Shown here: piece by piece, positions 1 through 64,000 of the stretch
Numbering within the stretch: the stretch's first letter is position 1
Layout: the number at the start of each line of letters is the position of its first letter
Assembly (NCBI RefSeq): GCF_001971705.1
Contig: NZ_CP019327.1
Coordinates: forward strand, 248,001 to 312,000
Direction of reading: 5' to 3'
Length of the DNA stretch: 64,000 nucleotides
Source: Natronorubrum daqingense
Lineage (GTDB): Archaea > Halobacteriota > Halobacteria > Halobacteriales > Natrialbaceae
Made by a program: the position numbers and the translations under genes
Notes under the pieces: model-generated
Told to the model about the DNA's origin: nothing
What the model saw: only the letters and a program-made list of their open reading frames with translations
Database searches by the model: none

Positions 1-174
1 CGCAACGGCGAGTGGCACGGCCCCGAAACCGTCCAGTTGTGGTGTACCGTCGGGAGCGAAGACGAGTACGAGGACTTCGAAAAGCGAAATTTCACCCCGC
101 ACTTCCTCGACGTCGAACGCGTCGACGCCGACGACGTCACCGTCGTTCGGCCGTCGGCCGATCTCGCGATCTGA
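1..174 (+). CDS. C-terminal end of an unrecognised protein (5' cut off)
   Basis: An open frame runs from base 1 to a TGA at 172-174 and gives 57 residues ending in RPSADLAI. Composition is acidic and the codon use is typical haloarchaeal GC-rich usage, so this is the tail of a real gene that starts outside the window. No motif is complete enough to name a family. The next gene, the GtrA-like protein, lies about 330 bp downstream on the same strand. Confidence 0.6.
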   Translation, partial: RNGEWHGPETVQLWCTVGSEDEYEDFEKRNFTPHFLDVERVDADDVTVVRPSADLAI

Positions 175-504
175 CTCGAACTTGCCGCCGCCGGGCAACG
201 TTCCCTTCTCTCGGTCGGTTCCCGTCGTCGACCTCGAGAGCTGTGGCCTACGCGTACTGTGACTCCTCTTCTACACGTTTTCCCCTTCTGCACGTTTCCG
301 AACACGCCGTCGTCTTTCGCCGGTGGGTCGTTACACTTCGTATCCACCCACCTACACCGTTTTACAAGTCGAGGTCCGAAGACGCGTTCTCGATGGCACG
401 CAAACCTGTCGGCGAATCGCAACACGGATACGGGTGCCGAAGCCAGTGGTCGTTACGGTCGACGCTGCACACCGCACTACTACGCGGCCCTATCGAGGTA
501 CTAT

Positions 505-954
505 ATGACTCCAAACTCGCTCTCCGAGGCGATTCGGACGCGATTTCGAGCGTTGTGTTCGACATCGCGGTTCACCCAATTCGCTGGCGTCGGTTTCGTC
601 GGCGCGGCGGTGGACAACCTCGTCCTCATCTTGTTGGTCGAATTGACGGTCCTCGGCCCGCTCTCCGCGAAAGTCATCTCGTGGGAGCTGTCGATCGTCG
701 TCATCTTTCTGATCAACGAGTGGTGGACCTTCGCCGACTACGGGGCGATGACGCCTCGAGCGTTCGGCACCCGATTCGTTCGCTCGAATGCGGTCAGATT
801 CGGCGGCTTTCTGGTGACGATGTTGGTCCTCGCTGTGTTAGTCGAATGGTTCGACGTCTGGTACGTCGCAGCGAATATCATCGGTACCGGAATCGGCTTC
901 TTCGTCAACTACACCTGCGAGAGCCTCTACACGTGGAAGGTCCATCGAGACTAA
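505..954 (+). CDS. GtrA-family membrane protein
   Basis: The 149-residue product has four predicted membrane helices. It opens with FTQFAGVGFVGAAVDN and later has the charged-aromatic INEWWTFADYG segment and the FFVNYTCESLYTWK tail, a pattern of GtrA/DPM3-like proteins. Such proteins are thought to move or present polyprenyl-linked sugars for cell-surface glycans or glycoproteins. The ATG at 505 was chosen because the family normally begins close to the first helix and the upstream part of the frame is not protein-like. The substrate cannot be read from the sequence. No glycosyltransferase lies next to it, so its partner is unknown. Confidence 0.8.
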   Translation: MTPNSLSEAIRTRFRALCSTSRFTQFAGVGFVGAAVDNLVLILLVELTVLGPLSAKVISWELSIVVIFLINEWWTFADYGAMTPRAFGTRFVRSNAVRFGGFLVTMLVLAVLVEWFDVWYVAANIIGTGIGFFVNYTCESLYTWKVHRD

Positions 955-1020
955 CGGTAGAAATCCCCATACGGTAGTCGAATCACAACCCTTATCTAAC
1001 ACACTCGGTTATGAAGTGAT

Positions 1021-1095
1021 AGCGGGATGGGATAGCCAGGAGATTCCGGCGGGCTCATAACCCGCAGACCGGTAGTTCAAATCTACCTCCCGCTA
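1021..1095 (+). tRNA. initiator tRNA-Met (CAU)
   Basis: The acceptor stem AGCGGGA (1021-1027) pairs with TCCCGCT (1088-1094), with discriminator A at 1095. The anticodon loop CTCATAA gives CAU. The anticodon stem GCGGG/CCCGC holds the three consecutive G-C pairs that mark initiator tRNAs, and the terminal A1:U72 pair fits the archaeal initiator form. No intron is present and CCA is not encoded. The T-arm and 3' acceptor strand are repeated three more times just downstream. Confidence 0.97.
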
Positions 1096-1465
1096 CTTTT
1101 CGACGCGAGCAATAACGAAGAACGGAGTTATGAGTGACGTGAGCGTCGAAAATACGCTGAGTAGATTTGAAGTAGACGACGAGGGGGCACAGCGACCGAA
1201 GTCGCCGTAGTTCAAATCTACCTCCCGCTATGTTTTGGCGCGAACAAGCACGTGAGCGCCATCCATAGCACGGGGTAGATTTGAATCAGGGAACAGCGTT
1301 GCTGTGACCGTGGTTAAAATCTACCTCCCGCTACTTTTCGAGACGAACAATACCGCCGAGCGAAGCGAGGGGTCCGTGAGTCTCGAAAATACGACGAGTA
1401 GTTTGAACGAGAGAAGACCGGAGTGAAACGACGGTCTTCACGTAGTTCAAAGCTACCTCCCGCTA
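1072..1465 (+). repeat. Array of tRNA 3'-end copies with intervening hairpins
   Basis: The last 24 bases of the initiator tRNA (1072-1095) recur at 1207-1230 (identical), 1310-1333 (two differences) and 1442-1465 (one difference), giving units of about 103-135 bp. Each copy is followed by a stem such as TTTTCGACGC...GCGTCGAAAA. In the first two spacers an inverted copy GTAGATTTGAA follows (1161-1171 and 1275-1285); the third has the shorter GTAGTTTGAA (1398-1407). These can pair back with TTCAAATCTAC in the tRNA tail, so each unit can fold into nested hairpins. The pattern fits repeated integration at the tRNA 3' end, or a tail-copying palindromic element. Confidence 0.85.
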
Positions 1466-1579
1466 CGTTTCATTGCAAACAACAACGAGGAATAGAGTAC
1501 CGAGTATGGTGAAAAAGCGTTCTGAACAGGGAGGACGAGTCCAACACCTCAACTTCGCGCTGGTTATAGAGTTACCGTC

Positions 1580-2149
1580 TTAGTGACTGAGTATCTCATT
1601 GGGACCTCTCCACTCGTCATGTAATAATCCATACCGGTCAACATCCACGTATTCTCCACCAGCAAATTGGGCCTCACGCGCGGTCCCTTCGTGGACGAAT
1701 CCCAATCGCTCACAGAGCGTCTTGGAAGCCTCGTTGGGTGCCATCACGGTTGCCGAAATCCGGTGCAATCGGAGGTATTCAAACCCATACTCGATGAGAT
1801 ACGCGCTGGACTCGAGTGCGTAGCCGTTTCCCCATGCTTTTGGGTGGAACCAGATACCGAAGTTCGCGTATCCGTCCCCCTTGATGATTGGCGAGAGCGA
1901 AAGCGATCCGACTGGTTCACCGACGAATTCCCCTTCTGACGGTACGGCGAGGAGAGTGACCGAATCACCATCGTTGTCGATCGGCCAAAGTTCGTCTCGA
2001 TATCGGTCGTTGGTATATGGTGTTCTGAACGAACTGATGAAACGTCGGACTTGCGGATGGTTTACTCCTTCTCGGAGGAACCTAATATCTCCTTCTTCGG
2101 GTGGTTTGAGCTCGAGTCGGTCGCAATTGATGAACGTCGGTCGTGTCAT
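1580..2149 (-). CDS. GNAT N-acetyltransferase (RimJ/RimL type)
   Basis: The 189-residue protein has the RimJ/RimL-type GNAT layout. The N-terminal strand is RLELKPPEEGDIRFL. A central GIWFHPKAWGNGYALE segment (about residues 98-113) is the acetyl-CoA pyrophosphate-binding Q/RxxGxG-like motif. It is followed by LRLHRISATVMAPNEASKTLCERLGF, the usual ending with a conserved Asn and a helix. It probably acetylates a protein N-terminus or a small amine, but the substrate is unknown. Base composition is lower in GC than most neighbours, and it sits just downstream of the tRNA-tail repeats, so transfer is plausible. Confidence 0.85.
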   Translation of the reverse strand: MTRPTFINCDRLELKPPEEGDIRFLREGVNHPQVRRFISSFRTPYTNDRYRDELWPIDNDGDSVTLLAVPSEGEFVGEPVGSLSLSPIIKGDGYANFGIWFHPKAWGNGYALESSAYLIEYGFEYLRLHRISATVMAPNEASKTLCERLGFVHEGTAREAQFAGGEYVDVDRYGLLHDEWRGPNEILSH

Positions 2150-2554
2150 AATAATCTCTAGTAGTCAAATGATTGATAGACAGTACTGTGGAACGCAAAG
2201 CTAACAGACCTCGTTTGAGACGGCGTGGCAGTCAGCTTAGAAGCAGAAAGAAGCAGTCATTGGTCAACTCTGTTGCGTGATTTGAGGTGAAAGAAAATAA
2301 ACGTATTGACCAGTTCTACAATATTGGTGAAAATAGCGGAATCATGTCCGTAGATGTAGTGGTTGGTATTTTCACTAACGCAGATGTCTGAGAAGCGGGT
2401 TTTAACAGCACCCTTCCAGTGCTTCAGCGGGAAGCACCCGAGAGCGGAATCGGTCCACTCTCTGTCACGACCCGTCGAATTCGAATACAACCACCAGCAA
2501 TCGGGCCCACTGGCGAGGTGGTGCTGTTATCGAGGGACGAAGAACTGCCTCGAG
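2150..2554. other. 405-bp gene-free, AT-richer stretch
   Basis: No convincing reading frame is present on either strand. Short frames lack codon bias and have no recognisable motif. GC is clearly lower over about 2,260-2,420 than in the flanking operon. It may be a decayed insertion next to the tRNA-proximal hotspot, but no terminal repeats or transposase fragment could be recognised. Confidence 0.4.
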
Positions 2555-3078
2555 TCAGTCCCGAATCTCGATTTCGGTTCGGTCGGTCAGGCCGCGCTCC
2601 TCGGCGTTCTCGCAGGCGATAGCGACTTCGATGGTGTACGTGCCTGTATCGACGGATTCCCACTCGCCCGGTTCGACCTGAATCCGCTGTGGCCACTCGC
2701 GGCGAAACCGCTTGCGCTCGCTGCGCGAAAACGAGAAGGCGTCCAGTCGATCTGGCACGTCTCGAGGCACCTGAGAGGCTGCTTCGAACCCGTCGACTGC
2801 CCACGTCCAGACGTTCGGCGACTCGGTTCGCAATCGGACGGGAAACGGAATCCGATTGCGGAACTCGACTCCGATCCGAACCGGTTCGCCGAGTTCGTAG
2901 GTGTCCCGATTCGTCGTGACCGAGACGTCGATCGCTCGATTTCGAAGGGCCTTCGGCATGAACGCGTGACTGAACGCGTCCCAGTTGATCGTCCGACGAC
3001 TGTTCTTGTCGTCGTCGGCTTTCGAGGGCGTGAAGGGTTCGTCCCCGCGCTCGAGCGCTCGCGATTCGTAAATTCGTC

Positions 3079-3082
<4 letters not shown>
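2555..3082 (-). CDS. BsuPI-like Ig-fold protein at the end of the ABC transporter operon
   Basis: The 175-residue product carries a beta-sandwich-like core (about residues 50-170). The segment DVSVTTNRDTYELGEP is followed by IGVEFRNRIPFPVRL and the ending GTYTIEVAIACENAEERG, resembling the BsuPI/intracellular proteinase inhibitor fold found in many haloarchaeal hypothetical proteins. There is no signal peptide or membrane helix, so it is likely cytoplasmic. Its start overlaps the stop of the upstream ATPase gene by 4 bp, which places it in the transporter operon. Its role there is unknown. The family assignment is by motif resemblance only. Confidence 0.7.
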
Positions 3083-4418
<1,336 letters not shown>

Positions 4419-4422
<4 letters not shown>

Positions 4423-5462
4423 TGGGACTCACCTCGAACGTCGATATCGTAATCTAATCCGTTCGCGAGTTCGCCGGTGTATTCGTGACAGGACGCCACG
4501 TGACCGGTGTTTTCTGTGTCGTCGGCGACTACCTCTTCGTCCGTGTCCATGAGTGGGGGTTCGCGTTTCATACAGACGTCTTCGGCGTAGGGACATCTCG
4601 GATGGAACCGACACCCCGTCGGCACGTCGATGAGGTCGGGCATCGCCCCGGGAATCGTCGTTAACTCCTCGCGTTCGTCTCCAATTCGCGGAATCGACGC
4701 CATCAATCCAACCGTATAGGGATGTTTTGGCTCGTAGTAGAGTTCCTCGACGGGCGCTCGCTCGACGGCCTGTCCCGCATAGAGGACCATCACCCGATCG
4801 CAGAGTTCGGCGACGACGCCGAGGTCGTGCGTGATCAGTTGGATCGCCGTATCGAAGTCCGAGGCGAGTTCGTCGAGTAACTCGAGAATCTGGGCTTCGA
4901 TCGTCACGTCGAGTGCCGTCGTCGGTTCGTCACAGATCAGGAGATCCGGGTCGCACGACAGCGCCATCGCGATGACGGCTCGCTGTTGCATCCCGCCGGA
5001 GAACTCGTGGGGATAGTCCGAGTAGCGCGCCGACGCGTCGGGAATGCCGACGCGCTCGAGGAGTTCGATCGTCTCTTCTTTGGCCTCCTCGTCGGTCACG
5101 TCCTTGTGCGTGCGGATCGCTTCGGCGATCTGTTCGCCAACCGAGTAGACGGGGTTGAGCGCGGTTTCTGCGTCCTGGAACACCATCGCGATGTCGTTCC
5201 CGCGGATATCCCGCAACTCGCTTTCGGAAAGGTCGAGGAGATTCTGCCCCTTGAATCGAATCTCACCGCTGACGATTTCGCCGGGGCTCTCGATCAGTTG
5301 CATCAGCGAGAGGCTCGTGACGCTCTTTCCGGCACCACTTTCGCCGACGATACCGTACTTTTCGCCGCGTTCGATCTCGTAGCTGAGTTCGTCGACTGCG
5401 CGGACCACCCCGTCTTCGGTGTAGAACTGTACGACGAGATCTTCCACTTCGAGTAGTGACAT
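4419..5462 (-). CDS. dppD: Dipeptide/oligopeptide ABC transporter ATPase (DppD/OppD type)
   Basis: The 347-residue protein is the second ATPase of the transporter. It has Walker A GESGAGKS (about 40-47), the signature FSGGMQQR, Walker B LLICDEP and the H-loop ITHD. The C-terminal oligopeptide domain keeps a compact four-cysteine motif (GCRFHPRCPYAEDVC ... SCH) that in this family can hold an iron-sulfur cluster. Length is normal, unlike the longer DppF partner. It lies 2 bp after the DppC gene and overlaps dppF by 4 bp. Confidence 0.94.
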
Positions 5463-5464
5463 TG

Positions 5465-6490
5465 TTATCGCATCCTCTCTTTTGCTGCGTTTCCTTGCGG
5501 GTCGAGTGCGTCGTTGATACCGTCACCGACCAGGTTGATGGCCATCACGAACAGGAAGATCGCACCCCCGGGGAAGAGCGTGATGTGCCAGTGGCCGTAG
5601 ACGATCGAATCACGTCCGTTCGAGAGCATCGAGCCCCATTCGGCGCTTCCCGGCTCGAGGCCGATCCCCAGGAATCCGAGCGCTGCGGCCGCGAGCACGA
5701 TCGTCCCGATGTTCAGCGTCGCCTGGACGATGACGGGTGCCATCGCGTTGGGGACGATGTGTTTGAAGACGATCGTTCGGTCGGGGGAGCCGAGTGCTTT
5801 CGCGGCCAGCACGTACTCGTTTTCTTTGACCGAGAGTATCTCTCCGCGTAAGAGTCTGGCGTAACTCAGCCACCCCGTAACGACGAGCGCGAAGATGATC
5901 ACCCAGAATCCGGATCCGAAAATCGCGACGATGGCGATCGCCAGGACCAGGAACGGGAACGCGTAGAGCATGTCGATCATTCGCATGATGACCTCGTCGA
6001 TCCAGCCGCCGAAGTAGCCCGCAACTGCTCCGAGCGGGATTCCGACGACTAACGCGAGCACGACGGCGATAAACCCGATACTCAGACTGAGTCGTCCGCC
6101 GACGAGGACGCGAGAGAAGATATCACGCCCCGCCCAGTCCGTCCCGAACGGATGTGCGAACGACGGTGCCTCGTTCGCCTCGCCGACGTACATCTCGTTC
6201 GGACCGAACGGCGCGAGTGAAATCGGCTGCAGCGTGATCTGATAGCCCATCGTCGACACCTCGATCGGACGGGCGAAGATGGCGAGAACCGCCATCACGG
6301 CAATAATTAGCATCCCGAATAACGCCGTTCGATTCGATTTGAATCGGAGCCAGGCGTACTCGAGGCGACTGCGTCCGCTACTTTCCGATTCGCCGTCCCA
6401 GACTTCGGTGTCCGTCTGGTCGGCGACCGCTTCGTCGAATCCAGTAATGCGGATTCGACCACGTTGTGTCGTTGGTTGTCGTTGGCTCAT
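5465..6490 (-). CDS. dppC: Dipeptide/oligopeptide ABC transporter permease (DppC type)
   Basis: The 341-residue membrane protein has an N-terminal helix preceded by RFKSNRTALFGM, typical of DppC/OppC, then about five more helices. The extracytoplasmic loop contains HPFGTDWAGRDIFSRVL, a family hallmark. The EAA coupling loop reads VLAAKALGSPDRTIVFKHI and contacts the ATPases. The extra soluble N-terminus (about 40 residues, acidic) is usual in haloarchaea. It lies between the DppB and DppD genes with 2-bp gaps. Confidence 0.94.
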   Translation of the reverse strand: MSQRQPTTQRGRIRITGFDEAVADQTDTEVWDGESESSGRSRLEYAWLRFKSNRTALFGMLIIAVMAVLAIFARPIEVSTMGYQITLQPISLAPFGPNEMYVGEANEAPSFAHPFGTDWAGRDIFSRVLVGGRLSLSIGFIAVVLALVVGIPLGAVAGYFGGWIDEVIMRMIDMLYAFPFLVLAIAIVAIFGSGFWVIIFALVVTGWLSYARLLRGEILSVKENEYVLAAKALGSPDRTIVFKHIVPNAMAPVIVQATLNIGTIVLAAAALGFLGIGLEPGSAEWGSMLSNGRDSIVYGHWHITLFPGGAIFLFVMAINLVGDGINDALDPQGNAAKERMR

Positions 6491-6492
6491 AG

Positions 6493-7440
6493 TTAATATC
6501 GAATTCGTGGATCGAGATACGAGTAGATGATATCGACGATCAGGTTGGCGACGATGATCGTGACTGCGATCAACAACACGCCGGCCTGGATGATGGGGAA
6601 GTCACGCTCGAAGATTGCGCCGACGAGCAATCGACCCATTCCCGGCCAAGCGAAGACCTCCTCGACGACGACTGCGCCGTCGATGAGGAACGCGATCTGC
6701 AACCCAGCGACGGTCACGACTGCGATCAACGAATTACGCAGCACGTGTTTGAGGATGACCGTTCGCTCGCGCAACCCTTTCGCTCGTGCGGTCCGGACGT
6801 AGTCCTTGTTCAGTTCCTGGAGCATCGACGACCGCATCAGTCGCGTGATGAGTGCGGCGGATGCCGTCCCGAGCGTGATGGTCGGGAGGATCATGAACCA
6901 GAGCGTGCTGAAACTCAACAGCGGCGCGTCCGGCGGAATAACGCTGAACCATCCGAAGTGAACGCTGAAGATCCACAACAACACGAGACCGAGCCAGAAG
7001 TTCGGCGTCGCGATACCAGCGAGTGCAGCGATTCGGCTGACTTCGTCTGCGGTTTCGCCTTGCTTGACTGCGGCGATGATCCCCGTCGGGATACCGATCC
7101 CGAGTGCGAGAACCCACGCCGAGACACCGAGGAGAATCGTGTGTGGCAGTCGAGCGGCGATCGATGCGCCGACATCTCTACCGGTGATCGGCGATTCACC
7201 GAAATCGAGCAACAACGCGTCTTGTAACCAGAGCAGGTACTGTTCCCAAAGAGGGAGATGGAGGTTGTAATCCTCTCGAATTCCATCGAGGACCTCTTCG
7301 TCGACGTCACCGAAACCAGCGATCATGTCGACCGGGTCGCCCGGTGCGATGTGAATGAACGAGAACGTAATCGCTGAGACACCGAACAGAACTGGTATCG
7401 TGACGAGAACCCGCTTTAGTATATAGCGTGAAAGAGACAT
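6493..7440 (-). CDS. dppB: Dipeptide/oligopeptide ABC transporter permease (DppB type)
   Basis: The 315-residue protein begins MSLSRYILKRVLVTIPVLFG, the classic DppB start with one helix, followed by IHIAPGDPVD and a total of six membrane helices. The EAA loop DYVRTARAKGLRERTVILKH is clear, and the C-terminus ends DIIYSYLDPRIRY as in the family. It forms the channel with DppC. The binding-protein gene ends 21 bp upstream, so the five transporter genes form one unit. Confidence 0.95.
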   Translation of the reverse strand: MSLSRYILKRVLVTIPVLFGVSAITFSFIHIAPGDPVDMIAGFGDVDEEVLDGIREDYNLHLPLWEQYLLWLQDALLLDFGESPITGRDVGASIAARLPHTILLGVSAWVLALGIGIPTGIIAAVKQGETADEVSRIAALAGIATPNFWLGLVLLWIFSVHFGWFSVIPPDAPLLSFSTLWFMILPTITLGTASAALITRLMRSSMLQELNKDYVRTARAKGLRERTVILKHVLRNSLIAVVTVAGLQIAFLIDGAVVVEEVFAWPGMGRLLVGAIFERDFPIIQAGVLLIAVTIIVANLIVDIIYSYLDPRIRY

Positions 7441-7461
7441 TGACCTGTTAGAGGGTGCGTC

Positions 7462-9126
7462 TTACTGTACTTCGAGGTGTTCCTCAGCGAGTTCGTCCTG
7501 ATAGTCCGTTCCGGTGAAATCTTCCAGAATCGGGGAAATTGGCGTGTACGCCAGCTCTCCGACGTCGTGGAACACGTTGTCCATGATCGTCTCGCGTGGA
7601 ATCAGGCCACTGATGCCGCGGCGAACTTTCGGATTGTTGAACGGCTCCTGCCAGAGCGGGAAGGTCAGGTATTCGTTCGAGAGTCCGAGTGCGCCGTCGA
7701 CGTCGAAGTCGTCGTCGTCTTCGAACTCGGCGACGCTTTCGGCCGGGAGTCCCTGGCTGAGGTCGATGTCCCCGACTTCGAGCGCCTGGTGACGTGACGA
7801 CCCTTCTGGGATAACTTCCATGACGATCGTTTCGACTGGTGGGGTTTCGGGGACGTCGTTGTCGTACTCGTCGCCGGTGTACCAGTGGTCGTCGTACCGT
7901 TCGATCACGAATCGGTCGTCTTCTTGATGTTCGTCGAATTGGTACGGACCGGTTCCGACTGGGCCGTCGGAGAGGTTGACATCGCCATCTTCGGCACCTT
8001 CTGGGACGATCGGGACGTCACCGGCACCAGTCGCCTCGAACGGTCCACTGTAGTCTCGGTGGTGTTCGATGACGATTTCGTGGTCGTTGACGATCTCGCT
8101 GCTTTCGTACCAGTCGTAGACGTCCGACTCGCGAACTTCGTCCTCGTAGCGCTCGTAGGAGGTTTGGACGTCGTGTGCGGTGAACTCGTCACCGTTGTGG
8201 AACTCGACGCCTTCGCGGAGGTAGAACCGCCAGGTTGTGTCGTCTTCTTGCTCCCAGTCCGTCGCAAGACCGGGTTGTGGAGTACCGGCGAAATCGACGG
8301 CGATGAGGCTCTCGTATACGAGCGTGGTCGCCATGAGCGAGACCGTGTCCTCCTGACTGATCGGATCGAAGTCGGGGACGTCGGAGCCGAGGTCGACACG
8401 AAGCTCGTCGTCGTCGTTGTCGACTTCCGTGTACACTCCCTCGTGTGGCGCGTACACTGCGGTGAACTCACGTCCTGCCATCGGATGCGTCTTGAACCCG
8501 CTCACCTCGTCGTTATTCCAGGCAGTTACCTGTTCGCCGAATTGAATGAGTGCAACGGGGGAGAGTTCGACGAGTCGTTCCTGTGCATCCGCGTAAATAT
8601 CTTGTCGCGCTTCCTGGTCCGACTCTTCGACCCCTTCGTCGACCAGGTCGTCGTACTCTTCGTCCTCGAAGTGATTCGTGTTGATCCCACTTGGCGAGTG
8701 CGCACTCGAGTGATACGGGTTGTTCATGAACACGTGTGGGTCCCAGTCTGCACTGTGACCGTTACAGAGGAGGGCGTTCTCCTCCTCTTCAGCAACGCTG
8801 TTCATGAAGTCGAGATACGCCCCCCACTCCATGTCATCGAAAGAAACGTCGAAGAATCCGGTCTCGTTCAGTTCGTTTTGAATGAGTTCGCCGTAGGCGA
8901 TTCGGTCGGAACTATCCGAGTTCGCGTACACCGTCGTCTCGAACGGTGGTTCGACGCCTTCTTCTTCGAATCCTTCCGCGATGAGTTCCTCTGCTGCGTT
9001 GTCTGCTTCGACATCGCCCTCTTCGGAGATACAGCCAGCGAGGCCGATTAGACCCGCCGCACCGAGTCCTTTGAGCAGTGGTCGCCGACTAATATCGCCG
9101 TCATCGTTCGATCCGTGTGATGGCAT
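7462..9126 (-). CDS. Circularly permuted peptide-binding lipoprotein (SBP_bac_5 family)
   Basis: This is the extracellular solute-binding protein of the ABC transporter. Residues 14-32 form a twin-arginine lipoprotein signal (SRRPLLKG ... LAGC, Cys32). What follows is in the wrong order for the family. Residues about 42-215 match the family's C-terminal lobe (NAAEELIAEGFEEEG, then DMEWGAYLDFM, SADWDPHVFMNN, RQDIYADAQERLVELSP). Residues about 240-554 match the N-terminal lobe (DFDPISQED, YESLIAVDFAG, WRFYLREGVEFHNGDEFTAHDV, GPVGTGPYQF) and stop after FNNPKVRRGISGLIPRETIM...EHLEVQ, exactly where the missing part should continue. Both junctions lie in the same linker. The whole fold is therefore present, rearranged within one uninterrupted 554-residue frame. 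Confidence 0.9.
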   Translation of the reverse strand: MPSHGSNDDGDISRRPLLKGLGAAGLIGLAGCISEEGDVEADNAAEELIAEGFEEEGVEPPFETTVYANSDSSDRIAYGELIQNELNETGFFDVSFDDMEWGAYLDFMNSVAEEEENALLCNGHSADWDPHVFMNNPYHSSAHSPSGINTNHFEDEEYDDLVDEGVEESDQEARQDIYADAQERLVELSPVALIQFGEQVTAWNNDEVSGFKTHPMAGREFTAVYAPHEGVYTEVDNDDDELRVDLGSDVPDFDPISQEDTVSLMATTLVYESLIAVDFAGTPQPGLATDWEQEDDTTWRFYLREGVEFHNGDEFTAHDVQTSYERYEDEVRESDVYDWYESSEIVNDHEIVIEHHRDYSGPFEATGAGDVPIVPEGAEDGDVNLSDGPVGTGPYQFDEHQEDDRFVIERYDDHWYTGDEYDNDVPETPPVETIVMEVIPEGSSRHQALEVGDIDLSQGLPAESVAEFEDDDDFDVDGALGLSNEYLTFPLWQEPFNNPKVRRGISGLIPRETIMDNVFHDVGELAYTPISPILEDFTGTDYQDELAEEHLEVQ

Positions 9127-9427
9127 GTCTTTGCTATATCTACCAGGATGTTATATGAGTTATGATTGGTACGTTTCCGGCAACTTCTGTCTGTATCTTT
9201 ACGCGAAAAACGGAAACTCACTTTGTAGGAAAGCGAGTTTATTCGACACGATCTTCAAGTTATTAACGAGAATGATCGCTCATTAATGGACTAATTCCCC
9301 CAATATTGGTTGTATATAAATGTGGATTTTTAAACATTTCACGCCGACAGCTCGGGTTAGCCAGTATACTTATATACTACTATAGTCGGTGAACTGTCGG
9401 CAAGAGAACGCGCTGGGAGGGCTTCGA
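9127..9427. other. AT-rich intergenic region upstream of the transporter operon
   Basis: No gene is seen. The left part holds the operon promoter. The right part holds an inverted repeat, GCCGACAG at 9343-9350 with CTGTCGGC at 9394-9401, around a very AT-rich loop with TATA-like runs (TACTTATATACTACTATAG). The repeat lies just beyond the 3' end of the phosphoribosyltransferase gene and could be a terminator-like structure or a regulator site. Confidence 0.5.
9151..9158 (-). promoter_or_regulatory. Probable TATA box of the peptide transporter operon
   Basis: On the minus strand the sequence reads ACTCATATAACATCC, centred about 28 bp upstream of the ATG at 9126. That is the usual archaeal TATA-to-start distance, so the transcript would have almost no leader. 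The element is inferred from position and composition only. Confidence 0.5.
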
Positions 9428-9997
9428 TTACGAGTCGCCGTTCTCGTCGACGATGACGACCTCACCGTCGACGACATCGACGTTGATCAGCGTTTTGACG
9501 CGGTAATCTGCGTCTGCGACCTTGTTTTCGCCGCCGACTTTCTTGATCACCGCAACGGTGTCTACGACTTCGGCACCGATCCCATCGAGGGCCTCGAGCA
9601 CGGATGCCAGCGTCCCACCCGTCGAGAGGACGTCGTCGAGGACGAGCACGCGTTCGCCCTCGCGGACGTCGTTGATGTACATCTCGTTCTCCGAGTACCC
9701 CGTCTGCTGGGAGATAGCGACCTCGTCGTCGAGTCCATACTGGCGCTTTCGGATGACCGTCAGTGGAATGTCCGTCATCAGCGAGACGGCCGTCGAAATG
9801 TGGATGCCCATCGCGGCCGGCGTGACGATTCGATCGACTTCCTCGAGTTTCGCTTTTCGGATGATCCGAATGACGATCTCCCGAAGCAAGCCGGGGTCGA
9901 GTTTCGGCACGCCGTCACTAATCGGGTGGACGAAGTAGTGATAACCGTTTTTCTCGATGATCGGGGCGTCGAGAAGCGACCGCTTCAACTGATCCAT
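9428..9997 (-). CDS. hpt: Hypoxanthine/guanine phosphoribosyltransferase-like protein
   Basis: The 189-residue protein carries the PRPP-binding signature [17 protein letters not shown] in a Rossmann-like type I phosphoribosyltransferase fold. The start [25 protein letters not shown] matches archaeal HGPRTase-like proteins that salvage purine bases to nucleotides. The ATG at 9997 was chosen over an upstream start at 10117 because the conserved family sequence begins there. Adenine specificity is also possible in this archaeal group. It is followed by an inverted repeat. Confidence 0.88.
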
Positions 9998-10161
9998 GTC
10001 GTGGGTCTGGTGGTCTTCGAGTAAAACTTGACGATACACTCGAGCCACGAATGATCGATCGTGATATCGCGACGTGGTGTCATACCGTCTGCTATCAGTC
10101 GGTACTGGTGCAACCACGATCCATCCGCAGTTCCACCGTCAAACAGGGACAACAGTCCGTC

Positions 10162-10749
10162 TCAGTTGTCGCTTCCGTAGCTGAGTTCCGGGGGCTGATC
10201 ACCGTGGCCGAGTCGCATATTCCGCTCGTAATAACTGTGGACGATCGCCGTCACCGTGAACGTTGCAGCGGTGATCCCCAGCCACGCGAGATCCGAAAAG
10301 ACCGTCAGCGGGTAAATCTCGAGCCAGAGTGCGGCGACGAGCGCGCCAGAAATCGCACCGAGGGAGAGGTAGAGTTCGCGCCAGGCGAACTCGTGGCCGG
10401 GAACGATCTCGAGGTAGATACTGATATCCCGGGCTCGATCCGTCGCCTCGATGACGCCGTCGTCGGAGTCGAACTCGAGAATCCCCGATTTGTCCATCTT
10501 CGGTAGGTGCGTCTGCTGGAGGGTCGTGTACACGCGCTTTCGTTGTTCGGGCGTGACTTCCTCGAGCGTGGTTTCGTACTCCCAGGCGGCGACTTGCTGG
10601 GCGAGATCACCGAGTTCGACGGGACGGGAATCCTGCTGGAGATACTGCAGGACGTAGCGTCGTCGCTGGTTACGTAATACTTCGAAAACTTCACCCTTCG
10701 ATAGTGAGTCTCCGGAATCGATACTATCAGATTGTTGTTTTTGCACCAC
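10162..10749 (-). CDS. DUF7344-type winged-helix regulator with two membrane helices
   Basis: The 195-residue protein begins with a winged helix-turn-helix-like domain (about residues 18-110: LSKGEVFEVLRNQRRRYVLQ, then TTLQQTHLPKMDKSGILEFD). This is the layout of the DUF7344 regulators common in haloarchaea. Two hydrophobic helices follow (about 128-175, LYLSLGAISGALVAALWLEI and LAWLGITAATFTVTAIVHSY), so it is probably membrane-anchored. The target is unknown. Neighbours are unrelated housekeeping genes. Confidence 0.82.
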   Translation of the reverse strand: MVQKQQSDSIDSGDSLSKGEVFEVLRNQRRRYVLQYLQQDSRPVELGDLAQQVAAWEYETTLEEVTPEQRKRVYTTLQQTHLPKMDKSGILEFDSDDGVIEATDRARDISIYLEIVPGHEFAWRELYLSLGAISGALVAALWLEIYPLTVFSDLAWLGITAATFTVTAIVHSYYERNMRLGHGDQPPELSYGSDN

Positions 10750-10916
10750 AGATCACCTCACTACGCCGGTCGAGACTGCCCGCTAATTCGCGTTCGAACC
10801 GCCACCGATACCCAGCAAGGGGGATCGACGACAGAGAGGGACGTGCGACTGAAACCGGTCGCATAGTTGGTAATTCAAGGCATGAACGCCACCTATATAA
10901 TTCTCTTGACGTTCCC

Positions 10917-12146
10917 TCAAGCGGTATCTGTCAACTCACTCTCAAGAAGTGTGGCGATCGAATCCGCAATCTCTCCGGCTAATCCCGCCTTCGAGCCAGA
11001 GAACCTGGCTGCATCGGCGTCGTGGACCAACAGGGCGTTCGTTTGCTCGGCCCCCATCACACTCGCGTCGTTCGCGACGACGAAGGCCAATTCTGCGCGC
11101 TCGAGTGTCTCGCGCGCTTGCGCGATCATCGCCGCTTCGTCGCCCGACGTCTCGGTTTTGAAACCGACGATCGGCAACTCGGGGTGGTCGTCTCGAATCT
11201 CGTCGATGAGTTTCGGGGTCGGCTCGAGCGACAACGAGAGATCCTGGCCCGAGCGGATCTTCTCGGCGCTCGAGTCGACGGTGTAGTCGCCGATTGCGGC
11301 GACCGAAACCAGCGTGTCCGCGTCCGTACACGCCTCGCGGGTCGCCTCGAGCATCGCGTCGGCACTTTCGACGGATCGAAGCGTCGCGTACGACACCGTC
11401 CCGTCGGGGTTCGTTTGGGCCACCGCGCCGTCGCTGGTGATCGAACGCGGACCGACCAGTCCGTGGACCAGCGTCACGTCGGCACCACGGACGTAACAGG
11501 CCTTGGCGACTTCCCGGCCCATCTTCCCCGACGATCGATTCGTCAGGACGCGAACGGGGTCGATCGCTTCGCCCGTCGCACCGCTGGTGACGACGACGTG
11601 GTCGCCCTCGAGGGGTCGATCACCCGCCGCTCGAGCGATGTCGGTGACGATGGCGTCTTCGCTCGCGATTTTGGCTTTCCCCTCCTCGACGCGCGGATCG
11701 ACGAACTCCACGCCCCACGCCGAGACGGTGTCGATGGCCTCGAGGACGCCGGGATGGTCGTACATCGGTTCGTGCATCGCGGGCGCGATGACGACGGGCG
11801 TATCGGCACCGAGAGCCGTCGTCGCCGTCGTCGTGACGGGCGTATCGTCGACGGCCCCGGCGATCTTGCCGACGGTGTTGGCCGTGGCGGGGGCGATCAC
11901 GAAGACGTCCGCCCAGCCGTCGTACCCGCACAGTTCGACGTGTTCGACGCTGCCCGTAATTTCGGTGACGACGTCGTTGTCGGTCGCGAACTCGACCGCC
12001 CACGGGTGGATGATTCCCGTTGCACTACCGGACATCACGGCCCGAACGCTGGCACCCTGTCGTCGCAACTCGTGGGCCAACTCGACCGTTTTGACGGCCG
12101 CGATCGAGCCCGTAACCCCGAGTGCGACGTTGACTCCCTCGAGCAT
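10917..12146 (-). CDS. coaBC: Bifunctional phosphopantothenoylcysteine decarboxylase / phosphopantothenate-cysteine ligase
   Basis: This fused enzyme makes 4'-phosphopantetheine for coenzyme A. The N-terminal flavoprotein half (CoaC, residues 1-180) has GVTGSIAAVKTVELAHELRR, the FMN-binding APATANTVGKIAGAVDDT and a PAMHEPMYDHP clamp motif (His in place of the common Asn). The C-terminal half (CoaB) has TSGATGEAIDPVRVLTNRSSGKMG and ends with VANDASVMGAEQTNALLVHD. At 409 residues it is full length. It is a single-gene unit facing the pilin gene. Confidence 0.95.
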   Translation of the reverse strand: MLEGVNVALGVTGSIAAVKTVELAHELRRQGASVRAVMSGSATGIIHPWAVEFATDNDVVTEITGSVEHVELCGYDGWADVFVIAPATANTVGKIAGAVDDTPVTTTATTALGADTPVVIAPAMHEPMYDHPGVLEAIDTVSAWGVEFVDPRVEEGKAKIASEDAIVTDIARAAGDRPLEGDHVVVTSGATGEAIDPVRVLTNRSSGKMGREVAKACYVRGADVTLVHGLVGPRSITSDGAVAQTNPDGTVSYATLRSVESADAMLEATREACTDADTLVSVAAIGDYTVDSSAEKIRSGQDLSLSLEPTPKLIDEIRDDHPELPIVGFKTETSGDEAAMIAQARETLERAELAFVVANDASVMGAEQTNALLVHDADAARFSGSKAGLAGEIADSIATLLESELTDTA

Positions 12147-12256
12147 TCGTCACTGTCTTCGGACGTTGGTGGCTTACGTGTACCGGAGACAACCGTCCCC
12201 GAGGCGGCCAAACAATTTATCATAGTGGGATAAGCTTGTGTTGCTATCCAGTAAGT

Positions 12257-13396
12257 ATGTTGCCACGTCGTCCCTCTGAGCGAGATGGTTCCAAACCGGA
12301 TAGCCGAGCAATTTCGCCGGTGATCGGCGTGGTGCTGATGGTCGCAATCGTCGTCGTGGTGGCCGCCATCGCTGGCGCGATGGCCCTCGATATGGCTGAT
12401 ACCTCCGAGCCGCGACCAAACGTTGCGCTCGAGGCCGAACCCGATGGGGACAGTACAACCTACGAAGTCAGCCACCAGTACGGTGAGGAACTCGAAGGCG
12501 ATATTACGTTCCAAAGCGCCGACGACTCCGAGGAACTAGACGATGTAGAATTGATCAGTCCGGGCGGTGAGACCTCGATCGACGTCGAGGACGCTGACAT
12601 CTCCGAGGTCGACGTCATCTGGACTGGCGAGGATGGCACCGAGTATATCGTCGATACGCTGACGCTCGAGCCATATATCGAAACAGAACACGGACTCGAG
12701 TTTGGAACCTACGATGACTGTGAGGCGATCGGGTACGATCACGCAGATTCTGAAGAACATGACGACATTGAAATTGATGAGGGCGTAGACGTTGCCGATG
12801 ACACTGTCCACTGCGATATTAATGCAGACGCCGAGGTTGAAATCGAAGATGGATACACTCTCGTTGGAAACTTAGCGATCGAGGATCTCGAGGTGGAGAA
12901 TGGAACTGTCGAAGGGGACATTCGTGCGACTGAGGAGGTCGAACTCGAGGGTGATGATGACGATGACGATGAAGCGAAAGTTGATGGCGATATCGAACTC
13001 GATGGAACTGGCGAGGAGAACGAATTCGAACTCGAAGACGGGCATGTAACAGGTTCGATTGATGCCCATGGTGTCGATGAATCGGAATTAGAGATCGAGG
13101 ATAGTACGGTTGACGGGGCAGTCGACATTCACGTTGAAGGTAGTGAAGAGGCTGAATTAGAGATCGATGATAGTACGATTGAGGGGCCAGTTGAAATCTA
13201 TAGCGAGGATGAAGTAGACCTCGAAATAGATGGAGAGATCAAGGATTCAGTTGTTATTTTCAGTGGTGACGAAGTCGAACTCGATAGCCAAGGTACTGTC
13301 GCAGGCTCAGTTGACATCTATAGCGACGGTGACATTGATGTTGAAGGTATTAATGACGAGTCGGTTGAAGAGCACAGTGAATCTGACTTCGAATAA
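12257..13396 (+). CDS. Type IV pilin-like protein with acidic beta-helix-like repeats
   Basis: The N-terminus DSRAISPVIGVVLMVAIVVV is the archaeal pilin/archaellin class III signal, cut by PibD-type prepilin peptidase, with one assembly helix. From about residue 170 to the end the protein is an acidic quasi-repeat. Turns such as EDSTVDGAVDIHVEG, DDSTIEGPVEIYSE, EIKDSVVIFSGDEV and GTVAGSVDIYSDGDI recur every 18-25 residues. This suggests a solenoid of the bactofilin/right-handed beta-helix kind, though no family match is claimed. ATG 12257 is taken rather than an upstream GTG or TTG. Length (379 residues) is about twice that of usual archaeal pilins, so it may be a surface fibre or adhesin. 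Confidence 0.75.
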   Translation: MLPRRPSERDGSKPDSRAISPVIGVVLMVAIVVVVAAIAGAMALDMADTSEPRPNVALEAEPDGDSTTYEVSHQYGEELEGDITFQSADDSEELDDVELISPGGETSIDVEDADISEVDVIWTGEDGTEYIVDTLTLEPYIETEHGLEFGTYDDCEAIGYDHADSEEHDDIEIDEGVDVADDTVHCDINADAEVEIEDGYTLVGNLAIEDLEVENGTVEGDIRATEEVELEGDDDDDDEAKVDGDIELDGTGEENEFELEDGHVTGSIDAHGVDESELEIEDSTVDGAVDIHVEGSEEAELEIDDSTIEGPVEIYSEDEVDLEIDGEIKDSVVIFSGDEVELDSQGTVAGSVDIYSDGDIDVEGINDESVEEHSESDFE

Positions 13397-13442
13397 GCTA
13401 CAGAGCGGAAATCAGACTACTGGCTCCAACTACACGTGACGC

Positions 13443-14192
13443 TTAGTTCTCTGTGTCCGTCTCTGCAACACTCGGGTGCATCGTCGGCTGCTCGTCCAAC
13501 GGCTCCGAAAACGCCTCGAGCATCCTCGCTCTCGCCTGTTCGTCACGCTCGAGGCGTTCGTCGTCGTCGATTTCCTCACACCCCGGCGGCACGTCCCGGT
13601 CGCGGCCGGTGAAGTAGCCCTCGGGGGCGACCCAGTCGTGGTAGAAGTTCGCGTCCGAGTCGTGAATCACCGCGAGGCCGACTTTCGCGCCGTGGCCCGC
13701 CGCGACGATGGACTGGTGGGGTTCGTTGGCCAGTCGCCCGGCCGCGTAGATGCCGTCGACGGCCGTTCGCCCGCCGTCGTCGACCGAGACGTAGTGCTTG
13801 CTCCCGCGTTGGAGTCGACCCACGTCGAGCGGAACGAGGTACTCGCTGTCCGACCACGACGCTGCGATCACTCGCCGCGCCTCGAGTGGCTCGCCACCGT
13901 CGGTCTCGAGGATGAACCCTTGCTCGAGGTCCGTGTCGTCGATCGCTTCGATTCGCGTCACGTGACCGAGTTCGAACGTCGCGCCCGCGTTTCGGGCCTG
14001 TTCACGGCTCAGTTGCAGGTAGCGTCGCGCGTCGATACCATCGGGATAGCCGGGGTAGTTCTCGAGGCTTGCGTTTCGCGCGAGGATCGATTCGCCCCCG
14101 TCGACGACGAGGGTGTCCAGTCCGGCACGGGCGGTGAAGATCGATGCGGCGAGGCCGGCGACGCCGCCACCGACGATACAGACGTCTCGCAT
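13443..14192 (-). CDS. Thioredoxin-reductase-like flavoprotein without the redox disulfide
   Basis: The 249-residue protein begins with a classic FAD-binding GGGVAGLAASIFTARAGLDTLVVDGG. It has NASLENYPGYPDGIDA and the second FAD motif VDGIYAAGRLANEPHQSIVAAGHGAKVG, as in thioredoxin reductases. The central NAD(P)H domain with its CxxC pair is missing: a span around residues 110-130 joins the two FAD halves directly. It is therefore unlikely to reduce thioredoxin by the normal mechanism. Related haloarchaeal flavoproteins exist, but the electron donor and acceptor are unknown. Confidence 0.8.
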   Translation of the reverse strand: MRDVCIVGGGVAGLAASIFTARAGLDTLVVDGGESILARNASLENYPGYPDGIDARRYLQLSREQARNAGATFELGHVTRIEAIDDTDLEQGFILETDGGEPLEARRVIAASWSDSEYLVPLDVGRLQRGSKHYVSVDDGGRTAVDGIYAAGRLANEPHQSIVAAGHGAKVGLAVIHDSDANFYHDWVAPEGYFTGRDRDVPPGCEEIDDDERLERDEQARARMLEAFSEPLDEQPTMHPSVAETDTEN

Positions 14193-14330
14193 GTCACGAG
14201 GTAGTTTTCGGTCGGTATAGAAGGTGGCGACTCGAGTCTCGAGTGCACCTCCTGTTCGATTCGGTGGCTATCATCTTCCAACACTCTCTGGATGACAATC
14301 CTTACTTTCGAACGCATCGTACCGGTGGGC

Positions 14331-14852
14331 GTGGACAGAATTCTCCTCAGTACGCTCGTCTATCGCTCTCCGGAGGAGGTTTTCCCGTACGTGCAGGCGT
14401 TTACGAACTATCCTCGGTACACCGAGCACCTCGAGGACGTAACCGTCCACGGCGACGGCGGCGTCGGCTCTCGGTACGACCTCAGGTTCGCCTGGTGGAA
14501 GCTGACCTACACGGCTCGCTCGAGGGTTACGGATATCTCAAACCCCCAGTCACTCGAGTGGCGACTGACGAACAGTATCGACGCGCGCGGCGAGTGGCGC
14601 ATCGAAGCGGAACCCGAGTCGGCCCCCGTCGGCGAGGAGACGGCGAGTCGAGTGTACTTCGAGGCGGTGTACGATCCGCACACGGCGGACACGAGTTCGC
14701 TCTCGCTCCCGCGATTCGTTTCGCTGGATTGGGTTATCAGGAAGGTCCAACCCAAGCTGGTTGGGGAAGCCGAAACCGTCGTCGAACGCCTCGTCGCGGA
14801 CATCGAAGGGAGGCGACGGCCCGTCGAGTTGAAAGTTCACGAAACGCCGTAG
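14331..14852 (+). CDS. SRPBCC-fold protein (polyketide cyclase/coenzyme Q-binding type)
   Basis: The protein (about 173 residues from the GTG at 14331; an ATG at 14292 is an alternative) opens with LLSTLVYRSPEEVFPYVQAFTNYPRYTEHLEDVTV, the typical first strand and helix of SRPBCC/START-like lipid-binding domains, and ends with a long helix (KLVGEAETVVERLVADIE). Such proteins bind a hydrophobic ligand in a deep cavity. The ligand is not known. It stands alone between two minus-strand genes. Confidence 0.78.
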   Translation: MDRILLSTLVYRSPEEVFPYVQAFTNYPRYTEHLEDVTVHGDGGVGSRYDLRFAWWKLTYTARSRVTDISNPQSLEWRLTNSIDARGEWRIEAEPESAPVGEETASRVYFEAVYDPHTADTSSLSLPRFVSLDWVIRKVQPKLVGEAETVVERLVADIEGRRRPVELKVHETP

Positions 14853-14926
14853 CCGACCCGTGCTGGAACGGTCTGTCGTGTCGGCTCCGAGACGCTGGAG
14901 CGTCTCGGTTCTGAGTCGACCCTGTT

Positions 14927-15994
14927 TTAGAGCGTGTACTCGTGCTCGCCGTCCTCGCTGGCGAGGAACGCCTCGAGTAAGTCGATCGTCGCCGCGACGT
15001 CGTCGACGTGGGCGGCTTCGGTCGGGGTGTGGAGGTAGCGCGTCGGCACCGAAATCGCGCCGACGGGCTTGGCTCCGGCGGGGAACTGGAACCCGGCCGT
15101 ATCGGTGCCGCCGGCGGGCAGAATCTCGTGTTGATAGTCGATACCCTCGTCCTCGGCGACCGACTGCAGTCGCTTGTGGACCTTCGGGTTCGTGATGACG
15201 CTGCCGTCTTTGAGTTTGATTGCCGTCCCCTCACCGAGGTCGGTGACGTGCTTGCCGTCCTCGAAGCCGGGAACGTCGTTCGCGACGGTGACGTCCAGTG
15301 CGATGGCGAGGTCGGGGTCGACGTCGACGCCGAGGGCTTGCGCACCGCGGAGGCCGACTTCCTCTTGCACCGTCGCACAGAAGTGGATCGTCGCGTCCGG
15401 GTTCTCGAGGCGGCGCGCGGCCTCGAGCATCGCGAACAGGCAGACGCGGTCGTCCAGGGCTTTGCCCGTGACCGTCTCACCGACGCGTTCGGTCGTTTGG
15501 TCCATCGTGACGAGGTCGCCCGGCGAGACGCGTTCCTCGAGGTCCTCGTAGGGGAGGCCGACGTCGACGACGACGTCTTCCACCTCGGGTGTCTTCTCGC
15601 GTTGCTCGTCGCTCAGCGTGTGCGGTGGCGGCGAGCCGATCACTCCCGGCAGGTCGCCGTCGTCGGTGTGGATCGTCACCCGCTGGGCTTTGAGAATGCG
15701 GGCATCCCAGCCCCCGAGCGCGTCGAGTTCGACGAAGCCGAAGCCGTCCTCGCCGCCTTTGAGGTGGCGAACCATGAACCCGATCTCGTCCATGTGCGCC
15801 GCGACGGCGACGGCGTGATCGGACTCGCCCTCGAGCGTGCCGACGACGTTCCCCATCGCGTCGGTCCGGACGCGATCGACGCTCTCCTCGAGGTCCTCGA
15901 TGACGAGGTCGCGAATTCGGTCCTCGTAGCCGGGGACGCCACTCGTTTCAGTCAGTTCTTTGAGATGGTCGAAATCGAAAGCGGATGATTCCAT
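14927..15994 (-). CDS. M42-family aminopeptidase/endoglucanase-like metallopeptidase
   Basis: This 355-residue enzyme is a dinuclear zinc or cobalt aminopeptidase of the TET/M42 type, which degrades peptides in the cytoplasm. Visible ligands and catalytic residues include AAHMDEIGFMV (His), CATVQEEVGLRG (Glu-Glu), the ALDVTVANDVPG aspartate and the closing PAGGTDTAGFQ and VPTRYLHTPTEAAH histidines. The N-terminus ELTETSGVPGYEDRIRDLV is standard for the family. Length is normal. Confidence 0.93.
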   Translation of the reverse strand: MESSAFDFDHLKELTETSGVPGYEDRIRDLVIEDLEESVDRVRTDAMGNVVGTLEGESDHAVAVAAHMDEIGFMVRHLKGGEDGFGFVELDALGGWDARILKAQRVTIHTDDGDLPGVIGSPPPHTLSDEQREKTPEVEDVVVDVGLPYEDLEERVSPGDLVTMDQTTERVGETVTGKALDDRVCLFAMLEAARRLENPDATIHFCATVQEEVGLRGAQALGVDVDPDLAIALDVTVANDVPGFEDGKHVTDLGEGTAIKLKDGSVITNPKVHKRLQSVAEDEGIDYQHEILPAGGTDTAGFQFPAGAKPVGAISVPTRYLHTPTEAAHVDDVAATIDLLEAFLASEDGEHEYTL

Positions 15995-16137
15995 ACTGAC
16001 ACTCGTTGCGACGTGAAAATAAACGTACGGGCTCGAACGAGTGATCGGGGACCTCGAGTAATCACGGTATCGTCTTCGAACTTTGTCACGACTGCAACCG
16101 CGGAGTATTAACGGGACGATCCGCTAGGAGTGTGTGT

Positions 16138-17307
16138 ATGAGTGACGTACGTGTTGCAGGTGTTGGCGTGACCTCCTTCGGGAACATGCCCGAGAAAACC
16201 GGCCGGGAGCTCTTCGCGACGGCGAGTATCGAAGCGTTCGAGGACAGTGGCGTCCCCCGTGAGGACGTCGACGCGCTCCTCTACGGCAACTTCATGGGCG
16301 AACTGTCGGAGCACCAGGGCCACCAGGGGCCGCTCATGGCCGAGGCCGCCGGAGTTCAGGCCCCGGCGACCAGATACGAGTCGGCGTGTGCCTCGAGCGG
16401 GACCGCCGTTCGGGACGCGGTCTTGCGCCTTCGAAACGGCGAGGACGACGTGATCCTCGTCGGCGGGGCCGAACGGATGACCAACCTCGGAACGGCGGGG
16501 GCGACGGAGGCGCTCGCAATCGCCGCGGACGACCTCTGGGAGGTTCGGGCCGGGACGACGTTCCCCGGCGCGTACGCGTTGATGGCACAGGCGTACTTCG
16601 ATGAGTACGGGGGCGAGCACGAAGATCTCGCCCACATCGCCGTCAAGAACCACGAGAACGCGTTGCCGAACGACAAAGCGCAGTACCAGCGTGCGATCGA
16701 CGTCGAGGACGTCCTCGAGGCACCACAGGTCTCCTCGCCGCTCGGTCTCTACGACGCCTGTCCGCTCTCCGACGGGGCGGCGGCGCTCGTCCTGACGAGC
16801 GAATCCTACGCCGAGGAACACGACCTCGAGAGCGCCGTCTCGATCACGGGCACCGGACAGGGCGGCGACCGAATGGCGTTACACGACCGCGAGTACCTCG
16901 CGCGCTCACCCGCTGCCCGCGACGCTGGCGAGGAGGCCTACGCCGATTCGGGCATCGGCCCTGCAGACGTCGATTTCGCGGAAGTCCACGACTGTTTCAC
17001 CATCGCGGAAGTGCTCGCGATCGAGTCCCTCGACCTCTTCCAGATCGGCGAGGGAATCTCCGCGGCTCGAGACGGCCGAACGACGGCCGACGGCGAGACG
17101 CCGATCAATCTCTCCGGTGGGCTGAAAGCGAAGGGCCATCCGGTGGGCGCGACCGGCGCGTCACAGATCGCTGAGGTCACGAAGCTCCTCTCCGGCAAAC
17201 ACCCCAACAGCGAGCTCGTCGAGGACGCGACGACGGCCCTCGCGCACAACGCGGGTGGCACCGTCGCCAGTGCGACCGTCCACGTTCTGGAGGTGAGTGA
17301 CGCATGA
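16138..17307 (+). CDS. Thiolase-family acetyl-CoA acetyltransferase
   Basis: The 389-residue protein has the active-site cysteine region YESACASSGTAVRD, the HDCFTIAEVLAIE segment and the closing GGLKAKGHPVGATGASQ histidine motif of archaeal thiolases. The ATG at 16138 follows a GTGTGT run and fits the family start MSDVRVAGVG. The next gene is a DUF35 zinc-ribbon protein overlapping by 4 bp. In archaea these two form a complex that passes acetoacetyl-CoA to HMG-CoA synthase for isoprenoid lipids, but no HMG-CoA synthase gene is adjacent here. Confidence 0.93.
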   Translation: MSDVRVAGVGVTSFGNMPEKTGRELFATASIEAFEDSGVPREDVDALLYGNFMGELSEHQGHQGPLMAEAAGVQAPATRYESACASSGTAVRDAVLRLRNGEDDVILVGGAERMTNLGTAGATEALAIAADDLWEVRAGTTFPGAYALMAQAYFDEYGGEHEDLAHIAVKNHENALPNDKAQYQRAIDVEDVLEAPQVSSPLGLYDACPLSDGAAALVLTSESYAEEHDLESAVSITGTGQGGDRMALHDREYLARSPAARDAGEEAYADSGIGPADVDFAEVHDCFTIAEVLAIESLDLFQIGEGISAARDGRTTADGETPINLSGGLKAKGHPVGATGASQIAEVTKLLSGKHPNSELVEDATTALAHNAGGTVASATVHVLEVSDA

Positions 17308-17699
17308 GCGAGAACGAGACGGGCCCACGAGACGCCGGCTTCGACGAGTGGCTCGACGCCGCCGAGGAGAACGCGGCCTACTACCTCGAGTGCCCCGATG
17401 AACACGGCTCCCTCCCACCCCGCCGGGTCTGTCCCGACTGTGGGGCGACCGACCTCGAGGAAGTCGAACTCCCCGACACCGGCGTGGTCCAAACGTTCAC
17501 CGTCACCCACGTCCCCACACCGGCCTTCGAGGAGGACGCCCCCTACGCGACGGCCGTCGCGAGCTTCGGGGCCGTGCGCATCACCGGACAGATCGTCGGG
17601 ATCGACCTCGAGGCCATCGAGAACGGCCTCGAGGTCGAGATCGAAGTGACGGTCTCGGAGACGACGGGCGAACGGGTCCTTTCGTTTGCGCCCGTCTGA
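17304..17699 (+). CDS. DUF35 zinc-ribbon/OB-fold acyl-CoA-associated protein
   Basis: The 131-residue protein has an N-terminal helix, a zinc-ribbon (ECPDEHGSLPPRRVCPDCG, with the CPDCG knuckle clear) and an OB-fold with TVTHVPTPAFEEDAPYATAV. These proteins bridge thiolase and downstream enzymes and bind the CoA moiety. The stop-start overlap with the thiolase gene supports a stoichiometric complex. Confidence 0.92.
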   Translation: MSENETGPRDAGFDEWLDAAEENAAYYLECPDEHGSLPPRRVCPDCGATDLEEVELPDTGVVQTFTVTHVPTPAFEEDAPYATAVASFGAVRITGQIVGIDLEAIENGLEVEIEVTVSETTGERVLSFAPV

Positions 17700-17784
17700 G
17701 CGAGCGCCCTCGAATTATCGCCCGACCACGTGATTTCGAAAGCGTACGGCTTTTATGGCCGCTTCCGGTTACGTGCCAGTCCAG

Positions 17785-18639
17785 ATGGCAAACCTCTACG
17801 AGCAGACCCAGACTGAGATCGATCCGGCCGACCTCCGGTTTTCGGCGTCGGAGATCGAAGCTCAGGTCGATCACCTCACCGAGTTCATTCGCGACCGCGT
17901 CGAGGCCGCGGACGCCGACGGCGTCGAGGTCGCGCTCTCGGGCGGAATCGACAGCACGACGACCGCCCACCTCGCCGTTGAAGCGCTCGGTACCGACGCG
18001 GTCCACGGGATCATCCTCCCGAAGGAGGTAAACGAGGACGAGAACATGAGCGACGCCGAGCGGGTCGCCGAGGACCTCGGCATCGACTACGACGTGATCG
18101 GCATCGATTCGGTCGTCGAGGAGACGCTAAGCCGGACCGACGCCGAGAACGACAACGCCTCCGAAGACCACTGGGAGGGACGCTACGTCGGCAACACGAG
18201 CGCCCGCATCCGCATGACGATGACGTACCTCGTCGCCAACCGGGAAAATCGGATCGTCCTCGGGACCGGCAACCGCGCGGAACTCGCGACGGGCTACGTG
18301 ACGAAGTACGGCGACGGCGGCGTCGACTGCAACCCGCTCGCGAACCTCTACAAACAGCAGGTCCGGCAGGTTGCGGCCCACCTCGGCGTTTCGGAGTCGC
18401 TCGTCCGAAAGACGCCGACCGGCGGCATGGTCGACTACGGAACCGACGAGGAGGAACTCGGGATGGACTACGACACGCTCGACGCCGTCCTGGCGTTCTA
18501 CATCGACGGGAACCTCCCGGCGTCGGTCGTCGCTCGACTCACGAATACCACGGTCGAAAGCGTCGAGCACGTCGCGTCGCTCCACGAGGAGAGCGACCAC
18601 AAACGAACGCCGCCGACGGAGCCGGAACCGCTGTTCTGA
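17785..18639 (+). CDS. nadE: NAD+ synthase
   Basis: The enzyme amidates nicotinic acid adenine dinucleotide to NAD+. The PP-loop VALSGGIDSTTTAH is intact, as are the GTGNRAELATGYVTKYGDGGVD and QVRQVAAHLGV segments. No glutaminase domain is present, so it probably uses ammonia directly. An ATG at 17755 lies within a TATA-like TTTTATGG, so the ATG at 17785 (MANLYEQTQT), about 30 bp downstream, is the likelier start of a leaderless mRNA. It then encodes 284 residues. Confidence 0.93.
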   Translation: MANLYEQTQTEIDPADLRFSASEIEAQVDHLTEFIRDRVEAADADGVEVALSGGIDSTTTAHLAVEALGTDAVHGIILPKEVNEDENMSDAERVAEDLGIDYDVIGIDSVVEETLSRTDAENDNASEDHWEGRYVGNTSARIRMTMTYLVANRENRIVLGTGNRAELATGYVTKYGDGGVDCNPLANLYKQQVRQVAAHLGVSESLVRKTPTGGMVDYGTDEEELGMDYDTLDAVLAFYIDGNLPASVVARLTNTTVESVEHVASLHEESDHKRTPPTEPEPLF

Positions 18640-19092
18640 TCGTGTTGTACACCGTTGGGGCTCGAGGACACCTGCGTAAACCCGTAAATGAAAAGACCCC
18701 TGATAAGACCGGCTGGAGTGCTAACGCCGCAGGTTGAAGTGTCCATACACTAACCTTCGACTATCGAATCGAGCCACGCCCGCTGGCTCGCGGTTGTCGA
18801 CGTATCGGCTGTATCAGTCTCGCCGCCCACACGCAGGCGGTGACGGGGAAGGGCTTCTCCTCGAGCACCCGTGAAAAACGAGCCCGTGAGTGATTACGAC
18901 ACCGGGAACACGAAGCGACACGACGCGTTTCGCCGAACAATGGCCGAAACGCCGACAGAACGAACGCTCGCGCGTACACTCGAGACACAGACTCACGACT
19001 GGACTCGAGTCTCTCGTTCTGACGGTCAGCGAAGACAACCGAAAATACACAGATATGATCCACGAAACGTGGTGCAAGGCGGTAGTTGACGG
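18640..19092. other. 453-bp intergenic region upstream of the BCCT gene
   Basis: No convincing protein gene is present. A short frame at 18688-18753 would give 21 residues. A sequence ACACTAACCTTCGAC at 18747-18761 recurs at 28106-28120, just after another gene, but two copies are not enough to call a terminator. The right part probably contains the promoter of the transporter gene. Confidence 0.4.
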
Positions 19093-20709
19093 ATGAGCCG
19101 CGCACGAAACGCACTCAGCCAATTCATCGACGAATTGGATTACGTCGTCTTCAGCGCCGGGTTCGTCGTCACGGCACTCGCAGTAGTCGTCTTCGCGTTT
19201 CGAGACGATGTGGCTGCGGCCCACATGGAGAACGCGAACGAGTTCCTGCAGGCGAACTTCGGCTGGGCGTACCTACTGGTCATGTTCGCCCTGATCGTCT
19301 TCGTCGGCTTTTTGATCTTCAGTCCGTGGGGGAACATCACCCTCGGAAAGGACGACGAGGAACCGGCGTTTAGCTTCCCCGCGTACTTCGCAATGTTGTA
19401 CTCGGCGGGAATCGCCGCCGGCGTCGTCTTCTGGGGACCAGCGGAGGCGATTTTCCACTACGACGCCGTCTCGCCGTTCGTCGACGCGGAGGCCGGGTCA
19501 CCCGAGGCCGCCGTCGGCGCCGTCCAGTACACCTTCTTCCACTGGGGAATCTCCGCGTGGACGGCCTACGTCGTGTTGGGCATCCCGATCGCGTACTACG
19601 CCCACCGATACGACGCGCCGATGCGCATCTCGACGATCCTCCTCCCCTGGCTCGGTGAGGACAACCTCGAGCGCCCGATCGCGAAGGCCGTCGACGTCCT
19701 CGCCGTGTTCGCGACGATCGGCGGCGTCGCGGCGACGCTCGGTTTCGTCGGCGACCAGTTTCTGACCGGCATCGAGTGGACGACCGGGACCGCCGTCGGC
19801 GACGGAGGGACGGTGCTCGTCATCACCGGACTGACCGTCGCGTTTACGATTTCCGTCGCGCTCGGGGTTCGAAAGGGAATCCGCCGGATCGCGTACTTCA
19901 ACCTCGCGCTGTTCGCGGTGTTGTTGCTCGCGACCTTCGTGCTCGGACCGACGCGGTTCATCATGGCGCTCGGAACGGAGGCCCTCGGCGGCTACATCAA
20001 CGACTTCATCACGATGAGTTTCTACACCGGTGCCGACGCCGCCGAGAGTTCCGCCGTCTCCGGCTGGGTCGGCGACTGGACGATTTTCTACTGGGCCTGG
20101 TGGTTCTCGTGGTCGCCCTTCGTCGGCCTGTTCATCGCCCGCATTTCGCGGGGACGGACCGTCCGTCAGGTCGCCGTCACCGGCGTTCTCGCCTCGACGA
20201 GCATTACGATCCCGTGGTTCGCGACGATGGGTGGCTCGGCCATCTTCCTCCAGCAAAACGGTGAGGCCGACATCCTCGGCGCGACCGACGTCTACGCTGA
20301 GGCCGGCGCGGGCTACCCGCTGTTCGAAGCGCTTCCACTCGGTGGCGTCCTGACCGTCATGTTCCTCCTGCTGGTGACGACGTTCTTCATCACCTCCGCC
20401 GACTCCTCGACGCTCGCCCTCGGCATGCTGACCACCGGCGGCGAGGAAGAGCCCTCGACGATCAACCGAGTCATCTGGGGCTTTCTCATCGGTGCGCTGG
20501 CCTCGCTGTTGATGGTCGTCGGCGGCGTCGACGCGTTGCAGGCGGCCGCCATCATCACCGGCGGCCCGTTCGCCATCGTCACCCTGATCGCGGTCGCCTC
20601 GATGGTGCTCGCGTTCGGGAACCGAAACGCCATCTTCCTCCGGGAGGAAGACGATATCTCCGTACCTGGCTCGGACTCGTCCGTTGAGGACTCCGTCGCG
20701 GACGACTGA
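19093..20709 (+). CDS. BCCT-family betaine/choline/carnitine transporter
   Basis: The 538-residue membrane protein has twelve predicted helices. Hallmarks are LYSAGIAAGVVFWGPAE, VQYTFFHWGISAWTAY and the signature FYWAWWFSWSPFVGLFIARISRGRTVR. The family imports compatible solutes with sodium or protons, useful for osmotic balance. The aromatic-box region is visible, but the substrate cannot be set. It begins at the ATG at 19093 after a long upstream gap, and no regulator gene is adjacent. Confidence 0.94.
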   Translation: MSRARNALSQFIDELDYVVFSAGFVVTALAVVVFAFRDDVAAAHMENANEFLQANFGWAYLLVMFALIVFVGFLIFSPWGNITLGKDDEEPAFSFPAYFAMLYSAGIAAGVVFWGPAEAIFHYDAVSPFVDAEAGSPEAAVGAVQYTFFHWGISAWTAYVVLGIPIAYYAHRYDAPMRISTILLPWLGEDNLERPIAKAVDVLAVFATIGGVAATLGFVGDQFLTGIEWTTGTAVGDGGTVLVITGLTVAFTISVALGVRKGIRRIAYFNLALFAVLLLATFVLGPTRFIMALGTEALGGYINDFITMSFYTGADAAESSAVSGWVGDWTIFYWAWWFSWSPFVGLFIARISRGRTVRQVAVTGVLASTSITIPWFATMGGSAIFLQQNGEADILGATDVYAEAGAGYPLFEALPLGGVLTVMFLLLVTTFFITSADSSTLALGMLTTGGEEEPSTINRVIWGFLIGALASLLMVVGGVDALQAAAIITGGPFAIVTLIAVASMVLAFGNRNAIFLREEDDISVPGSDSSVEDSVADD

Positions 20710-20875
20710 GATGGGCGGTAGCGAGTAATTGCTCTGTTTTCGAACTCGAGAGTGCGTCCTCAGAGGCACCGAGTGAGCACGTAACCGGATTTGCGCCCGT
20801 GTAGCGATACTCGCTCTCTCTTTTTCTGTGGAGTGATCAGTAGGTATTTTGTCACTCGAGCGAAAGCCACGGTCG

Positions 20876-21013
20876 ATGGTGACCGAACTGCTACTCAGTT
20901 ACACCACGCTGGCGGTACTCCTCGGATTTTGTGCCGTCGTGTTCGCATCGTACCTCGGCACAATGCTCGCTCTCCGGGAGTTTCACGACTCCGATCCCGA
21001 GAATTCATCGTAA
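20876..21013 (+). CDS. Possible 45-residue single-helix membrane protein
   Basis: An ATG at 20876 opens a frame of 45 residues ending at TAA 21011-21013. It has one membrane helix (LAVLLGFCAVVFASYLGTMLA) with a short polar N-terminus and an acidic tail (REFHDSDPENSS). A TATA-like GTAGGTATTTTG lies about 25 bp upstream. Haloarchaea have many such small proteins. No family is recognised and it could be chance, but the hydrophobic/acidic layout is protein-like. Confidence 0.45.
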   Translation: MVTELLLSYTTLAVLLGFCAVVFASYLGTMLALREFHDSDPENSS

Positions 21014-21107
21014 CGTCACCTCGGCCGAGACCGCCAGGGAGGTGAACTCGTCGGGTCGGTGGGTTGGCACTCGAGTCACGGCGCGACTCGTCGACGCCGT
21101 TGGATGG

Positions 21108-22052
21108 CTACTCGTCGACGCTGCCGGACGACTGTAACAACTCGGCGGTCAGGTACTCGAGGAATTTGTCGGGATGTTCGGCGTGTGGGAGCTGGGTGGC
21201 GTAGTCGATGACGACGAGGTCGAGGTCCGCAGCCTCGGCGAGGTCGCGCCCGTCGGCCAATGGAACGAGTTCGGCGTCTCGGCCCCAGACGAGCGTCGTC
21301 GGGGTCTCGAGTGCGGCCAGCTCCGTCGCGAGGTCGAACTCCGGGTCGAGCGTTCCGGACGCGAACGACGCAGGAGCGTAGCGAGCGCCGGATTGGTGGG
21401 CGCTTTTCCAGGCGTACTCGACTTCTCGCTCGTCGATGCGGGAGGAATCGTAGTAGCCGTCGCGATCGTAGAAGTAGCGAATCGAGGGTTTGCTCGCGAG
21501 TACGTTAAAGAGCGTCGTCCCGACGACCGGTGTCCGGAGGAGGGTGCGAACCCACGGTCGCTCCTCGCCCGTCTCGGCGGTCGGGCCGACCAGGACGAGT
21601 TGCTCGATATCGGTCTCGCCTGCCGCGTCGGCGGCGAACGCCCCGGTCAACGAGGAGGCGACGACGATCGGGTCGTCGGTGACGTCGTCGACGAAATCGC
21701 GGACAAACTCGGCGTATAGCGTCGCGGAGTAGACCAACGGCGGCCGTTCGGAGCGGCCAAATCCGGGGAGGTCGACCGCGAAGACGCGGTACTCCTCGGC
21801 CAGTCGCTCGACGATCGGCTCGAACTCGTGGCTGCTCGAGCCGGCGTAGATCCCGTGCAAGAGGAGCAAATGTGGATCGTTCGGGTCGCCGGCGACAGTG
21901 TAGCTGGTCTCGATCCCTCGCCAACGATAGGTTCGTTCGATCCCGACGAGCGGGTTCTCGAGGCCGTCCGCACGGTGTTTGAGGAGTCGGTTTCCGACCA
22001 CGGCCGCGCCGACGGTGCCAAGCGCTCCACCGAGTAGTGTGCGGAGTCTCAT
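21108..22052 (-). CDS. Alpha/beta hydrolase
   Basis: The 314-residue protein has the oxyanion-loop segment LLLLHGIYAGSSSHEFEPI and AVDLPGFGRSERPP, with a nucleophile elbow VVASSLTGAFAA in which Ala replaces the usual first Gly and Thr the second. The likely Ser is the second of the pair. Asp in VWGRDAELVPL and His in QLPHAEHPDKF complete the triad. The N-terminus has a hydrophobic stretch (LLGGALGTVGAAVVG), so it may be membrane-anchored. The substrate is unknown. Confidence 0.88.
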   Translation of the reverse strand: MRLRTLLGGALGTVGAAVVGNRLLKHRADGLENPLVGIERTYRWRGIETSYTVAGDPNDPHLLLLHGIYAGSSSHEFEPIVERLAEEYRVFAVDLPGFGRSERPPLVYSATLYAEFVRDFVDDVTDDPIVVASSLTGAFAADAAGETDIEQLVLVGPTAETGEERPWVRTLLRTPVVGTTLFNVLASKPSIRYFYDRDGYYDSSRIDEREVEYAWKSAHQSGARYAPASFASGTLDPEFDLATELAALETPTTLVWGRDAELVPLADGRDLAEAADLDLVVIDYATQLPHAEHPDKFLEYLTAELLQSSGSVDE

Positions 22053-22136
22053 ATCCGACCGTTCACCATCGATGCTCTTAGGCCTGCGGTTGGCAATCAG
22101 CCCACGTCTACGGCGAGTGTCACTGCTGGGCAGCGC

Positions 22137-23207
22137 TCACTCGGTCTCGAGTTCCTCGAGACAGGCGTCGACGGGTGCCAGTACCTCGCCGGCGATGGCG
22201 TAGGGATCGGTCTCGCCGGTTCGGACGCGCTCTGCGAGCGCGTCGATCCCGCCGCTGTCGGCGAGTTCCTCCTCGAGCATCGCGTGGATGTCCTCGCGGA
22301 GGAGCGTGCGGATCTCCTCGGCGTAGCGCTGGCGGACCTGTTCGGCGTGTTCGCCGGAGTCGTGGAGGTACGTCCGGTGATCGTGAAACGCCTCGAGTAG
22401 CGTTTCGATTCCCTCGCCGCTCGTCGCGACGGTTTCGACGATGGGAGTGGTCCAGCCCGCGTCGGATTCGTCTTCGACAGACTCGCCGTCCCAGTCGTCG
22501 TGGGCGTCGATGACCTCCTGGCTGTGGTGACCGTCGCCTCCGCCGGCGGCGAAGCCGCTCTCGTTGCCCAGTTGGATCATGTCTCGCAGCTCCTGGACTG
22601 TTCGGTCGGCACCGTCGCGGTCGGCTTTGTTGACGACGAACACGTCCGCGATCTCGAGGATACCGGCTTTCAGCGTCTGAATCTCGTCGCCGGAACCTGG
22701 CGGGACGAGCACGGCGACGGTGTCTGCCGTGCGGACGATGTCGATCTCGTTCTGGCCCGCGCCGACGGTCTCGATGATGATCTTGTCCTTGCCGAAGGCG
22801 TCCATGGCTTTGACAGCGTCCGCGGTCGCCGTCGAGAGCCCGCCCAGGGTGCCGCGGGCGCTCATCGAACGGACGAAGACGTCCATGTCGCCGACGGTCG
22901 AGGCCATCCGAATGCGATCACCGAGAACGGCCCCGCCGGTGAACGGCGAGGAGGGATCGATGGCGATCACGCCCACCGTCTCCCCGCGCTCGCGGTAGGT
23001 TTCCGCGAGTTTGTCGACCAACGTCGACTTTCCTGCGCCCGGACTGCCAGTGATGCCGATGACGTCAGCCTCGCCCGTGTGCGCGTAGAGTTCCGAGACG
23101 AGGTCTCGGTAGCCCGGCGAGCGGTTCTCGATCTTCGAGATGACGCGAGCTAACGCGCGGTGCTTGCCCTCGAGGAGGTCCTCGAGTACCGTCTCGTCCG
23201 AACTCAT
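22137..23207 (-). CDS. meaB: Methylmalonyl-CoA mutase-associated GTPase MeaB
   Basis: The 356-residue G3E GTPase guards and reloads coenzyme B12 on methylmalonyl-CoA mutase. The P-loop GSPGAGKSTLVDKL, switch segments around VGVIAIDPSSPFTGGAVLGDRIRM, and NKADRDGAD (guanine specificity) are present. An insert of about 40 residues (AAGGGDGHHSQEVIDAHDDWDGE) precedes TPIVETVATSGEGIETLL. It overlaps the B12-binding subunit gene by 4 bp. Confidence 0.94.
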   Translation of the reverse strand: MSSDETVLEDLLEGKHRALARVISKIENRSPGYRDLVSELYAHTGEADVIGITGSPGAGKSTLVDKLAETYRERGETVGVIAIDPSSPFTGGAVLGDRIRMASTVGDMDVFVRSMSARGTLGGLSTATADAVKAMDAFGKDKIIIETVGAGQNEIDIVRTADTVAVLVPPGSGDEIQTLKAGILEIADVFVVNKADRDGADRTVQELRDMIQLGNESGFAAGGGDGHHSQEVIDAHDDWDGESVEDESDAGWTTPIVETVATSGEGIETLLEAFHDHRTYLHDSGEHAEQVRQRYAEEIRTLLREDIHAMLEEELADSGGIDALAERVRTGETDPYAIAGEVLAPVDACLEELETE

Positions 23208-23620
23208 CGCTCGGGTGCGTTCTCGCGGACGAACTCGATCGTCTCCTCGACCGACGTGCCGGGGCCGAAGATCGCAGAAACGCCCTGTTCCTCGAGTTGC
23301 TCGCGGTCTTCGTCGGGGATGACGCCGCCGGCGAGAACGAGGGTGTCGTTCTTCGCGTCGTACTCCGCTAAGCCGTCCATGATCTTGGGAACGAGCGTGT
23401 CGTGGGCACCGGAGAGGATCGAGATGCCGAGAACGTCGACGTCCTCCTGGACGGTTGCCTGGACGATTTCCTCGGGGGCTTTGTGGAGTCCCGAGTAGAT
23501 GACTTCGAACCCGGCGTCACGGAACGCGCGCGCGATGACGTGAGCACCGCGGTCGTGACCGTCGAGGCCGACTTTGGCGACGAGACAGCGGATCGATTCT
23601 TGCTCCTGTTCGCTACTCAT
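23204..23620 (-). CDS. mcmA2: Methylmalonyl-CoA mutase B12-binding (small) subunit
   Basis: The 138-residue protein is a free-standing cobalamin-binding domain with the KVGLDGHDRGAHVIARAFRDAGFEVIYSG motif, in which the His of DxHxxG ligates cobalt. GISILSGAHDT and AGGVIPDEDREQL follow as in the family. Start ATG 23620 is preferred over an upstream start at 23752 that adds 44 atypical residues. The catalytic large subunit is not adjacent, so the mutase genes are split. The 4-bp overlap with meaB suggests coupled translation. Confidence 0.93.
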   Translation of the reverse strand: MSSEQEQESIRCLVAKVGLDGHDRGAHVIARAFRDAGFEVIYSGLHKAPEEIVQATVQEDVDVLGISILSGAHDTLVPKIMDGLAEYDAKNDTLVLAGGVIPDEDREQLEEQGVSAIFGPGTSVEETIEFVRENAPER

Positions 23621-23846
23621 GTCCGGTACTTCCCCAGCCGCCTGTTTGACTTTAACGGAAAATTGTGGTGTTTCGGTTTCCCTCACAGCGGGGTAAGAGC
23701 GGTGACGAAACGGCACCGAGTCGGTGGGTTCGACGATCCAATCGTGGCGCACGCGAGCCGTAATCGGCGTGAACCAAAGGCTAAAGAGCGAAACGACCTA
23801 ACAGTCTGGTAATGACTATCGTTCGTTTACTGCGGAGGGATCTCTC

Positions 23847-24521
23847 GTGGGCGTCGAGATAAAAGAAACCAAAGTGACCGACGCCGAGTTCGAGGAGATG
23901 AAAGGGTTCGTCTTCGAGTACCTCTCGGCCAGCGTCGAGAAAGAAGACGAAGGCGGCCGGATGCGGTGGTACCCGTGGCACTCCGCGGAGTACCGTCACA
24001 ATCACATCCTCAACGTCGTCGATCTCGCCGAAGAGATCGCCTACGAGGAGGGCGCGGACGTCGACGTCACGCGCGTCGCCGCCCTCTTTCACGACGTCGC
24101 CAAACTCGAGGCCGACCAGGAACTCCACGCGGAAGCCGGCGCACGCGTCGCTCGAGAGTACCTCGAGTCGCGTGGGAGCTACCCCGACTCGTTCGTCGAT
24201 CAGGTGTGTCGCTCGATCGAATACCACTCCTACCAGGGTGAGTTGACCGACCTCGACCGCGAGACGCAGTGTCTCGTCGAGGCCGACTTGCTCGACAAAG
24301 TCGGCGCCAACGGCACCGCGCTCATGCTCTTACGCATGGGCTACGAGGCGCGGACGCACATGGACGCCGACGAAATGGTCGATCGCGTCCTCGAGCGCGG
24401 CTACGACGCCGCTTCGCGCGTCCGGAGTGACACCGCGGAGGGAATCGCCCACCGACGACTCAAACGCGTCAAGTGGTTCAGCGAGTGGCTCGAGGACGAG
24501 ATCGCTGGCATTGGCGAGTAG
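23847..24521 (+). CDS. HD-domain phosphohydrolase
   Basis: The 224-residue protein starts with GTG and carries the HD signature: RHNHILNVVDLAEEI (His), ALFHDVAKLE (His-Asp) and YHSYQGEL followed by VEADLLDKVGANGTALML (Asp). Metal-dependent hydrolysis of a phosphorylated nucleotide or similar compound is expected. It is a single-gene unit facing away from the B12 genes. Confidence 0.87.
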   Translation: MGVEIKETKVTDAEFEEMKGFVFEYLSASVEKEDEGGRMRWYPWHSAEYRHNHILNVVDLAEEIAYEEGADVDVTRVAALFHDVAKLEADQELHAEAGARVAREYLESRGSYPDSFVDQVCRSIEYHSYQGELTDLDRETQCLVEADLLDKVGANGTALMLLRMGYEARTHMDADEMVDRVLERGYDAASRVRSDTAEGIAHRRLKRVKWFSEWLEDEIAGIGE

Positions 24522-24580
24522 CGCCGACAGACGAACGCGGTTCGCGTTTTTTCGGCTCCCACCCGCCGTGAGCTGATACC

Positions 24581-25264
24581 TTAGACGAGTTGCAACATGC
24601 CGACGCCGAGAAAGAGCGCGCCGAAGCCGGCGAGCACGGCGGCGCTCGCCGCAGCGACCGCGGGCGCGAGGGCGTCGACGCGCCGACCGATCGCGACCAA
24701 TCCGGCGGGGTAGGTGACGATCCAGATCGCGACGCCCGCGAAGAACCCGGAGAGCAGCGTCGGAGAGCCGGTTTGGACGACCATCGTACCCTCGAGCGAC
24801 TCCCCGACTCCGGGGACGTGCGCGAGGACGTCGAGCGTTCCGGGCTGGAGTAACCCGACGCCGACGGTGAGCCAGAAGCCGAGTTGGTAGGGGTTCGTCA
24901 GCGAGAGCGCGAACGTCTTCTGGAACCCGTTCGAGGCGCCGGGGGAACCGTCCGCCGCGGTGAACGTCGCGGTGTTTCTGGCTTCCTCGAGGGCACCCAG
25001 CGCGAAGTAACACATGAGCACGCCGCCGACGAGGTAGAGGGCCGGCTGGACCGCGGAGGACTGCTCGAGGAGGGTCGCGACGCCGGCCAGCGTGAGGACG
25101 AAAAAGACGATGTCCGCCGTCATCGCACCTAACCCGGCCCGGAAGCCGGCCGCCCAGCCGCGGACGACGCTCTCTTCGGCGATGATGGCGTTCATGGGGC
25201 CCGGCGGGGCGGCGAGCGCGAGGCCGAAGACGACGCCCGCGAGTGCCGTTGCGAGGAGGCTCAC
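24581..25264 (-). CDS. LysE-family amino-acid exporter
   Basis: The 227-residue membrane protein has six helices. The start VSLLATALAGVVFGLALAAPPGPMNAIIAEESVVRG contains the LysE/RhtB PGP motif. SLTNPYQLGFWLTVG matches the second family motif. The GTG start at 25264 was chosen because the upstream part of the frame is not hydrophobic or conserved in character. It probably exports an amino acid or analogue. Confidence 0.88.
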   Translation of the reverse strand: MSLLATALAGVVFGLALAAPPGPMNAIIAEESVVRGWAAGFRAGLGAMTADIVFFVLTLAGVATLLEQSSAVQPALYLVGGVLMCYFALGALEEARNTATFTAADGSPGASNGFQKTFALSLTNPYQLGFWLTVGVGLLQPGTLDVLAHVPGVGESLEGTMVVQTGSPTLLSGFFAGVAIWIVTYPAGLVAIGRRVDALAPAVAAASAAVLAGFGALFLGVGMLQLV

Positions 25265-25334
25265 TGGCGCTGAATGGGGCGCGTTTCGTGAAAAGGCCAC
25301 TGGCTTTGATGTCGTTGGGGCCGTAGCGGACCGT

Positions 25335-26015
25335 ATGGTCGACGTACTCGCAGATGACATCGAACGTTTCGTCCGCACGATCGGGCCGGATCCCGACGAG
25401 ACGCTTCGCGAGATGGACGCCTACGCCGAACGCGAGGGGTTTCCCCACGTCGGACCTGCCGTCGGCGGCGTCCTCAGATTCCTCGCCCGGACGAGCGACG
25501 CCAAACGGATCTTCGAGTTCGGTTCGGGCTACGGCTACTCGGCGTATTGGATGGCCGGGGCGCTGCCTGCAGACGGCGAACTCGTCCTGACCGATGTCGA
25601 TTCGGACGTCCTCGAGCGCGCCCGCGAGTACCTCGAGCGCGGCGGATACGCCGACCTCGCCCGATTCGAACTGGGCGACGCACAGGAGACGATCGAAGCG
25701 TACGACGGCCCCTTCGACGTCGTCCTGATCGACCACCAGAAAGAACGCTACGTCGAGGCGCTCGACGCGGTTCGTCCGAAAGTGCCAGTCGGCGGTGTCG
25801 TCGTCGCGGACAACGCGATCACGGCGTCACCCGTCGACTTCGACGATCTGCGCGCACTCGTCGATTCCGACGGTGGATCGACCGACGCGCTCGACGCGAA
25901 TCCAGAAACTCGCGGTGTCGCCGACTACCTCGAGAAGATCACTGACGATCCGGACTTCGAGACGATTTTGCTGCCGCTGGGAGAAGGAATCGCCGTCAGT
26001 TACCGCGTGTCGTAG
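25335..26015 (+). CDS. O-methyltransferase (class I, SAM-dependent)
   Basis: The 226-residue protein has IFEFGSGYGYSAYWMAGAL (SAM-binding glycine-rich loop), VLTDVDSDVLERAREYLERGG and FDVVLIDHQKERYVEAL, a layout of catechol O-methyltransferase-like enzymes. Catalytic metal ligands probably include the Asp of VLIDHQ and the Asp-Asn of VVADNAI. The ATG at 25335 is used. The substrate is unknown. Its 3' end overlaps the next, converging gene by 16 bp. Confidence 0.87.
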   Translation: MVDVLADDIERFVRTIGPDPDETLREMDAYAEREGFPHVGPAVGGVLRFLARTSDAKRIFEFGSGYGYSAYWMAGALPADGELVLTDVDSDVLERAREYLERGGYADLARFELGDAQETIEAYDGPFDVVLIDHQKERYVEALDAVRPKVPVGGVVVADNAITASPVDFDDLRALVDSDGGSTDALDANPETRGVADYLEKITDDPDFETILLPLGEGIAVSYRVS

Positions 26016-26452
26016 GATTCGCTCTCGAGAACCTTCTCCTCAGGCGCGTCGGCACTGGTCGTCGCGCCGTACTCGCGGAAGCCGAGAAAGGCCGTCGCCG
26101 CACAGGCGGTGAGCAACGTTCCCCAGGTCAGCGCGTCCAACGAGTAGACGTACACCGCGACATTGCCGGGAACGGCCAGGCCGACAGTCTCGAGACCGAC
26201 GAGGTGAAAACTGGTGAGCGAGAGGAACGCGACCCAGAACCCGAGCGCGAGCGTCGCGAGCGTTCGCCGGGAGACTCGAGTCGCGTAACTCGCGACGCCG
26301 TAGACGCCGGCGATGGCGACGGCGGTCGCCGCGAGCGTCGGCGTCACCGTCTCGACGACGCTCCCTGTGGTTCCGGCGGCGGCAAGGCAGATGAACGAGA
26401 CGGCGAGCAACAGTCGGTCAGAGCGAGTGATAGTCGAGAGCACGTCGTGCAC
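26000..26452 (-). CDS. Four-helix membrane protein of unknown function
   Basis: A GTG at 26452 opens a 150-residue frame with four hydrophobic helices (LLLAVSFICLAAAGTTGSVV, LAATAVAIAGVYGVASYA, TLALGFWVAFLSLTSFHLVG, LTWGTLLTACAATAFLGF) and an acidic tail. The upstream portion of the open frame is not conserved-looking, so the shorter form is taken. No family is recognised. It converges with the O-methyltransferase gene. Confidence 0.65.
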   Translation of the reverse strand: MHDVLSTITRSDRLLLAVSFICLAAAGTTGSVVETVTPTLAATAVAIAGVYGVASYATRVSRRTLATLALGFWVAFLSLTSFHLVGLETVGLAVPGNVAVYVYSLDALTWGTLLTACAATAFLGFREYGATTSADAPEEKVLESESYDTR

Positions 26453-26681
26453 CGGTTTGCTGGGACGAGTGGTCGATCGAATATATAACTTTGGCTCTGT
26501 CCCCGATATTGACGCGTTCTGTCGATTTACTCGGTTGTCCGTCGACTCGAGGTCATCTTGTCTTCGAGTCGTGGAGTGGACGTTCTCGCCGACGACTCGA
26601 GCCACGTGTTCTGACGACGATGCGATCGTGTTCAGTCCACATATCGGACCGCATAAGTACGCGAGCGATGTTCGCTGCACA

Positions 26682-27332
26682 ATGAACGACGCCGATCGAG
26701 AGGCCGTCTACGGCCGGAACGAGTACTACTGGGGGACCGAGCCGAACGAACTGGCCAGACGAACGCTCGAGGAGTTTTCGGGTGCGGAGACGCAGTCGGC
26801 GGTGAGCGATACGCAGTGGGGAAGCGAGACGCCGACGGTGATCGATATCGGTGCCGGCGAAGGCCGTGATGCGGTGTTTTTCGCCGAGAACGGGTGGACC
26901 GTGTACGCGATGGATGTCTCACCGAACGGGTTGGCGAAGGCGGAGCGTCTCGCCGAGCGTCGGTCTGTCACCATCGAGACCGTCGAAGCCGACGCGAACG
27001 ACGCACGTCTTCCAGAGATGGTCGACGCGGTCTACTCCGCAGGGACGGTTCAGTACATCCGTCCCGAGAACCGCGAACGACAGTTCCGGCGCTTTCAAGC
27101 CGACACGAAGCCCGGCGGCCTGCACGTGATCTTTGCGTTCGTCGACCACCCCGACGTACCGACGCCCCCGGATTGGACGGATAACGAGTACTTCTACGAA
27201 CCCGGCGAATTGGCGGGCTACTACGAGGAGTGGGACGTTCTCGAGGTCGAATCCGTGATCTTCGACGACGAGTCGGGTGGTGAACCCCACCAACACGCAG
27301 CAGAGATTCTATTCGCACGGAATCGGCCCTGA
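26682..27332 (+). CDS. Class I SAM-dependent methyltransferase (TehB-like)
   Basis: The 216-residue protein has VIDIGAGEGRDAVFFAENGWTVYAMDVSPNGLAKAERLAE, as in TehB/methyltransf_11 proteins, followed by VEADANDARLPEMVDAVYSAGTVQYI. The segment EYYWGTEPNELARRTLEEF at the start is typical of this haloarchaeal group. It could detoxify metalloids such as tellurite or methylate a small molecule. Confidence 0.85.
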   Translation: MNDADREAVYGRNEYYWGTEPNELARRTLEEFSGAETQSAVSDTQWGSETPTVIDIGAGEGRDAVFFAENGWTVYAMDVSPNGLAKAERLAERRSVTIETVEADANDARLPEMVDAVYSAGTVQYIRPENRERQFRRFQADTKPGGLHVIFAFVDHPDVPTPPDWTDNEYFYEPGELAGYYEEWDVLEVESVIFDDESGGEPHQHAAEILFARNRP

Positions 27333-27407
27333 TCAGTTCGGTTTCCCCGCCTGGAGGGTGCCAACTGGTGGCAGAACGCTTTTGTGACAGCCGTCGAACC
27401 TGTTCGT

Positions 27408-28112
27408 ATGGGCAACATTCCCGGCCCGATCAACGCCTCCGACAGCGTCGTGCGTTCCGTTTTCGGAATCGTCCTCGAGGCTCAGACCTACAAGAACGTC
27501 GTCTACCTGTTCTTGGCGTTCCCGTTGGGGTTCATGTACGCGATGTTCGTCTGGTTCGGATTCATTTTCGGGCTCGTCCTCTCGGTGTTCGTCGTCGGGT
27601 TCGGAATTTTGCTCGCGACCGTCTTCGGGACGCGACTCCTCGCCCGCTTCGAGCGCTGGCTCGCGAACGCGTTGCTCTCCCTCGAACTCCGATCCCCGTC
27701 CGACCGACCCCGATCGGGAGGGATCTGGGAGACGACCAAAGGCATGATCGATGCGCCCTCTACCTGGCGAAATCTGGGATTCATGACGCTCAAATTCTGG
27801 TTCGGGTTCGTCGGCTTCCTGCTCGTCGCCTTCCTCGTCAGTTCGATCGAGCTCCTCTTCACCCCGCTTCGCTATCCCACGGCGGTCGAGTTCGGTACCG
27901 TCAACGACCAACCGATCGTCTGGACGATCGAGACGCTCCCCGAGGCGCTCGTCGCCGTCCCAGTCGGCGCGCTCGCGGCGCTGGTGCTCTTGCACGTCTC
28001 GAACGGCGTGGCCTACGTCGCGAAACGAAAGGCGATCGCACTGCTCGGACCCGTTGCATCAAGCGAGGACTCAGACGACGGCTCAGAAGAACCTCACGAA
28101 CCGGCACACTAA
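27408..28112 (+). CDS. Sensor-domain (DUF/PF13796-like) membrane protein
   Basis: The 234-residue protein has four or five helices with YKNVVYLFLAFPLGFMYAMFVW, then GFGILLATVFGTRLLARFERWLANALLSLEL, a pattern of the bacterial and haloarchaeal putative sensor domain. Another segment is WRNLGFMTLKFWFGFVGFLL. There is no kinase or output domain attached, so it would act with a partner or as a stand-alone membrane protein. ATG 27408 is taken. Confidence 0.75.
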   Translation: MGNIPGPINASDSVVRSVFGIVLEAQTYKNVVYLFLAFPLGFMYAMFVWFGFIFGLVLSVFVVGFGILLATVFGTRLLARFERWLANALLSLELRSPSDRPRSGGIWETTKGMIDAPSTWRNLGFMTLKFWFGFVGFLLVAFLVSSIELLFTPLRYPTAVEFGTVNDQPIVWTIETLPEALVAVPVGALAALVLLHVSNGVAYVAKRKAIALLGPVASSEDSDDGSEEPHEPAH

Positions 28113-28147
28113 CCTTCGACAATCGCCGTGCGCATTCGGACGGCGGG

Positions 28148-28957
28148 TTATCGCTCTGCGTCACCCTCGAGTCGATTCCCTGCTCGTGACTCGAGGTGGG
28201 ACTTCGGCATGAGGTCCTCGATGGGTTGGTCGTCGAGCCACTCGAGGAGGGCCACGAGTTGGTCCGTCGCGGCTTCGAAGAGCTGCTCGCCGATTTCGGG
28301 TGTCGCGTCGGTTTGGTCGCCGAAGACGCCGTTTTCGCTGTTCTCGATGCAGTCGTAGAAGGTGGTCGCGCCGTGGACGCGTTCGGCGTCGTAATCGAAG
28401 ACGGAACCGCCGTCGCGGGCGTCCTCGAGGCGGTCGGTTCGGACGAGTTCCTCGGCGATGTGCATGATCATGGCAGTCTCCTTGGGGCCGCCGTGAGGGC
28501 CGGGGGTGTCGAAGACTTCCGTAATTAGCTGGGGAATCGATTCGTCCCACATCCACTCGACGGCGTAGGCGGTTTCGTCCTCGTGGAGTCGTCGACCCAC
28601 TTCGCGGAGGTGGGCGACGTTGCCGCCGTGGGCGTTGACGTAGACGATTCGGTCGATGCCGTGGTAGGTGAGGTTGCGAGAGAGGTTCTCGACGTAATCG
28701 CGAAAGACGGGCGCGTCGACCCACATCGTCCCGTGGAACTGCCGGTGGTGGGGACTGACGCCGATCTGAATCGGCGGGGTACAGAGCATATCCGCCCGCT
28801 CGCTGGCTGCTCGAGCGAGGGCGTCGGCGATCATGGCGTCGGTTCCCTCCGGCAGGTGTGGACCGTGTTGTTCTGTCGAGCCAACGGGCACGACGGCGAG
28901 TGACTCCCGTCCGACGTACTCGCCGAGTTCGGGCCACGTTCGGTGTGGAATGTACAT
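28148..28957 (-). CDS. Creatininase-family amidohydrolase
   Basis: The 269-residue protein shows the family metal-binding residues: LAVVPVGSTEQHGPHLPEGTDAMIA (Glu, His, Asp), VYVNAHGGNVAHL (His) and the later PGPHGGPKETAMIMHIAEELVR (Glu). Related enzymes hydrolyse creatinine, the mycofactocin precursor or the formamide in riboflavin/F420 synthesis (ArfB type); an ArfB-like role is possible in an F420-using haloarchaeon. The exact substrate is not fixed by the sequence. Confidence 0.87.
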   Translation of the reverse strand: MYIPHRTWPELGEYVGRESLAVVPVGSTEQHGPHLPEGTDAMIADALARAASERADMLCTPPIQIGVSPHHRQFHGTMWVDAPVFRDYVENLSRNLTYHGIDRIVYVNAHGGNVAHLREVGRRLHEDETAYAVEWMWDESIPQLITEVFDTPGPHGGPKETAMIMHIAEELVRTDRLEDARDGGSVFDYDAERVHGATTFYDCIENSENGVFGDQTDATPEIGEQLFEAATDQLVALLEWLDDQPIEDLMPKSHLESRAGNRLEGDAER

Positions 28958-29023
28958 GCGTACTCACTCGTCTCGACAGCCAAAACAGTGCGTATCGTCG
29001 TCCTCGATTTCCGGCGTCGCCGC

Positions 29024-30013
29024 TCAATCAGAGCGGTAGCCGCGAGGTTCTTCCGTCGCAGCCGTTGGCTCGTCGTGAGGTGGCGTCGACACCACCCACT
29101 CGGGAAGCGTCGCGCGAACGTCGATCGATTCGCTTCCGAGGACGGCGAATCCGCTGAAGATCAACAGAAAGCCGACGACCGCCAGCGGCGCGATGGCTTC
29201 GCCGAGCAGCGCCCAGCCACCGAGCGTCGAGACGACCGGGACGACGTAGAAGACCAGGTTCGCCTGAATCGCACCTGTCGACTCGAGCAGACCGAAGTAC
29301 GCGATGTACGCGAGGACGCCGGCGAAGACGCTCACGTACGCGAGGGCGACGAGCGCGTTCGTCGACCAGGTGATCGCGGCCCACGACTCGCCGGCGGACC
29401 AGGAGAAGCCGTGCGTGAGCGCCGCCGCGAGTGGCAGTCCCCACGCGATTCGGGCCGTACTCGAGAGCGTTGCATTTGCGCCAGCACGGCGAATTAACAC
29501 GGCTCCGAGTGCGGCGCTCGCCGCGCCGGCGAACAGGATGGCGCGACCGAGAGCGTCGCCGCCGACCAGCATCGCGGGGTCGGGACTGACCACGAGCGCG
29601 ACGCCGACGAGTCCGAGGACCATCCCGAACGCGCCGCGGGTGGACAGTCGCTCGTTCGAGAGCAAGACGGCGGCGAACACCGGCGTCAGGATCGGATTCA
29701 GGCTGAAGACGATCGCGCCGACGGCACTGGTGGCGTACTGCTGACCGACGAAGAGGAGCGCGTTCGCGAGGCCGATCACGAGGCCACCGGTTGCGAGGAT
29801 GCCGACCACGTCGCCGCGCGTTCTGGGTCGTAGGTCCTCGACCGATGCGGTGAGCGCAACGTAGCCGAGCATGATGATCGCGGCGAGGTCGAATCGCAGC
29901 GCGACGAACAGAAGCGGCGGGAAGTACTCGAGGCCCGCTTTCGCGGCGACGAACGTGCCGCCGAAGAAGACACTCGAGAGGGCGAAGAGAACGATCGTTC
30001 GGCGATCGATCAT
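29024..30013 (-). CDS. EamA-family drug/metabolite transporter
   Basis: The 329-residue membrane protein has ten helices in two EamA repeats. Landmarks are FALSSVFFGGTFVAAKAGL, FVGQQYATSAVGAIVFSLNPILTPVFAAVLLSNERL and YFGLLESTGAIQANLVFYVVPVVSTLGGWALLGE. The ATG at 30013 is preferred over the open frame up to 30196. It may export metabolites. It is divergent from the regulator gene at 30274, and the shared 260-bp gap may carry both promoters. Confidence 0.9.
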   Translation of the reverse strand: MIDRRTIVLFALSSVFFGGTFVAAKAGLEYFPPLLFVALRFDLAAIIMLGYVALTASVEDLRPRTRGDVVGILATGGLVIGLANALLFVGQQYATSAVGAIVFSLNPILTPVFAAVLLSNERLSTRGAFGMVLGLVGVALVVSPDPAMLVGGDALGRAILFAGAASAALGAVLIRRAGANATLSSTARIAWGLPLAAALTHGFSWSAGESWAAITWSTNALVALAYVSVFAGVLAYIAYFGLLESTGAIQANLVFYVVPVVSTLGGWALLGEAIAPLAVVGFLLIFSGFAVLGSESIDVRATLPEWVVSTPPHDEPTAATEEPRGYRSD

Positions 30014-30273
30014 GGGTTCACCCCGATCGTCCGAAGAGCCGTGACGACCCCAACACGGGATCGTCGGTGTGGAGAGAGATGGAACATCGTGTTTCGTATG
30101 ACGGGCCCAGCGGGGATAGTTTAATTCAGAAAAATCCTCATAGCAGGAAATCGTGGAGGGGGCAAGAAAGGAGCGCGTCCCGGGAAACGAACTCATGCAC
30201 GTCCCGTGGTATCACACTGTGAAAAGATTTCACGGTGCGAAAGCACTAACTCGACGCACCCGAAGATGGACGT

Positions 30274-31074
30274 ATGGAATCGGCACTCGAGGAGATCGAG
30301 TTCCTCGCGCTGTCACCGAATCGCGTGGCGGTACTCGACTCGCTCGCGACGGGTGAGCGGACGCGAAACGAACTCGCTGCGGAGACGGGGGCCTCACAGG
30401 CGACGCTGGGTCGTATTCTGAACGATTTTCGAGACCGCGCGTGGATCGAACGCGAGGGGAGTACGTACGTCGCGACTGCGACGGGACGACTCGTCAGTTC
30501 GGGATTCACCGATCTCCGGGAGATCATCGAAACCGAACAGCGACTTCGAGGCGTCGTCGAATACCTCCCGACTGACGCGCTGACGTTCGACCTCAGGCGA
30601 TTGGCCGACGCGACCATCACGACGCCGACGCAGATGCGCCCGAACGCGCCGTTGTCACGCCTGCTCGAGTTGCTCGAGGACGCCGACGAGGTGTGGACCG
30701 TCTCGCACGCGTTCAACGAACAAACGCTGACGGTCGTACAGGAGCGAACGGCGAGAGGGGAGCAAGCCTTCAAAGGCGTCTTCTCGCAGCGAGCGATCGA
30801 CGCACTCGCCACCGACGACGAGTTACAAACTCGACTCGAGGACCTCCTCGAGGAAGACGATGCAGCGGTTCGCGTCCGCGAGGACGGCGTCCCGCTCGCG
30901 GTTATGCTCCTCGACGACGTCGTCTACCTGCTCGTTCGCGACGAACACGGCGTCTTGCGGGCCTCGATCGATACTGACGACGAAGTCGTGCGATCGTGGG
31001 CCCGAGAAACCGTCGACGACTACTGGGAACGCGCCGACTCGCTCGAGGGGGCGAACGACGAATTTCTCGAGTGA
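30274..31074 (+). CDS. Winged-helix transcriptional regulator
   Basis: The 266-residue protein begins with a helix-turn-helix (about residues 8-65: FLALSPNRVAVLDSLATG, TRNELAAETGASQATLGRIL, then the wing WIEREGSTYVATATG). A long C-terminal sensor-like half follows. This is a common haloarchaeal regulator layout. The ligand is unknown. It is divergent from the EamA transporter gene, which could be its target, but that is inference from orientation. Confidence 0.85.
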   Translation: MESALEEIEFLALSPNRVAVLDSLATGERTRNELAAETGASQATLGRILNDFRDRAWIEREGSTYVATATGRLVSSGFTDLREIIETEQRLRGVVEYLPTDALTFDLRRLADATITTPTQMRPNAPLSRLLELLEDADEVWTVSHAFNEQTLTVVQERTARGEQAFKGVFSQRAIDALATDDELQTRLEDLLEEDDAAVRVREDGVPLAVMLLDDVVYLLVRDEHGVLRASIDTDDEVVRSWARETVDDYWERADSLEGANDEFLE

Positions 31075-31200
31075 GCGTTCGTCGGCACGTTCGCTTTCGC
31101 TATCGTCGCCACCGTGAGGGCACTATCCAGATCGTCGTGGTCGTACCCGTGTGCGATCGACGTTGGTAGTCTCGCTCCCCGCCGAAACGTTGTGGATCGG

Positions 31201-32850
31201 TCACGCTTCTCTCGAACCACCTGCCTGGTCACGGCTGCGCTCGACGAACTCTTCGCGAGAGAGTTCCTCCGAGAGGAGCGCCTCGAGGTCGTCTCCGATG
31301 CGGTCTGCGGCGATCGTATCCGGATTCAACACCGCGTCCACGCCGCGGTCGAGGAACGCCTCGGCCGTCTCGGTCTCGTCGACGCGGACCACGCGCGAGA
31401 CGTCGGTCTCGAGATCGACGACGGCCTCGGCGCGGTCGTGTTCCGGCGTCAGGGAGACGACGAGCGCGGCGGACTCGAGATTCGCGTACTCCCAGACGTC
31501 GTCGTTCGCCACGTCGCCGTAGACGTAGTTCTCACACGAGTCGCGAATCTCCTCGAGCAGGAGTGGATCGTCCTCGATCACGAGCGTCGGCCGGTCGAGA
31601 CGCGAACAGGCTTCGAGGACCTGTCGGCCGCCGTGTTCGAAGTCGACGACGATGACGTGGTCCGAGAGGTCGTCCGCGACCGATGCTCGGTTACCGACCG
31701 ATTCGCCGAGTCGCTGAACGACGCCTCGATCGCGAAGCCAGCGGTTGATCTCGCCGGCGTGACGACCAGTGTACGTCGCGACGAGCATCGTTACGACTGC
31801 AGCGAGGACGATGGCGTTGAAGACCTCCCGAGCGATCTGGTCCGCGGCGAACGCTTCGATCGCGATGAAGAGGCTGAACGTACTCACCTGATCGAGGGTT
31901 AGTCCCGTCAGAATCGCGCTCCGTCCGTCGAAACCACGTCTGAGCAGGATGGCTGTGACGAGAAGTGGGTTGACGATCACGACCGCGATCACCAACACGA
32001 GCGTATATCCGAGCGACTCGAGCGACGGGAGAGCCACCAGCGCCCCGAGCGTGATGAAGAAGATCGGCGAGAAGAAGTCCTCGAGGTCGTCGACGGTGTC
32101 GACTAACTCGAGGGAGTGTGGATAGTCGTCGGCGATGGCGATGCCGGCGGCGAACGCGCCGACGACGATCGAGAGGTCCGCGGCTTCGGCGAGCGCGATG
32201 AAGCCGACGACGAACGAGATGCCGATCAGCATCATCACTTCCGAATCGCCGCGAAGTCGTGCCGTCAGCCGGTGAAAGAGAAGGTATCGAATGCCGACTG
32301 CGAGCGCGATCAGGCCGCCAGCGACGGCGAACTGTTCCCAGGCGGGCGTCGCGGCGTAGACGAACGCGCTCAACGAGAGGACGACGAGCACGCCGAGCAG
32401 GTCCTCCGTGAGGTGGATCGACTCCGCGAGTTGCTGGTAGGTCGGACGGACGTCACGCTCGGTGCCGAGGTAGCTGGTCGCCACGAGCGAGGAACTCAAC
32501 GCGGCAGCGATACCTAGGTAGCCGGCGTTCAGGGGATCGAGGCCGAACGCGAGCCCGACGCCGACCGTCAGCGCCCCGACGACGGTTGCCTGCACTACCC
32601 CGACGGTGACGCTGACCCGGCCGGTCGACCGAAATGCCTCGAGGTCGACGTGGACGCCGAAGAGGAACACGAGGAAGGCGATACCCCACTGCGCGAGGTC
32701 GAGCAGTTGCGTTTCGTCGATCGCCGCTCCAGCGACGATGCCCGCGAGGAGGTAAAACGGGATCACCGAGAGCTCTTTCTGGGCTGCGACGAGTAACAAC
32801 GCGGCTGCGAGCACGAATATCAGCGTCAGCGCGAGGAGGATATCATACAT
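31201..32850 (-). CDS. CPA2 cation:proton antiporter with RCK domain (second of pair)
   Basis: The protein has about 549 residues from the ATG at 32850. Residues 1-390 form the KefB/NhaP2-like membrane domain (ELSVIPFYLLAGIVAGAAIDE, ISFVVGFIALAEAADLSIVVGAFAAGIAIADD). A C-terminal nucleotide-binding domain follows: DHVIVVDFEHGGRQVLEACSRL, then a TrkA-C-like part. It probably exchanges Na+ or K+ for H+ under nucleotide control. Its start overlaps the stop of the paralogous upstream gene by 8 bp. Confidence 0.9.
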   Translation of the reverse strand: MYDILLALTLIFVLAAALLLVAAQKELSVIPFYLLAGIVAGAAIDETQLLDLAQWGIAFLVFLFGVHVDLEAFRSTGRVSVTVGVVQATVVGALTVGVGLAFGLDPLNAGYLGIAAALSSSLVATSYLGTERDVRPTYQQLAESIHLTEDLLGVLVVLSLSAFVYAATPAWEQFAVAGGLIALAVGIRYLLFHRLTARLRGDSEVMMLIGISFVVGFIALAEAADLSIVVGAFAAGIAIADDYPHSLELVDTVDDLEDFFSPIFFITLGALVALPSLESLGYTLVLVIAVVIVNPLLVTAILLRRGFDGRSAILTGLTLDQVSTFSLFIAIEAFAADQIAREVFNAIVLAAVVTMLVATYTGRHAGEINRWLRDRGVVQRLGESVGNRASVADDLSDHVIVVDFEHGGRQVLEACSRLDRPTLVIEDDPLLLEEIRDSCENYVYGDVANDDVWEYANLESAALVVSLTPEHDRAEAVVDLETDVSRVVRVDETETAEAFLDRGVDAVLNPDTIAADRIGDDLEALLSEELSREEFVERSRDQAGGSREA

Positions 32851-34594
32851 CGTTCTCACCACCGCTGTCGGTCGGGTCGGCATCCGCTCCGCCGTCGTCG
32901 GTCGCGACGGTATCGACCGGTCGCTCGTGTTCGCTCACACGGTCGTTCAGCGCCTCGAGTCGCCGTTCGAATTCTTCGGGGTCGTCGAGTAACTCGAGGA
33001 CGGTTTCGAACTCCTCGCCGACGAGTTCGCGTTCTAACACGACGTAGTCCGCGCCGGCCTCGCGGAGGCGTTCGGCTTCGGCGTCGGTCGTCGCCGTCAC
33101 GATGGAGAGCGCGTCGGGTGCGTCCTCGACGAGCCGCAGGTTAACGTCCGTTCGCTGGGCGACGCTGATCAGGACGGTCGCGCCGCCGACGTTCGCTTCC
33201 TGACGAATGTCGCCGTGTCGAGCGTTGCCGAAGATGAAGCCGTGCTCGCGTTCGGAGAGTTCCTCGACGTACTCGGCTCGGTCCTCGACGAAGACGACGT
33301 CATCTACGTCGTCCTCGAGCACCTCGGCGAGTTCGGCCGAGAGGCGGCTGTAGCCGACGCACACCGCGTGGTCAGCGTACTCGACCGGTTGTGCCTCGAT
33401 GGTGTCCTCGCGCTCGAGTCGTTCAAGGTACGGCCTGACGAGTGCGAATATCTGCCTGTTATAGATCACGTAGTAGGTCGAAACCGGCATCGTGATCAGT
33501 GCCATCAGGCTGAGGAAGCCGAGGATCCCTTCTTCGATGAAGCCTTCGTTGACGGCTAACGTGCCGAGGACGAGCGAAAACTCGCTGACCTGAAGCATCG
33601 AAATCGTCCCGAGGAACGAGGTCTCGATATCGAAGCGTTGGCTGTAGAAGAGCCCGAAGACGATGAAGAAGTTGATGACGATGAGTGCGACCGCTGCGAT
33701 AATCGCTTCCTGCCAGTAAGCGAGCAGTTGATCGACTTCCATCTGGAGGGCGATGCTCGCGAAGAAAATCGCGATGAAGAAGTTCGTCGCCGGGCGCATT
33801 CGCTCCTTGAGCTCCGTGCTGTAGGGGAGTTGTGCGAGTGCGAGGCCGGCGAGGAAGGCACCGACCTCGACGGAGAGTTCGAGCGATTCGGCGGCGAAGA
33901 TGAACAGAAACGCCCAGCCGATGCCGACGGTGAAGAGCGTACTCTTGTTCGCGGCGCTGGCGCGCAACAGCGTCGGCAGGAGGTACTTGCTCCCGAGGTA
34001 GGCGAGGACGCCGATGAGTCCCATCAACACGAGCACGCGCCCGATACTGAACGCGATCTCCCCGAGGTCATCGACGGCTCCGACGGAGAGAATCGCGAGG
34101 GCCAACACGAGGTAGATGTCCTGGAAGATCAGAATGCCGACGTCGACTTTGCCGTAGAGTTCTTTCAGGTCTTCTTTGTCTCCGAGCACCTTGACGATGA
34201 TCGGCGTCGCACCGAAGGTCGTCGCGAGCGCGATCATCAGCGACTGAAAGAGCGTGAAGCCGAGGAGGAGAGCGACACCCGTCGACGCGATGGCCTGCAA
34301 AACCGCCTGGCCGAGCGCAATCGCACCGACGGGGCGCATGATCTCCCTGATGTCGTCGAAGCGCATCTCGATCCCCAGAACGAACAACAAGAAGCCAAGT
34401 CCGAGTTCCGCGATGATCTCGATCAGTTGATCCTCGGCGACGATGCCGAGGCCGATCGGGCCGACGACGACCCCCGTCAGCACGTAAGCGACGATCGTCG
34501 GCTGTTTCGTCAGCCTGGCGATGTAGCTGAGGACGGCCGCAGCAACGATGAGCAACGCGAAATCCGTAGCCAGTGCAATGCCTCCGAGCGACAT
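32843..34594 (-). CDS. CPA2 cation:proton antiporter with RCK domain (first of pair)
   Basis: From the ATG at 34594 the protein has 583 residues (a TTG at 34603 is the alternative). The membrane part has LTKQPTIVAYVLTGVVVGPIGLGIV, GFLLFVLGIEMRFDDI and SLELSVEVGAFLAGLALAQ. A TrkA-N domain starts at DHAVCVGYSRLSAELAEVLEDD. It shares fold and domain order with the next gene but is only distantly similar in sequence. The translational overlap suggests co-production, perhaps as a hetero-complex. Confidence 0.9.
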   Translation of the reverse strand: MSLGGIALATDFALLIVAAAVLSYIARLTKQPTIVAYVLTGVVVGPIGLGIVAEDQLIEIIAELGLGFLLFVLGIEMRFDDIREIMRPVGAIALGQAVLQAIASTGVALLLGFTLFQSLMIALATTFGATPIIVKVLGDKEDLKELYGKVDVGILIFQDIYLVLALAILSVGAVDDLGEIAFSIGRVLVLMGLIGVLAYLGSKYLLPTLLRASAANKSTLFTVGIGWAFLFIFAAESLELSVEVGAFLAGLALAQLPYSTELKERMRPATNFFIAIFFASIALQMEVDQLLAYWQEAIIAAVALIVINFFIVFGLFYSQRFDIETSFLGTISMLQVSEFSLVLGTLAVNEGFIEEGILGFLSLMALITMPVSTYYVIYNRQIFALVRPYLERLEREDTIEAQPVEYADHAVCVGYSRLSAELAEVLEDDVDDVVFVEDRAEYVEELSEREHGFIFGNARHGDIRQEANVGGATVLISVAQRTDVNLRLVEDAPDALSIVTATTDAEAERLREAGADYVVLERELVGEEFETVLELLDDPEEFERRLEALNDRVSEHERPVDTVATDDGGADADPTDSGGENDV

Positions 34595-34933
34595 AGTCTT
34601 CAATCAAACTGATCAGCGACGATTCGACGGTAGTCACTCAATCGTTCCGTACACTGCCAGAAAAGGCTTGTCGCTGCAGTATCTCAGGTTTGGGAATAGT
34701 ACACGAATGGGTACATATACCACTAGCGAACGGTGAACCCATCACGTTCGTCCATCGAACGACGGGACACCAGTTTGTCCGAGTTGTGCTGTTACTCGAG
34801 GCAATAGTGGCTGCTCGAGTCACGTGAGTCGGCAACTGGCCGTCACTGAGTGGGGAGTGCTCGAGCGCAGTACGTGTCTCACTCCGCGAACACGTTCGGT
34901 AAGGATCGAAAAGATTGCCGCGCGTTCACGCGT
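34595..34933. other. 339-bp intergenic region between antiporter pair and OsmC gene
   Basis: No protein gene is seen. The left part should hold the antiporter promoter. A TATA-like TACATATACC lies at about 34711-34720. The right third follows the 3' end of the OsmC gene. Confidence 0.4.
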
Positions 34934-35557
34934 TTACGCTGCCGTCTGGAACTCCACTCGAGGCCTGTTGGGCTGCTCGAGCGTCACGAGCGTGTAGACG
35001 GGCGAGCGCTTCGGGTAGTCGCGCACGGCCGATTGCTCCTCGGGGGTCAGGTCGCCAGTTACGTCGACGTCGATCTCGAGTTCGCCGTACATCTCGTCCG
35101 CCCGGTCCGTGTCGTGGATACCGAACAGCATGCTGAGATCGACCGGCGCGCGAACGGTCGTCGTCACGCTCTCGACGTCGATCCCTTCGCGGATCGCGTT
35201 CCAGACGATCGTGCCGTTGATGCACGCGGTGAGGCCCGCGAGCGCCCCTTCGATCGCCTCGTAACGGTCCGTCGGCTCGAGGTAACCCATTGCCTCCTCG
35301 AGTTCCGGTGGGAGACCGAACTCGAGGACGTGTTCGCGTTCGTCACCCATCTCGTCACCGCCGAGCGCCCAGTCGCCGATCGTCGCCGTCGTGCGGTTCG
35401 CCACCGCTTCGGTGTCGCCCGAGGCGCGGAACTCGAGCATGCCGTCGTCCGGGTTCGCCTCGAACCACTCGATGAATTCGTGGAAGTCGCCAGCGTCGAG
35501 GCCGTGTTCGACCTCGCCGGTTCGCTCCATCGTGGCTTGGTGGTCGTCTGTCGTCAT
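34934..35557 (-). CDS. OsmC-family protein with one cysteine missing
   Basis: The 207-residue protein has the OsmC core: DGMLEFRASGDTEAVANRTTATIG at the start and DRYEAIEGALAGLTACINGTIVWNA around the first helix Cys. The second reactive Cys, normally in a C-P-V motif near the C-terminus, is replaced (RDYPKRSPVYTLV). Typical OsmC/Ohr enzymes need both to reduce organic hydroperoxides, so this copy probably has another role or a one-Cys mechanism. Confidence 0.83.
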   Translation of the reverse strand: MTTDDHQATMERTGEVEHGLDAGDFHEFIEWFEANPDDGMLEFRASGDTEAVANRTTATIGDWALGGDEMGDEREHVLEFGLPPELEEAMGYLEPTDRYEAIEGALAGLTACINGTIVWNAIREGIDVESVTTTVRAPVDLSMLFGIHDTDRADEMYGELEIDVDVTGDLTPEEQSAVRDYPKRSPVYTLVTLEQPNRPRVEFQTAA

Positions 35558-35921
35558 GATACTCCCTCGAGTAGAGGTTCGTCGTCAGCGGTCTTAACCT
35601 GTTATTGCGAGACTCGCGTACAGTCCGTTTCGGTGGCTCTACCACACAGCGTGGGTGTCTACCGGAGCGACTAGTACTGAACAGCTGGGAATCGGTTCCG
35701 GTCGTCCAGAGAGACAACGGTGTGAGTCGTCGGCTGTTCGGCTTGGCAACCGTCCTCGTCGAGAGCGGGTTCTGCGTCTCCGCCTGCTCACAGGCGTTCG
35801 TATTCAATCCACTCGCGGTACAGTCAATACGACGTTACCGACGGACGGACCTCTCAGGCTCGAATGACACTCATCGAATCCGTACAAAACGCCTACCTTT
35901 TCAGCGTCCGGATTGGTACTG
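35558..35921. other. 364-bp intergenic region before the histidine kinase gene
   Basis: No convincing coding frame or structured element is seen. It probably carries the divergent promoters for the OsmC and histidine kinase genes. Confidence 0.4.
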
Positions 35922-37085
35922 ATGGCGTTCGTGACTCGGTACGTCTCCCCGACCAGTGGCAGAGGGGTCATCCTCTTTCTCGGCCTTACGTACGCAACGC
36001 TTTCGCTCGTCTGGGCGAGTTTGCGGTTGTCCAGCGGCGAACCGTACTCGAACGTCGCCGTCATCATCTTACTCACCGGCGGCCCGGCCTTCGTTCTCCT
36101 CTACGGCGGGTTCCAGTTGGTACACGCCGATCTCGATTCCGACCTGTACCCGCTGATCGGCGGCTGGACCCTCGGCGCCGTCGGGGTAATGTTCGCTCTT
36201 TTGAGTCTCTACCACTTTCAGCCCGCTGACAGTCTTCGCAATCCGTACCGCGAAATCCTCGTCCTCACTGCGCTCAGTAGCGTCGCGGGGCTGGGCGTCG
36301 GGATGTACGACGCCCGTGCCAGGACGAGCGCCCGCGAGCTCACCCAGCGCAACGAGGAGTTACAGCGCCTGCAAGCCCAACTCGAGGCGTCGAACGAACG
36401 CCTCGAGCAATTCGCTTACGCGGTCTCTCACGACCTCGAGGAGCCACTGCGGATGATCACGAGTTACCTCTCGCTTTTGGAACGTCGCTACGCGGACGAA
36501 CTGGACGACGACGCCGACGAATTCATCGACTACGCCGTCGACGGCGCAGAGCGAATGAAAGAGATGATCGACGGCCTCCTCGAGTACTCTCGTATCGAGA
36601 CGCGAGGCGAGTCCTTCGAATCGGTCGACCTCGACGCGCTCCTTACAGACGTCCAGCAAAACCTCGAATTACAGATCGACGAGAGCGACGCAAAAATCAC
36701 CAGCGACGCGTTACCTCGAGTCACGGGCGACCCACGCCAGCTCCGACAGGTGTTTCAAAACTTGCTCAGCAACGCACTCGAGTACAGCGGCGACGACCCC
36801 CCTCGCGTTCACGTCGGAGCGACAGCAACGGACTCGAGGTGGCAGATGTCCGTCCGGGACGAGGGTATCGGCATTCCACCCGAGCAACAAGATCGCGTCT
36901 TCGAGGTGTTTCAACGTCTCCACAGTCACGAAGAACACGCCGGCACGGGGATCGGACTCGCGTTGTGCCAGCGGATCGTCGAGCGCCACGGCGGTACCAT
37001 CTGGATCGATTCCGAACCCGGCGCGGGTACGACCTTTACGTTCACTCTGCCGCCAACCCAAGCACCCTCGAAACCGGCCCGATGA
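35922..37085 (+). CDS. Sensor histidine kinase with multi-helix membrane N-terminus
   Basis: From the ATG at 35922 the protein has 387 residues. The N-terminal third has about four membrane helices, then a coiled-coil linker (LTQRNEELQRLQAQLEASNERLEQ). The dimerization/phosphoacceptor helix is FAYAVSHDLEEPLRMITSYLSLLERRY, with the phosphorylated His in VSHDLEEP. The ATPase domain has FQNLLSNALEYSG (N box), VRDEGIGIPPEQQDRVFEVFQRL (G1/F) and GTGIGLALCQRIVERHGGTIW. No response regulator is adjacent, as is common in haloarchaea. The stimulus is unknown. It is the last native gene before the island. Confidence 0.93.
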   Translation: MAFVTRYVSPTSGRGVILFLGLTYATLSLVWASLRLSSGEPYSNVAVIILLTGGPAFVLLYGGFQLVHADLDSDLYPLIGGWTLGAVGVMFALLSLYHFQPADSLRNPYREILVLTALSSVAGLGVGMYDARARTSARELTQRNEELQRLQAQLEASNERLEQFAYAVSHDLEEPLRMITSYLSLLERRYADELDDDADEFIDYAVDGAERMKEMIDGLLEYSRIETRGESFESVDLDALLTDVQQNLELQIDESDAKITSDALPRVTGDPRQLRQVFQNLLSNALEYSGDDPPRVHVGATATDSRWQMSVRDEGIGIPPEQQDRVFEVFQRLHSHEEHAGTGIGLALCQRIVERHGGTIWIDSEPGAGTTFTFTLPPTQAPSKPAR

Positions 37086-37252
37086 GGCTTTTGCGGGAGA
37101 CTCGAGTCAGTGTGAACACGACGGCGTGCTCGAGTGCGAGTACAAGCCAGATGCGGAATCGACACGGCTTCTCTCCGAGACGCAGAAATAGGCGAAAACG
37201 CTTCGGAAAGCATTCTCGAGACTGGTGTTGAGAACCGTCACTGCTCGAGGAG

Positions 37253-37283
37253 TGGCACCTGTAAATCGATGGCCTCGGCACTC
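37253..37283 (+). repeat. Left attachment-site repeat (31 bp)
   Basis: The sequence starts TGGCACCTGT and ends TCGGCACTC, with a central ATCGAT. It is identical to 48000-48030. It does not overlap a recognisable tRNA gene. On the minus strand it could encode SAEAIDLQVP, but no known gene end was identified. Confidence 0.9.
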
Positions 37284-37329
37284 GAACAGGAACGACTTAC
37301 CAGTACCACGATATTATCTAAGAAGAATC

Positions 37330-37390
37330 GATACCATTAGGCCACTTATCGGTATCATTATTATCTGATATGGTGTCTATCTATATGGTG
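37330..37390. promoter_or_regulatory. Operator-like cluster of half-sites before the first island gene
   Basis: Four related half-sites lie within 61 bp: GATACCATT (37330-37338), its inverted form GGTATC (37351-37356), ATATGGTGTC (37368-37377) and ATATGGTG (37383-37390). The last two are the inverted form of a GACACCATAT-type site. The block ends 7 bp before the ATG at 37398 and overlaps the likely TATA/start region. This fits autoregulation by the ribbon-helix-helix-like product, which is inference. Confidence 0.5.
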
Positions 37391-37397
37391 TTTTCGC

Positions 37398-37622
37398 ATG
37401 TCCGAAGTCCCACCAGCGCCACGGCGAGCGAGTGATGAAGCCAGAAATCTACCCGAAGATACGACGAGTCTCGAGGTGTATTGCCATCGCCAGCACAAGG
37501 GCGAATGGATGAAAGAAGCTGAAGAACAGGGATGCAGTCTTAGTCAGTACGTCTATGACCTAGTGCAAGAAGCTCGCTGGCATCGCCAAGACGGCGACGT
37601 CCCGGTGAATGTAGAGTACTGA
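37398..37622 (+). CDS. Small DNA-binding-like protein, short paralogue of the right-end protein
   Basis: The 74-residue protein contains SLEVYCHRQHKGEWMKEAEEQGCSLSQYVYDLVQEARW, nearly the same pattern as residues 25-61 of the 169-residue protein at 46717. A beta strand followed by two helices, with a G-x-SLSxYxxDLV turn, resembles ribbon-helix-helix proteins. It stops where the other copy continues into a coiled coil, so it may be a shortened remnant. It could regulate the island or act as an excision factor. Confidence 0.7.
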   Translation: MSEVPPAPRRASDEARNLPEDTTSLEVYCHRQHKGEWMKEAEEQGCSLSQYVYDLVQEARWHRQDGDVPVNVEY

Positions 37623-37632
37623 ATACTGATCT

Positions 37633-38172
37633 CTATGTGCTCGAGTCTGTGACTGCTGGTTCTTCTCCCGGGATTTCCTCTTTAGGAACTATTGCTAGCT
37701 TTGAATCATTCTCCTGAGCAGCTTTACATCGACTAAAGAGCGCGTGAACTCGGCCAATACCCTCAGTGAATTCAAACCCGTCCTCATCTTGCTCATCACG
37801 GAGTTCACAGTAATGTAGATACGATTTTAATCGCCAGTCACTAGCGACTGGCCACCAAACCGCCGATGGCTCTGCATCCATCTGGCTCTCCCAAGTTTCG
37901 ATAAGATCACGAACAAAAGGCGAAAGTTCATCCCCTGATTTTCTGAGGCGGAGTTCGTCATCAATCGCATCTTTGAGGAAAGCAGTTTGTTCGATTGATG
38001 TCGATGATGAGGACTCGGCTTCTACAAGCTCCTTTAGCGCCCTCAGATCTTCTTGGTAGATCGAAACGGCATATGCGGGCCCATAGGTATCTGAGGGGAA
38101 GTGTTCATGCTGAGGTACATTCGGTCCTTCATGTGGTTCATTATTGCCAAAATTATCATCGAATATTCCCAT
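37633..38172 (-). CDS. Island protein of unknown function (179 residues)
   Basis: The frame gives an acidic soluble protein with no membrane helix or signal. It begins MGIFDDNFGNNEPHEG and contains two helical parts (YQEDLRALKELVEAESSSSTSIEQTAFLKDAIDDELRLR and WRLKSYLHYCELRDEQDEDGFE). No family is recognised. It ends 10 bp from the stop of the small DNA-binding gene on the opposite strand. Codon use is AT-richer than the core chromosome. Confidence 0.6.
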   Translation of the reverse strand: MGIFDDNFGNNEPHEGPNVPQHEHFPSDTYGPAYAVSIYQEDLRALKELVEAESSSSTSIEQTAFLKDAIDDELRLRKSGDELSPFVRDLIETWESQMDAEPSAVWWPVASDWRLKSYLHYCELRDEQDEDGFEFTEGIGRVHALFSRCKAAQENDSKLAIVPKEEIPGEEPAVTDSST

Positions 38173-38421
38173 GACTGATACTCATATTCAATAGAAATTA
38201 AACTTCTGGTCATCGATAAATCTGAATAGACTTGGATCCCACTGGCGAAATCAACCCCACAATATCGGGTAACACTAGAATTATGATAGTAGGCTAAAAG
38301 TCAACTACATGGACACTCCGCAATCACGTGATGCTGATCCCCTGGTCTGTAAACTACGGTCTGCCCATCTCGAGAGTGGCTCTATTGGGAAGAAATCGAC
38401 ATTATATTGCGACATATAACA

Positions 38422-39903
38422 GTGGATTCAGATATCATTCTCAAGGACGAGGCGGATTCGCTTGAGCAGTATTGCCAGTCGCTAAAAGATCTAACTCACC
38501 TTCAGGAGTTCGAAGAAACCTATACGGTAGCAAGACGTACAGCAAAGACTTGGACCTCATATGGCCAATATTTGCCTAGCGAATTGCTTAGCACGGAATA
38601 TAGGTGGACAAGGATTGAGTGTGGGCGCTTCTTTGTATATTCCTTCTCAATCCTTGAAGATATTTATCCGAAACTCTTAGCTCAGGAATTAGGTGAGAAG
38701 CCGAAGAAAGCAGAGAATTATCTATCCGGGATAAGTAAAGCACAACTCGAGGAGCTATTGTATCATTTTGGTATTATTGATGGGAAAACAAAACATGAGT
38801 TGGGGAAAATTCGGAAACGTCGGAATACATTCGCACATGGACATGATCCTCAGGAAAATTATTTTGGTGATATAGATCTCTTATCTGCTATTGATCGACG
38901 TTATAACGTGATCTCTGATTTTATCGAAAGAGTCTACGATAATTCACTTCCAGATATTGCAAATTATGTTTCAAAGTGTTACGAAGTCCCGATCAAACGT
39001 CATGATAGGCTTCAAGACTATGCAACTGCTCAGCTCCTAAAAATTTATAGAGATCTGGAACCAGAGATGGCTGCGTTTCCATCGGGGTTTCAAGAGGAAG
39101 TCAGAGAAGACTTTGAAGAAATAATGGTACCTCTTCCTATCAATATTGAAGAAGAGCTTGAGCGGAGGGGTTATGATCCAACCACGATCTCAGAGGTTGT
39201 TCCCCCTGCTCGCCGACCTTTAGAACTAAAATCAACTGAATATTCTATAGATGACACCTATATTGATATCACGCTTACTGATTATCAGGAGCTAATTGGC
39301 TGGGACCATAATTTCGAGCTCTCATTCCATTTTGAGTTGCTAAATTACTATGCATATAATGGGAAGAGGACAGAGAAACCACCAAAACAGGCTACTGCAC
39401 TTTTACTGATGGATGGAACGATTGTCGATACTGAGCAGATATCACCAGTTCCAGAAGTAGGTACTCGCTGGAGCGTGAAATTGTCGTACCACCTAGGAGA
39501 AGAGTTCTATGCAACCCCCACAGTACCGATTCGATACGGAATTATTGTCGAAGGAGAGGATCGATATCATATGAGTATTCGTGACGAGTCTATCCTTAAT
39601 ATGGTCCCAGTCTCACGTGAATTCACAGAAGCTAAATCCCGACTACATGGGTTGACTGTAAATGATCAATCACGAGAAGAAGTGATTAATACCCTTAGAA
39701 ATGTGAGGTCTAAGTTGAGATATATTGAACAAACCGTTAACCGGTTTAACTCTGATGTAAATATGTGTGACGTAAATAATTTAGAAGAGATGGACAAAGA
39801 TGAAATTCTCGAGGAGATAGAAGAATTATCAGGTACTATCGAGGATTACCATCGAGTATTTGGGCTAGACAAAGAGCAGCAGGTGAGAGAAAACAACCAT
39901 TGA
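38422..39903 (+). CDS. HEPN-like protein (candidate RNase) of the island
   Basis: The protein has about 493 residues and is very AT-rich in coding sequence. Its N-terminal third is helical. A GKTKHELGKIRKRRNTFAHGHDP segment contains the R-x4-H motif (RNTFAH) of HEPN ribonucleases. A middle beta-rich part (STEYSIDDTYIDITLTDYQEL ... VGTRWSVKLSYHLGEEFYATPTVPIRYGI) and a C-terminal coiled coil (RSKLRYIEQTVNRFNS) follow. GTG 38422 is the chosen start (a TTG at 38407 is possible) after a TATA-like TTATAT. HEPN domains are common toxins or effectors in anti-phage systems. The next gene on the strand is a DUF262/DUF1524 nuclease. Confidence 0.6.
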   Translation: MDSDIILKDEADSLEQYCQSLKDLTHLQEFEETYTVARRTAKTWTSYGQYLPSELLSTEYRWTRIECGRFFVYSFSILEDIYPKLLAQELGEKPKKAENYLSGISKAQLEELLYHFGIIDGKTKHELGKIRKRRNTFAHGHDPQENYFGDIDLLSAIDRRYNVISDFIERVYDNSLPDIANYVSKCYEVPIKRHDRLQDYATAQLLKIYRDLEPEMAAFPSGFQEEVREDFEEIMVPLPINIEEELERRGYDPTTISEVVPPARRPLELKSTEYSIDDTYIDITLTDYQELIGWDHNFELSFHFELLNYYAYNGKRTEKPPKQATALLLMDGTIVDTEQISPVPEVGTRWSVKLSYHLGEEFYATPTVPIRYGIIVEGEDRYHMSIRDESILNMVPVSREFTEAKSRLHGLTVNDQSREEVINTLRNVRSKLRYIEQTVNRFNSDVNMCDVNNLEEMDKDEILEEIEELSGTIEDYHRVFGLDKEQQVRENNH

Positions 39904-40015
39904 ACAGGTTGCACATCTGGCCAGCTGTATACGCGAACGAACTCAGACGGTTTACCAGTACCAACACGATCAAACTGGACAACGCTTACATCCAATCCGT
40001 TTGAAACTGTTTCTC

Positions 40016-42055
40016 ATGTCCTCACTGGGGCCGGACCAGAATATGTCGGAACCGCTCGAAAATAACGACTATCGCCTCTATCGACTCTTGGATGGCTATG
40101 TCTTCCATATTCCCGAGTACCAGCGTTTCTATTCATGGAGTAAGCCACATTGGGACGATCTGTGGAGCGACCTCCTCAACATCATTGGCGAAGACCGGGA
40201 TCACTACATGGGAACCATCATCTGTAAGGATGAACAGAAGGCCATTGAAACAGAGGAGTATACCGCTAACTATCGAGAATACGGTATCGTGGACGGGCAA
40301 CAGCGATTCACAACCCTTGTTCTTCTGGTGAAGGCAATTGTCTCTGACTACGAGTCGATCAATCCTGAGGAACTGTCTGCAGACGCCCGAAAACGGTACG
40401 AGAAACTCCCCATAGAGGACAGCAAGAAGTTGTTTGTCCAAGATTCAACCATGGGACCTACCAATGAGGGCTACGAGGTCAGAAATAGACTCAAACTCCA
40501 GCAAGAGGATAATCGGATATTCAAAGAAGTCCTCCGTGATGGGACCGACACGGCCACCATATCTACACCCTCGCAGCAACGGCTTGTTGATGCGTATCAG
40601 TTCTACAAAGATCGCCTTGAACAACTTCGAGAAGAACAGTCTTCTATCGAATATCTGCATCAGATTGGGCGACTTCTATCTGGTATTCAATCTCTCCAAT
40701 TCATGCTCTATACGATTGATAACCAGGCACAGGCGACACTCATTTTCGAGTCAATCAACGACCGAGGAAAGGGGCTGAGCAACCTCGATAAGACAAAGAG
40801 TTTCCTCATGCACAAGGTGTATCTCACTCGTTCCAATGATCCTTCAGAGGTTACGATCAATGAGGTACAGATGCGGTTCGGTGAAGTGTACCGTTCTCTC
40901 CAAACGATAGATACCAAAGATCGGACCTCTGGAATCAGCGAAGACCGGATTCAGAGGTATCATTACATCGCAACCATCGATAGGTCTGTGAATAGTAAAT
41001 ACATCAAGAGTGAGACTGGACGGCGCAACTATACTCTGCCATCGGGAGCAACGGTCTACCTGGAGGCTCTCAAATGGCACTTTAGCCAGCTACATAATGA
41101 CGCAGACTTCGGACCCTACGAATTGTATCCTCGGAACTGTATCGATGAAATTGACTGGTACACAGATGGCCTCAAACGATATTACTCCCACATGGAAACG
41201 ATTGCGACTTACGGAGATGATGAAGACCACGATTCCGACCTTGCCTGGGAATTAACCAAGCTATTTTCACTCGGTCGTCTTGGGAACTTTTACCCGCTGT
41301 TGCTTGCACTTTGGGACGAATACAACTCTAATCAGCTTACATATGACGAACTCTATGAAATTCTACAGCTTATTGAGGTGGCTTCTTTCAGAATCTACTC
41401 GATAGCAGGAAGGCGGTCAGATACTGGAGAATCAAGATTCTACCGTTTAGCCAACAAAATCGCAACCGATGATAAGGACGCAGACTGGATCATCTCAAAG
41501 CTCAAAAATAATATTTCATCGCTGGAATACGAATTCACTGAATCACTCCGTGACTCTAACGCCTATAAGAGATTCCGGCGTAAAGACATCCGTTACTTGT
41601 TCTACTCGTATGATTTGCATCTGAGAAAGGAACAAAAAGGCGGTGCAGCGCCAACCATAGAGCAAGCCGTCGGAAACGCTGGAAACGATTATAGCATTGA
41701 CCATATTCGGCCCAATGATACATCTAAATTGGATCTGAACGAAATAGAGGAGCAGCAACATGGGGAAATCAAGCACAGTCTTGGAAATCTAACGCTAACC
41801 ACCGGCCCCAGAAACGCTGCATGGAAAAACCAACCATACACCGTGAAGCAAGAACGAGTCCAGGAGGACAAACCTGACTATAAGAACTCTGATTTCCTGA
41901 TGACACGTGAGTTAGCACGAAAGTACGAAACCTGGGGCGAAGACCAAATCAACGACCACTTGGATGACATAATTGAATACGCTGAGAAGCGATGGAATCT
42001 CGATGCAGACGTGCGGGAAAAATATGCTTCGATCAAACCGTCGGAAATCGATTAA
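40016..42055 (+). CDS. GmrSD-type DUF262/DUF1524 restriction nuclease
   Basis: The 679-residue protein (from ATG 40016; ATG 40043 also possible) has the DUF262 start DGYVFHIPEYQRFYSWSKPHWDDLW, with YGIVDGQQRFTTLVLLVKAI as the nucleotide-binding D-G-Q-Q-R motif. The C-terminal DUF1524 HNH-like nuclease reads DYSIDHIRPND followed by HSLGNLTLTTGPRNAAWKNQPYTVKQERV. This is the single-chain layout of GmrSD and SspE-like enzymes, which cut modified or unmodified phage DNA with NTP stimulation. No phosphorothioation genes were seen nearby. It lies 112 bp after the HEPN-like gene on the same strand. Confidence 0.92.
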   Translation: MSSLGPDQNMSEPLENNDYRLYRLLDGYVFHIPEYQRFYSWSKPHWDDLWSDLLNIIGEDRDHYMGTIICKDEQKAIETEEYTANYREYGIVDGQQRFTTLVLLVKAIVSDYESINPEELSADARKRYEKLPIEDSKKLFVQDSTMGPTNEGYEVRNRLKLQQEDNRIFKEVLRDGTDTATISTPSQQRLVDAYQFYKDRLEQLREEQSSIEYLHQIGRLLSGIQSLQFMLYTIDNQAQATLIFESINDRGKGLSNLDKTKSFLMHKVYLTRSNDPSEVTINEVQMRFGEVYRSLQTIDTKDRTSGISEDRIQRYHYIATIDRSVNSKYIKSETGRRNYTLPSGATVYLEALKWHFSQLHNDADFGPYELYPRNCIDEIDWYTDGLKRYYSHMETIATYGDDEDHDSDLAWELTKLFSLGRLGNFYPLLLALWDEYNSNQLTYDELYEILQLIEVASFRIYSIAGRRSDTGESRFYRLANKIATDDKDADWIISKLKNNISSLEYEFTESLRDSNAYKRFRRKDIRYLFYSYDLHLRKEQKGGAAPTIEQAVGNAGNDYSIDHIRPNDTSKLDLNEIEEQQHGEIKHSLGNLTLTTGPRNAAWKNQPYTVKQERVQEDKPDYKNSDFLMTRELARKYETWGEDQINDHLDDIIEYAEKRWNLDADVREKYASIKPSEID

Positions 42056-42147
42056 ACAGGCTATCAACTACACGAATCAATTACCCCGCTTACGCGGACA
42101 TAGGCCAACGATCTACTCTCAAACAATGTCGTCAGAACGTTCTCGCA

Positions 42148-43227
42148 CTAAAAGTTACTCAATGTTCGCTGGTAGACTTCATATCGGTCAACTGCGTGAG
42201 CTGCTCCTTCTGAGACGCCTTCTTCACAGGATTCTCCATAGTATCTTAGTTCTCGTTCAAACCTATCAATTCCAAATGCGCAAATTAGCGCGACCTCTGC
42301 AGTAGTGATTGCAGAGTATGCTAAAAGTCGCATTCCCCTATCAAGAAACTTGACATATCCTGGACCATACAGCCTGCTGAATATCCCACCATGCTCATAG
42401 TTTGCCCATTCTCTGAGTAACTTGAAAACGTGGTAGAATGTGGAGGTATTTCGACCGCTGTCCCAACTACTGACATTTTCTGCTTTACTGTATACCGCTT
42501 CCATTTGGCGTTTATAGTAGTCTGCATACGTATCTTCGTGCTGACTACGAAGACGGTCTTTCAACTCTTCATCTTCAACACCTAAGAAATACGGAAATGG
42601 TTTCCTGAAATCAAAGAATTGGCTCGAGGCTGGGTCAAAATTGAACGGATAACCATAGAGACAGCGAGCACGTGAGGCCATAAATTGGTTAGAGTGCACG
42701 TCTAAAGTTTTCTGATGCGATATAGATAGGTCTGAATTATCCTTTGTGCGGATTATCGCTGAAGCAGATTTGTAAAGTGCGTAATAGCACATCGTAATCC
42801 GCCATTCGGCTGTTTTCATCCTTTCTTCCGCTCCGGCATCAACAGGGGCGCTTAAACAATATTCATCTCGCCAAGCATTGGTCAAATTACGAAAGGCCTT
42901 CTCTTCATAGATTCTGTCAGAGCCCGAGCGATTTCGGAAGAAACCTAAAAGCTGACCTTTATTGTCTACTGCTTGTTCGAGAGTTGCATAGATAATATGG
43001 TCTTTTAACCGTTCGACATCGCGATCACTGCTTGCTTCAGCTAAGTTCAAATCCCAAATTTTCAGTTCATCTGTATCAATCTCTGTATTAGGTGCAACGG
43101 AATTCCCTATACCCATGTTTTGACCTCGGTTATATTCATAGGCCCAATAATATCCTTTTGAAATAGTCTTGAAAAACTGACCCACTGGTATAGCCTGCTC
43201 TACAAATCTACGTGCAGTATGCGGCAT
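42148..43227 (-). CDS. Island protein of unknown function with HEPN-like helices (359 residues)
   Basis: The soluble 359-residue protein is rich in helices. The stretch AEWRITMCYYALYKSASAIIRTKDN resembles helix 1 of HEPN domains (YYALYKSA), followed later by LSISHQKTLDVHSNQF. No clear R-x4-6-H motif is seen, so HEPN is only a weak suggestion. It lies 63 bp after the DUF6884-like gene on the same strand, so the two probably share a transcript. AT-rich codon use fits the island. Confidence 0.55.
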   Translation of the reverse strand: MPHTARRFVEQAIPVGQFFKTISKGYYWAYEYNRGQNMGIGNSVAPNTEIDTDELKIWDLNLAEASSDRDVERLKDHIIYATLEQAVDNKGQLLGFFRNRSGSDRIYEEKAFRNLTNAWRDEYCLSAPVDAGAEERMKTAEWRITMCYYALYKSASAIIRTKDNSDLSISHQKTLDVHSNQFMASRARCLYGYPFNFDPASSQFFDFRKPFPYFLGVEDEELKDRLRSQHEDTYADYYKRQMEAVYSKAENVSSWDSGRNTSTFYHVFKLLREWANYEHGGIFSRLYGPGYVKFLDRGMRLLAYSAITTAEVALICAFGIDRFERELRYYGESCEEGVSEGAAHAVDRYEVYQRTLSNF

Positions 43228-43290
43228 TTCACTTAACTGTATCTACTATTATCTAATCTCTTTTCATTGTCCTGTGTTATTATATTGCGG

Positions 43291-44019
43291 CTATGACATG
43301 TCCCATACACTTAGTCCACGTACTTCTTTGGGACTTACTTGGAGGTGTTTGAGGTGTCGGCAGTCTCTGATATTCTCCGCTAAGGTAAGTAGTTCTCTCC
43401 CGCGTAGTTCAAGCCATGTCGTCCCAAGATGGCTCCGTTCAGACTCGGTTGCGGGAATCCAATAGCAGTCTCCGATGAACTCCTTGCTCCCTTTAGAGGC
43501 GAACGCAAACGCAGCCGTCTCTTCCGACATTGAGGTCAACGCCTCCTGAGCAGCAATCAAATACTTGGTCCCCAATGCGACGAAGACTAAGTCATAGCCT
43601 TCGGCAAGGATTTTCTCGAGGTCTTGAGGAATATTCTTCTCCCAACTGACGGCGGCTACCAGCTCGCTGTTAGTCATCTCTTCTATGTCTAACCCCATCC
43701 TCTCTGCTCGTTCTCGAACTTGCTCAATCTCGCTGAATGTACACTCGTAGGAGGGAATTTCGGCCTCAGAGTCGAGCACACCAAACCCAGCCGAGATGAT
43801 ACACCAATCGACGGTAGCGATCTTTGAAAGCTGTTTTACGGCAGATTGAATATGCCCATGTTCGCGCCCCGTATACAACTCGGCAGCCGACGCGACAGAA
43901 CTAGGGAACTCTTCAATTAAGATTTCCCGATTTTCTTCGTCGACCAGTCTGCAGTCAGCTATCGCATCGTGTCGCTTGCTTCCAGAACAAGGAGACACAA
44001 CGAGGACGTCCATCACCAT
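43291..44019 (-). CDS. DUF6884/YaaA-like protein
   Basis: The 242-residue protein starts with MDVLVVSPCSGSKRHD. It has the pattern AAELYTGREHGHIQSAVKQLS ... WCIISAGFGVLDSEAEIPSYECTF, like DUF6884 and some YaaA-type proteins. A late GSKEFIGDCYWIP completes the part that can be compared. The biochemical role is not established. Family members occur next to phage and defence genes, and a nucleotide or base-modification role has been proposed for relatives. It faces the GIY-YIG gene across a 73-bp divergent promoter region. Confidence 0.6.
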   Translation of the reverse strand: MVMDVLVVSPCSGSKRHDAIADCRLVDEENREILIEEFPSSVASAAELYTGREHGHIQSAVKQLSKIATVDWCIISAGFGVLDSEAEIPSYECTFSEIEQVRERAERMGLDIEEMTNSELVAAVSWEKNIPQDLEKILAEGYDLVFVALGTKYLIAAQEALTSMSEETAAFAFASKGSKEFIGDCYWIPATESERSHLGTTWLELRGRELLTLAENIRDCRHLKHLQVSPKEVRGLSVWDMS

Positions 44020-44092
44020 CGTCTTTTCTTATTGCTAGCAAGGGAACTATAGCATGAAACTCTTTGTGTGATTACCTATCAACACCATACGT

Positions 44093-44803
44093 ATGGGACG
44101 AAGAGATGACCTCGATCGATTCTACCAGCTAATGGGTAACCTCGAGGAACAAGTTGGAGGAACACAAAAACTTAAAGACTGCACTGGGTACATGGATTGG
44201 CCCGATCGAGGTGTCTATTTCTTTTTTGCCCCAGACGAAACTCGAGCCTCGAGTGATCAGCTTCGAGTTACCCGTGTCGGGACTCATGCTGTTTCTGAAG
44301 GAAGCAGCACATCACTGTGGAATCGCCTTCGAACCCATCGGGGTGCAATGAGTGGGACATACGAAGGAGGTGGAAATCATCGAGGCTCTGTATTTCGAAA
44401 ACGGGTCGGTGAAGCAATAATCGACCGCGACGAATATCAGGAGGAATATCCCGAGTGGGGAGATGGCTCGAGCGCCGGCCGAGAACTTCGTCTCGAGGAA
44501 CTCGAGATGGAACGGAAAGTGAGTGAGTATAACCGTGATCTTCCGTTCCTCTGGTTAAACGTAGACGATGAACCCAGTGCCAAGAGCCAACGGTCCTATA
44601 TCGAACGAAACGCGATTGCACTGCTCAGTAACTACCAGAAGACAGCGATTGATGCCCGTTCTGATGGTTGGCTCGGAAAACACAGTCGAAGTGAGAAAAT
44701 CTGTCAATCAGGACTCTGGAACGTGAACCATGTGGAGGAGAACTATGATCCGAATTTCCTCGATCAATTAGAACGGAAAATCGAAGAGACCGATTCGATC
44801 TAA
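44093..44803 (+). CDS. GIY-YIG-like nuclease of the island
   Basis: The 236-residue protein has the GIY-YIG fold signature. GVYFFF (residues 40-45) and RVTRVGTH (58-65) form the two strands, with RLRTHRG (78-84) giving the catalytic Arg/His helix, then GSVFRKRVGEAI. The later YIERNAIALL (169-178) supplies the catalytic Glu and Asn. The central insert GAMSGTYEGGGNHRGS is typical of a defence-associated subgroup. It probably cuts DNA. It is followed by a Fic/Doc-like gene. Confidence 0.75.
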   Translation: MGRRDDLDRFYQLMGNLEEQVGGTQKLKDCTGYMDWPDRGVYFFFAPDETRASSDQLRVTRVGTHAVSEGSSTSLWNRLRTHRGAMSGTYEGGGNHRGSVFRKRVGEAIIDRDEYQEEYPEWGDGSSAGRELRLEELEMERKVSEYNRDLPFLWLNVDDEPSAKSQRSYIERNAIALLSNYQKTAIDARSDGWLGKHSRSEKICQSGLWNVNHVEENYDPNFLDQLERKIEETDSI

Positions 44804-44951
44804 AACATAGGATCAAAATCAGCTCTGGTCCTTTCAAGGATTACGTAAACAGAGGCCAATTTTAGCAGTCAAAATAGTTTGACGGATCGCTTCGATAAAA
44901 GCGATACCATGAGAGAAAGCTATTTCGTGGTGAGTGTTCTGATTTTATTTC

Positions 44952-45818
44952 GTGCCGGAGCATCTGACGTACCACCGCCGTTTGGATGATGGGACAGTGC
45001 TTTCCCTGCAATTTGTTCATCCCGATCAGGAGCGGGTTGAGAGACAGGAAGAAGGGCTACGTCAGGATGCCAATACAAATGATGTCCAGCGCTTCGAATC
45101 AGAAATCCAGTCCCAGACTTATGATCAGCAGATCCATGCTCTCTATACTGCAGAAATATACCCTCGCGAATTTCCAGACGAAGATATAGATAGCTTATCT
45201 CATAGAGAATCACTCATCATAGATTCCCTCTTGAAAGCGTTCAGGACTATTGAAGACCGGTGGGAAACACAAGGAGACCCGTTAAAGTGGTACAAGCGAC
45301 CAGACCTCTCTCGAATTATTGAAGAAGTATCTGAAACACAATGGAGACAACCTGTTCCCGATGTCGCTGGGCGTCTCTTATCAAATCTTATCTTTGGCCA
45401 CGGACTGCCGAATGCTAACCATCGGAGTTCGCTTAGCTTCGTGGAAACGTACCTAAGCACCTTCGAACCCGAATTTGAAATTCCGGATACAGGCGTCCGA
45501 GGTGAATGGTTTGATTGGTCTGAACAGTATGTACACGAATCTAAGCGGCTTCTCATGCTATCACGGAAAGCCCCGATGTTTCAATACCTCGAAGACTGGG
45601 GATGTGAGTCAGTTATTCGGAAAAACGATATCGTCGTTAGCTTTAAGGAGTATGATATTTCGGTAGAAGATCCCCGATCTCGTTTCCGACAACAACACAA
45701 GGAGTTGAGTACTGAATTTGTCTACCAAGTTCTCGAGCGGACGGAATACGACTCGCTCATTGGTGCGGAGGATCCTGGAAAACAGGTGTTTCTCGATAGA
45801 ATATCGGGAACTCAGTAA
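44952..45818 (+). CDS. Fic/Doc-like protein of the island
   Basis: From the GTG at 44952 the protein has 288 residues. The segment FGHGLPNANHRSSLSFVETYL (H150 to R158) matches the Fic/Doc motif HxFxxxNxR, closest to the Doc form H-x-F-x-D-A-N-K-R, with Leu for Phe and Asn for Asp. Fic and Doc enzymes transfer AMP or phosphate to a target protein and serve as toxins. No antitoxin-like partner was identified next to it. The N-terminal start DGTVLSLQFVHPDQE is unrecognised. Confidence 0.65.
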   Translation: MPEHLTYHRRLDDGTVLSLQFVHPDQERVERQEEGLRQDANTNDVQRFESEIQSQTYDQQIHALYTAEIYPREFPDEDIDSLSHRESLIIDSLLKAFRTIEDRWETQGDPLKWYKRPDLSRIIEEVSETQWRQPVPDVAGRLLSNLIFGHGLPNANHRSSLSFVETYLSTFEPEFEIPDTGVRGEWFDWSEQYVHESKRLLMLSRKAPMFQYLEDWGCESVIRKNDIVVSFKEYDISVEDPRSRFRQQHKELSTEFVYQVLERTEYDSLIGAEDPGKQVFLDRISGTQ

Positions 45819-46012
45819 TCCGGAAGATCAGACAAGGCTCGAGCCTTCCTCTGAATACGCTCACTTACCTCTGGGCGCATTTCTGCCCGTTCACGAACCC
45901 GTCGGTATGCCTTATCAGCGTCCATATTAGAAGAAATGATCTGGAATCTCTTAAGGATATGGATTGCAATATCGTCCTTGAGAATCGGCAAAACATTTTG
46001 GATTATTCTGGA
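45812..46012 (-). pseudogene. In-frame continuation of the YwgA/DUF4065-like gene beyond an amber stop
   Basis: After the TAG at 46013-46015 the same frame runs on for 66 residues (SRIIQNVLPILKDDIAIHILKR ... RKARALSDLPDY) to a TGA at 45812-45814. The sequence is helical, charged and protein-like, and its end overlaps the converging Fic-like gene by 7 bp. It could be the lost C-terminus of the upstream gene. Alternatively, a separate 37-residue protein could begin at the ATG at 45925. Confidence 0.5.
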
Positions 46013-46507
46013 CTAATCCTCCGCTTGGTTATTGAGCGTATTTACCCGATTCATCTCTTCAAATACCTTCTCAACATAATCCTGCTTTTCGTTCTTCTCT
46101 TCGATAGTCATTTGAATGGCCTCCGTTGGAAGATCTTTTTGACAATCTCCGTTCTGGAGTGTACGAATATACGCTCTCAATGTCGCCGCAACCTCCAACC
46201 AACGGACTTCACGATTAGCAACAAACTTAACGAAATGTTCAGAATCGAATTCACTGATAGAGTCTTCATCTGGTGCAATAGAATCTAAATCTGAATAATA
46301 ATCCTGCGCGAGGGGAGGAGAGTATGGGCCTCGAAGATGCATTCCGTAAGAATACGGATGTTCAAACCCAAAATCGGAAGAGAGATAAACAAATTTCTGG
46401 AGGCGTAGTCGGTCATCGAAGTTGTCTAAGTTAAATTCCCATTCCATCTCTTCCTCGAGCGTGTCCAAAAATGCCTGGAGTGTTGAAAGACTCGACTCAG
46501 AACCCAT
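46013..46507 (-). CDS. DUF4065/YwgA-like protein
   Basis: From the ATG at 46507 the protein has 164 residues and ends at a TAG. The core FDDRLRLQKFVYLSSDFGFEHPYSYGMHLRGPYSPPLAQDYYSDL matches the YwgA/Panacea (DUF4065) pattern of LQKFxY, then Y-x-x-GPYS. Such proteins are common antitoxin or accessory proteins in phage defence and toxin systems. The reading frame continues past the TAG, so the natural protein may have been longer. Confidence 0.7.
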   Translation of the reverse strand: MGSESSLSTLQAFLDTLEEEMEWEFNLDNFDDRLRLQKFVYLSSDFGFEHPYSYGMHLRGPYSPPLAQDYYSDLDSIAPDEDSISEFDSEHFVKFVANREVRWLEVAATLRAYIRTLQNGDCQKDLPTEAIQMTIEEKNEKQDYVEKVFEEMNRVNTLNNQAED

Positions 46508-46664
46508 GTTAGTAAAGAGTCTCCTCGTTATCATTGTTAAAGGTATCCCATATTTGATCCTGTCTTCTCAGATGTCGTCTCTATGATTTTCCTCTGAGGA
46601 TGGCAGCCCATCTTAGCACATACTCTTTCATAGACCGCGCCCTGTGGCCACAGACCCTAACGAA

Positions 46665-46686
46665 TTACCAGTAGTTATAATATTAA
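46665..46686 (+). promoter_or_regulatory. Probable promoter of the right-end operon, with a motif shared with the left end
   Basis: TTACCAGTAGTTATAATATTAAGG is AT-rich and lies about 35-50 bp upstream of the ATG at 46717. TTACCAGTA recurs at 37298 and 39952 in the island. A GGAG ribosome site lies about 10 bp before the ATG. Confidence 0.4.
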
Positions 46687-46716
46687 GGCGACCATCTATC
46701 CTATTGGAGTTACACA

Positions 46717-47226
46717 ATGAGTGACAAGTATGACGAGGGCCGACAAGCTAGCCAAGAATGGGCGAGATTAGGCGAAGACACCGAGCGAGCGGAAGTCTAT
46801 TGCCACGAAGATCACAAGACAGAATGGAAGAAAGAAGCTAAGCATGAGGGACAAAGCCTCAGCCGATACCTTTACGACCTCGTTCAGGAGGCTCGAGCCT
46901 ACCGGGAAGGTGGCCTCCCGCTGATCGCATCGAAAGACGAGCGGGTCGAAGAACTACAATCCCGCATCGAAGAGTTACAGGACGAACTCTCTCGAGCCCA
47001 AGAAGAACAGTCCGGTAGAACACGGATCACAGTGGATGATCTCACAGAGGAAGTTCTAACCGACCAGTACCAAACACTCGACGAACTCCTAGAGGACGTC
47101 AAGGCAACTGAGGATGTATCTGATCATCTTCGTCGATGTCTCGAAGAACGACTCTATTCCCTCGCAGAGGATAAGAAAGTCGAGTTCCAACGAGGACATG
47201 GCTGGCGGTTCGCGGAGGGTGAATAA
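46717..47226 (+). CDS. RHH-like DNA-binding protein with coiled coil, next to integrase
   Basis: The 169-residue protein has a ribbon-helix-helix-like segment (AEVYCHEDHKTEWKKEAKHEGQSLSRYLYDLVQEARAYR, residues 25-63). A long coiled coil (DERVEELQSRIEELQDELSRAQEEQ) and a C-terminal winged-helix-like part (TEEVLTDQYQTLDELLEDV, KKVEFQRGHGWRF) follow. It ends 1 bp before the integrase start, so the two are one operon, as is usual for haloarchaeal integrative elements. It may control integration or excision. Confidence 0.75.
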   Translation: MSDKYDEGRQASQEWARLGEDTERAEVYCHEDHKTEWKKEAKHEGQSLSRYLYDLVQEARAYREGGLPLIASKDERVEELQSRIEELQDELSRAQEEQSGRTRITVDDLTEEVLTDQYQTLDELLEDVKATEDVSDHLRRCLEERLYSLAEDKKVEFQRGHGWRFAEGE

Positions 47227-47227
47227 G

Positions 47228-47862
47228 ATGCCAGCCGAACCCAACGAATCCAAGATCTACGAAAACGAGCCACTGGTCGAAGCGAGAAAACGCTGAACTC
47301 ATACAGTCGTGTACTCCGTGAGTTCTTCTACGATCAATTTCCGGACCTCGAGCCCCAGGACGTCGAAGTTATTCATGTTGAGGATTACGTCATGGCCCTC
47401 AATGAGCGTGACCTCACCCAGAACTCAGTAAAGAAATATCTGGAGGTCCTGTCGAGCTTCTACAGCTATGCGATGAAACGACCGCACTTCGAGGGGATCA
47501 CTGGTAACCCCGCAGCGGTGGTCATGGAAGAGATTCCACGAACATACCGCGACCGTCCCGACTGTGCGACGTGGGAGAGTGCCTGCAAAATCATCCAATA
47601 TATGCCGGATCCTCGCGACAAGACCGTCGCGATCGTTCTTGCAAAGACTGGCTGTCGTCTTCTCGAGGGACTCTCGATTCGAGAAGAGGATCTGATGTTC
47701 GAAGAGGGGTTCATCAGGCTCCGGAATCGAAAAGGAGGGAGACAAACGGTAGTTCCCGTCGACGATGAGACGATCAACGCCGAGTGGGACCACGGCGAGA
47801 ATCGCGAGCAAGTACCAGAGAACGCCGTCTATCCCCTTGAACATCGAGTAGCTGGCTTGTAA
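47228..47862 (+). pseudogene. Broken tyrosine recombinase (integrase)
   Basis: The ATG at 47228 opens 22 residues ending YENEPLVEARKR at a TGA (47294-47296). The natural continuation is in another frame from 47296 (NSYSRVLREFFYDQFPD). It gives the SAM-like N-terminal domain and the start of the catalytic domain with GCRLLEGLSI (catalytic Arg) and NRKGGRQTVVPV (Lys strand). The frame ends ENAVYPLEHRVAGL before the HxxR and Tyr motifs. One frameshift plus a C-terminal deletion makes it inactive unless a second copy acts in trans. Confidence 0.85.
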
Positions 47863-47999
47863 ACACTTGGTCAGGTTAGAGTCTCAGCTGAGGCGCTAAA
47901 AATCACGCTGATTACTCCTATCGAATGTTACATTGAACCGTTACTGCCAGATGTTCGTGTGGGAAATGATTCTGTGACCTCTCATTGTAGATCAAGGAA
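47863..47999. other. Remnant sequence between integrase fragment and right repeat
   Basis: This 137-bp AT-rich stretch shows no gene or clear integrase C-terminus in any frame. It leads directly into the 31-bp repeat. Confidence 0.5.
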
Positions 48000-48030
48000 T
48001 GGCACCTGTAAATCGATGGCCTCGGCACTC
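48000..48030 (+). repeat. Right attachment-site repeat (31 bp)
   Basis: Identical to 37253-37283. After it the sequence returns to GC-rich chromosomal composition (ATAGGGCTCGTCACAACCG...). Confidence 0.9.
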
Positions 48031-48153
48031 ATAGGGCTCGTCACAACCGAATGCCGAGTCCGGCTCGGAGCGAGTGAATCGTCATCGGCCACTCGAGTCT
48101 AACGCAGTCGCTCCAAAGACGGTTTGGATTGTGCGAGAGAACGAATTTCGAAC

Positions 48154-48345
48154 TTACGTGCTCGAGCCGTTGGCGAACGCGGCGTTGAACTCGTCGATCA
48201 GGTTCTCGAGTTGGGCCCGGTTCTGATAGGAGAACGTTCGTGGGGCGTGCTCGGTCGTCAGCTGCGTCGTCGCAACTGCCATCGGCTCCGGTGTCTGGGT
48301 TGGTCGGTCGGGCTGTGCGTCGGTGTGTGGGTGTTGGGTGCTCAT
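48154..48345 (-). CDS. Possible small protein (63 residues)
   Basis: From the ATG at 48345 the frame gives a Pro/Thr/Gln-rich start (MSTQHPHTDAQPDRPTQTPEP) and a helical end (RTFSYQNRAQLENLIDEFNAAFANGSST). Haloarchaeal codon use is good, but there is no family match. It lies just outside the island. Confidence 0.4.
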   Translation of the reverse strand: MSTQHPHTDAQPDRPTQTPEPMAVATTQLTTEHAPRTFSYQNRAQLENLIDEFNAAFANGSST

Positions 48346-48765
48346 TGTCGGTCGGTGTATGACGTTCGTCGAAATCAGTACGGACTCGTCTGGATGCAGG
48401 GGCGAAGTTACGCTACTACGTGTACGACCGACATCTGTACTCACCTCTTCAGCCTCCTTGGTTATAAAAGTTCATGATAGATAATCGTGCCAGTTGTAGA
48501 GGGATGAAAACAAGTGCCATGGGTATGGGTGTAATTCGACTCGAGCGACGACACGAGTTGTCGTCCCTGTCCAGTCTGTGATCGGCTGGGAGGCTCGCTC
48601 ACTGGTGTCGAACCGATGGCCGACTACGCATTCCCGTGGGTGTGAAGGTGGTCTCGGAACGCTCGAGTAACAGTCGCTGAGGGCGCTTTCTCCGAAGTGA
48701 GGGGTGTAACTCGCGTGTTCGTGTCGTCGCGAATCTGTTTCCACCAGCAATAACGCACCGACGGG
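48346..48765. other. 420-bp intergenic region downstream of the symporter gene
   Basis: No convincing gene is seen. The region lies between a small minus-strand frame and the 3' end of the symporter gene. It contains no recognisable repeat. Confidence 0.4.
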
Positions 48766-50223
48766 TCAGTCGCCTCCGGTCGGGTCGGGGCCGTCGTCCG
48801 AAGCCGGGATGAGGTGGTGGACGACGAGGAGTACGATGGTTCCGGTTCCGATTCCGATGAATGCCGAGGGGACCGCGCCGATTCCACCGTCGATAAGATC
48901 GGTGCCGAGTCCGAGGATCCCACCGCCGGCGACCGCGGCGACGATCGCTCGCCCATCGAGGTCGGACCAGTACATCGCGACGTAGACGGGAACGAGGAAC
49001 GCGCTGGTCAACAACACCGCGCGGAGATTGTACAGTTCGATGATCGTCCCCGGCGGATCGACCGCGGCCGCAGTTGCAGAGATTCCGAAGACGACGGTCG
49101 CGATTCGAGAGACCGTCATCAGACGCGTTTCGGCCGCATCGGGCTTGAAGTAACTGTAGATGTCTCGAGCCGTCGTGATACCCGTCGAGTGAAGCCGCGT
49201 GTCGGTGGTCGAGAGAATCGCGCTCATCACGGCGAGGATGATGACGACGCCGATTCCCGTCGAGACGTAGTCAGTAATGAGGACGGGGAACGCGGCATCG
49301 GGGTCGTCGACGGCTAATCCGCTCTCGAGCAACGCGACGGTCGTTGCGCCGCCGAGGATGATGAGCAGCGAGTAAAATATCGACAACACTGCGCCCGCTC
49401 CTGCGAGGTGAATCTTCGCCGTCCGGATGTCTCTGGTTGCGGCGATCCGGATGAGCATATTCTGTTCGGTGAATATCGATCCAAAGAACGCGACGATCGT
49501 CGCTGCGATCATGAGGGCGGTGTAGGTACCCTCGTTCGTCGGATGGACCAACGCGGAGTCGACTGCGGCGAGTTCGGCGTTGATCGCGGTGAAACTACCG
49601 AGATCGAACAGCATATAGACGAACGTGATGGCGACAGCGGCCACCATAATCACGCCTTGGACCAGATCGGTCCAGGCGACGCTCACCAGTCCGCCGAGGA
49701 CGGTGTAGATGATGAACACGGCACCGATCACCCAGACCATGTACTCGTAGGGAACGCCCGTGATTGCGGTGATGAGTAAGCTCGCACCGACGAGTTGCAT
49801 GATGAGGTAGAGCCACGCGTTCGCGAGCAAGACGGACCCGGATATCGGCCGTGCGACGTCGTAGCCGGACACTTCTGCGATCAGATCGGGCAGCGTGAGA
49901 ACGTTGAGTGCGCGGACTCGGCCGACGACGAAGTACAATCCACTGATCCCGAGCATCAATCCGAGGATGGTGTGGGTCATCAACGAATAGCCCTCGACGT
50001 AAACAGACCCGATAAAGCCGATTACGCTCACAGAGCTGACGAAATTCGCGATGAGCGACCACGTCGCGAGGGTCGGCCCCATATCCTGTCCAAACACCCA
50101 AAAATCCATCACGTCGTTCGTTCTGGTGTATCCCCAGACTCCCAGCCCCAAGATGAGGAGCATGTAGAGGACGAACGCTGCGAGGTAGTACGGATTGGCA
50201 TCGCCCGGAATCAGATCAATCAT
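48766..50223 (-). CDS. Sodium:solute symporter (SSS family)
   Basis: The 485-residue membrane protein has about 13 helices. It begins YYLAAFVLYMLLILGLGVWGYTRTNDVMDFWVFGQDMGP, then LIANFVSSVSVIGFIGSVYVEGYS. Further landmarks are VLGGLVSVAWTDLVQGVIM and STTDTRLHSTGITTARDIYSYF. It imports an organic solute with Na+, and the substrate is set by context only. Its start overlaps the stop of a small partner gene by 8 bp. Confidence 0.92.
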   Translation of the reverse strand: MIDLIPGDANPYYLAAFVLYMLLILGLGVWGYTRTNDVMDFWVFGQDMGPTLATWSLIANFVSSVSVIGFIGSVYVEGYSLMTHTILGLMLGISGLYFVVGRVRALNVLTLPDLIAEVSGYDVARPISGSVLLANAWLYLIMQLVGASLLITAITGVPYEYMVWVIGAVFIIYTVLGGLVSVAWTDLVQGVIMVAAVAITFVYMLFDLGSFTAINAELAAVDSALVHPTNEGTYTALMIAATIVAFFGSIFTEQNMLIRIAATRDIRTAKIHLAGAGAVLSIFYSLLIILGGATTVALLESGLAVDDPDAAFPVLITDYVSTGIGVVIILAVMSAILSTTDTRLHSTGITTARDIYSYFKPDAAETRLMTVSRIATVVFGISATAAAVDPPGTIIELYNLRAVLLTSAFLVPVYVAMYWSDLDGRAIVAAVAGGGILGLGTDLIDGGIGAVPSAFIGIGTGTIVLLVVHHLIPASDDGPDPTGGD

Positions 50224-50407
50224 TGACCTCACCCGCTTCGATTACCGGCTCTGCTTCGTCTTCGGTCTCTTCGACGTCGTCTTCGTCACCGAATGGCTTT
50301 CCGAGCAGCACGTGGACGATGACGTAGTGAAGTGCGCCGAGGTTCCCTGCAATTATGGTCGCAACGAATATCAGGAACATCGATTCCGGCATGCCAAATA
50401 CAGTCAT
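50216..50407 (-). CDS. Small membrane partner of the symporter
   Basis: The 63-residue product has one helix (MFLIFVATIIAGNLGALHYVIVHVLLG) and a very acidic cytoplasmic tail (DEDDVEETEDEAEPVIEAGEVND). Small subunits like this accompany haloarchaeal SSS transporters. The 8-bp overlap with the symporter start supports a joint role. ATG 50407 is taken as start. Confidence 0.78.
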   Translation of the reverse strand: MTVFGMPESMFLIFVATIIAGNLGALHYVIVHVLLGKPFGDEDDVEETEDEAEPVIEAGEVND

Positions 50408-50584
50408 GGTAAGTCTAACCAACACATTACGACACTGTGTTATAAAATTACCGGGGAAAGTATGTACTCTATACAAATTTTAACGAGAATATTAGGACAT
50501 ATTCCACAATCTGTAGCGGTTATTTACAACTAATAGTGAAGGGGGATGCCGCAATCGCAGTCTTTCGAGTGAAGCCCACCGTCG

Positions 50585-51760
50585 TTATCCACCCTCTCCC
50601 GCGAGAATTTCCCGACCAGCCGAACGCAAAATCTCGAGGCCGGTCGCTGCGTCCTCGAGATCGACGTGCTCGTTGTAGGTATGGGCCTGCGTCATGTCGC
50701 CAGGCCCCCACGTAATCGCCTCGGTCTGTGCGTCGTTTATGAAATTTCGGACGTCGGTCGACGCTTGCACTCCCCACGGCTCTGTTGGGGCGTCAGCGAG
50801 TGCAGCGGAGTGATCCCGAAAGGTGGTCGCTAACGGACTCTCCGGATCGATTGCAGCCGATTCGTACGTTCGGGTACGCGTCCACGAGGTGGAAATATCG
50901 TGCGCCGATTCGACGTCGGACAGCAACTCGTCGATCTCGGCGTCGATGTCGGTAACGGTCTCGTCGGGCAAGAACCGACGGTCGACCGTGATCGTCGCTC
51001 GTTCCGGGACGACGTTCTCTTTCGTGCCGGCCTCGAGCATCGTGACCGTCGCGTACGCCTGTCCCACGAGGTCCGCAGATCGTTCTCGGACGGTTTCGTC
51101 GTACGAAGCGAGTGCATCCAGTACCGGCCGCGCACCGTCGATTGCGTTCTCTCCTTGGTCTGGCCGACTCGCGTGGGAGGGGTCACCGACGACGCTGATC
51201 TCGTACCAGGCGAGGCCTTTTTCGCTCGTTGCGGTTTTGAAACCGGTTGGCTCGAGCACGACGCCGTAATCACCGTCGTAGCCCTGTTCCAACAGGGTTT
51301 TCGTGCCCGGTTCGGCGGTTTCCTCGCCGATAGCAGCCTGAAACACGACCGAACCCGACAGGTCGCCCGACTCGATCGCGCTTGCAAACTCCACCGTTGC
51401 GAGCATCCCGATCGCAACACCCGTTTTCATGTCGACGCTCCCGCGGCCATACAGTGAGTTTCCGACGCGTTCTGCACCGTATGGATCGTACTCCCACTGC
51501 TCGAGGTCCCCTGCAGGAACGACGTCGATGTGACCGTTGAGAACGAGCGTTGGGTCCCCATCGCCGACGGAAACTCCGACTTGCGGGCGGTCGGGATAGG
51601 GGTCGGTAAGTAGGTCGGCGTCGATACCGCGATCAGCGAACCACGACTGAATGAACTCAGCACAGTCACCTTCGTTGCCGGGTGGATTTTCTGTTTCAAT
51701 TTCGACTAACTCCGCGATGAGTGTCTCCAGTTCGGTATATTGTGTGTCAGTCACACTCAC
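50585..51760 (-). CDS. M20-family metallopeptidase/deacylase (ArgE/DapE type)
   Basis: The roughly 391-residue protein (GTG 51760, alternative 51754) has the M20 metal sites. LVLNGHIDVVPAGD (His, Asp) is followed by GRGSVDMKTGVA (Asp), AAIGEETAEPGTK (Glu-Glu) and VVLEPTGF, with the dimer-domain segment SHASRPDQGENAIDGA and a closing TQAHTYNEHVD (His). It hydrolyses an N-acyl amino acid or small peptide. It lies in the symporter cluster, 177 bp from the partner gene. Confidence 0.91.
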   Translation of the reverse strand: MSVTDTQYTELETLIAELVEIETENPPGNEGDCAEFIQSWFADRGIDADLLTDPYPDRPQVGVSVGDGDPTLVLNGHIDVVPAGDLEQWEYDPYGAERVGNSLYGRGSVDMKTGVAIGMLATVEFASAIESGDLSGSVVFQAAIGEETAEPGTKTLLEQGYDGDYGVVLEPTGFKTATSEKGLAWYEISVVGDPSHASRPDQGENAIDGARPVLDALASYDETVRERSADLVGQAYATVTMLEAGTKENVVPERATITVDRRFLPDETVTDIDAEIDELLSDVESAHDISTSWTRTRTYESAAIDPESPLATTFRDHSAALADAPTEPWGVQASTDVRNFINDAQTEAITWGPGDMTQAHTYNEHVDLEDAATGLEILRSAGREILAGEGG

Positions 51761-52018
51761 TCGTTCATGAGCATTCGGCAAAACTGTTCCGAACGACACC
51801 AATTAAATATGAATAATTATCCCAATAGGTGAGCAGCATTCGGAATAGGTTGGTTTTATTGGACACGATCCTAACTGCACCATCTATTGGTCAAACCCGT
51901 ATCGCACCATCAGACGGAATAGACGTTCTCACTTGCCATGTTGTCAAATATTGGGGCTGTACTATCTATCCAATTTCATTCCCGAAGATTCATTGCGAGG
52001 ATATCGATATCATACACC
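51761..52018. promoter_or_regulatory. 258-bp divergent promoter region of the catabolic cluster
   Basis: This AT-richer gap separates the minus-strand M20 gene from the plus-strand SDR gene. On the minus strand a TATA-like TTTAATT lies about 38 bp before the M20 start. On the plus strand no single best TATA was chosen. Confidence 0.45.
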
Positions 52019-52762
52019 ATGGACAGTGACGGTCGCGTTGTACTCGTTACCGGCGCCGGTTCTGGCATGGGGAAGGCAATTGCCCGCGAATTCGGCTCGA
52101 CGGGAGCTGCCGTCGCCTGCGCCGATATCGACCGACGCGCTGCAACCGAAACGAAACGTGCGATCCAATCGGCCGACGGCGATGCGATCGCGGTCGAAGC
52201 CGACGTGTCCGAGTCTGAGGACGTACAGGAGATGATCGAGCGGACTGTTTCCGAGTTGGGCGGACTGGACGTGTTACACAACAACGCTGGCATTCCACAG
52301 CGAGCGACGCCAGTCGAGGACGTTTCCGAGGAGACGTGGGATCAGCTCATCGACGTCAATCTCAAGAGTGCGTTTCTCGGAACGAAGCACGCCCTCCCTC
52401 ATCTGCGAGAGCGCAACGGTGTCATCCTCAACACGGCATCGACGGCAGCGATCCGACCGAGAACGGGGCTTTCCGCCTACGTCGCGTCGAAGGGCGGGAT
52501 GGTTGCACTGACGAAGCAGTTAGCGAAAGAACTCGCACCGGACGTCCGGGTGAACGCGATCTGTCCCGTCGCGACTGAGACGCCGATGCTCGACGAGTTT
52601 TCGGGAGCGGACCTGAGCGTCGGTGATATGGAATCGACGATTCCGATGGAGCAACTCGCAACTCCCCAAGACGTCGCCACAGCAGCCGTCTTCCTCGCGA
52701 GTGACGAGGCGGATATGATCACCGGGACCGCACTCGAGGTCGACGGAGGACGAGATATCTGA
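52019..52762 (+). CDS. Short-chain dehydrogenase/reductase
   Basis: The 247-residue enzyme has VVLVTGAGSGMGKAIAREFG (NAD(P)-binding TGxxxGxG), CADIDRR favouring NAD, HNNAGIP, ILNTASTAAIRPRTGLSAYVASKGGMVALTK (catalytic Ser, Tyr, Lys) and ICPVATETPM. It ends ITGTALEVDGG as in the family. The stop TGA overlaps the ATG of the next M20 gene by one base, so the two are co-translated. Confidence 0.93.
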   Translation: MDSDGRVVLVTGAGSGMGKAIAREFGSTGAAVACADIDRRAATETKRAIQSADGDAIAVEADVSESEDVQEMIERTVSELGGLDVLHNNAGIPQRATPVEDVSEETWDQLIDVNLKSAFLGTKHALPHLRERNGVILNTASTAAIRPRTGLSAYVASKGGMVALTKQLAKELAPDVRVNAICPVATETPMLDEFSGADLSVGDMESTIPMEQLATPQDVATAAVFLASDEADMITGTALEVDGGRDI

Positions 52763-54021
52763 TGACGTCCCAACAGCAGGTGTTCGATGCGATCGACGCT
52801 CGCCGAGATCGAATCGTCGAATTTCTCAGTGAGTTCATCGGGATCCCAACGGAAAACCCGCCCGGTCGAGCGTATCCCGAAGGAGCGGCGTTTCTCGAAC
52901 AGGCGTTGAACGCGCGTAACTACGACGTCGAAACGGTCCCGGTTCCGCGGGACGTCGTCGCCGAACACTATCCGGACCGGGCGGAGCACCCTCGGACGAA
53001 CGTCCTCGGTCACCGCGAGTACGGCGACGGCCCGACGCTCCACTTCACCGGTCACTTCGACGTCGTTCCGGCCGGCGCCGACTGGACGCGCGATCCGTAC
53101 GACCCCGTGGTCGAGGACGGGAAACTCTACGGTCGCGGTGCCAGCGATATGAAGTCGGGAATCGCCGCGAGTCTCCTTGCAGTCGACGCGCTCGAGGCGG
53201 CCGACGTGGACCTCGCGGGAACGATCACCCAGAGTATGACCGTCGACGAAGAAACGGGTGGGTTCACCGGTCTCGGCTACCTCGTCGACGAGGGGTACTT
53301 CGCGGAGACGGACTACTGCATTTACACGGAGTGTTTCGACTCCACTCGCGTCTGTCTCGGTCATCGCGGCGTGTTGAAATTCGAAGTCACGGCCAAAGGG
53401 AAGAAATCTCACGGCTGTATGGCTCACGACGGCCAGAACGCGATTACGGCCATGCAGGACTTCCTCGGCCGGATCGAAGAGTATCGTGAGACGCTTCATA
53501 CGCGGACGACTGATCTTCCCGTTACGCCGCCGGAATCGCGTCACGCGGATATCTCCACGACGATGATCGACGCCGGCTATTCGGAGAACGTCGTTCCCGA
53601 TCGCTGCACGGCAACGTTCTACCGAGTCCTCGTTCCCGGCGAATCGGTTTCCGATGCACGCTCGGAAATCGCTGATCGCCTTCAGGCCACACATGAGGCG
53701 ACGGGAGCCGAGTTCGACTACGACGAGATCATGTTTGCAGAACCCGCCGAGGTGCCCCGGGAGTGCACCGTGAGTCAAACGGTCGCAACGCACGTCGAAC
53801 GCCACCACGGTGACGTCGAATTCGTCGTTTCTCCCGGCTCCGACGATCAGCGATTCGTCGTCAACAATGCCGGAATCGAGAACTGCATCGTCTACGGACC
53901 GGGACTCCTCGAGCAAGCGCACGTCGAGGACGAGTACGTGCCGGTCGACGAGGTACTCACGGCGGCCAAAGTGATGGCTGCGACGACGATGGATCTCCTC
54001 GGCGAGACCGACGCGAACTGA
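52762..54021 (+). CDS. Second M20-family metallopeptidase/deacylase
   Basis: The 419-residue protein has LHFTGHFDVVPAGADWTRDP (His, Asp), YGRGASDMKSGIA (Asp), MTVDEETGGFTGLG (Glu-Glu) and a late LLEQAHVEDEYV (His). It contains KKSHGCMAHDGQNAI where the dimer-domain His sits. It differs in sequence from the M20 enzyme at 50585 but shares its family. Together with the SDR and the symporter it probably degrades an imported N-acylated or dipeptide-like compound. Confidence 0.92.
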   Translation: MTSQQQVFDAIDARRDRIVEFLSEFIGIPTENPPGRAYPEGAAFLEQALNARNYDVETVPVPRDVVAEHYPDRAEHPRTNVLGHREYGDGPTLHFTGHFDVVPAGADWTRDPYDPVVEDGKLYGRGASDMKSGIAASLLAVDALEAADVDLAGTITQSMTVDEETGGFTGLGYLVDEGYFAETDYCIYTECFDSTRVCLGHRGVLKFEVTAKGKKSHGCMAHDGQNAITAMQDFLGRIEEYRETLHTRTTDLPVTPPESRHADISTTMIDAGYSENVVPDRCTATFYRVLVPGESVSDARSEIADRLQATHEATGAEFDYDEIMFAEPAEVPRECTVSQTVATHVERHHGDVEFVVSPGSDDQRFVVNNAGIENCIVYGPGLLEQAHVEDEYVPVDEVLTAAKVMAATTMDLLGETDAN

Positions 54022-54218
54022 TCGCGAACCGAGCTCGACGTCGCTCCACGGTCAGCCGCGAGTTGGGTTCCAACGGGCGTTCGACGGGTCGTGGGCCGTG
54101 CGTACTCACCGTATTTTGACGAGACGAGACCTCGTCGAATCTTCCGTCCGTTGTCTCACCTCGTTGCAGACACCACAAGTTAAGGCCGACCGTGTGCGAT
54201 TGTTCGAGCAGAGACCGA

Positions 54219-54953
54219 ATGGGGGACACCGTCGACGAACCGGCTATCGACCGCGGGGATCGCTCCGACACCCTCAGTCCAGACGTCAGCTTCGTCGTTC
54301 CAACATACAACGAAGGCGAGTACCTCCGGAGTGCACTGGCGAGCATCGCCGGGTTGGACACGGCCTACGAGCACGAAGTGATCGTCGTCGACGGCGGTTC
54401 GACCGACGACACGTTAGCCATCGCCCGGGAGTACGACGTGACCGTACTCGAGGACCCAGACTCGAGTATCGCGCAGGCGCGAAATCGCGGCGCGGCACGC
54501 GCGAACGGCGAATGGCTGGCGTTCGTCGACGCCGATACGGAGCTGCGAGCGAACTACCTCACCGCGATGGTTGGCTTCGTCGAATCGAACGCCCTCGCCG
54601 CCGCCAGTTCGCACTGTCGAATCACCGGCCCGCTGCGGGCGACGCTGATGGCAGCGACGATCAACCACGTCTTTCCGCGACTCGAGCGACCGGTGCTTCC
54701 CGGGTTCAACACGTTCGTCCACGCTCGAGCGTTCGACGAGGTGGGCGGATTTCCGGACGTGCCGAACGAGGATACGGCCTTTAGCCGTCGACTCGCGAAA
54801 CGCTATCCGACGGGGTACTGTCCCGATGTGCTCGCCGAAAGCTCGGGGCGTCGCATCGCCGCGGACGGACTGACCGGGACCCTCTGGCACTACCTGCGAT
54901 TGGACATGGGTCGCGTTCGCCAATCGGGGGAGGGCGAACGCACACCCGAGTAG
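54219..54953 (+). CDS. Family 2 glycosyltransferase
   Basis: The 244-residue protein has SFVVPTYNEGEYLRSALASIAG (GT-A start), VIVVDGGSTDDTLAIAREY and WLAFVDADTELRANYL (DxD-like DAD motif). The segment PGFNTFVHARAFDEVGGFPDVPNEDTAFSRRL carries the acceptor-site pattern with ED. It adds a sugar to a glycan, lipid or protein acceptor. ATG 54219 is chosen (GTG 54192 is also open). Nothing else for glycosylation lies next to it. Confidence 0.88.
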   Translation: MGDTVDEPAIDRGDRSDTLSPDVSFVVPTYNEGEYLRSALASIAGLDTAYEHEVIVVDGGSTDDTLAIAREYDVTVLEDPDSSIAQARNRGAARANGEWLAFVDADTELRANYLTAMVGFVESNALAAASSHCRITGPLRATLMAATINHVFPRLERPVLPGFNTFVHARAFDEVGGFPDVPNEDTAFSRRLAKRYPTGYCPDVLAESSGRRIAADGLTGTLWHYLRLDMGRVRQSGEGERTPE

Positions 54954-55080
54954 TCAGGAGTACGCCAGCGCCAGCCGGCAACTCTCCACCGACGTACACT
55001 CTCCGGTGAGCGCGCTGGCCGTCGTCGCCGTGGCACCGCCAAGGAAACCGCTTTTCCCGGACTCCGTTGGATTCACTGTC

Positions 55081-55482
55081 GTGACAGTCTCCGAGGAAAT
55101 CGAACGGTTACTCGAGGGCGAGGTTCTGATGGCTCACCTCGCGACCAGCGTCGACGACCGACCCCACGTCGCGCCGGTCTGGTACCGATACCTCGCCGAC
55201 GACGAGGTCGTCGAAATCGTCACGACCGGACGCAAACTCTCGAATATCGAGGCGAATCCGCGCGTCGCGCTCTCGATCCAATCCGACGACGGCGGGGAGC
55301 CACAGTGGATGGTGACGCTCCGTGGATCCGCAGGGGTGGTCGACGACGACGAAGCGACGACCACGGCCAGACGCGCTATCAACGAGAAGTACGGCGCTGA
55401 ACCCGACGCCTACGACGAAAACACGCTCGTACGTATCGATATTGCGTCGGCGAGTTCACAGACGTATTCGGACGAATCCTAA
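55081..55482 (+). CDS. Pyridoxamine 5'-phosphate oxidase-like flavin/F420-binding protein
   Basis: From the GTG at 55081 the protein has 133 residues with the split-barrel pattern MAHLATSVDDRPHVAPVWYRY, EIVTTGRKLSNIEANPRVALSIQ and WMVTLRGSAGVVDDDE. Such proteins bind FMN or F420 and reduce small molecules; no classical PLP-oxidase substrate residues are evident. Confidence 0.85.
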   Translation: MTVSEEIERLLEGEVLMAHLATSVDDRPHVAPVWYRYLADDEVVEIVTTGRKLSNIEANPRVALSIQSDDGGEPQWMVTLRGSAGVVDDDEATTTARRAINEKYGAEPDAYDENTLVRIDIASASSQTYSDES

Positions 55483-55673
55483 TCGGTGTGTGGAAATCGC
55501 GAATCCGACACGACACTCGGTGTGATAACCGACAAAAACTTACGTTCCGACACCATCTCGATACCTGTCACGTTTTCTCGCAGCCGTGAGTATCGCTGGT
55601 GATCAGCTGAGACCCCGTTTCGAGCGAAGAACGCCGTTACTCCCGTGTCTGCGGGAGAGCGGACGAAACACGC

Positions 55674-56000
55674 ATGACCGAGAGACTACCACCGATTCAG
55701 CCGCTCGTACCGATCATCGACGAAATGCAAGCTATTGCGAAGAAAGCACTTCCCGAGCCTCATACCTGCCGAATTCGGCTGTGGGACGACGGGACGTTCG
55801 ACGTACACATCTACCACAATTCGATCGGCGACGAAATGGAGGTGATCAGATACGACCGAACGACGAGCGAAATCACCTGGGAGCGCGTCGTCGACGCGAC
55901 CTGGGATCTGACGACGTTCGCGGACGGCACGACGGTTACCGAACCGACCGCCGAGCGTGAGGTCCGCGTCCTCACGACCGTTACACCACCCTACGAGTAA
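55674..56000 (+). CDS. Small conserved-looking haloarchaeal protein of unknown function
   Basis: The 108-residue soluble protein has good haloarchaeal codon use. Two aromatic beta-rich segments are TCRIRLWDDGTFDVHIYHNSIG and TSEITWERVVDATWDLTTFADG. No motif or family could be named. It is transcribed alone between a PNPOx-like and a converging membrane-protein gene. Confidence 0.65.
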   Translation: MTERLPPIQPLVPIIDEMQAIAKKALPEPHTCRIRLWDDGTFDVHIYHNSIGDEMEVIRYDRTTSEITWERVVDATWDLTTFADGTTVTEPTAEREVRVLTTVTPPYE

Positions 56001-56030
56001 TCGAGCACATCGTCCGCCGACAGCCAGCCC

Positions 56031-56669
56031 TCACTCGAGTCGCGTCCGGATTGCTGCGGACGACCGACAGGGTTCCCACAGCGCCGTCGGCGTTTCGCCG
56101 TCGCGATCCCCGCGTTTGACGTCGCGCCAGAGTTCGAAGGCACCGTAGCGGTCGTCCTCGAGCAACCGATCGGCCAGTTCCGGTGTGACCGACACCCGAC
56201 GGCACTCGCCCTCGACGAGCAGGCCGTCGGGCCCGAAGGTACACTCGACGTCGTAGTGTGCTACGCGCACGTCACGCGACTCGAGGACGGGGTGAACCGT
56301 CTCGAGGACGTTCGCGACGTACTCGAGGACGAACTTCATTCCCGGCGCGTCGGTCGTCTCGAGGTCGATTCGGACGATCGGAACCACCGTCGGCACGTCG
56401 TTTTCGCCCTTTTTGTCCTCACCACCCTCACCACCCCCTCCGACCTTCCCGTCATCGTTGCTCTCGATCGAGACGATCCGGCGAACCGACGGCGGCTGCT
56501 CGAGGTGGGAGCCGGACCCGGGCCCCATCGCGTCCGCGAGTCGGTCGTCGAGGTCGGTCGCGATGGTTCGCTGTGTGCGGCTTCCTCGCCGGTAGCGAAC
56601 GACCATCGCTGCGCTTATTCCCGAGAGGAAGAGCGCGACGGCACCGAGAACGACGGCGGTGACTTCCAT
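56031..56669 (-). CDS. Membrane-anchored protein of unknown function
   Basis: From the ATG at 56669 the 212-residue protein has one N-terminal membrane helix (TAVVLGAVALFLSGISAAMVV), then a charged linker with a Gly/Glu-rich part (GGGGEGGEDKKGENDV) and a soluble domain (about residues 90-212) with VPIVRIDLETTDAPGMKFV and VECTFGPDGLLVEGECRR. No family was recognised. It is divergent from eif5a. Confidence 0.6.
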   Translation of the reverse strand: MEVTAVVLGAVALFLSGISAAMVVRYRRGSRTQRTIATDLDDRLADAMGPGSGSHLEQPPSVRRIVSIESNDDGKVGGGGEGGEDKKGENDVPTVVPIVRIDLETTDAPGMKFVLEYVANVLETVHPVLESRDVRVAHYDVECTFGPDGLLVEGECRRVSVTPELADRLLEDDRYGAFELWRDVKRGDRDGETPTALWEPCRSSAAIRTRLE

Positions 56670-56875
56670 CGCGTGAACCGTCGTCGCCCAGTCAGTAGTG
56701 CGTTCGCCTCTCGGCACGGGTTTCGCCCTGCGCTCGAGGGCTTCACACACCAGTTTCTGCAGATATTCCAAACGCGGAACTGCCGATTCCAGCTGATTTG
56801 AGTGGGTGAATCCACCATACTCGAGGGAGCCTCCATTCCAAACGGTTTATGGCCGTCGGTTGATTACCCCGGGAC

Positions 56876-57250
56876 ATGGCGAAACAGCAGACCGAAGTTC
56901 GCGAACTCCAGGAAGGAAGTTACGTCATGATCGACGACGCAGCCTGTAAGATCAACGCCTACTCGACCGCAAAGCCGGGCAAACACGGCAGCGCGAAGGC
57001 TCGAGTCGAAGCGAAAGGCGTCTTCGACGGCAAGAAGCGATCGCTCTCCCAGCCAGTCGACGCGAAGATCTGGGTTCCGATCATCGACCGGAAGAACGGA
57101 CAGATCGTCTCCGTCGACGGCAACGACATGCAGGTCATGGACCTCGAGACCTACGAGACGATCACGATGCGCGTTCCCGAGGACAAAGATGTCTCCCCCG
57201 ACGAGAACATCGAATACCTCGAGATGGAAGACCAGCGAAAGATCGTCTAA
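56876..57250 (+). CDS. eif5a: Translation initiation factor 5A (eIF-5A)
   Basis: The 124-residue protein is eIF-5A, which rescues ribosomes at proline-rich and other difficult sequences. The hypusine-site loop [21 protein letters not shown] holds the Lys that receives the modification (KPGKHG). The rest matches the SH3- and OB-like domains. It overlaps the start of the agmatinase gene by one base (TAATG), so the two are one operon. Confidence 0.97.
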
Positions 57251-58158
57251 TGTTTCCCGGGGCGAGCGACGAACGCGAGCGATCCGACGCGAACGGCCAA
57301 ACGGCTGCTCGTGACGGCGAAACCGACGCGCGAGGGCGAGAGTCCGACCGTGGCGGCGTGAACTTCGTGGTCGTCGGTGCGCCCCTGGACGTGTCGACGA
57401 CATTTCAGCCGGGGACCCGATTCGGTCCCCGACGCATTCGAACGTTTGCAGAACCGTTCGACGACTACGACCGTCGAACGGATCAACACTTTTCGCAACT
57501 GGGCGTCACGGACCACGGCGATGTCCGCGCGTGGGACGATGTCGAGGCGTACCTCGAGTACCTCGAGGGAACCCTGCGCGATGTGGTTTGGGACGACGCC
57601 GTCCCGTTGATGCTCGGCGGCGAACACACCGTCTCGCTGGCGGGTGTCCGCGCCGTCTCCCCCGAGGTGGTCGTCTGTCTCGACGCTCACCTCGACCTCT
57701 ACGACGCCTACGACGGTAACGAACACTCCCACGCCGCCGTAATGCGTCGAATCCTCGAGGTCGAGAGCGTCGAGGAGGTGATTCTCCTCGGCGTTCGAAC
57801 GGGCAGTGAGGAAGAGTGGGGCCGGGCAGCGGCCGAGGACGTGACCGTCGTCCCACCCGTGGACGTCGCCGACTGGGAACCCGGAGCGGAACTCGAGAAC
57901 CGGGACGTCTACCTCAGCGTCGACATCGACGCCGCCGATCCGGCCTACGCGCCGGGAACGGGGACGACGGAGCCGTTCGGCCTCGAGCCTCGAGAGATGC
58001 GAGACGTCGTCCGCGCGCTCGCTCCCCACGCAGGGGGCTTCGACGTCGTCGAAGTCAACGACCGCGACGACGGACAGGCCGCCTCGCTGGCCGGGAAACT
58101 GCTTCGGGAGTTCGTCTTCTCGCACGCGGACGCGGCGAGCGAACCCGCAGGCGAGTAA
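57250..58158 (+). CDS. speB: Agmatinase (ureohydrolase family)
   Basis: The 302-residue ureohydrolase cleaves agmatine to putrescine and urea, or a related aminopropyl-agmatine. Metal ligands are visible in LGGEHTVSLAG, CLDAHLDLYD and SVDIDAADPAYAPGT, with GFDVVEVND near the end. It follows eif5a with a stop-start overlap. In haloarchaea an agmatinase-like enzyme has been linked to deoxyhypusine formation from agmatine, which fits this pairing. Confidence 0.92.
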   Translation: MFPGASDERERSDANGQTAARDGETDARGRESDRGGVNFVVVGAPLDVSTTFQPGTRFGPRRIRTFAEPFDDYDRRTDQHFSQLGVTDHGDVRAWDDVEAYLEYLEGTLRDVVWDDAVPLMLGGEHTVSLAGVRAVSPEVVVCLDAHLDLYDAYDGNEHSHAAVMRRILEVESVEEVILLGVRTGSEEEWGRAAAEDVTVVPPVDVADWEPGAELENRDVYLSVDIDAADPAYAPGTGTTEPFGLEPREMRDVVRALAPHAGGFDVVEVNDRDDGQAASLAGKLLREFVFSHADAASEPAGE

Positions 58159-58209
58159 TCGGTGCTATCTATCACCATCGATCGAACCGCGAGTCCCGTT
58201 TCCGAGCGC

Positions 58210-58884
58210 TCACAACACCGACAGCGACCACTCTCGCTCGAGGACGGTGTACCCTTGTGCAGCGAGCACGTCGGCGTAGTACCGGTCCGCGACGAGCCCT
58301 TGCACGAGGAAGAGCGGCCCGAACCGACGGTCGGTCGAACTCTCGATCTCGAGGCGGGTTTCGCCCCCGTCGTCTCGAACTGAAATCGTGTGCGTTCCCC
58401 ACGAGCGACCGTTCGTCGTCGCGACGATTTCGAGCGTGGAGACGACGTCCGTCTCCGGCGATTCGCTCGGGCGATCGTCGACGTCGACATCGACGTTCAT
58501 CGCCGCCGACTGGAGGCCGAAGAAGTACGAGAAGTCGTACGCACCGCCGTCGTCGGTCGAGCGAACATCGTCGGCGAGACCCCACTGGAATGCGAGGTTC
58601 GGCGGGGACGCGTCGTCGAATTCGGAGACGACGGTCGACGGATCCGCGTCGGTCGCGACGCTGGTCGCGGTCGTCCGCGTGATCAGCGGTGCTCGAGCGA
58701 GCGCAACGAGGCCGAGCGCGACGAGGAGGCCGACGAGAAACGGGAGCGCGAGGATCGCCGAAATCGCGACGACGGCGACGAGCACCGCAATTGCGACGCT
58801 CCAGATGCGTTCGACGCGGTGATAACGCTGGACGACGGCCTCGACCTCTTCGCGATCCATTCGTTGGTCGGAGGTGGAGGACAT
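58210..58884 (-). CDS. Haloarchaeal membrane protein of unknown function
   Basis: From the ATG at 58884 the protein has 224 residues. Two membrane helices (VAIAVLVAVVAISAILALPFLVGLLVALGLVAL, about residues 30-65) follow a charged start, then a soluble domain with FDDASPPNLAFQWG and FGPLFLVQGLVADRYYADVLAAQGY. No family was recognised. Confidence 0.65.
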   Translation of the reverse strand: MSSTSDQRMDREEVEAVVQRYHRVERIWSVAIAVLVAVVAISAILALPFLVGLLVALGLVALARAPLITRTTATSVATDADPSTVVSEFDDASPPNLAFQWGLADDVRSTDDGGAYDFSYFFGLQSAAMNVDVDVDDRPSESPETDVVSTLEIVATTNGRSWGTHTISVRDDGGETRLEIESSTDRRFGPLFLVQGLVADRYYADVLAAQGYTVLEREWSLSVL

Positions 58885-58968
58885 GTATTCCACTCGAGTA
58901 ATAGGTCAGTTAATCGTACCGATCGAAACGCGTTTGCCGCAATCGAATCGACTGTCGGAGTCGTCCGT

Positions 58969-59778
58969 CTAAAACAGGTACAGGCCGGTCGCGAGCACGA
59001 CGACACCCAGTCCGACCTGCGTCAGTGCTCGCCGCCGCAGTCGGTTTCCACCGTCGTCGACTCGGCCACCGACCACCCCTCTCGTGTCCTCGCCTCCCGG
59101 TTTCAAGACGGGGCCGTCCTGCGTTTCGTCTACGGTTCCGCCGACAGTGAGTTCCTCGCCCGCTTCGACGACGGTCGCCTGATATCGATTCGGGCTCGCG
59201 GACGTCCCGCCGATACTGAGCGAGACCGTCGCATCCGAAAGGAGCCCGTTCTTGCCGATGAGTCGAAGCCGCTCGAGCGCTTTCGTGATCGCACTCGGTT
59301 CCCCGAGCCGGACGTCGTGTTCGGGTTCGCCGAGGTGAACCCTCGAATCCGAAAACGGATCGAACGATTCCTCGTTTGCCCCAGGGAGACACTCCTCGGA
59401 GACCGGCACGTATCGCCCATGCTCTCTGAGAGCGAACTCGCCGGCGGCGAGTCCCCCGTCGACCGTCCGCCAGCGACTCTTTCCCGAGTTTCCGCTGCCC
59501 GTTCGGAGGTGGCTTCGAACGCGCCACGCGACGAGCGCCGCGCGATCCGTCTCGATTTCCGACTCCTCCGGAGGTGCTCGCTCGAGGCTCGCGGGTTCCT
59601 CGAGGTCGACCGGTCCCCGAACGGCCGTCGACTCGCCACCGTCGGACGCGAGTGCTGGCTCGGGTGTGAGGCCGGCGACCGCCCGATACTGCCGGTAGGA
59701 TTTTGTGGACTGATAGAGCGCGCCGGCGCCGAAGAGGAGCAAGAGCATCGGAACGACCGTAGGGATAGACGAGAGCAT
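58969..59778 (-). CDS. Double-helix-anchored protein with GIDE/MULAN-like domain
   Basis: The 269-residue protein has a membrane helix at each end (VVPMLLLLFGAGALY and GLGVVVLATGLYLF) and between them an acidic domain. The segment DLEEPASLERAPPEE and ERLRLIGKNGLLSD resemble the GIDE/MULAN-type domain; the match is loose. There is no RING or other catalytic motif. Confidence 0.6.
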   Translation of the reverse strand: MLSSIPTVVPMLLLLFGAGALYQSTKSYRQYRAVAGLTPEPALASDGGESTAVRGPVDLEEPASLERAPPEESEIETDRAALVAWRVRSHLRTGSGNSGKSRWRTVDGGLAAGEFALREHGRYVPVSEECLPGANEESFDPFSDSRVHLGEPEHDVRLGEPSAITKALERLRLIGKNGLLSDATVSLSIGGTSASPNRYQATVVEAGEELTVGGTVDETQDGPVLKPGGEDTRGVVGGRVDDGGNRLRRRALTQVGLGVVVLATGLYLF

Positions 59779-59847
59779 ACGGCAGTTTCGTGGCTAATTG
59801 CACATAAATATTAGTCATAAAATTGAATTGACGGTCGACCGGAACGA

Positions 59848-60765
59848 TCAGAACGGCGACGAGAGGTACTCCTTGGGTACCGCGTTGCGCACCGTCACCA
59901 GCGGGTCGACCACCTGACTGATCTCGAGGCCGCCCACCAAACTCGAGAGGAGGTAGGCGTCGGTGTCGTCGAACTCGTGTTCGGCCGCGAGCAGGTCGAT
60001 CGCGTCCCGATTCGCGAGTTTGCAGGCTTCCTCGAGGGTCTCGGCGCTCGCGAGCGGTTTCCACGCGTCGGGCGTCTCGACGAGGGGGCGCTCGAGGTCG
60101 ATGTCCGCCGCTCCGCCGTCGATCACGTCGACGGTGACGTCGATTTCGGTCGCGATTTCGGCGCCGGTGCCACACATCTCGCCGTCGGCCATCGCGGCCT
60201 TGCAGTCGCCCATCGCGAGCATCGCGCCCTCCTGGAAGACGGGGAAGTAGATCGTGTTCCCCGCCGTCACGTCCGTCGTGTCGAGGTTGCCGCCGTGGTC
60301 GTGGGGAACGAGCGTCGTGTACGACTCGGATTCCGGTGCGACGCCGATCGTGCCGATGACGGGGTCGACGGGCACCTCGAGATCGTCGAACTCGATGGCG
60401 TCGCCGTCGTCCGTCACCGGTGTCGTCTGCGTTCGCGGGGCCTCGATGTCGTCGTATTCGTCGAGCAACCCGAAGCCGTCGATGGTGATGACTCGGCCCA
60501 GCGGTTCGTCGAGTCGAACGGCTTCGATCTCGACGGCGAGGACGTCACCCGGCGTCGCACCCTCCACCTCGATCGGGCCCGTCGCGGCGTTGACCTCCTC
60601 GGGAATCGAGTCGATGACGTCCGAGTCGTCCTGTATCGCGCCGTCTAAACTGTCTCTCGCCTCGATCGTGAGTTGGGCTCCCGACTCGACCGTCGCGATC
60701 GACTCGAGGTTCGGCGTGAATTCGTAGATCGCACCCGTCTCGTGGGAAATCGCCTCGCGTGTCAT
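59848..60765 (-). CDS. Acetamidase/formamidase
   Basis: The 305-residue protein shows the FmdA/AmdA pattern: VNAATGPIEVEGATPGDVLAVEI, YTTLVPHDHGGNLDTTDVTAGNTIYFPVFQEGAMLAMGDCKAAMADGEMCGTGAE and LSSLVGGLEISQVVDP. Metal-binding HDHGG and DxxxxDGE are intact. It hydrolyses a short amide to ammonia and an acid. It is transcribed alone. Confidence 0.92.
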   Translation of the reverse strand: MTREAISHETGAIYEFTPNLESIATVESGAQLTIEARDSLDGAIQDDSDVIDSIPEEVNAATGPIEVEGATPGDVLAVEIEAVRLDEPLGRVITIDGFGLLDEYDDIEAPRTQTTPVTDDGDAIEFDDLEVPVDPVIGTIGVAPESESYTTLVPHDHGGNLDTTDVTAGNTIYFPVFQEGAMLAMGDCKAAMADGEMCGTGAEIATEIDVTVDVIDGGAADIDLERPLVETPDAWKPLASAETLEEACKLANRDAIDLLAAEHEFDDTDAYLLSSLVGGLEISQVVDPLVTVRNAVPKEYLSSPF

Positions 60766-60970
60766 ACGCTGAGACTATCGGCTCGCGGGGTGGTAAATGG
60801 CACTCTCGAGTCCTTGCACATGCACCACATACATTGATACGGAGATTAGGTGTCGAATCTGCTGTTAATGGGCTTCCTGAATCGTCTGTCTGATGTTCGA
60901 CGGGTCAGTGGTACGTCCGAGACGGGAAACCGACTGGAGACTGTGAGTGCCGGTGTGGATGGTGGTACAC

Positions 60971-63430
60971 GTGAGTGACCTGCCACCGATGACGACCGTC
61001 AAGCGCTGGTTAGTCACGACGAACCACAAGGACGTCGGGATCCTCTACCTCGTCACCTCGCTGTTCTTTCTCCTCTTGGGCGGTGTCCTCGCGTTGCTCT
61101 TCCGTGTCCAGCTCTGGGAAGCGGGCGGAACGGGTTTTCTCTCCGGTGCCGAGTTCAATCAGGCCGTCTCGGCCCACGGGCTGTTGATGGTGTTTTGGTT
61201 CCTCTCGCCTATCGCGACCGGGTTTGCGAACTACGTCGTCCCCCTACAGATCGGCGCGAAAGACCTCGCGTTCCCGCGCCTGAACGCGATGAGCTACTGG
61301 TTTTACCTGTTCTCGGGGATCCTCTTCGCGATTTCGTTCTTCCAGGGACGGACGTTCGCCGGCGGCTGGACGATGTACGCGCCGCTCAACGTCCCGATGT
61401 ACACGCCGGCGATGGAAGCGACGTCGGGTGGGAACGCCACGATTCTCGCCTTGATCATATTCGTTCTCTCGATCACCATCGGGACGGTGAACTTCATCAC
61501 GACGATTCACCGCTGTCGGGCAGAAGGGCTCGGTCTTTGGAACATGCCCCTGTTCACCTGGACGTGGCTGCTTACGGTCTGGATGATGCTGTTCGCGTTC
61601 GCCGCTTTGCTCGCTGCGTTGTTGTTACAGGCGAGCGATCGCATCTTCTTGACGCAGTACATGGCGACCGATCAGGGCTCGAGTCTCCTCTGGGCGCACC
61701 TGTTCTGGTTCTTCGGCCATCCGGAGGTGTACATCGTCTTCTTCCCCGCGTTAGGAGTTATATTCGAGACGTTCCAGACGTTCACCGGGAGGCGACTCGT
61801 CGGGCGGAAGTGGGTCATCATCGCGATGGTCCTCGTCGCTGTCCAGTCGTTCCTCGTCTGGATGCACCACATGTTCCTGACGACGATCAACTTAGAGATC
61901 AAGACCCTGATGATGGCGACAACCATCGGAATCTCGTTGCCGTTCGACCTGATGGTCTTCGCGCTGATCTACACGATGGTCAAGGGACGGGTCAGGCTCA
62001 CGACGCCGTTCCTGTTCAGCCTCGGCGCGCTCGTCCTGTTCATCCTGGGCGGTATCACCGGCGTCTTCCTCGGTGCCGTCGTGTTGGACTACGAGTTCCG
62101 TGGCACCTACTGGGTCGTCGCTCATTTCCACTACGTGATGGTTTCGGGCGTGACCGCGTTGGTCGGCGGCCTCTACTACTGGTGGCCCAAAATCACCGGG
62201 AAAATGTACTCGGAGGCACTCGGGAAACTCAACTTCGCAGTGTACTTCGTCGGGTTCAACCTGCTCTACTTCCCGATGTTCCTCGCCTGGGAGACGCCCC
62301 GACGCGTCTTCAACTTCGGCGAGGGGATGCAGATCTACCACCAGCTAGCGACCGTCGGCGCGTTCGTCCTCGGCGCATCGTTCCTGATCATGTTCTACAC
62401 GTTCGCGAAAAGTTGGGTCTCGGGCCCCGTCGCACCCGACAACCCCTGGGAGTTCTCCCGGACTGCCGAGTGGGCTACGAGTTCGCCGCCGCCCCTCGAG
62501 AACTGGGAGGGACGGCCGAGCTACGCCAGTGGTCGCCTCGAGTTCGTCGAGGACTCACAGGCGGCGACGGACGGCGGCGTCGCCGCCGAGGAGGCTGTCC
62601 AAGAGGCCCACGTCGATCACGCGAGCATCTGGCCGTTTGGCATCGGGTTCGGGATATTCGTCTTCTTCCTCGGCGTCTCCGGTATCACACCGTACATGGT
62701 TTCGTTCGCGGAGGGAACCGGAACGGCTCCTGAGGCACTCGACGGCACCGCCGCCGCCCCGAACATCGTCTATCCCGTGTTGACGATTTTGGGCGTCGCG
62801 ATTCTGGGCTACACGCTTTTCCAGTACGGTCGCGAGGAGTTCGTCGCCCCCGAGATGGCGATCGCCGAACGGTGGCCCTTCCAGGGCATCGGAACGACGA
62901 AAATGGGCGTCTGGGTGTTCCTCGCGTCGGACGTCGTCGTCTTCGGGGCCGTCATCGGCGCGTTCATCTTCATGCGCCTCCACATGGGCTGGGGCAACTG
63001 GGAGACCGTTCCGTTCGCCTCGTGGCCTGGCCTGCTCAACACCTACATCTTGCTCACCTCGAGTTTCACCGTCGTCCTCGCGCTGGCGTTCGCCGAACGC
63101 CAGAACAAACGCGGACTTCTCGGTGCGATGAGTGCCACCTTACTGCTGGGGCTGTCGTTCATGGGCGTCAAGGCCTACGAGTACAGCGTCAAATTCGCCG
63201 ACGGCGAGTACTGGTGGTACGGCCTCGAGTACTCGGTCTACTACGTCACCACCGGCCTGCACGCCTTACACGTGCTCTTTGGTCTCCTGATCGCGATCTT
63301 CATGATCTACCGAATCACCAGCATCGACGCCTACCTCGAGGACAGCCGACCGGTGGAGTTCTTCGGGCTCTACTGGCACTTCGTCGACATCGTCTGGGTG
63401 TTCCTGTTCCCGCTGTTCTACCTGATGTGA
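60971..63430 (+). CDS. coxAC: Cytochrome c oxidase subunits I and III, fused
   Basis: The 819-residue protein (GTG 60971; GTG 60947 also open) fuses heme-copper oxidase subunit I and subunit III. Subunit I has HGLLMVFWF, GHPEVYIVFFPALGVI (the HPEVY motif with the Cu-B His/Tyr cross-link), MHHMF and HFHYVMVSG. A linker of about 70 residues (FVEDSQAATDGGVAAEEAVQEAHVDHAS) leads to the subunit III part (TKMGVWVFLASDVVVFGAVIGAFIFMRLHMG, GLHALHVLFGL, YWHFVDIVWVFLF). It is the terminal aerobic oxidase that pumps protons. No subunit II gene is in view. Confidence 0.95.
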   Translation: MSDLPPMTTVKRWLVTTNHKDVGILYLVTSLFFLLLGGVLALLFRVQLWEAGGTGFLSGAEFNQAVSAHGLLMVFWFLSPIATGFANYVVPLQIGAKDLAFPRLNAMSYWFYLFSGILFAISFFQGRTFAGGWTMYAPLNVPMYTPAMEATSGGNATILALIIFVLSITIGTVNFITTIHRCRAEGLGLWNMPLFTWTWLLTVWMMLFAFAALLAALLLQASDRIFLTQYMATDQGSSLLWAHLFWFFGHPEVYIVFFPALGVIFETFQTFTGRRLVGRKWVIIAMVLVAVQSFLVWMHHMFLTTINLEIKTLMMATTIGISLPFDLMVFALIYTMVKGRVRLTTPFLFSLGALVLFILGGITGVFLGAVVLDYEFRGTYWVVAHFHYVMVSGVTALVGGLYYWWPKITGKMYSEALGKLNFAVYFVGFNLLYFPMFLAWETPRRVFNFGEGMQIYHQLATVGAFVLGASFLIMFYTFAKSWVSGPVAPDNPWEFSRTAEWATSSPPPLENWEGRPSYASGRLEFVEDSQAATDGGVAAEEAVQEAHVDHASIWPFGIGFGIFVFFLGVSGITPYMVSFAEGTGTAPEALDGTAAAPNIVYPVLTILGVAILGYTLFQYGREEFVAPEMAIAERWPFQGIGTTKMGVWVFLASDVVVFGAVIGAFIFMRLHMGWGNWETVPFASWPGLLNTYILLTSSFTVVLALAFAERQNKRGLLGAMSATLLLGLSFMGVKAYEYSVKFADGEYWWYGLEYSVYYVTTGLHALHVLFGLLIAIFMIYRITSIDAYLEDSRPVEFFGLYWHFVDIVWVFLFPLFYLM

Positions 63431-63513
63431 GTCGGCGGACGCGGGACTTTCTCTCCTTCCTCCCGTCGTGATCGACAGCCGGATACAAGAGTCTCGCCGG
63501 GCAAGAGCCAGCT

Positions 63514-64000
63514 ATGGAACTCGCCGAATTCGTCGACCGACTCGACGAGGAACTCCGAACCGACGCGTACGCCGACCTCGACGCCAGCGCGAACGGCCTG
63601 CAGGTCGGCCCCGACAGCGCCGAGGTCGAACACGTCGCCGTCGCCGTCGACGGCGTGCAAGAGACGTTCGAACGGGCGGCCGACGCCGGTGCCGACGCGC
63701 TCCTCACTCACCACGGCATCTCCTGGGGCGGATTCGATCGCGTCACCGGTCGCACGTACGACCAGGTCGAGACGCTCCTCGAGAACGACCTCGCGCTGTA
63801 CGTCTCCCACCTGCCCCTCGACGGCCACCAGGAACTCGGCAACGCCGCGGGTGTCGCGGACGTGCTCGACCTCGAGGATCGCGCCCCCTTCGGCGAACTC
63901 GGCCCCGAGTACATCGGCCAGCGAGGCGTCGCACCAGAATCGTACACGACAGCCCAGGTCCGGGAACGACTGGAAACGTCGCTCGAGGGCCGCGAAACCC
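63514..64000 (+). CDS. Nif3-family dinuclear-metal protein (3' cut off)
   Basis: From the ATG at 63514 the frame runs to the end of the window (162 codons). ASANGLQVGPDSAEVEHVAVAVDG and LLTHHGISWGG (metal-binding His-His), then LALYVSHLPLDGHQELGNAAGVADVL, match the Nif3/GTP cyclohydrolase I type 2-like family. The role of this family is not settled. The C-terminal half is outside the window. Confidence 0.92.
   Translation, partial: MELAEFVDRLDEELRTDAYADLDASANGLQVGPDSAEVEHVAVAVDGVQETFERAADAGADALLTHHGISWGGFDRVTGRTYDQVETLLENDLALYVSHLPLDGHQELGNAAGVADVLDLEDRAPFGELGPEYIGQRGVAPESYTTAQVRERLETSLEGRET

Follow-up and report, generated by a model that had tools for sequence, protein, structure and literature searches.

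Modular pilins, in which a short linker connects a small pilin module with a bulky additional domain of a kind not peculiar to pilus biology, show how one simple filament gains many functions. The published survey of these proteins is bacterial: besides PilB and PilC of Streptococcus sanguinis it covers more than 1,200 bacterial proteins, with several different modules on one base, but it used the bacterial motif IPR012902 and is silent on archaea (PMC8179133). A further relevant case is ComZ of Thermus thermophilus, a pilin fold bearing a triangular beta-solenoid rod, which is argued to be at the pilus tip and binds DNA via lysines (PMC6561018). In haloarchaea, the known bactofilins are the halofilins, which act on cell shape, HalB being found at negative curvatures in disks (PMC12186497). 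Here we describe a gene of Natronorubrum daqingense, within a window of 64,000 nucleotides (the whole stretch of DNA that was analyzed), whose family points to the same tinkering in haloarchaea: a bactofilin-type beta-helix grafted onto an archaeal pilin base, which in other species bears FG-GAP repeats. This would place outside the cell a fold known from the cytoskeleton. The open-licence papers that we searched contain no description of a bactofilin-pilin fusion or of haloarchaeal beta-helix pilins. We consider it moderately probable that the product is an archaeal modular type IV pilin showing a rigid, acidic, bactofilin-type beta-helix on the pilus or the membrane.

The gene (12257-13396, + strand, as are all its parts below) runs from ATG to TAA within the limits given in a preliminary description, and encodes a Pilin_N/bactofilin fusion of 379 aa. 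Its first 18 residues (12257-12310) form a positively charged leader with a predicted prepilin peptidase cut after A18 (R17-A18 / I19-S20, followed by SPVIGVVLMVAI). This RA/IS sequence at residues 17-20 has the charged residue at -2 and the G/A/S at -1, before a hydrophobic helix, that define archaeal prepilin peptidase sites, and it is akin to the RAVS cleavage sites of PilA4-6 in Haloferax volcanii (PMC4371748). Two profiles agree with it, Pilin_N (Pfam; residues 17-81, E 1.8e-14, above cut-off) and TIGR02537 (NCBIfam; E 8.1e-10). The hydrophobic alpha-1 helix, or H-domain (residues ~19-46; 12311-12394), is identical at 19 of 29 positions to a PilA-type H-domain, which in H. volcanii is needed for pilus formation (PMC4371748). 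In the AlphaFold2 model, built with 23 family rows (mean pLDDT 82.9), this helix (21-46) is followed by the strands of a beta-sandwich headpiece (residues ~56-136; 12422-12664), and the best Foldseek match to the model is 8fj5, the H. volcanii type IV pilus (E 8.6e-5). The same structure ranks first for the model of a canonical relative (L040), with ~130-138 columns aligned in these comparisons. In signal, H-domain and headpiece the window protein is thus like the PilA adhesion pilins of Haloferax and Natrinema (8fj5, 8gi2, 9myg), but those stop after the headpiece as chains of 145-165 aa with no beta-helix, whereas the window protein continues. It does so through a linker of low confidence (residues 142-151; 12680-12709; pLDDT <50) lying between two well-predicted parts, each with its own Pfam domain, which is the layout of modular pilins. 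The class III pilin-type base proposed in the preliminary description is supported, and its view of a secreted or surface protein is what such a signal and base would predict. Upstream, an AT-rich acaatttatcatag noticed by eye at 12210-12226, ~35-45 bases before the ATG, lies where a haloarchaeal TATA box sits.

Bactofilins are three-sided beta-helices of short turns; they are cytoplasmic, membrane-associated cytoskeletal proteins that polymerize head to head and tail to tail. The acidic beta-solenoid that makes up most of the C-terminal part of the window protein (residues ~171-373; 12767-13375; ~8 recognizable turns) resembles them (PF04519; PDB 6ria, 2n3d) in a profile match above cut-off and, by prediction, may share their short-turn beta-helix; the preliminary description had proposed a possible beta-helix of this type. 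It differs in that a class III export signal and a pilin base take the place of a cytoplasmic cytoskeletal location, and in the Cys-capped ends seen in relatives. The Bactofilin match (residues 170-248, E 1.1e-6) exceeds the gathering cut-off by only 1.3 bits (29.2 versus 27.9). No bactofilin structure was among the top 50 Foldseek matches of the full-length models of the window protein and L040, and the family sequence profile reached only E 0.03-0.06 against the solved bactofilins 6ria and 2n3d, so the assignment leans mainly on the Pfam profile. The solenoid itself is predicted with confidence, with strands in a regular pattern over residues 171-373 at pLDDT mostly 90-98, and in L040 (mean pLDDT 89.5) the strands recur every 16-19 residues. 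One subunit's beta-helix would be a short rod, estimated at about 4-5 nm.

The composition of this solenoid is extreme: D+E amount to 39% and K+R to 1.3%, with a pI of about 4.05 and a charge near -87, consistent with the suggestion in the preliminary description that its acidity suits high salt. Such a composition, with low-complexity runs such as DDDDDD, might by itself produce a turn-like pattern in a disordered acidic tail, an explanation that we regard as highly improbable. Besides the predicted order and regular strands, VxGx[VI] turns occur at residues 202, 218, 242, 264, 285, 308, 324 and 348. There are 6 copies of the extended turn motif, whereas 5000 shuffles gave 0.4 on average and never more than 4. 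An HMM trained on the solenoids of relatives only, with the window protein left out, gave the window solenoid 47.3 bits, the best of 1000 shuffles -0.2 and the reversed sequence 12.3; the HMMER composition-bias correction within the 47.3 bits is large (37 bits), which makes the comparison with shuffles the more reliable figure. Finally, less acidic relatives retain the same repeats. The acidic solenoid is more than a composition effect, and a disordered tail with no repeat fold, which the preliminary description had named as the outcome that would overturn it, is excluded at the level of structure prediction.

A search for proteins of the same two-part layout, also proposed there, uncovered a family. 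An alignment profile search of 392 genomes of the order gave strong matches (>120 bits over most of the profile), all with this layout, in 27 genomes (~1 in 14) from five families; in congeners of the window species it gave no match beyond the pilin part. A contig search named only Halorientalis salina and Haloparvum sedimenti as carriers, and the family was found neither on plasmid records by tblastn nor on viral contigs. In the 23 members that we read and aligned, the window protein included, Pilin_N is present throughout and Bactofilin in 19 (E <= 0.01). Both domains exceed their Pfam cut-offs in the window protein, and this recurrence argues for a modular pilin. The extreme acidity, by contrast, is not general to the family: solenoid D+E is 18-27% in most relatives and 35% in L037. 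Solenoid length varies widely, and L055, L059 and L061 total about 500 aa, which suggests that turn number changes freely; their solenoids are far longer, extending ~340 residues past the start of the first Cys pair. Another variation concerns the module as a whole. In L062, the same kind of Pilin_N headpiece bears an FG-GAP repeat module in place of the beta-helix, as would be expected of modular pilins, and lends weight to that reading. L063 and L064 appear to share this order of headpiece and FG-GAP module with L062, the one of the three that was scanned for domains.

The cysteines of the family bear on whether these beta-helices could assemble into a polymer. Between headpiece and solenoid, an N-side cap segment (12713-12814) carries a Cys pair that is invariant in 23/23 members (Cys155 and Cys186 in the window protein), presumably forming a disulfide. 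At the C-terminal end, 22/23 members have another pair; the exception is the window protein, in which both cysteines align with valines (Val362 and Val370; residues 362-370, 13340-13366). This joint loss fits a disulfide pair, and the existence of N- and C-side pairs, the latter lost together, is a further point for a modular pilin. The pairs at both solenoid ends of relatives look like caps, which suggests closed ends, and because both ends look capped, end-to-end polymerization of the bactofilin kind is disfavored for the family. We weighed in this light the possibility that the class III helix is simply an anchor, and that the beta-helices polymerize on the outer membrane face into a stiff, shape-giving lattice, comparable to what is reported of halofilin B in Haloferax. 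The bactofilin type of the solenoid and the shaping of haloarchaeal cells by halofilins speak for such a lattice, and in the window protein, which lacks the C-side cap, the C-terminal end may be free. Nevertheless, the family seems made with closed ends, and a solenoid net charge near -87 works against tight packing unless salt is high, so that we judge a membrane-tethered external bactofilin doubtful. Less probable again is a full exoskeleton, in which class III-anchored beta-helices would assemble laterally or end to end into a stiff, salt-dependent polymer, either along a pilus or on the outer face of the membrane. The stiff surface fibre imagined in the preliminary description thus meets a mild objection in the capped ends of relatives, although the window protein is the member in which the idea is least excluded, because its C-side pair is absent.

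Comparison with other haloarchaeal bactofilins also weakens the idea of an external lattice. The window protein is like the halofilins HalA and HalB of H. volcanii in being a haloarchaeal protein with a bactofilin domain. However, the bactofilin-domain proteins that we read from eight Haloferax genomes (genus g70, recognized as Haloferax by its S-layer protein, three genomes matching at 72-80% identity) have different N-termini: one type is ~299 aa without a signal, the other, of ~396 aa, begins with a Sec-like signal and ends in membrane helices, and none has the class III signal seen in the window protein. To the family profile, these genomes gave pilin-part matches only. In view of these layouts and matches we reject orthology of the window family to the Haloferax bactofilin proteins read here, and with it HalB orthology, a judgment that rests on the genomes. 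The window genome also encodes a protein of 293 aa (L009) that is similar to the 299-aa type of Haloferax, beside which, and beside the bactofilin of L007, the window protein appears from its sequence to be a third kind. The L007 product (L007:1309-1893), from the same genome, is small and lipoprotein-like; its N-terminus is of a twin-arginine-like kind, and its bactofilin domain scores 43.4 bits.

The genomic setting gives the pilin/beta-helix gene no obvious partners. It stands alone between coaBC (Flavoprotein and DFP domains) and an FAD/NAD oxidoreductase gene, and a pattern scan of the window and 22 related loci revealed neither a T2SSE-type Walker A motif nor a second class III signal nearby. 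An all-against-all comparison of 13-kb neighborhoods of the relatives found no conserved operon partner beyond synteny with one genome of another genus in the same family (G381). There the order is coaBC, a MoCF-domain gene, the pilin/beta-helix gene, an IucA/IucC gene and the oxidoreductase gene, and the encoded protein shares 28-30% identity with that of the window and keeps the C-side cysteines. These neighborhoods bear on another explanation, that of a surface protein comparable to those of the bindosome, in which a rod that binds a ligand or cations is displayed via the class III route and has no pilus role. Substrate-binding proteins of Sulfolobus are indeed displayed by class III signals (PMC4371748), and the Asp/Glu array of the solenoid could bind divalent cations. 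However, relatives have no conserved neighbor, transporter or other, and the window family conserves a true pilin headpiece, whereas bindosome proteins are not thought to be pilin-derived (PMC4371748), and we find this explanation unlikely.

The history of the locus is probably one of loss. The closest congener (G003) shares 98% identity with the window in its coaBC protein and lacks the interval (12191-13459), having about 186 bp in place of about 1.27 kb. Between coaBC and the oxidoreductase gene, other congeners have an IucA/IucC gene (G002, G005, G009) or a MoCF-type gene (G001). The low GC3 of the gene (0.53, and 0.445 in the solenoid part, against 0.74-0.88 in its neighbors) and the cleanly empty interval of G003 prompted us to consider a recent lateral gain, which we did not adopt, a family member being at the same place in G381; that copy is also low in GC (about 0.53-0.61 versus 0.69). 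Because this syntenic member belongs to another genus, differential loss from an older gene order is the simplest account of the congeners. An insertion hotspot at this interval is possible in view of the low GC3. Across the loci compared (window 12151-13468; L102-L106 and L130), the contents of the interval differ: empty, IucA/IucC, MoCF-type or pilin gene.

Machinery for a modular pilin is encoded elsewhere in the genome: three ATPases of the T2SSE type and a single A24 prepilin peptidase score over cut-off, and there are other PilA-type pilins. Together with the H-domain near PilA, the confidently predicted solenoid and the type IV pilus as best Foldseek match of both models, this supports the modular pilin reading. 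Against it we counted the lack of a pilus gene nearby by pattern, the absence of bactofilins from the Foldseek top 50 and the narrow Bactofilin score. Domain layout, family, predicted fold, and the peptidase and assembly-ATPase genes are thus the tool-supported parts of the following scheme. Sec would export the precursor, and the prepilin peptidase would cut it after A18. The hydrophobic helix would then either remain in the membrane or become part of a type IV pilus, as one of its minor subunits and probably at the tip. The headpiece would hold the C-terminal beta-helix outward as a monomeric display module, a spacer or binding rod with no cytoskeletal polymer, and with a possible role in contact or adhesion. 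Bacterial modular pilins (PMC8179133) and ComZ (PMC6561018) serve as working models by analogy. The window family differs from the former in its archaeal Pilin_N base and bactofilin-type module, and from ComZ in that the ComZ solenoid interrupts the pilin fold ahead of its last beta-strand, whereas the window solenoid comes after that fold. A DNA receptor similar to ComZ is disfavored: where ComZ uses lysines, the window solenoid has almost no K+R and a strong negative charge. Genes of this family are short, orphan and naturally missing in close relatives, which makes them clean test objects for module function.

Elsewhere in the window, a low-GC island (37600-48000; GC 0.42-0.49) is probably a defense island. 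It contains a GmrSD-like gene (40001-42055; PADLOC HEC-06, 1.2e-61), a DpdC-like gene (43291-44019), a PDC-M57B gene (44093-44803; 4.7e-78) and, by eye, an integrase-like ORF (47392-47862).
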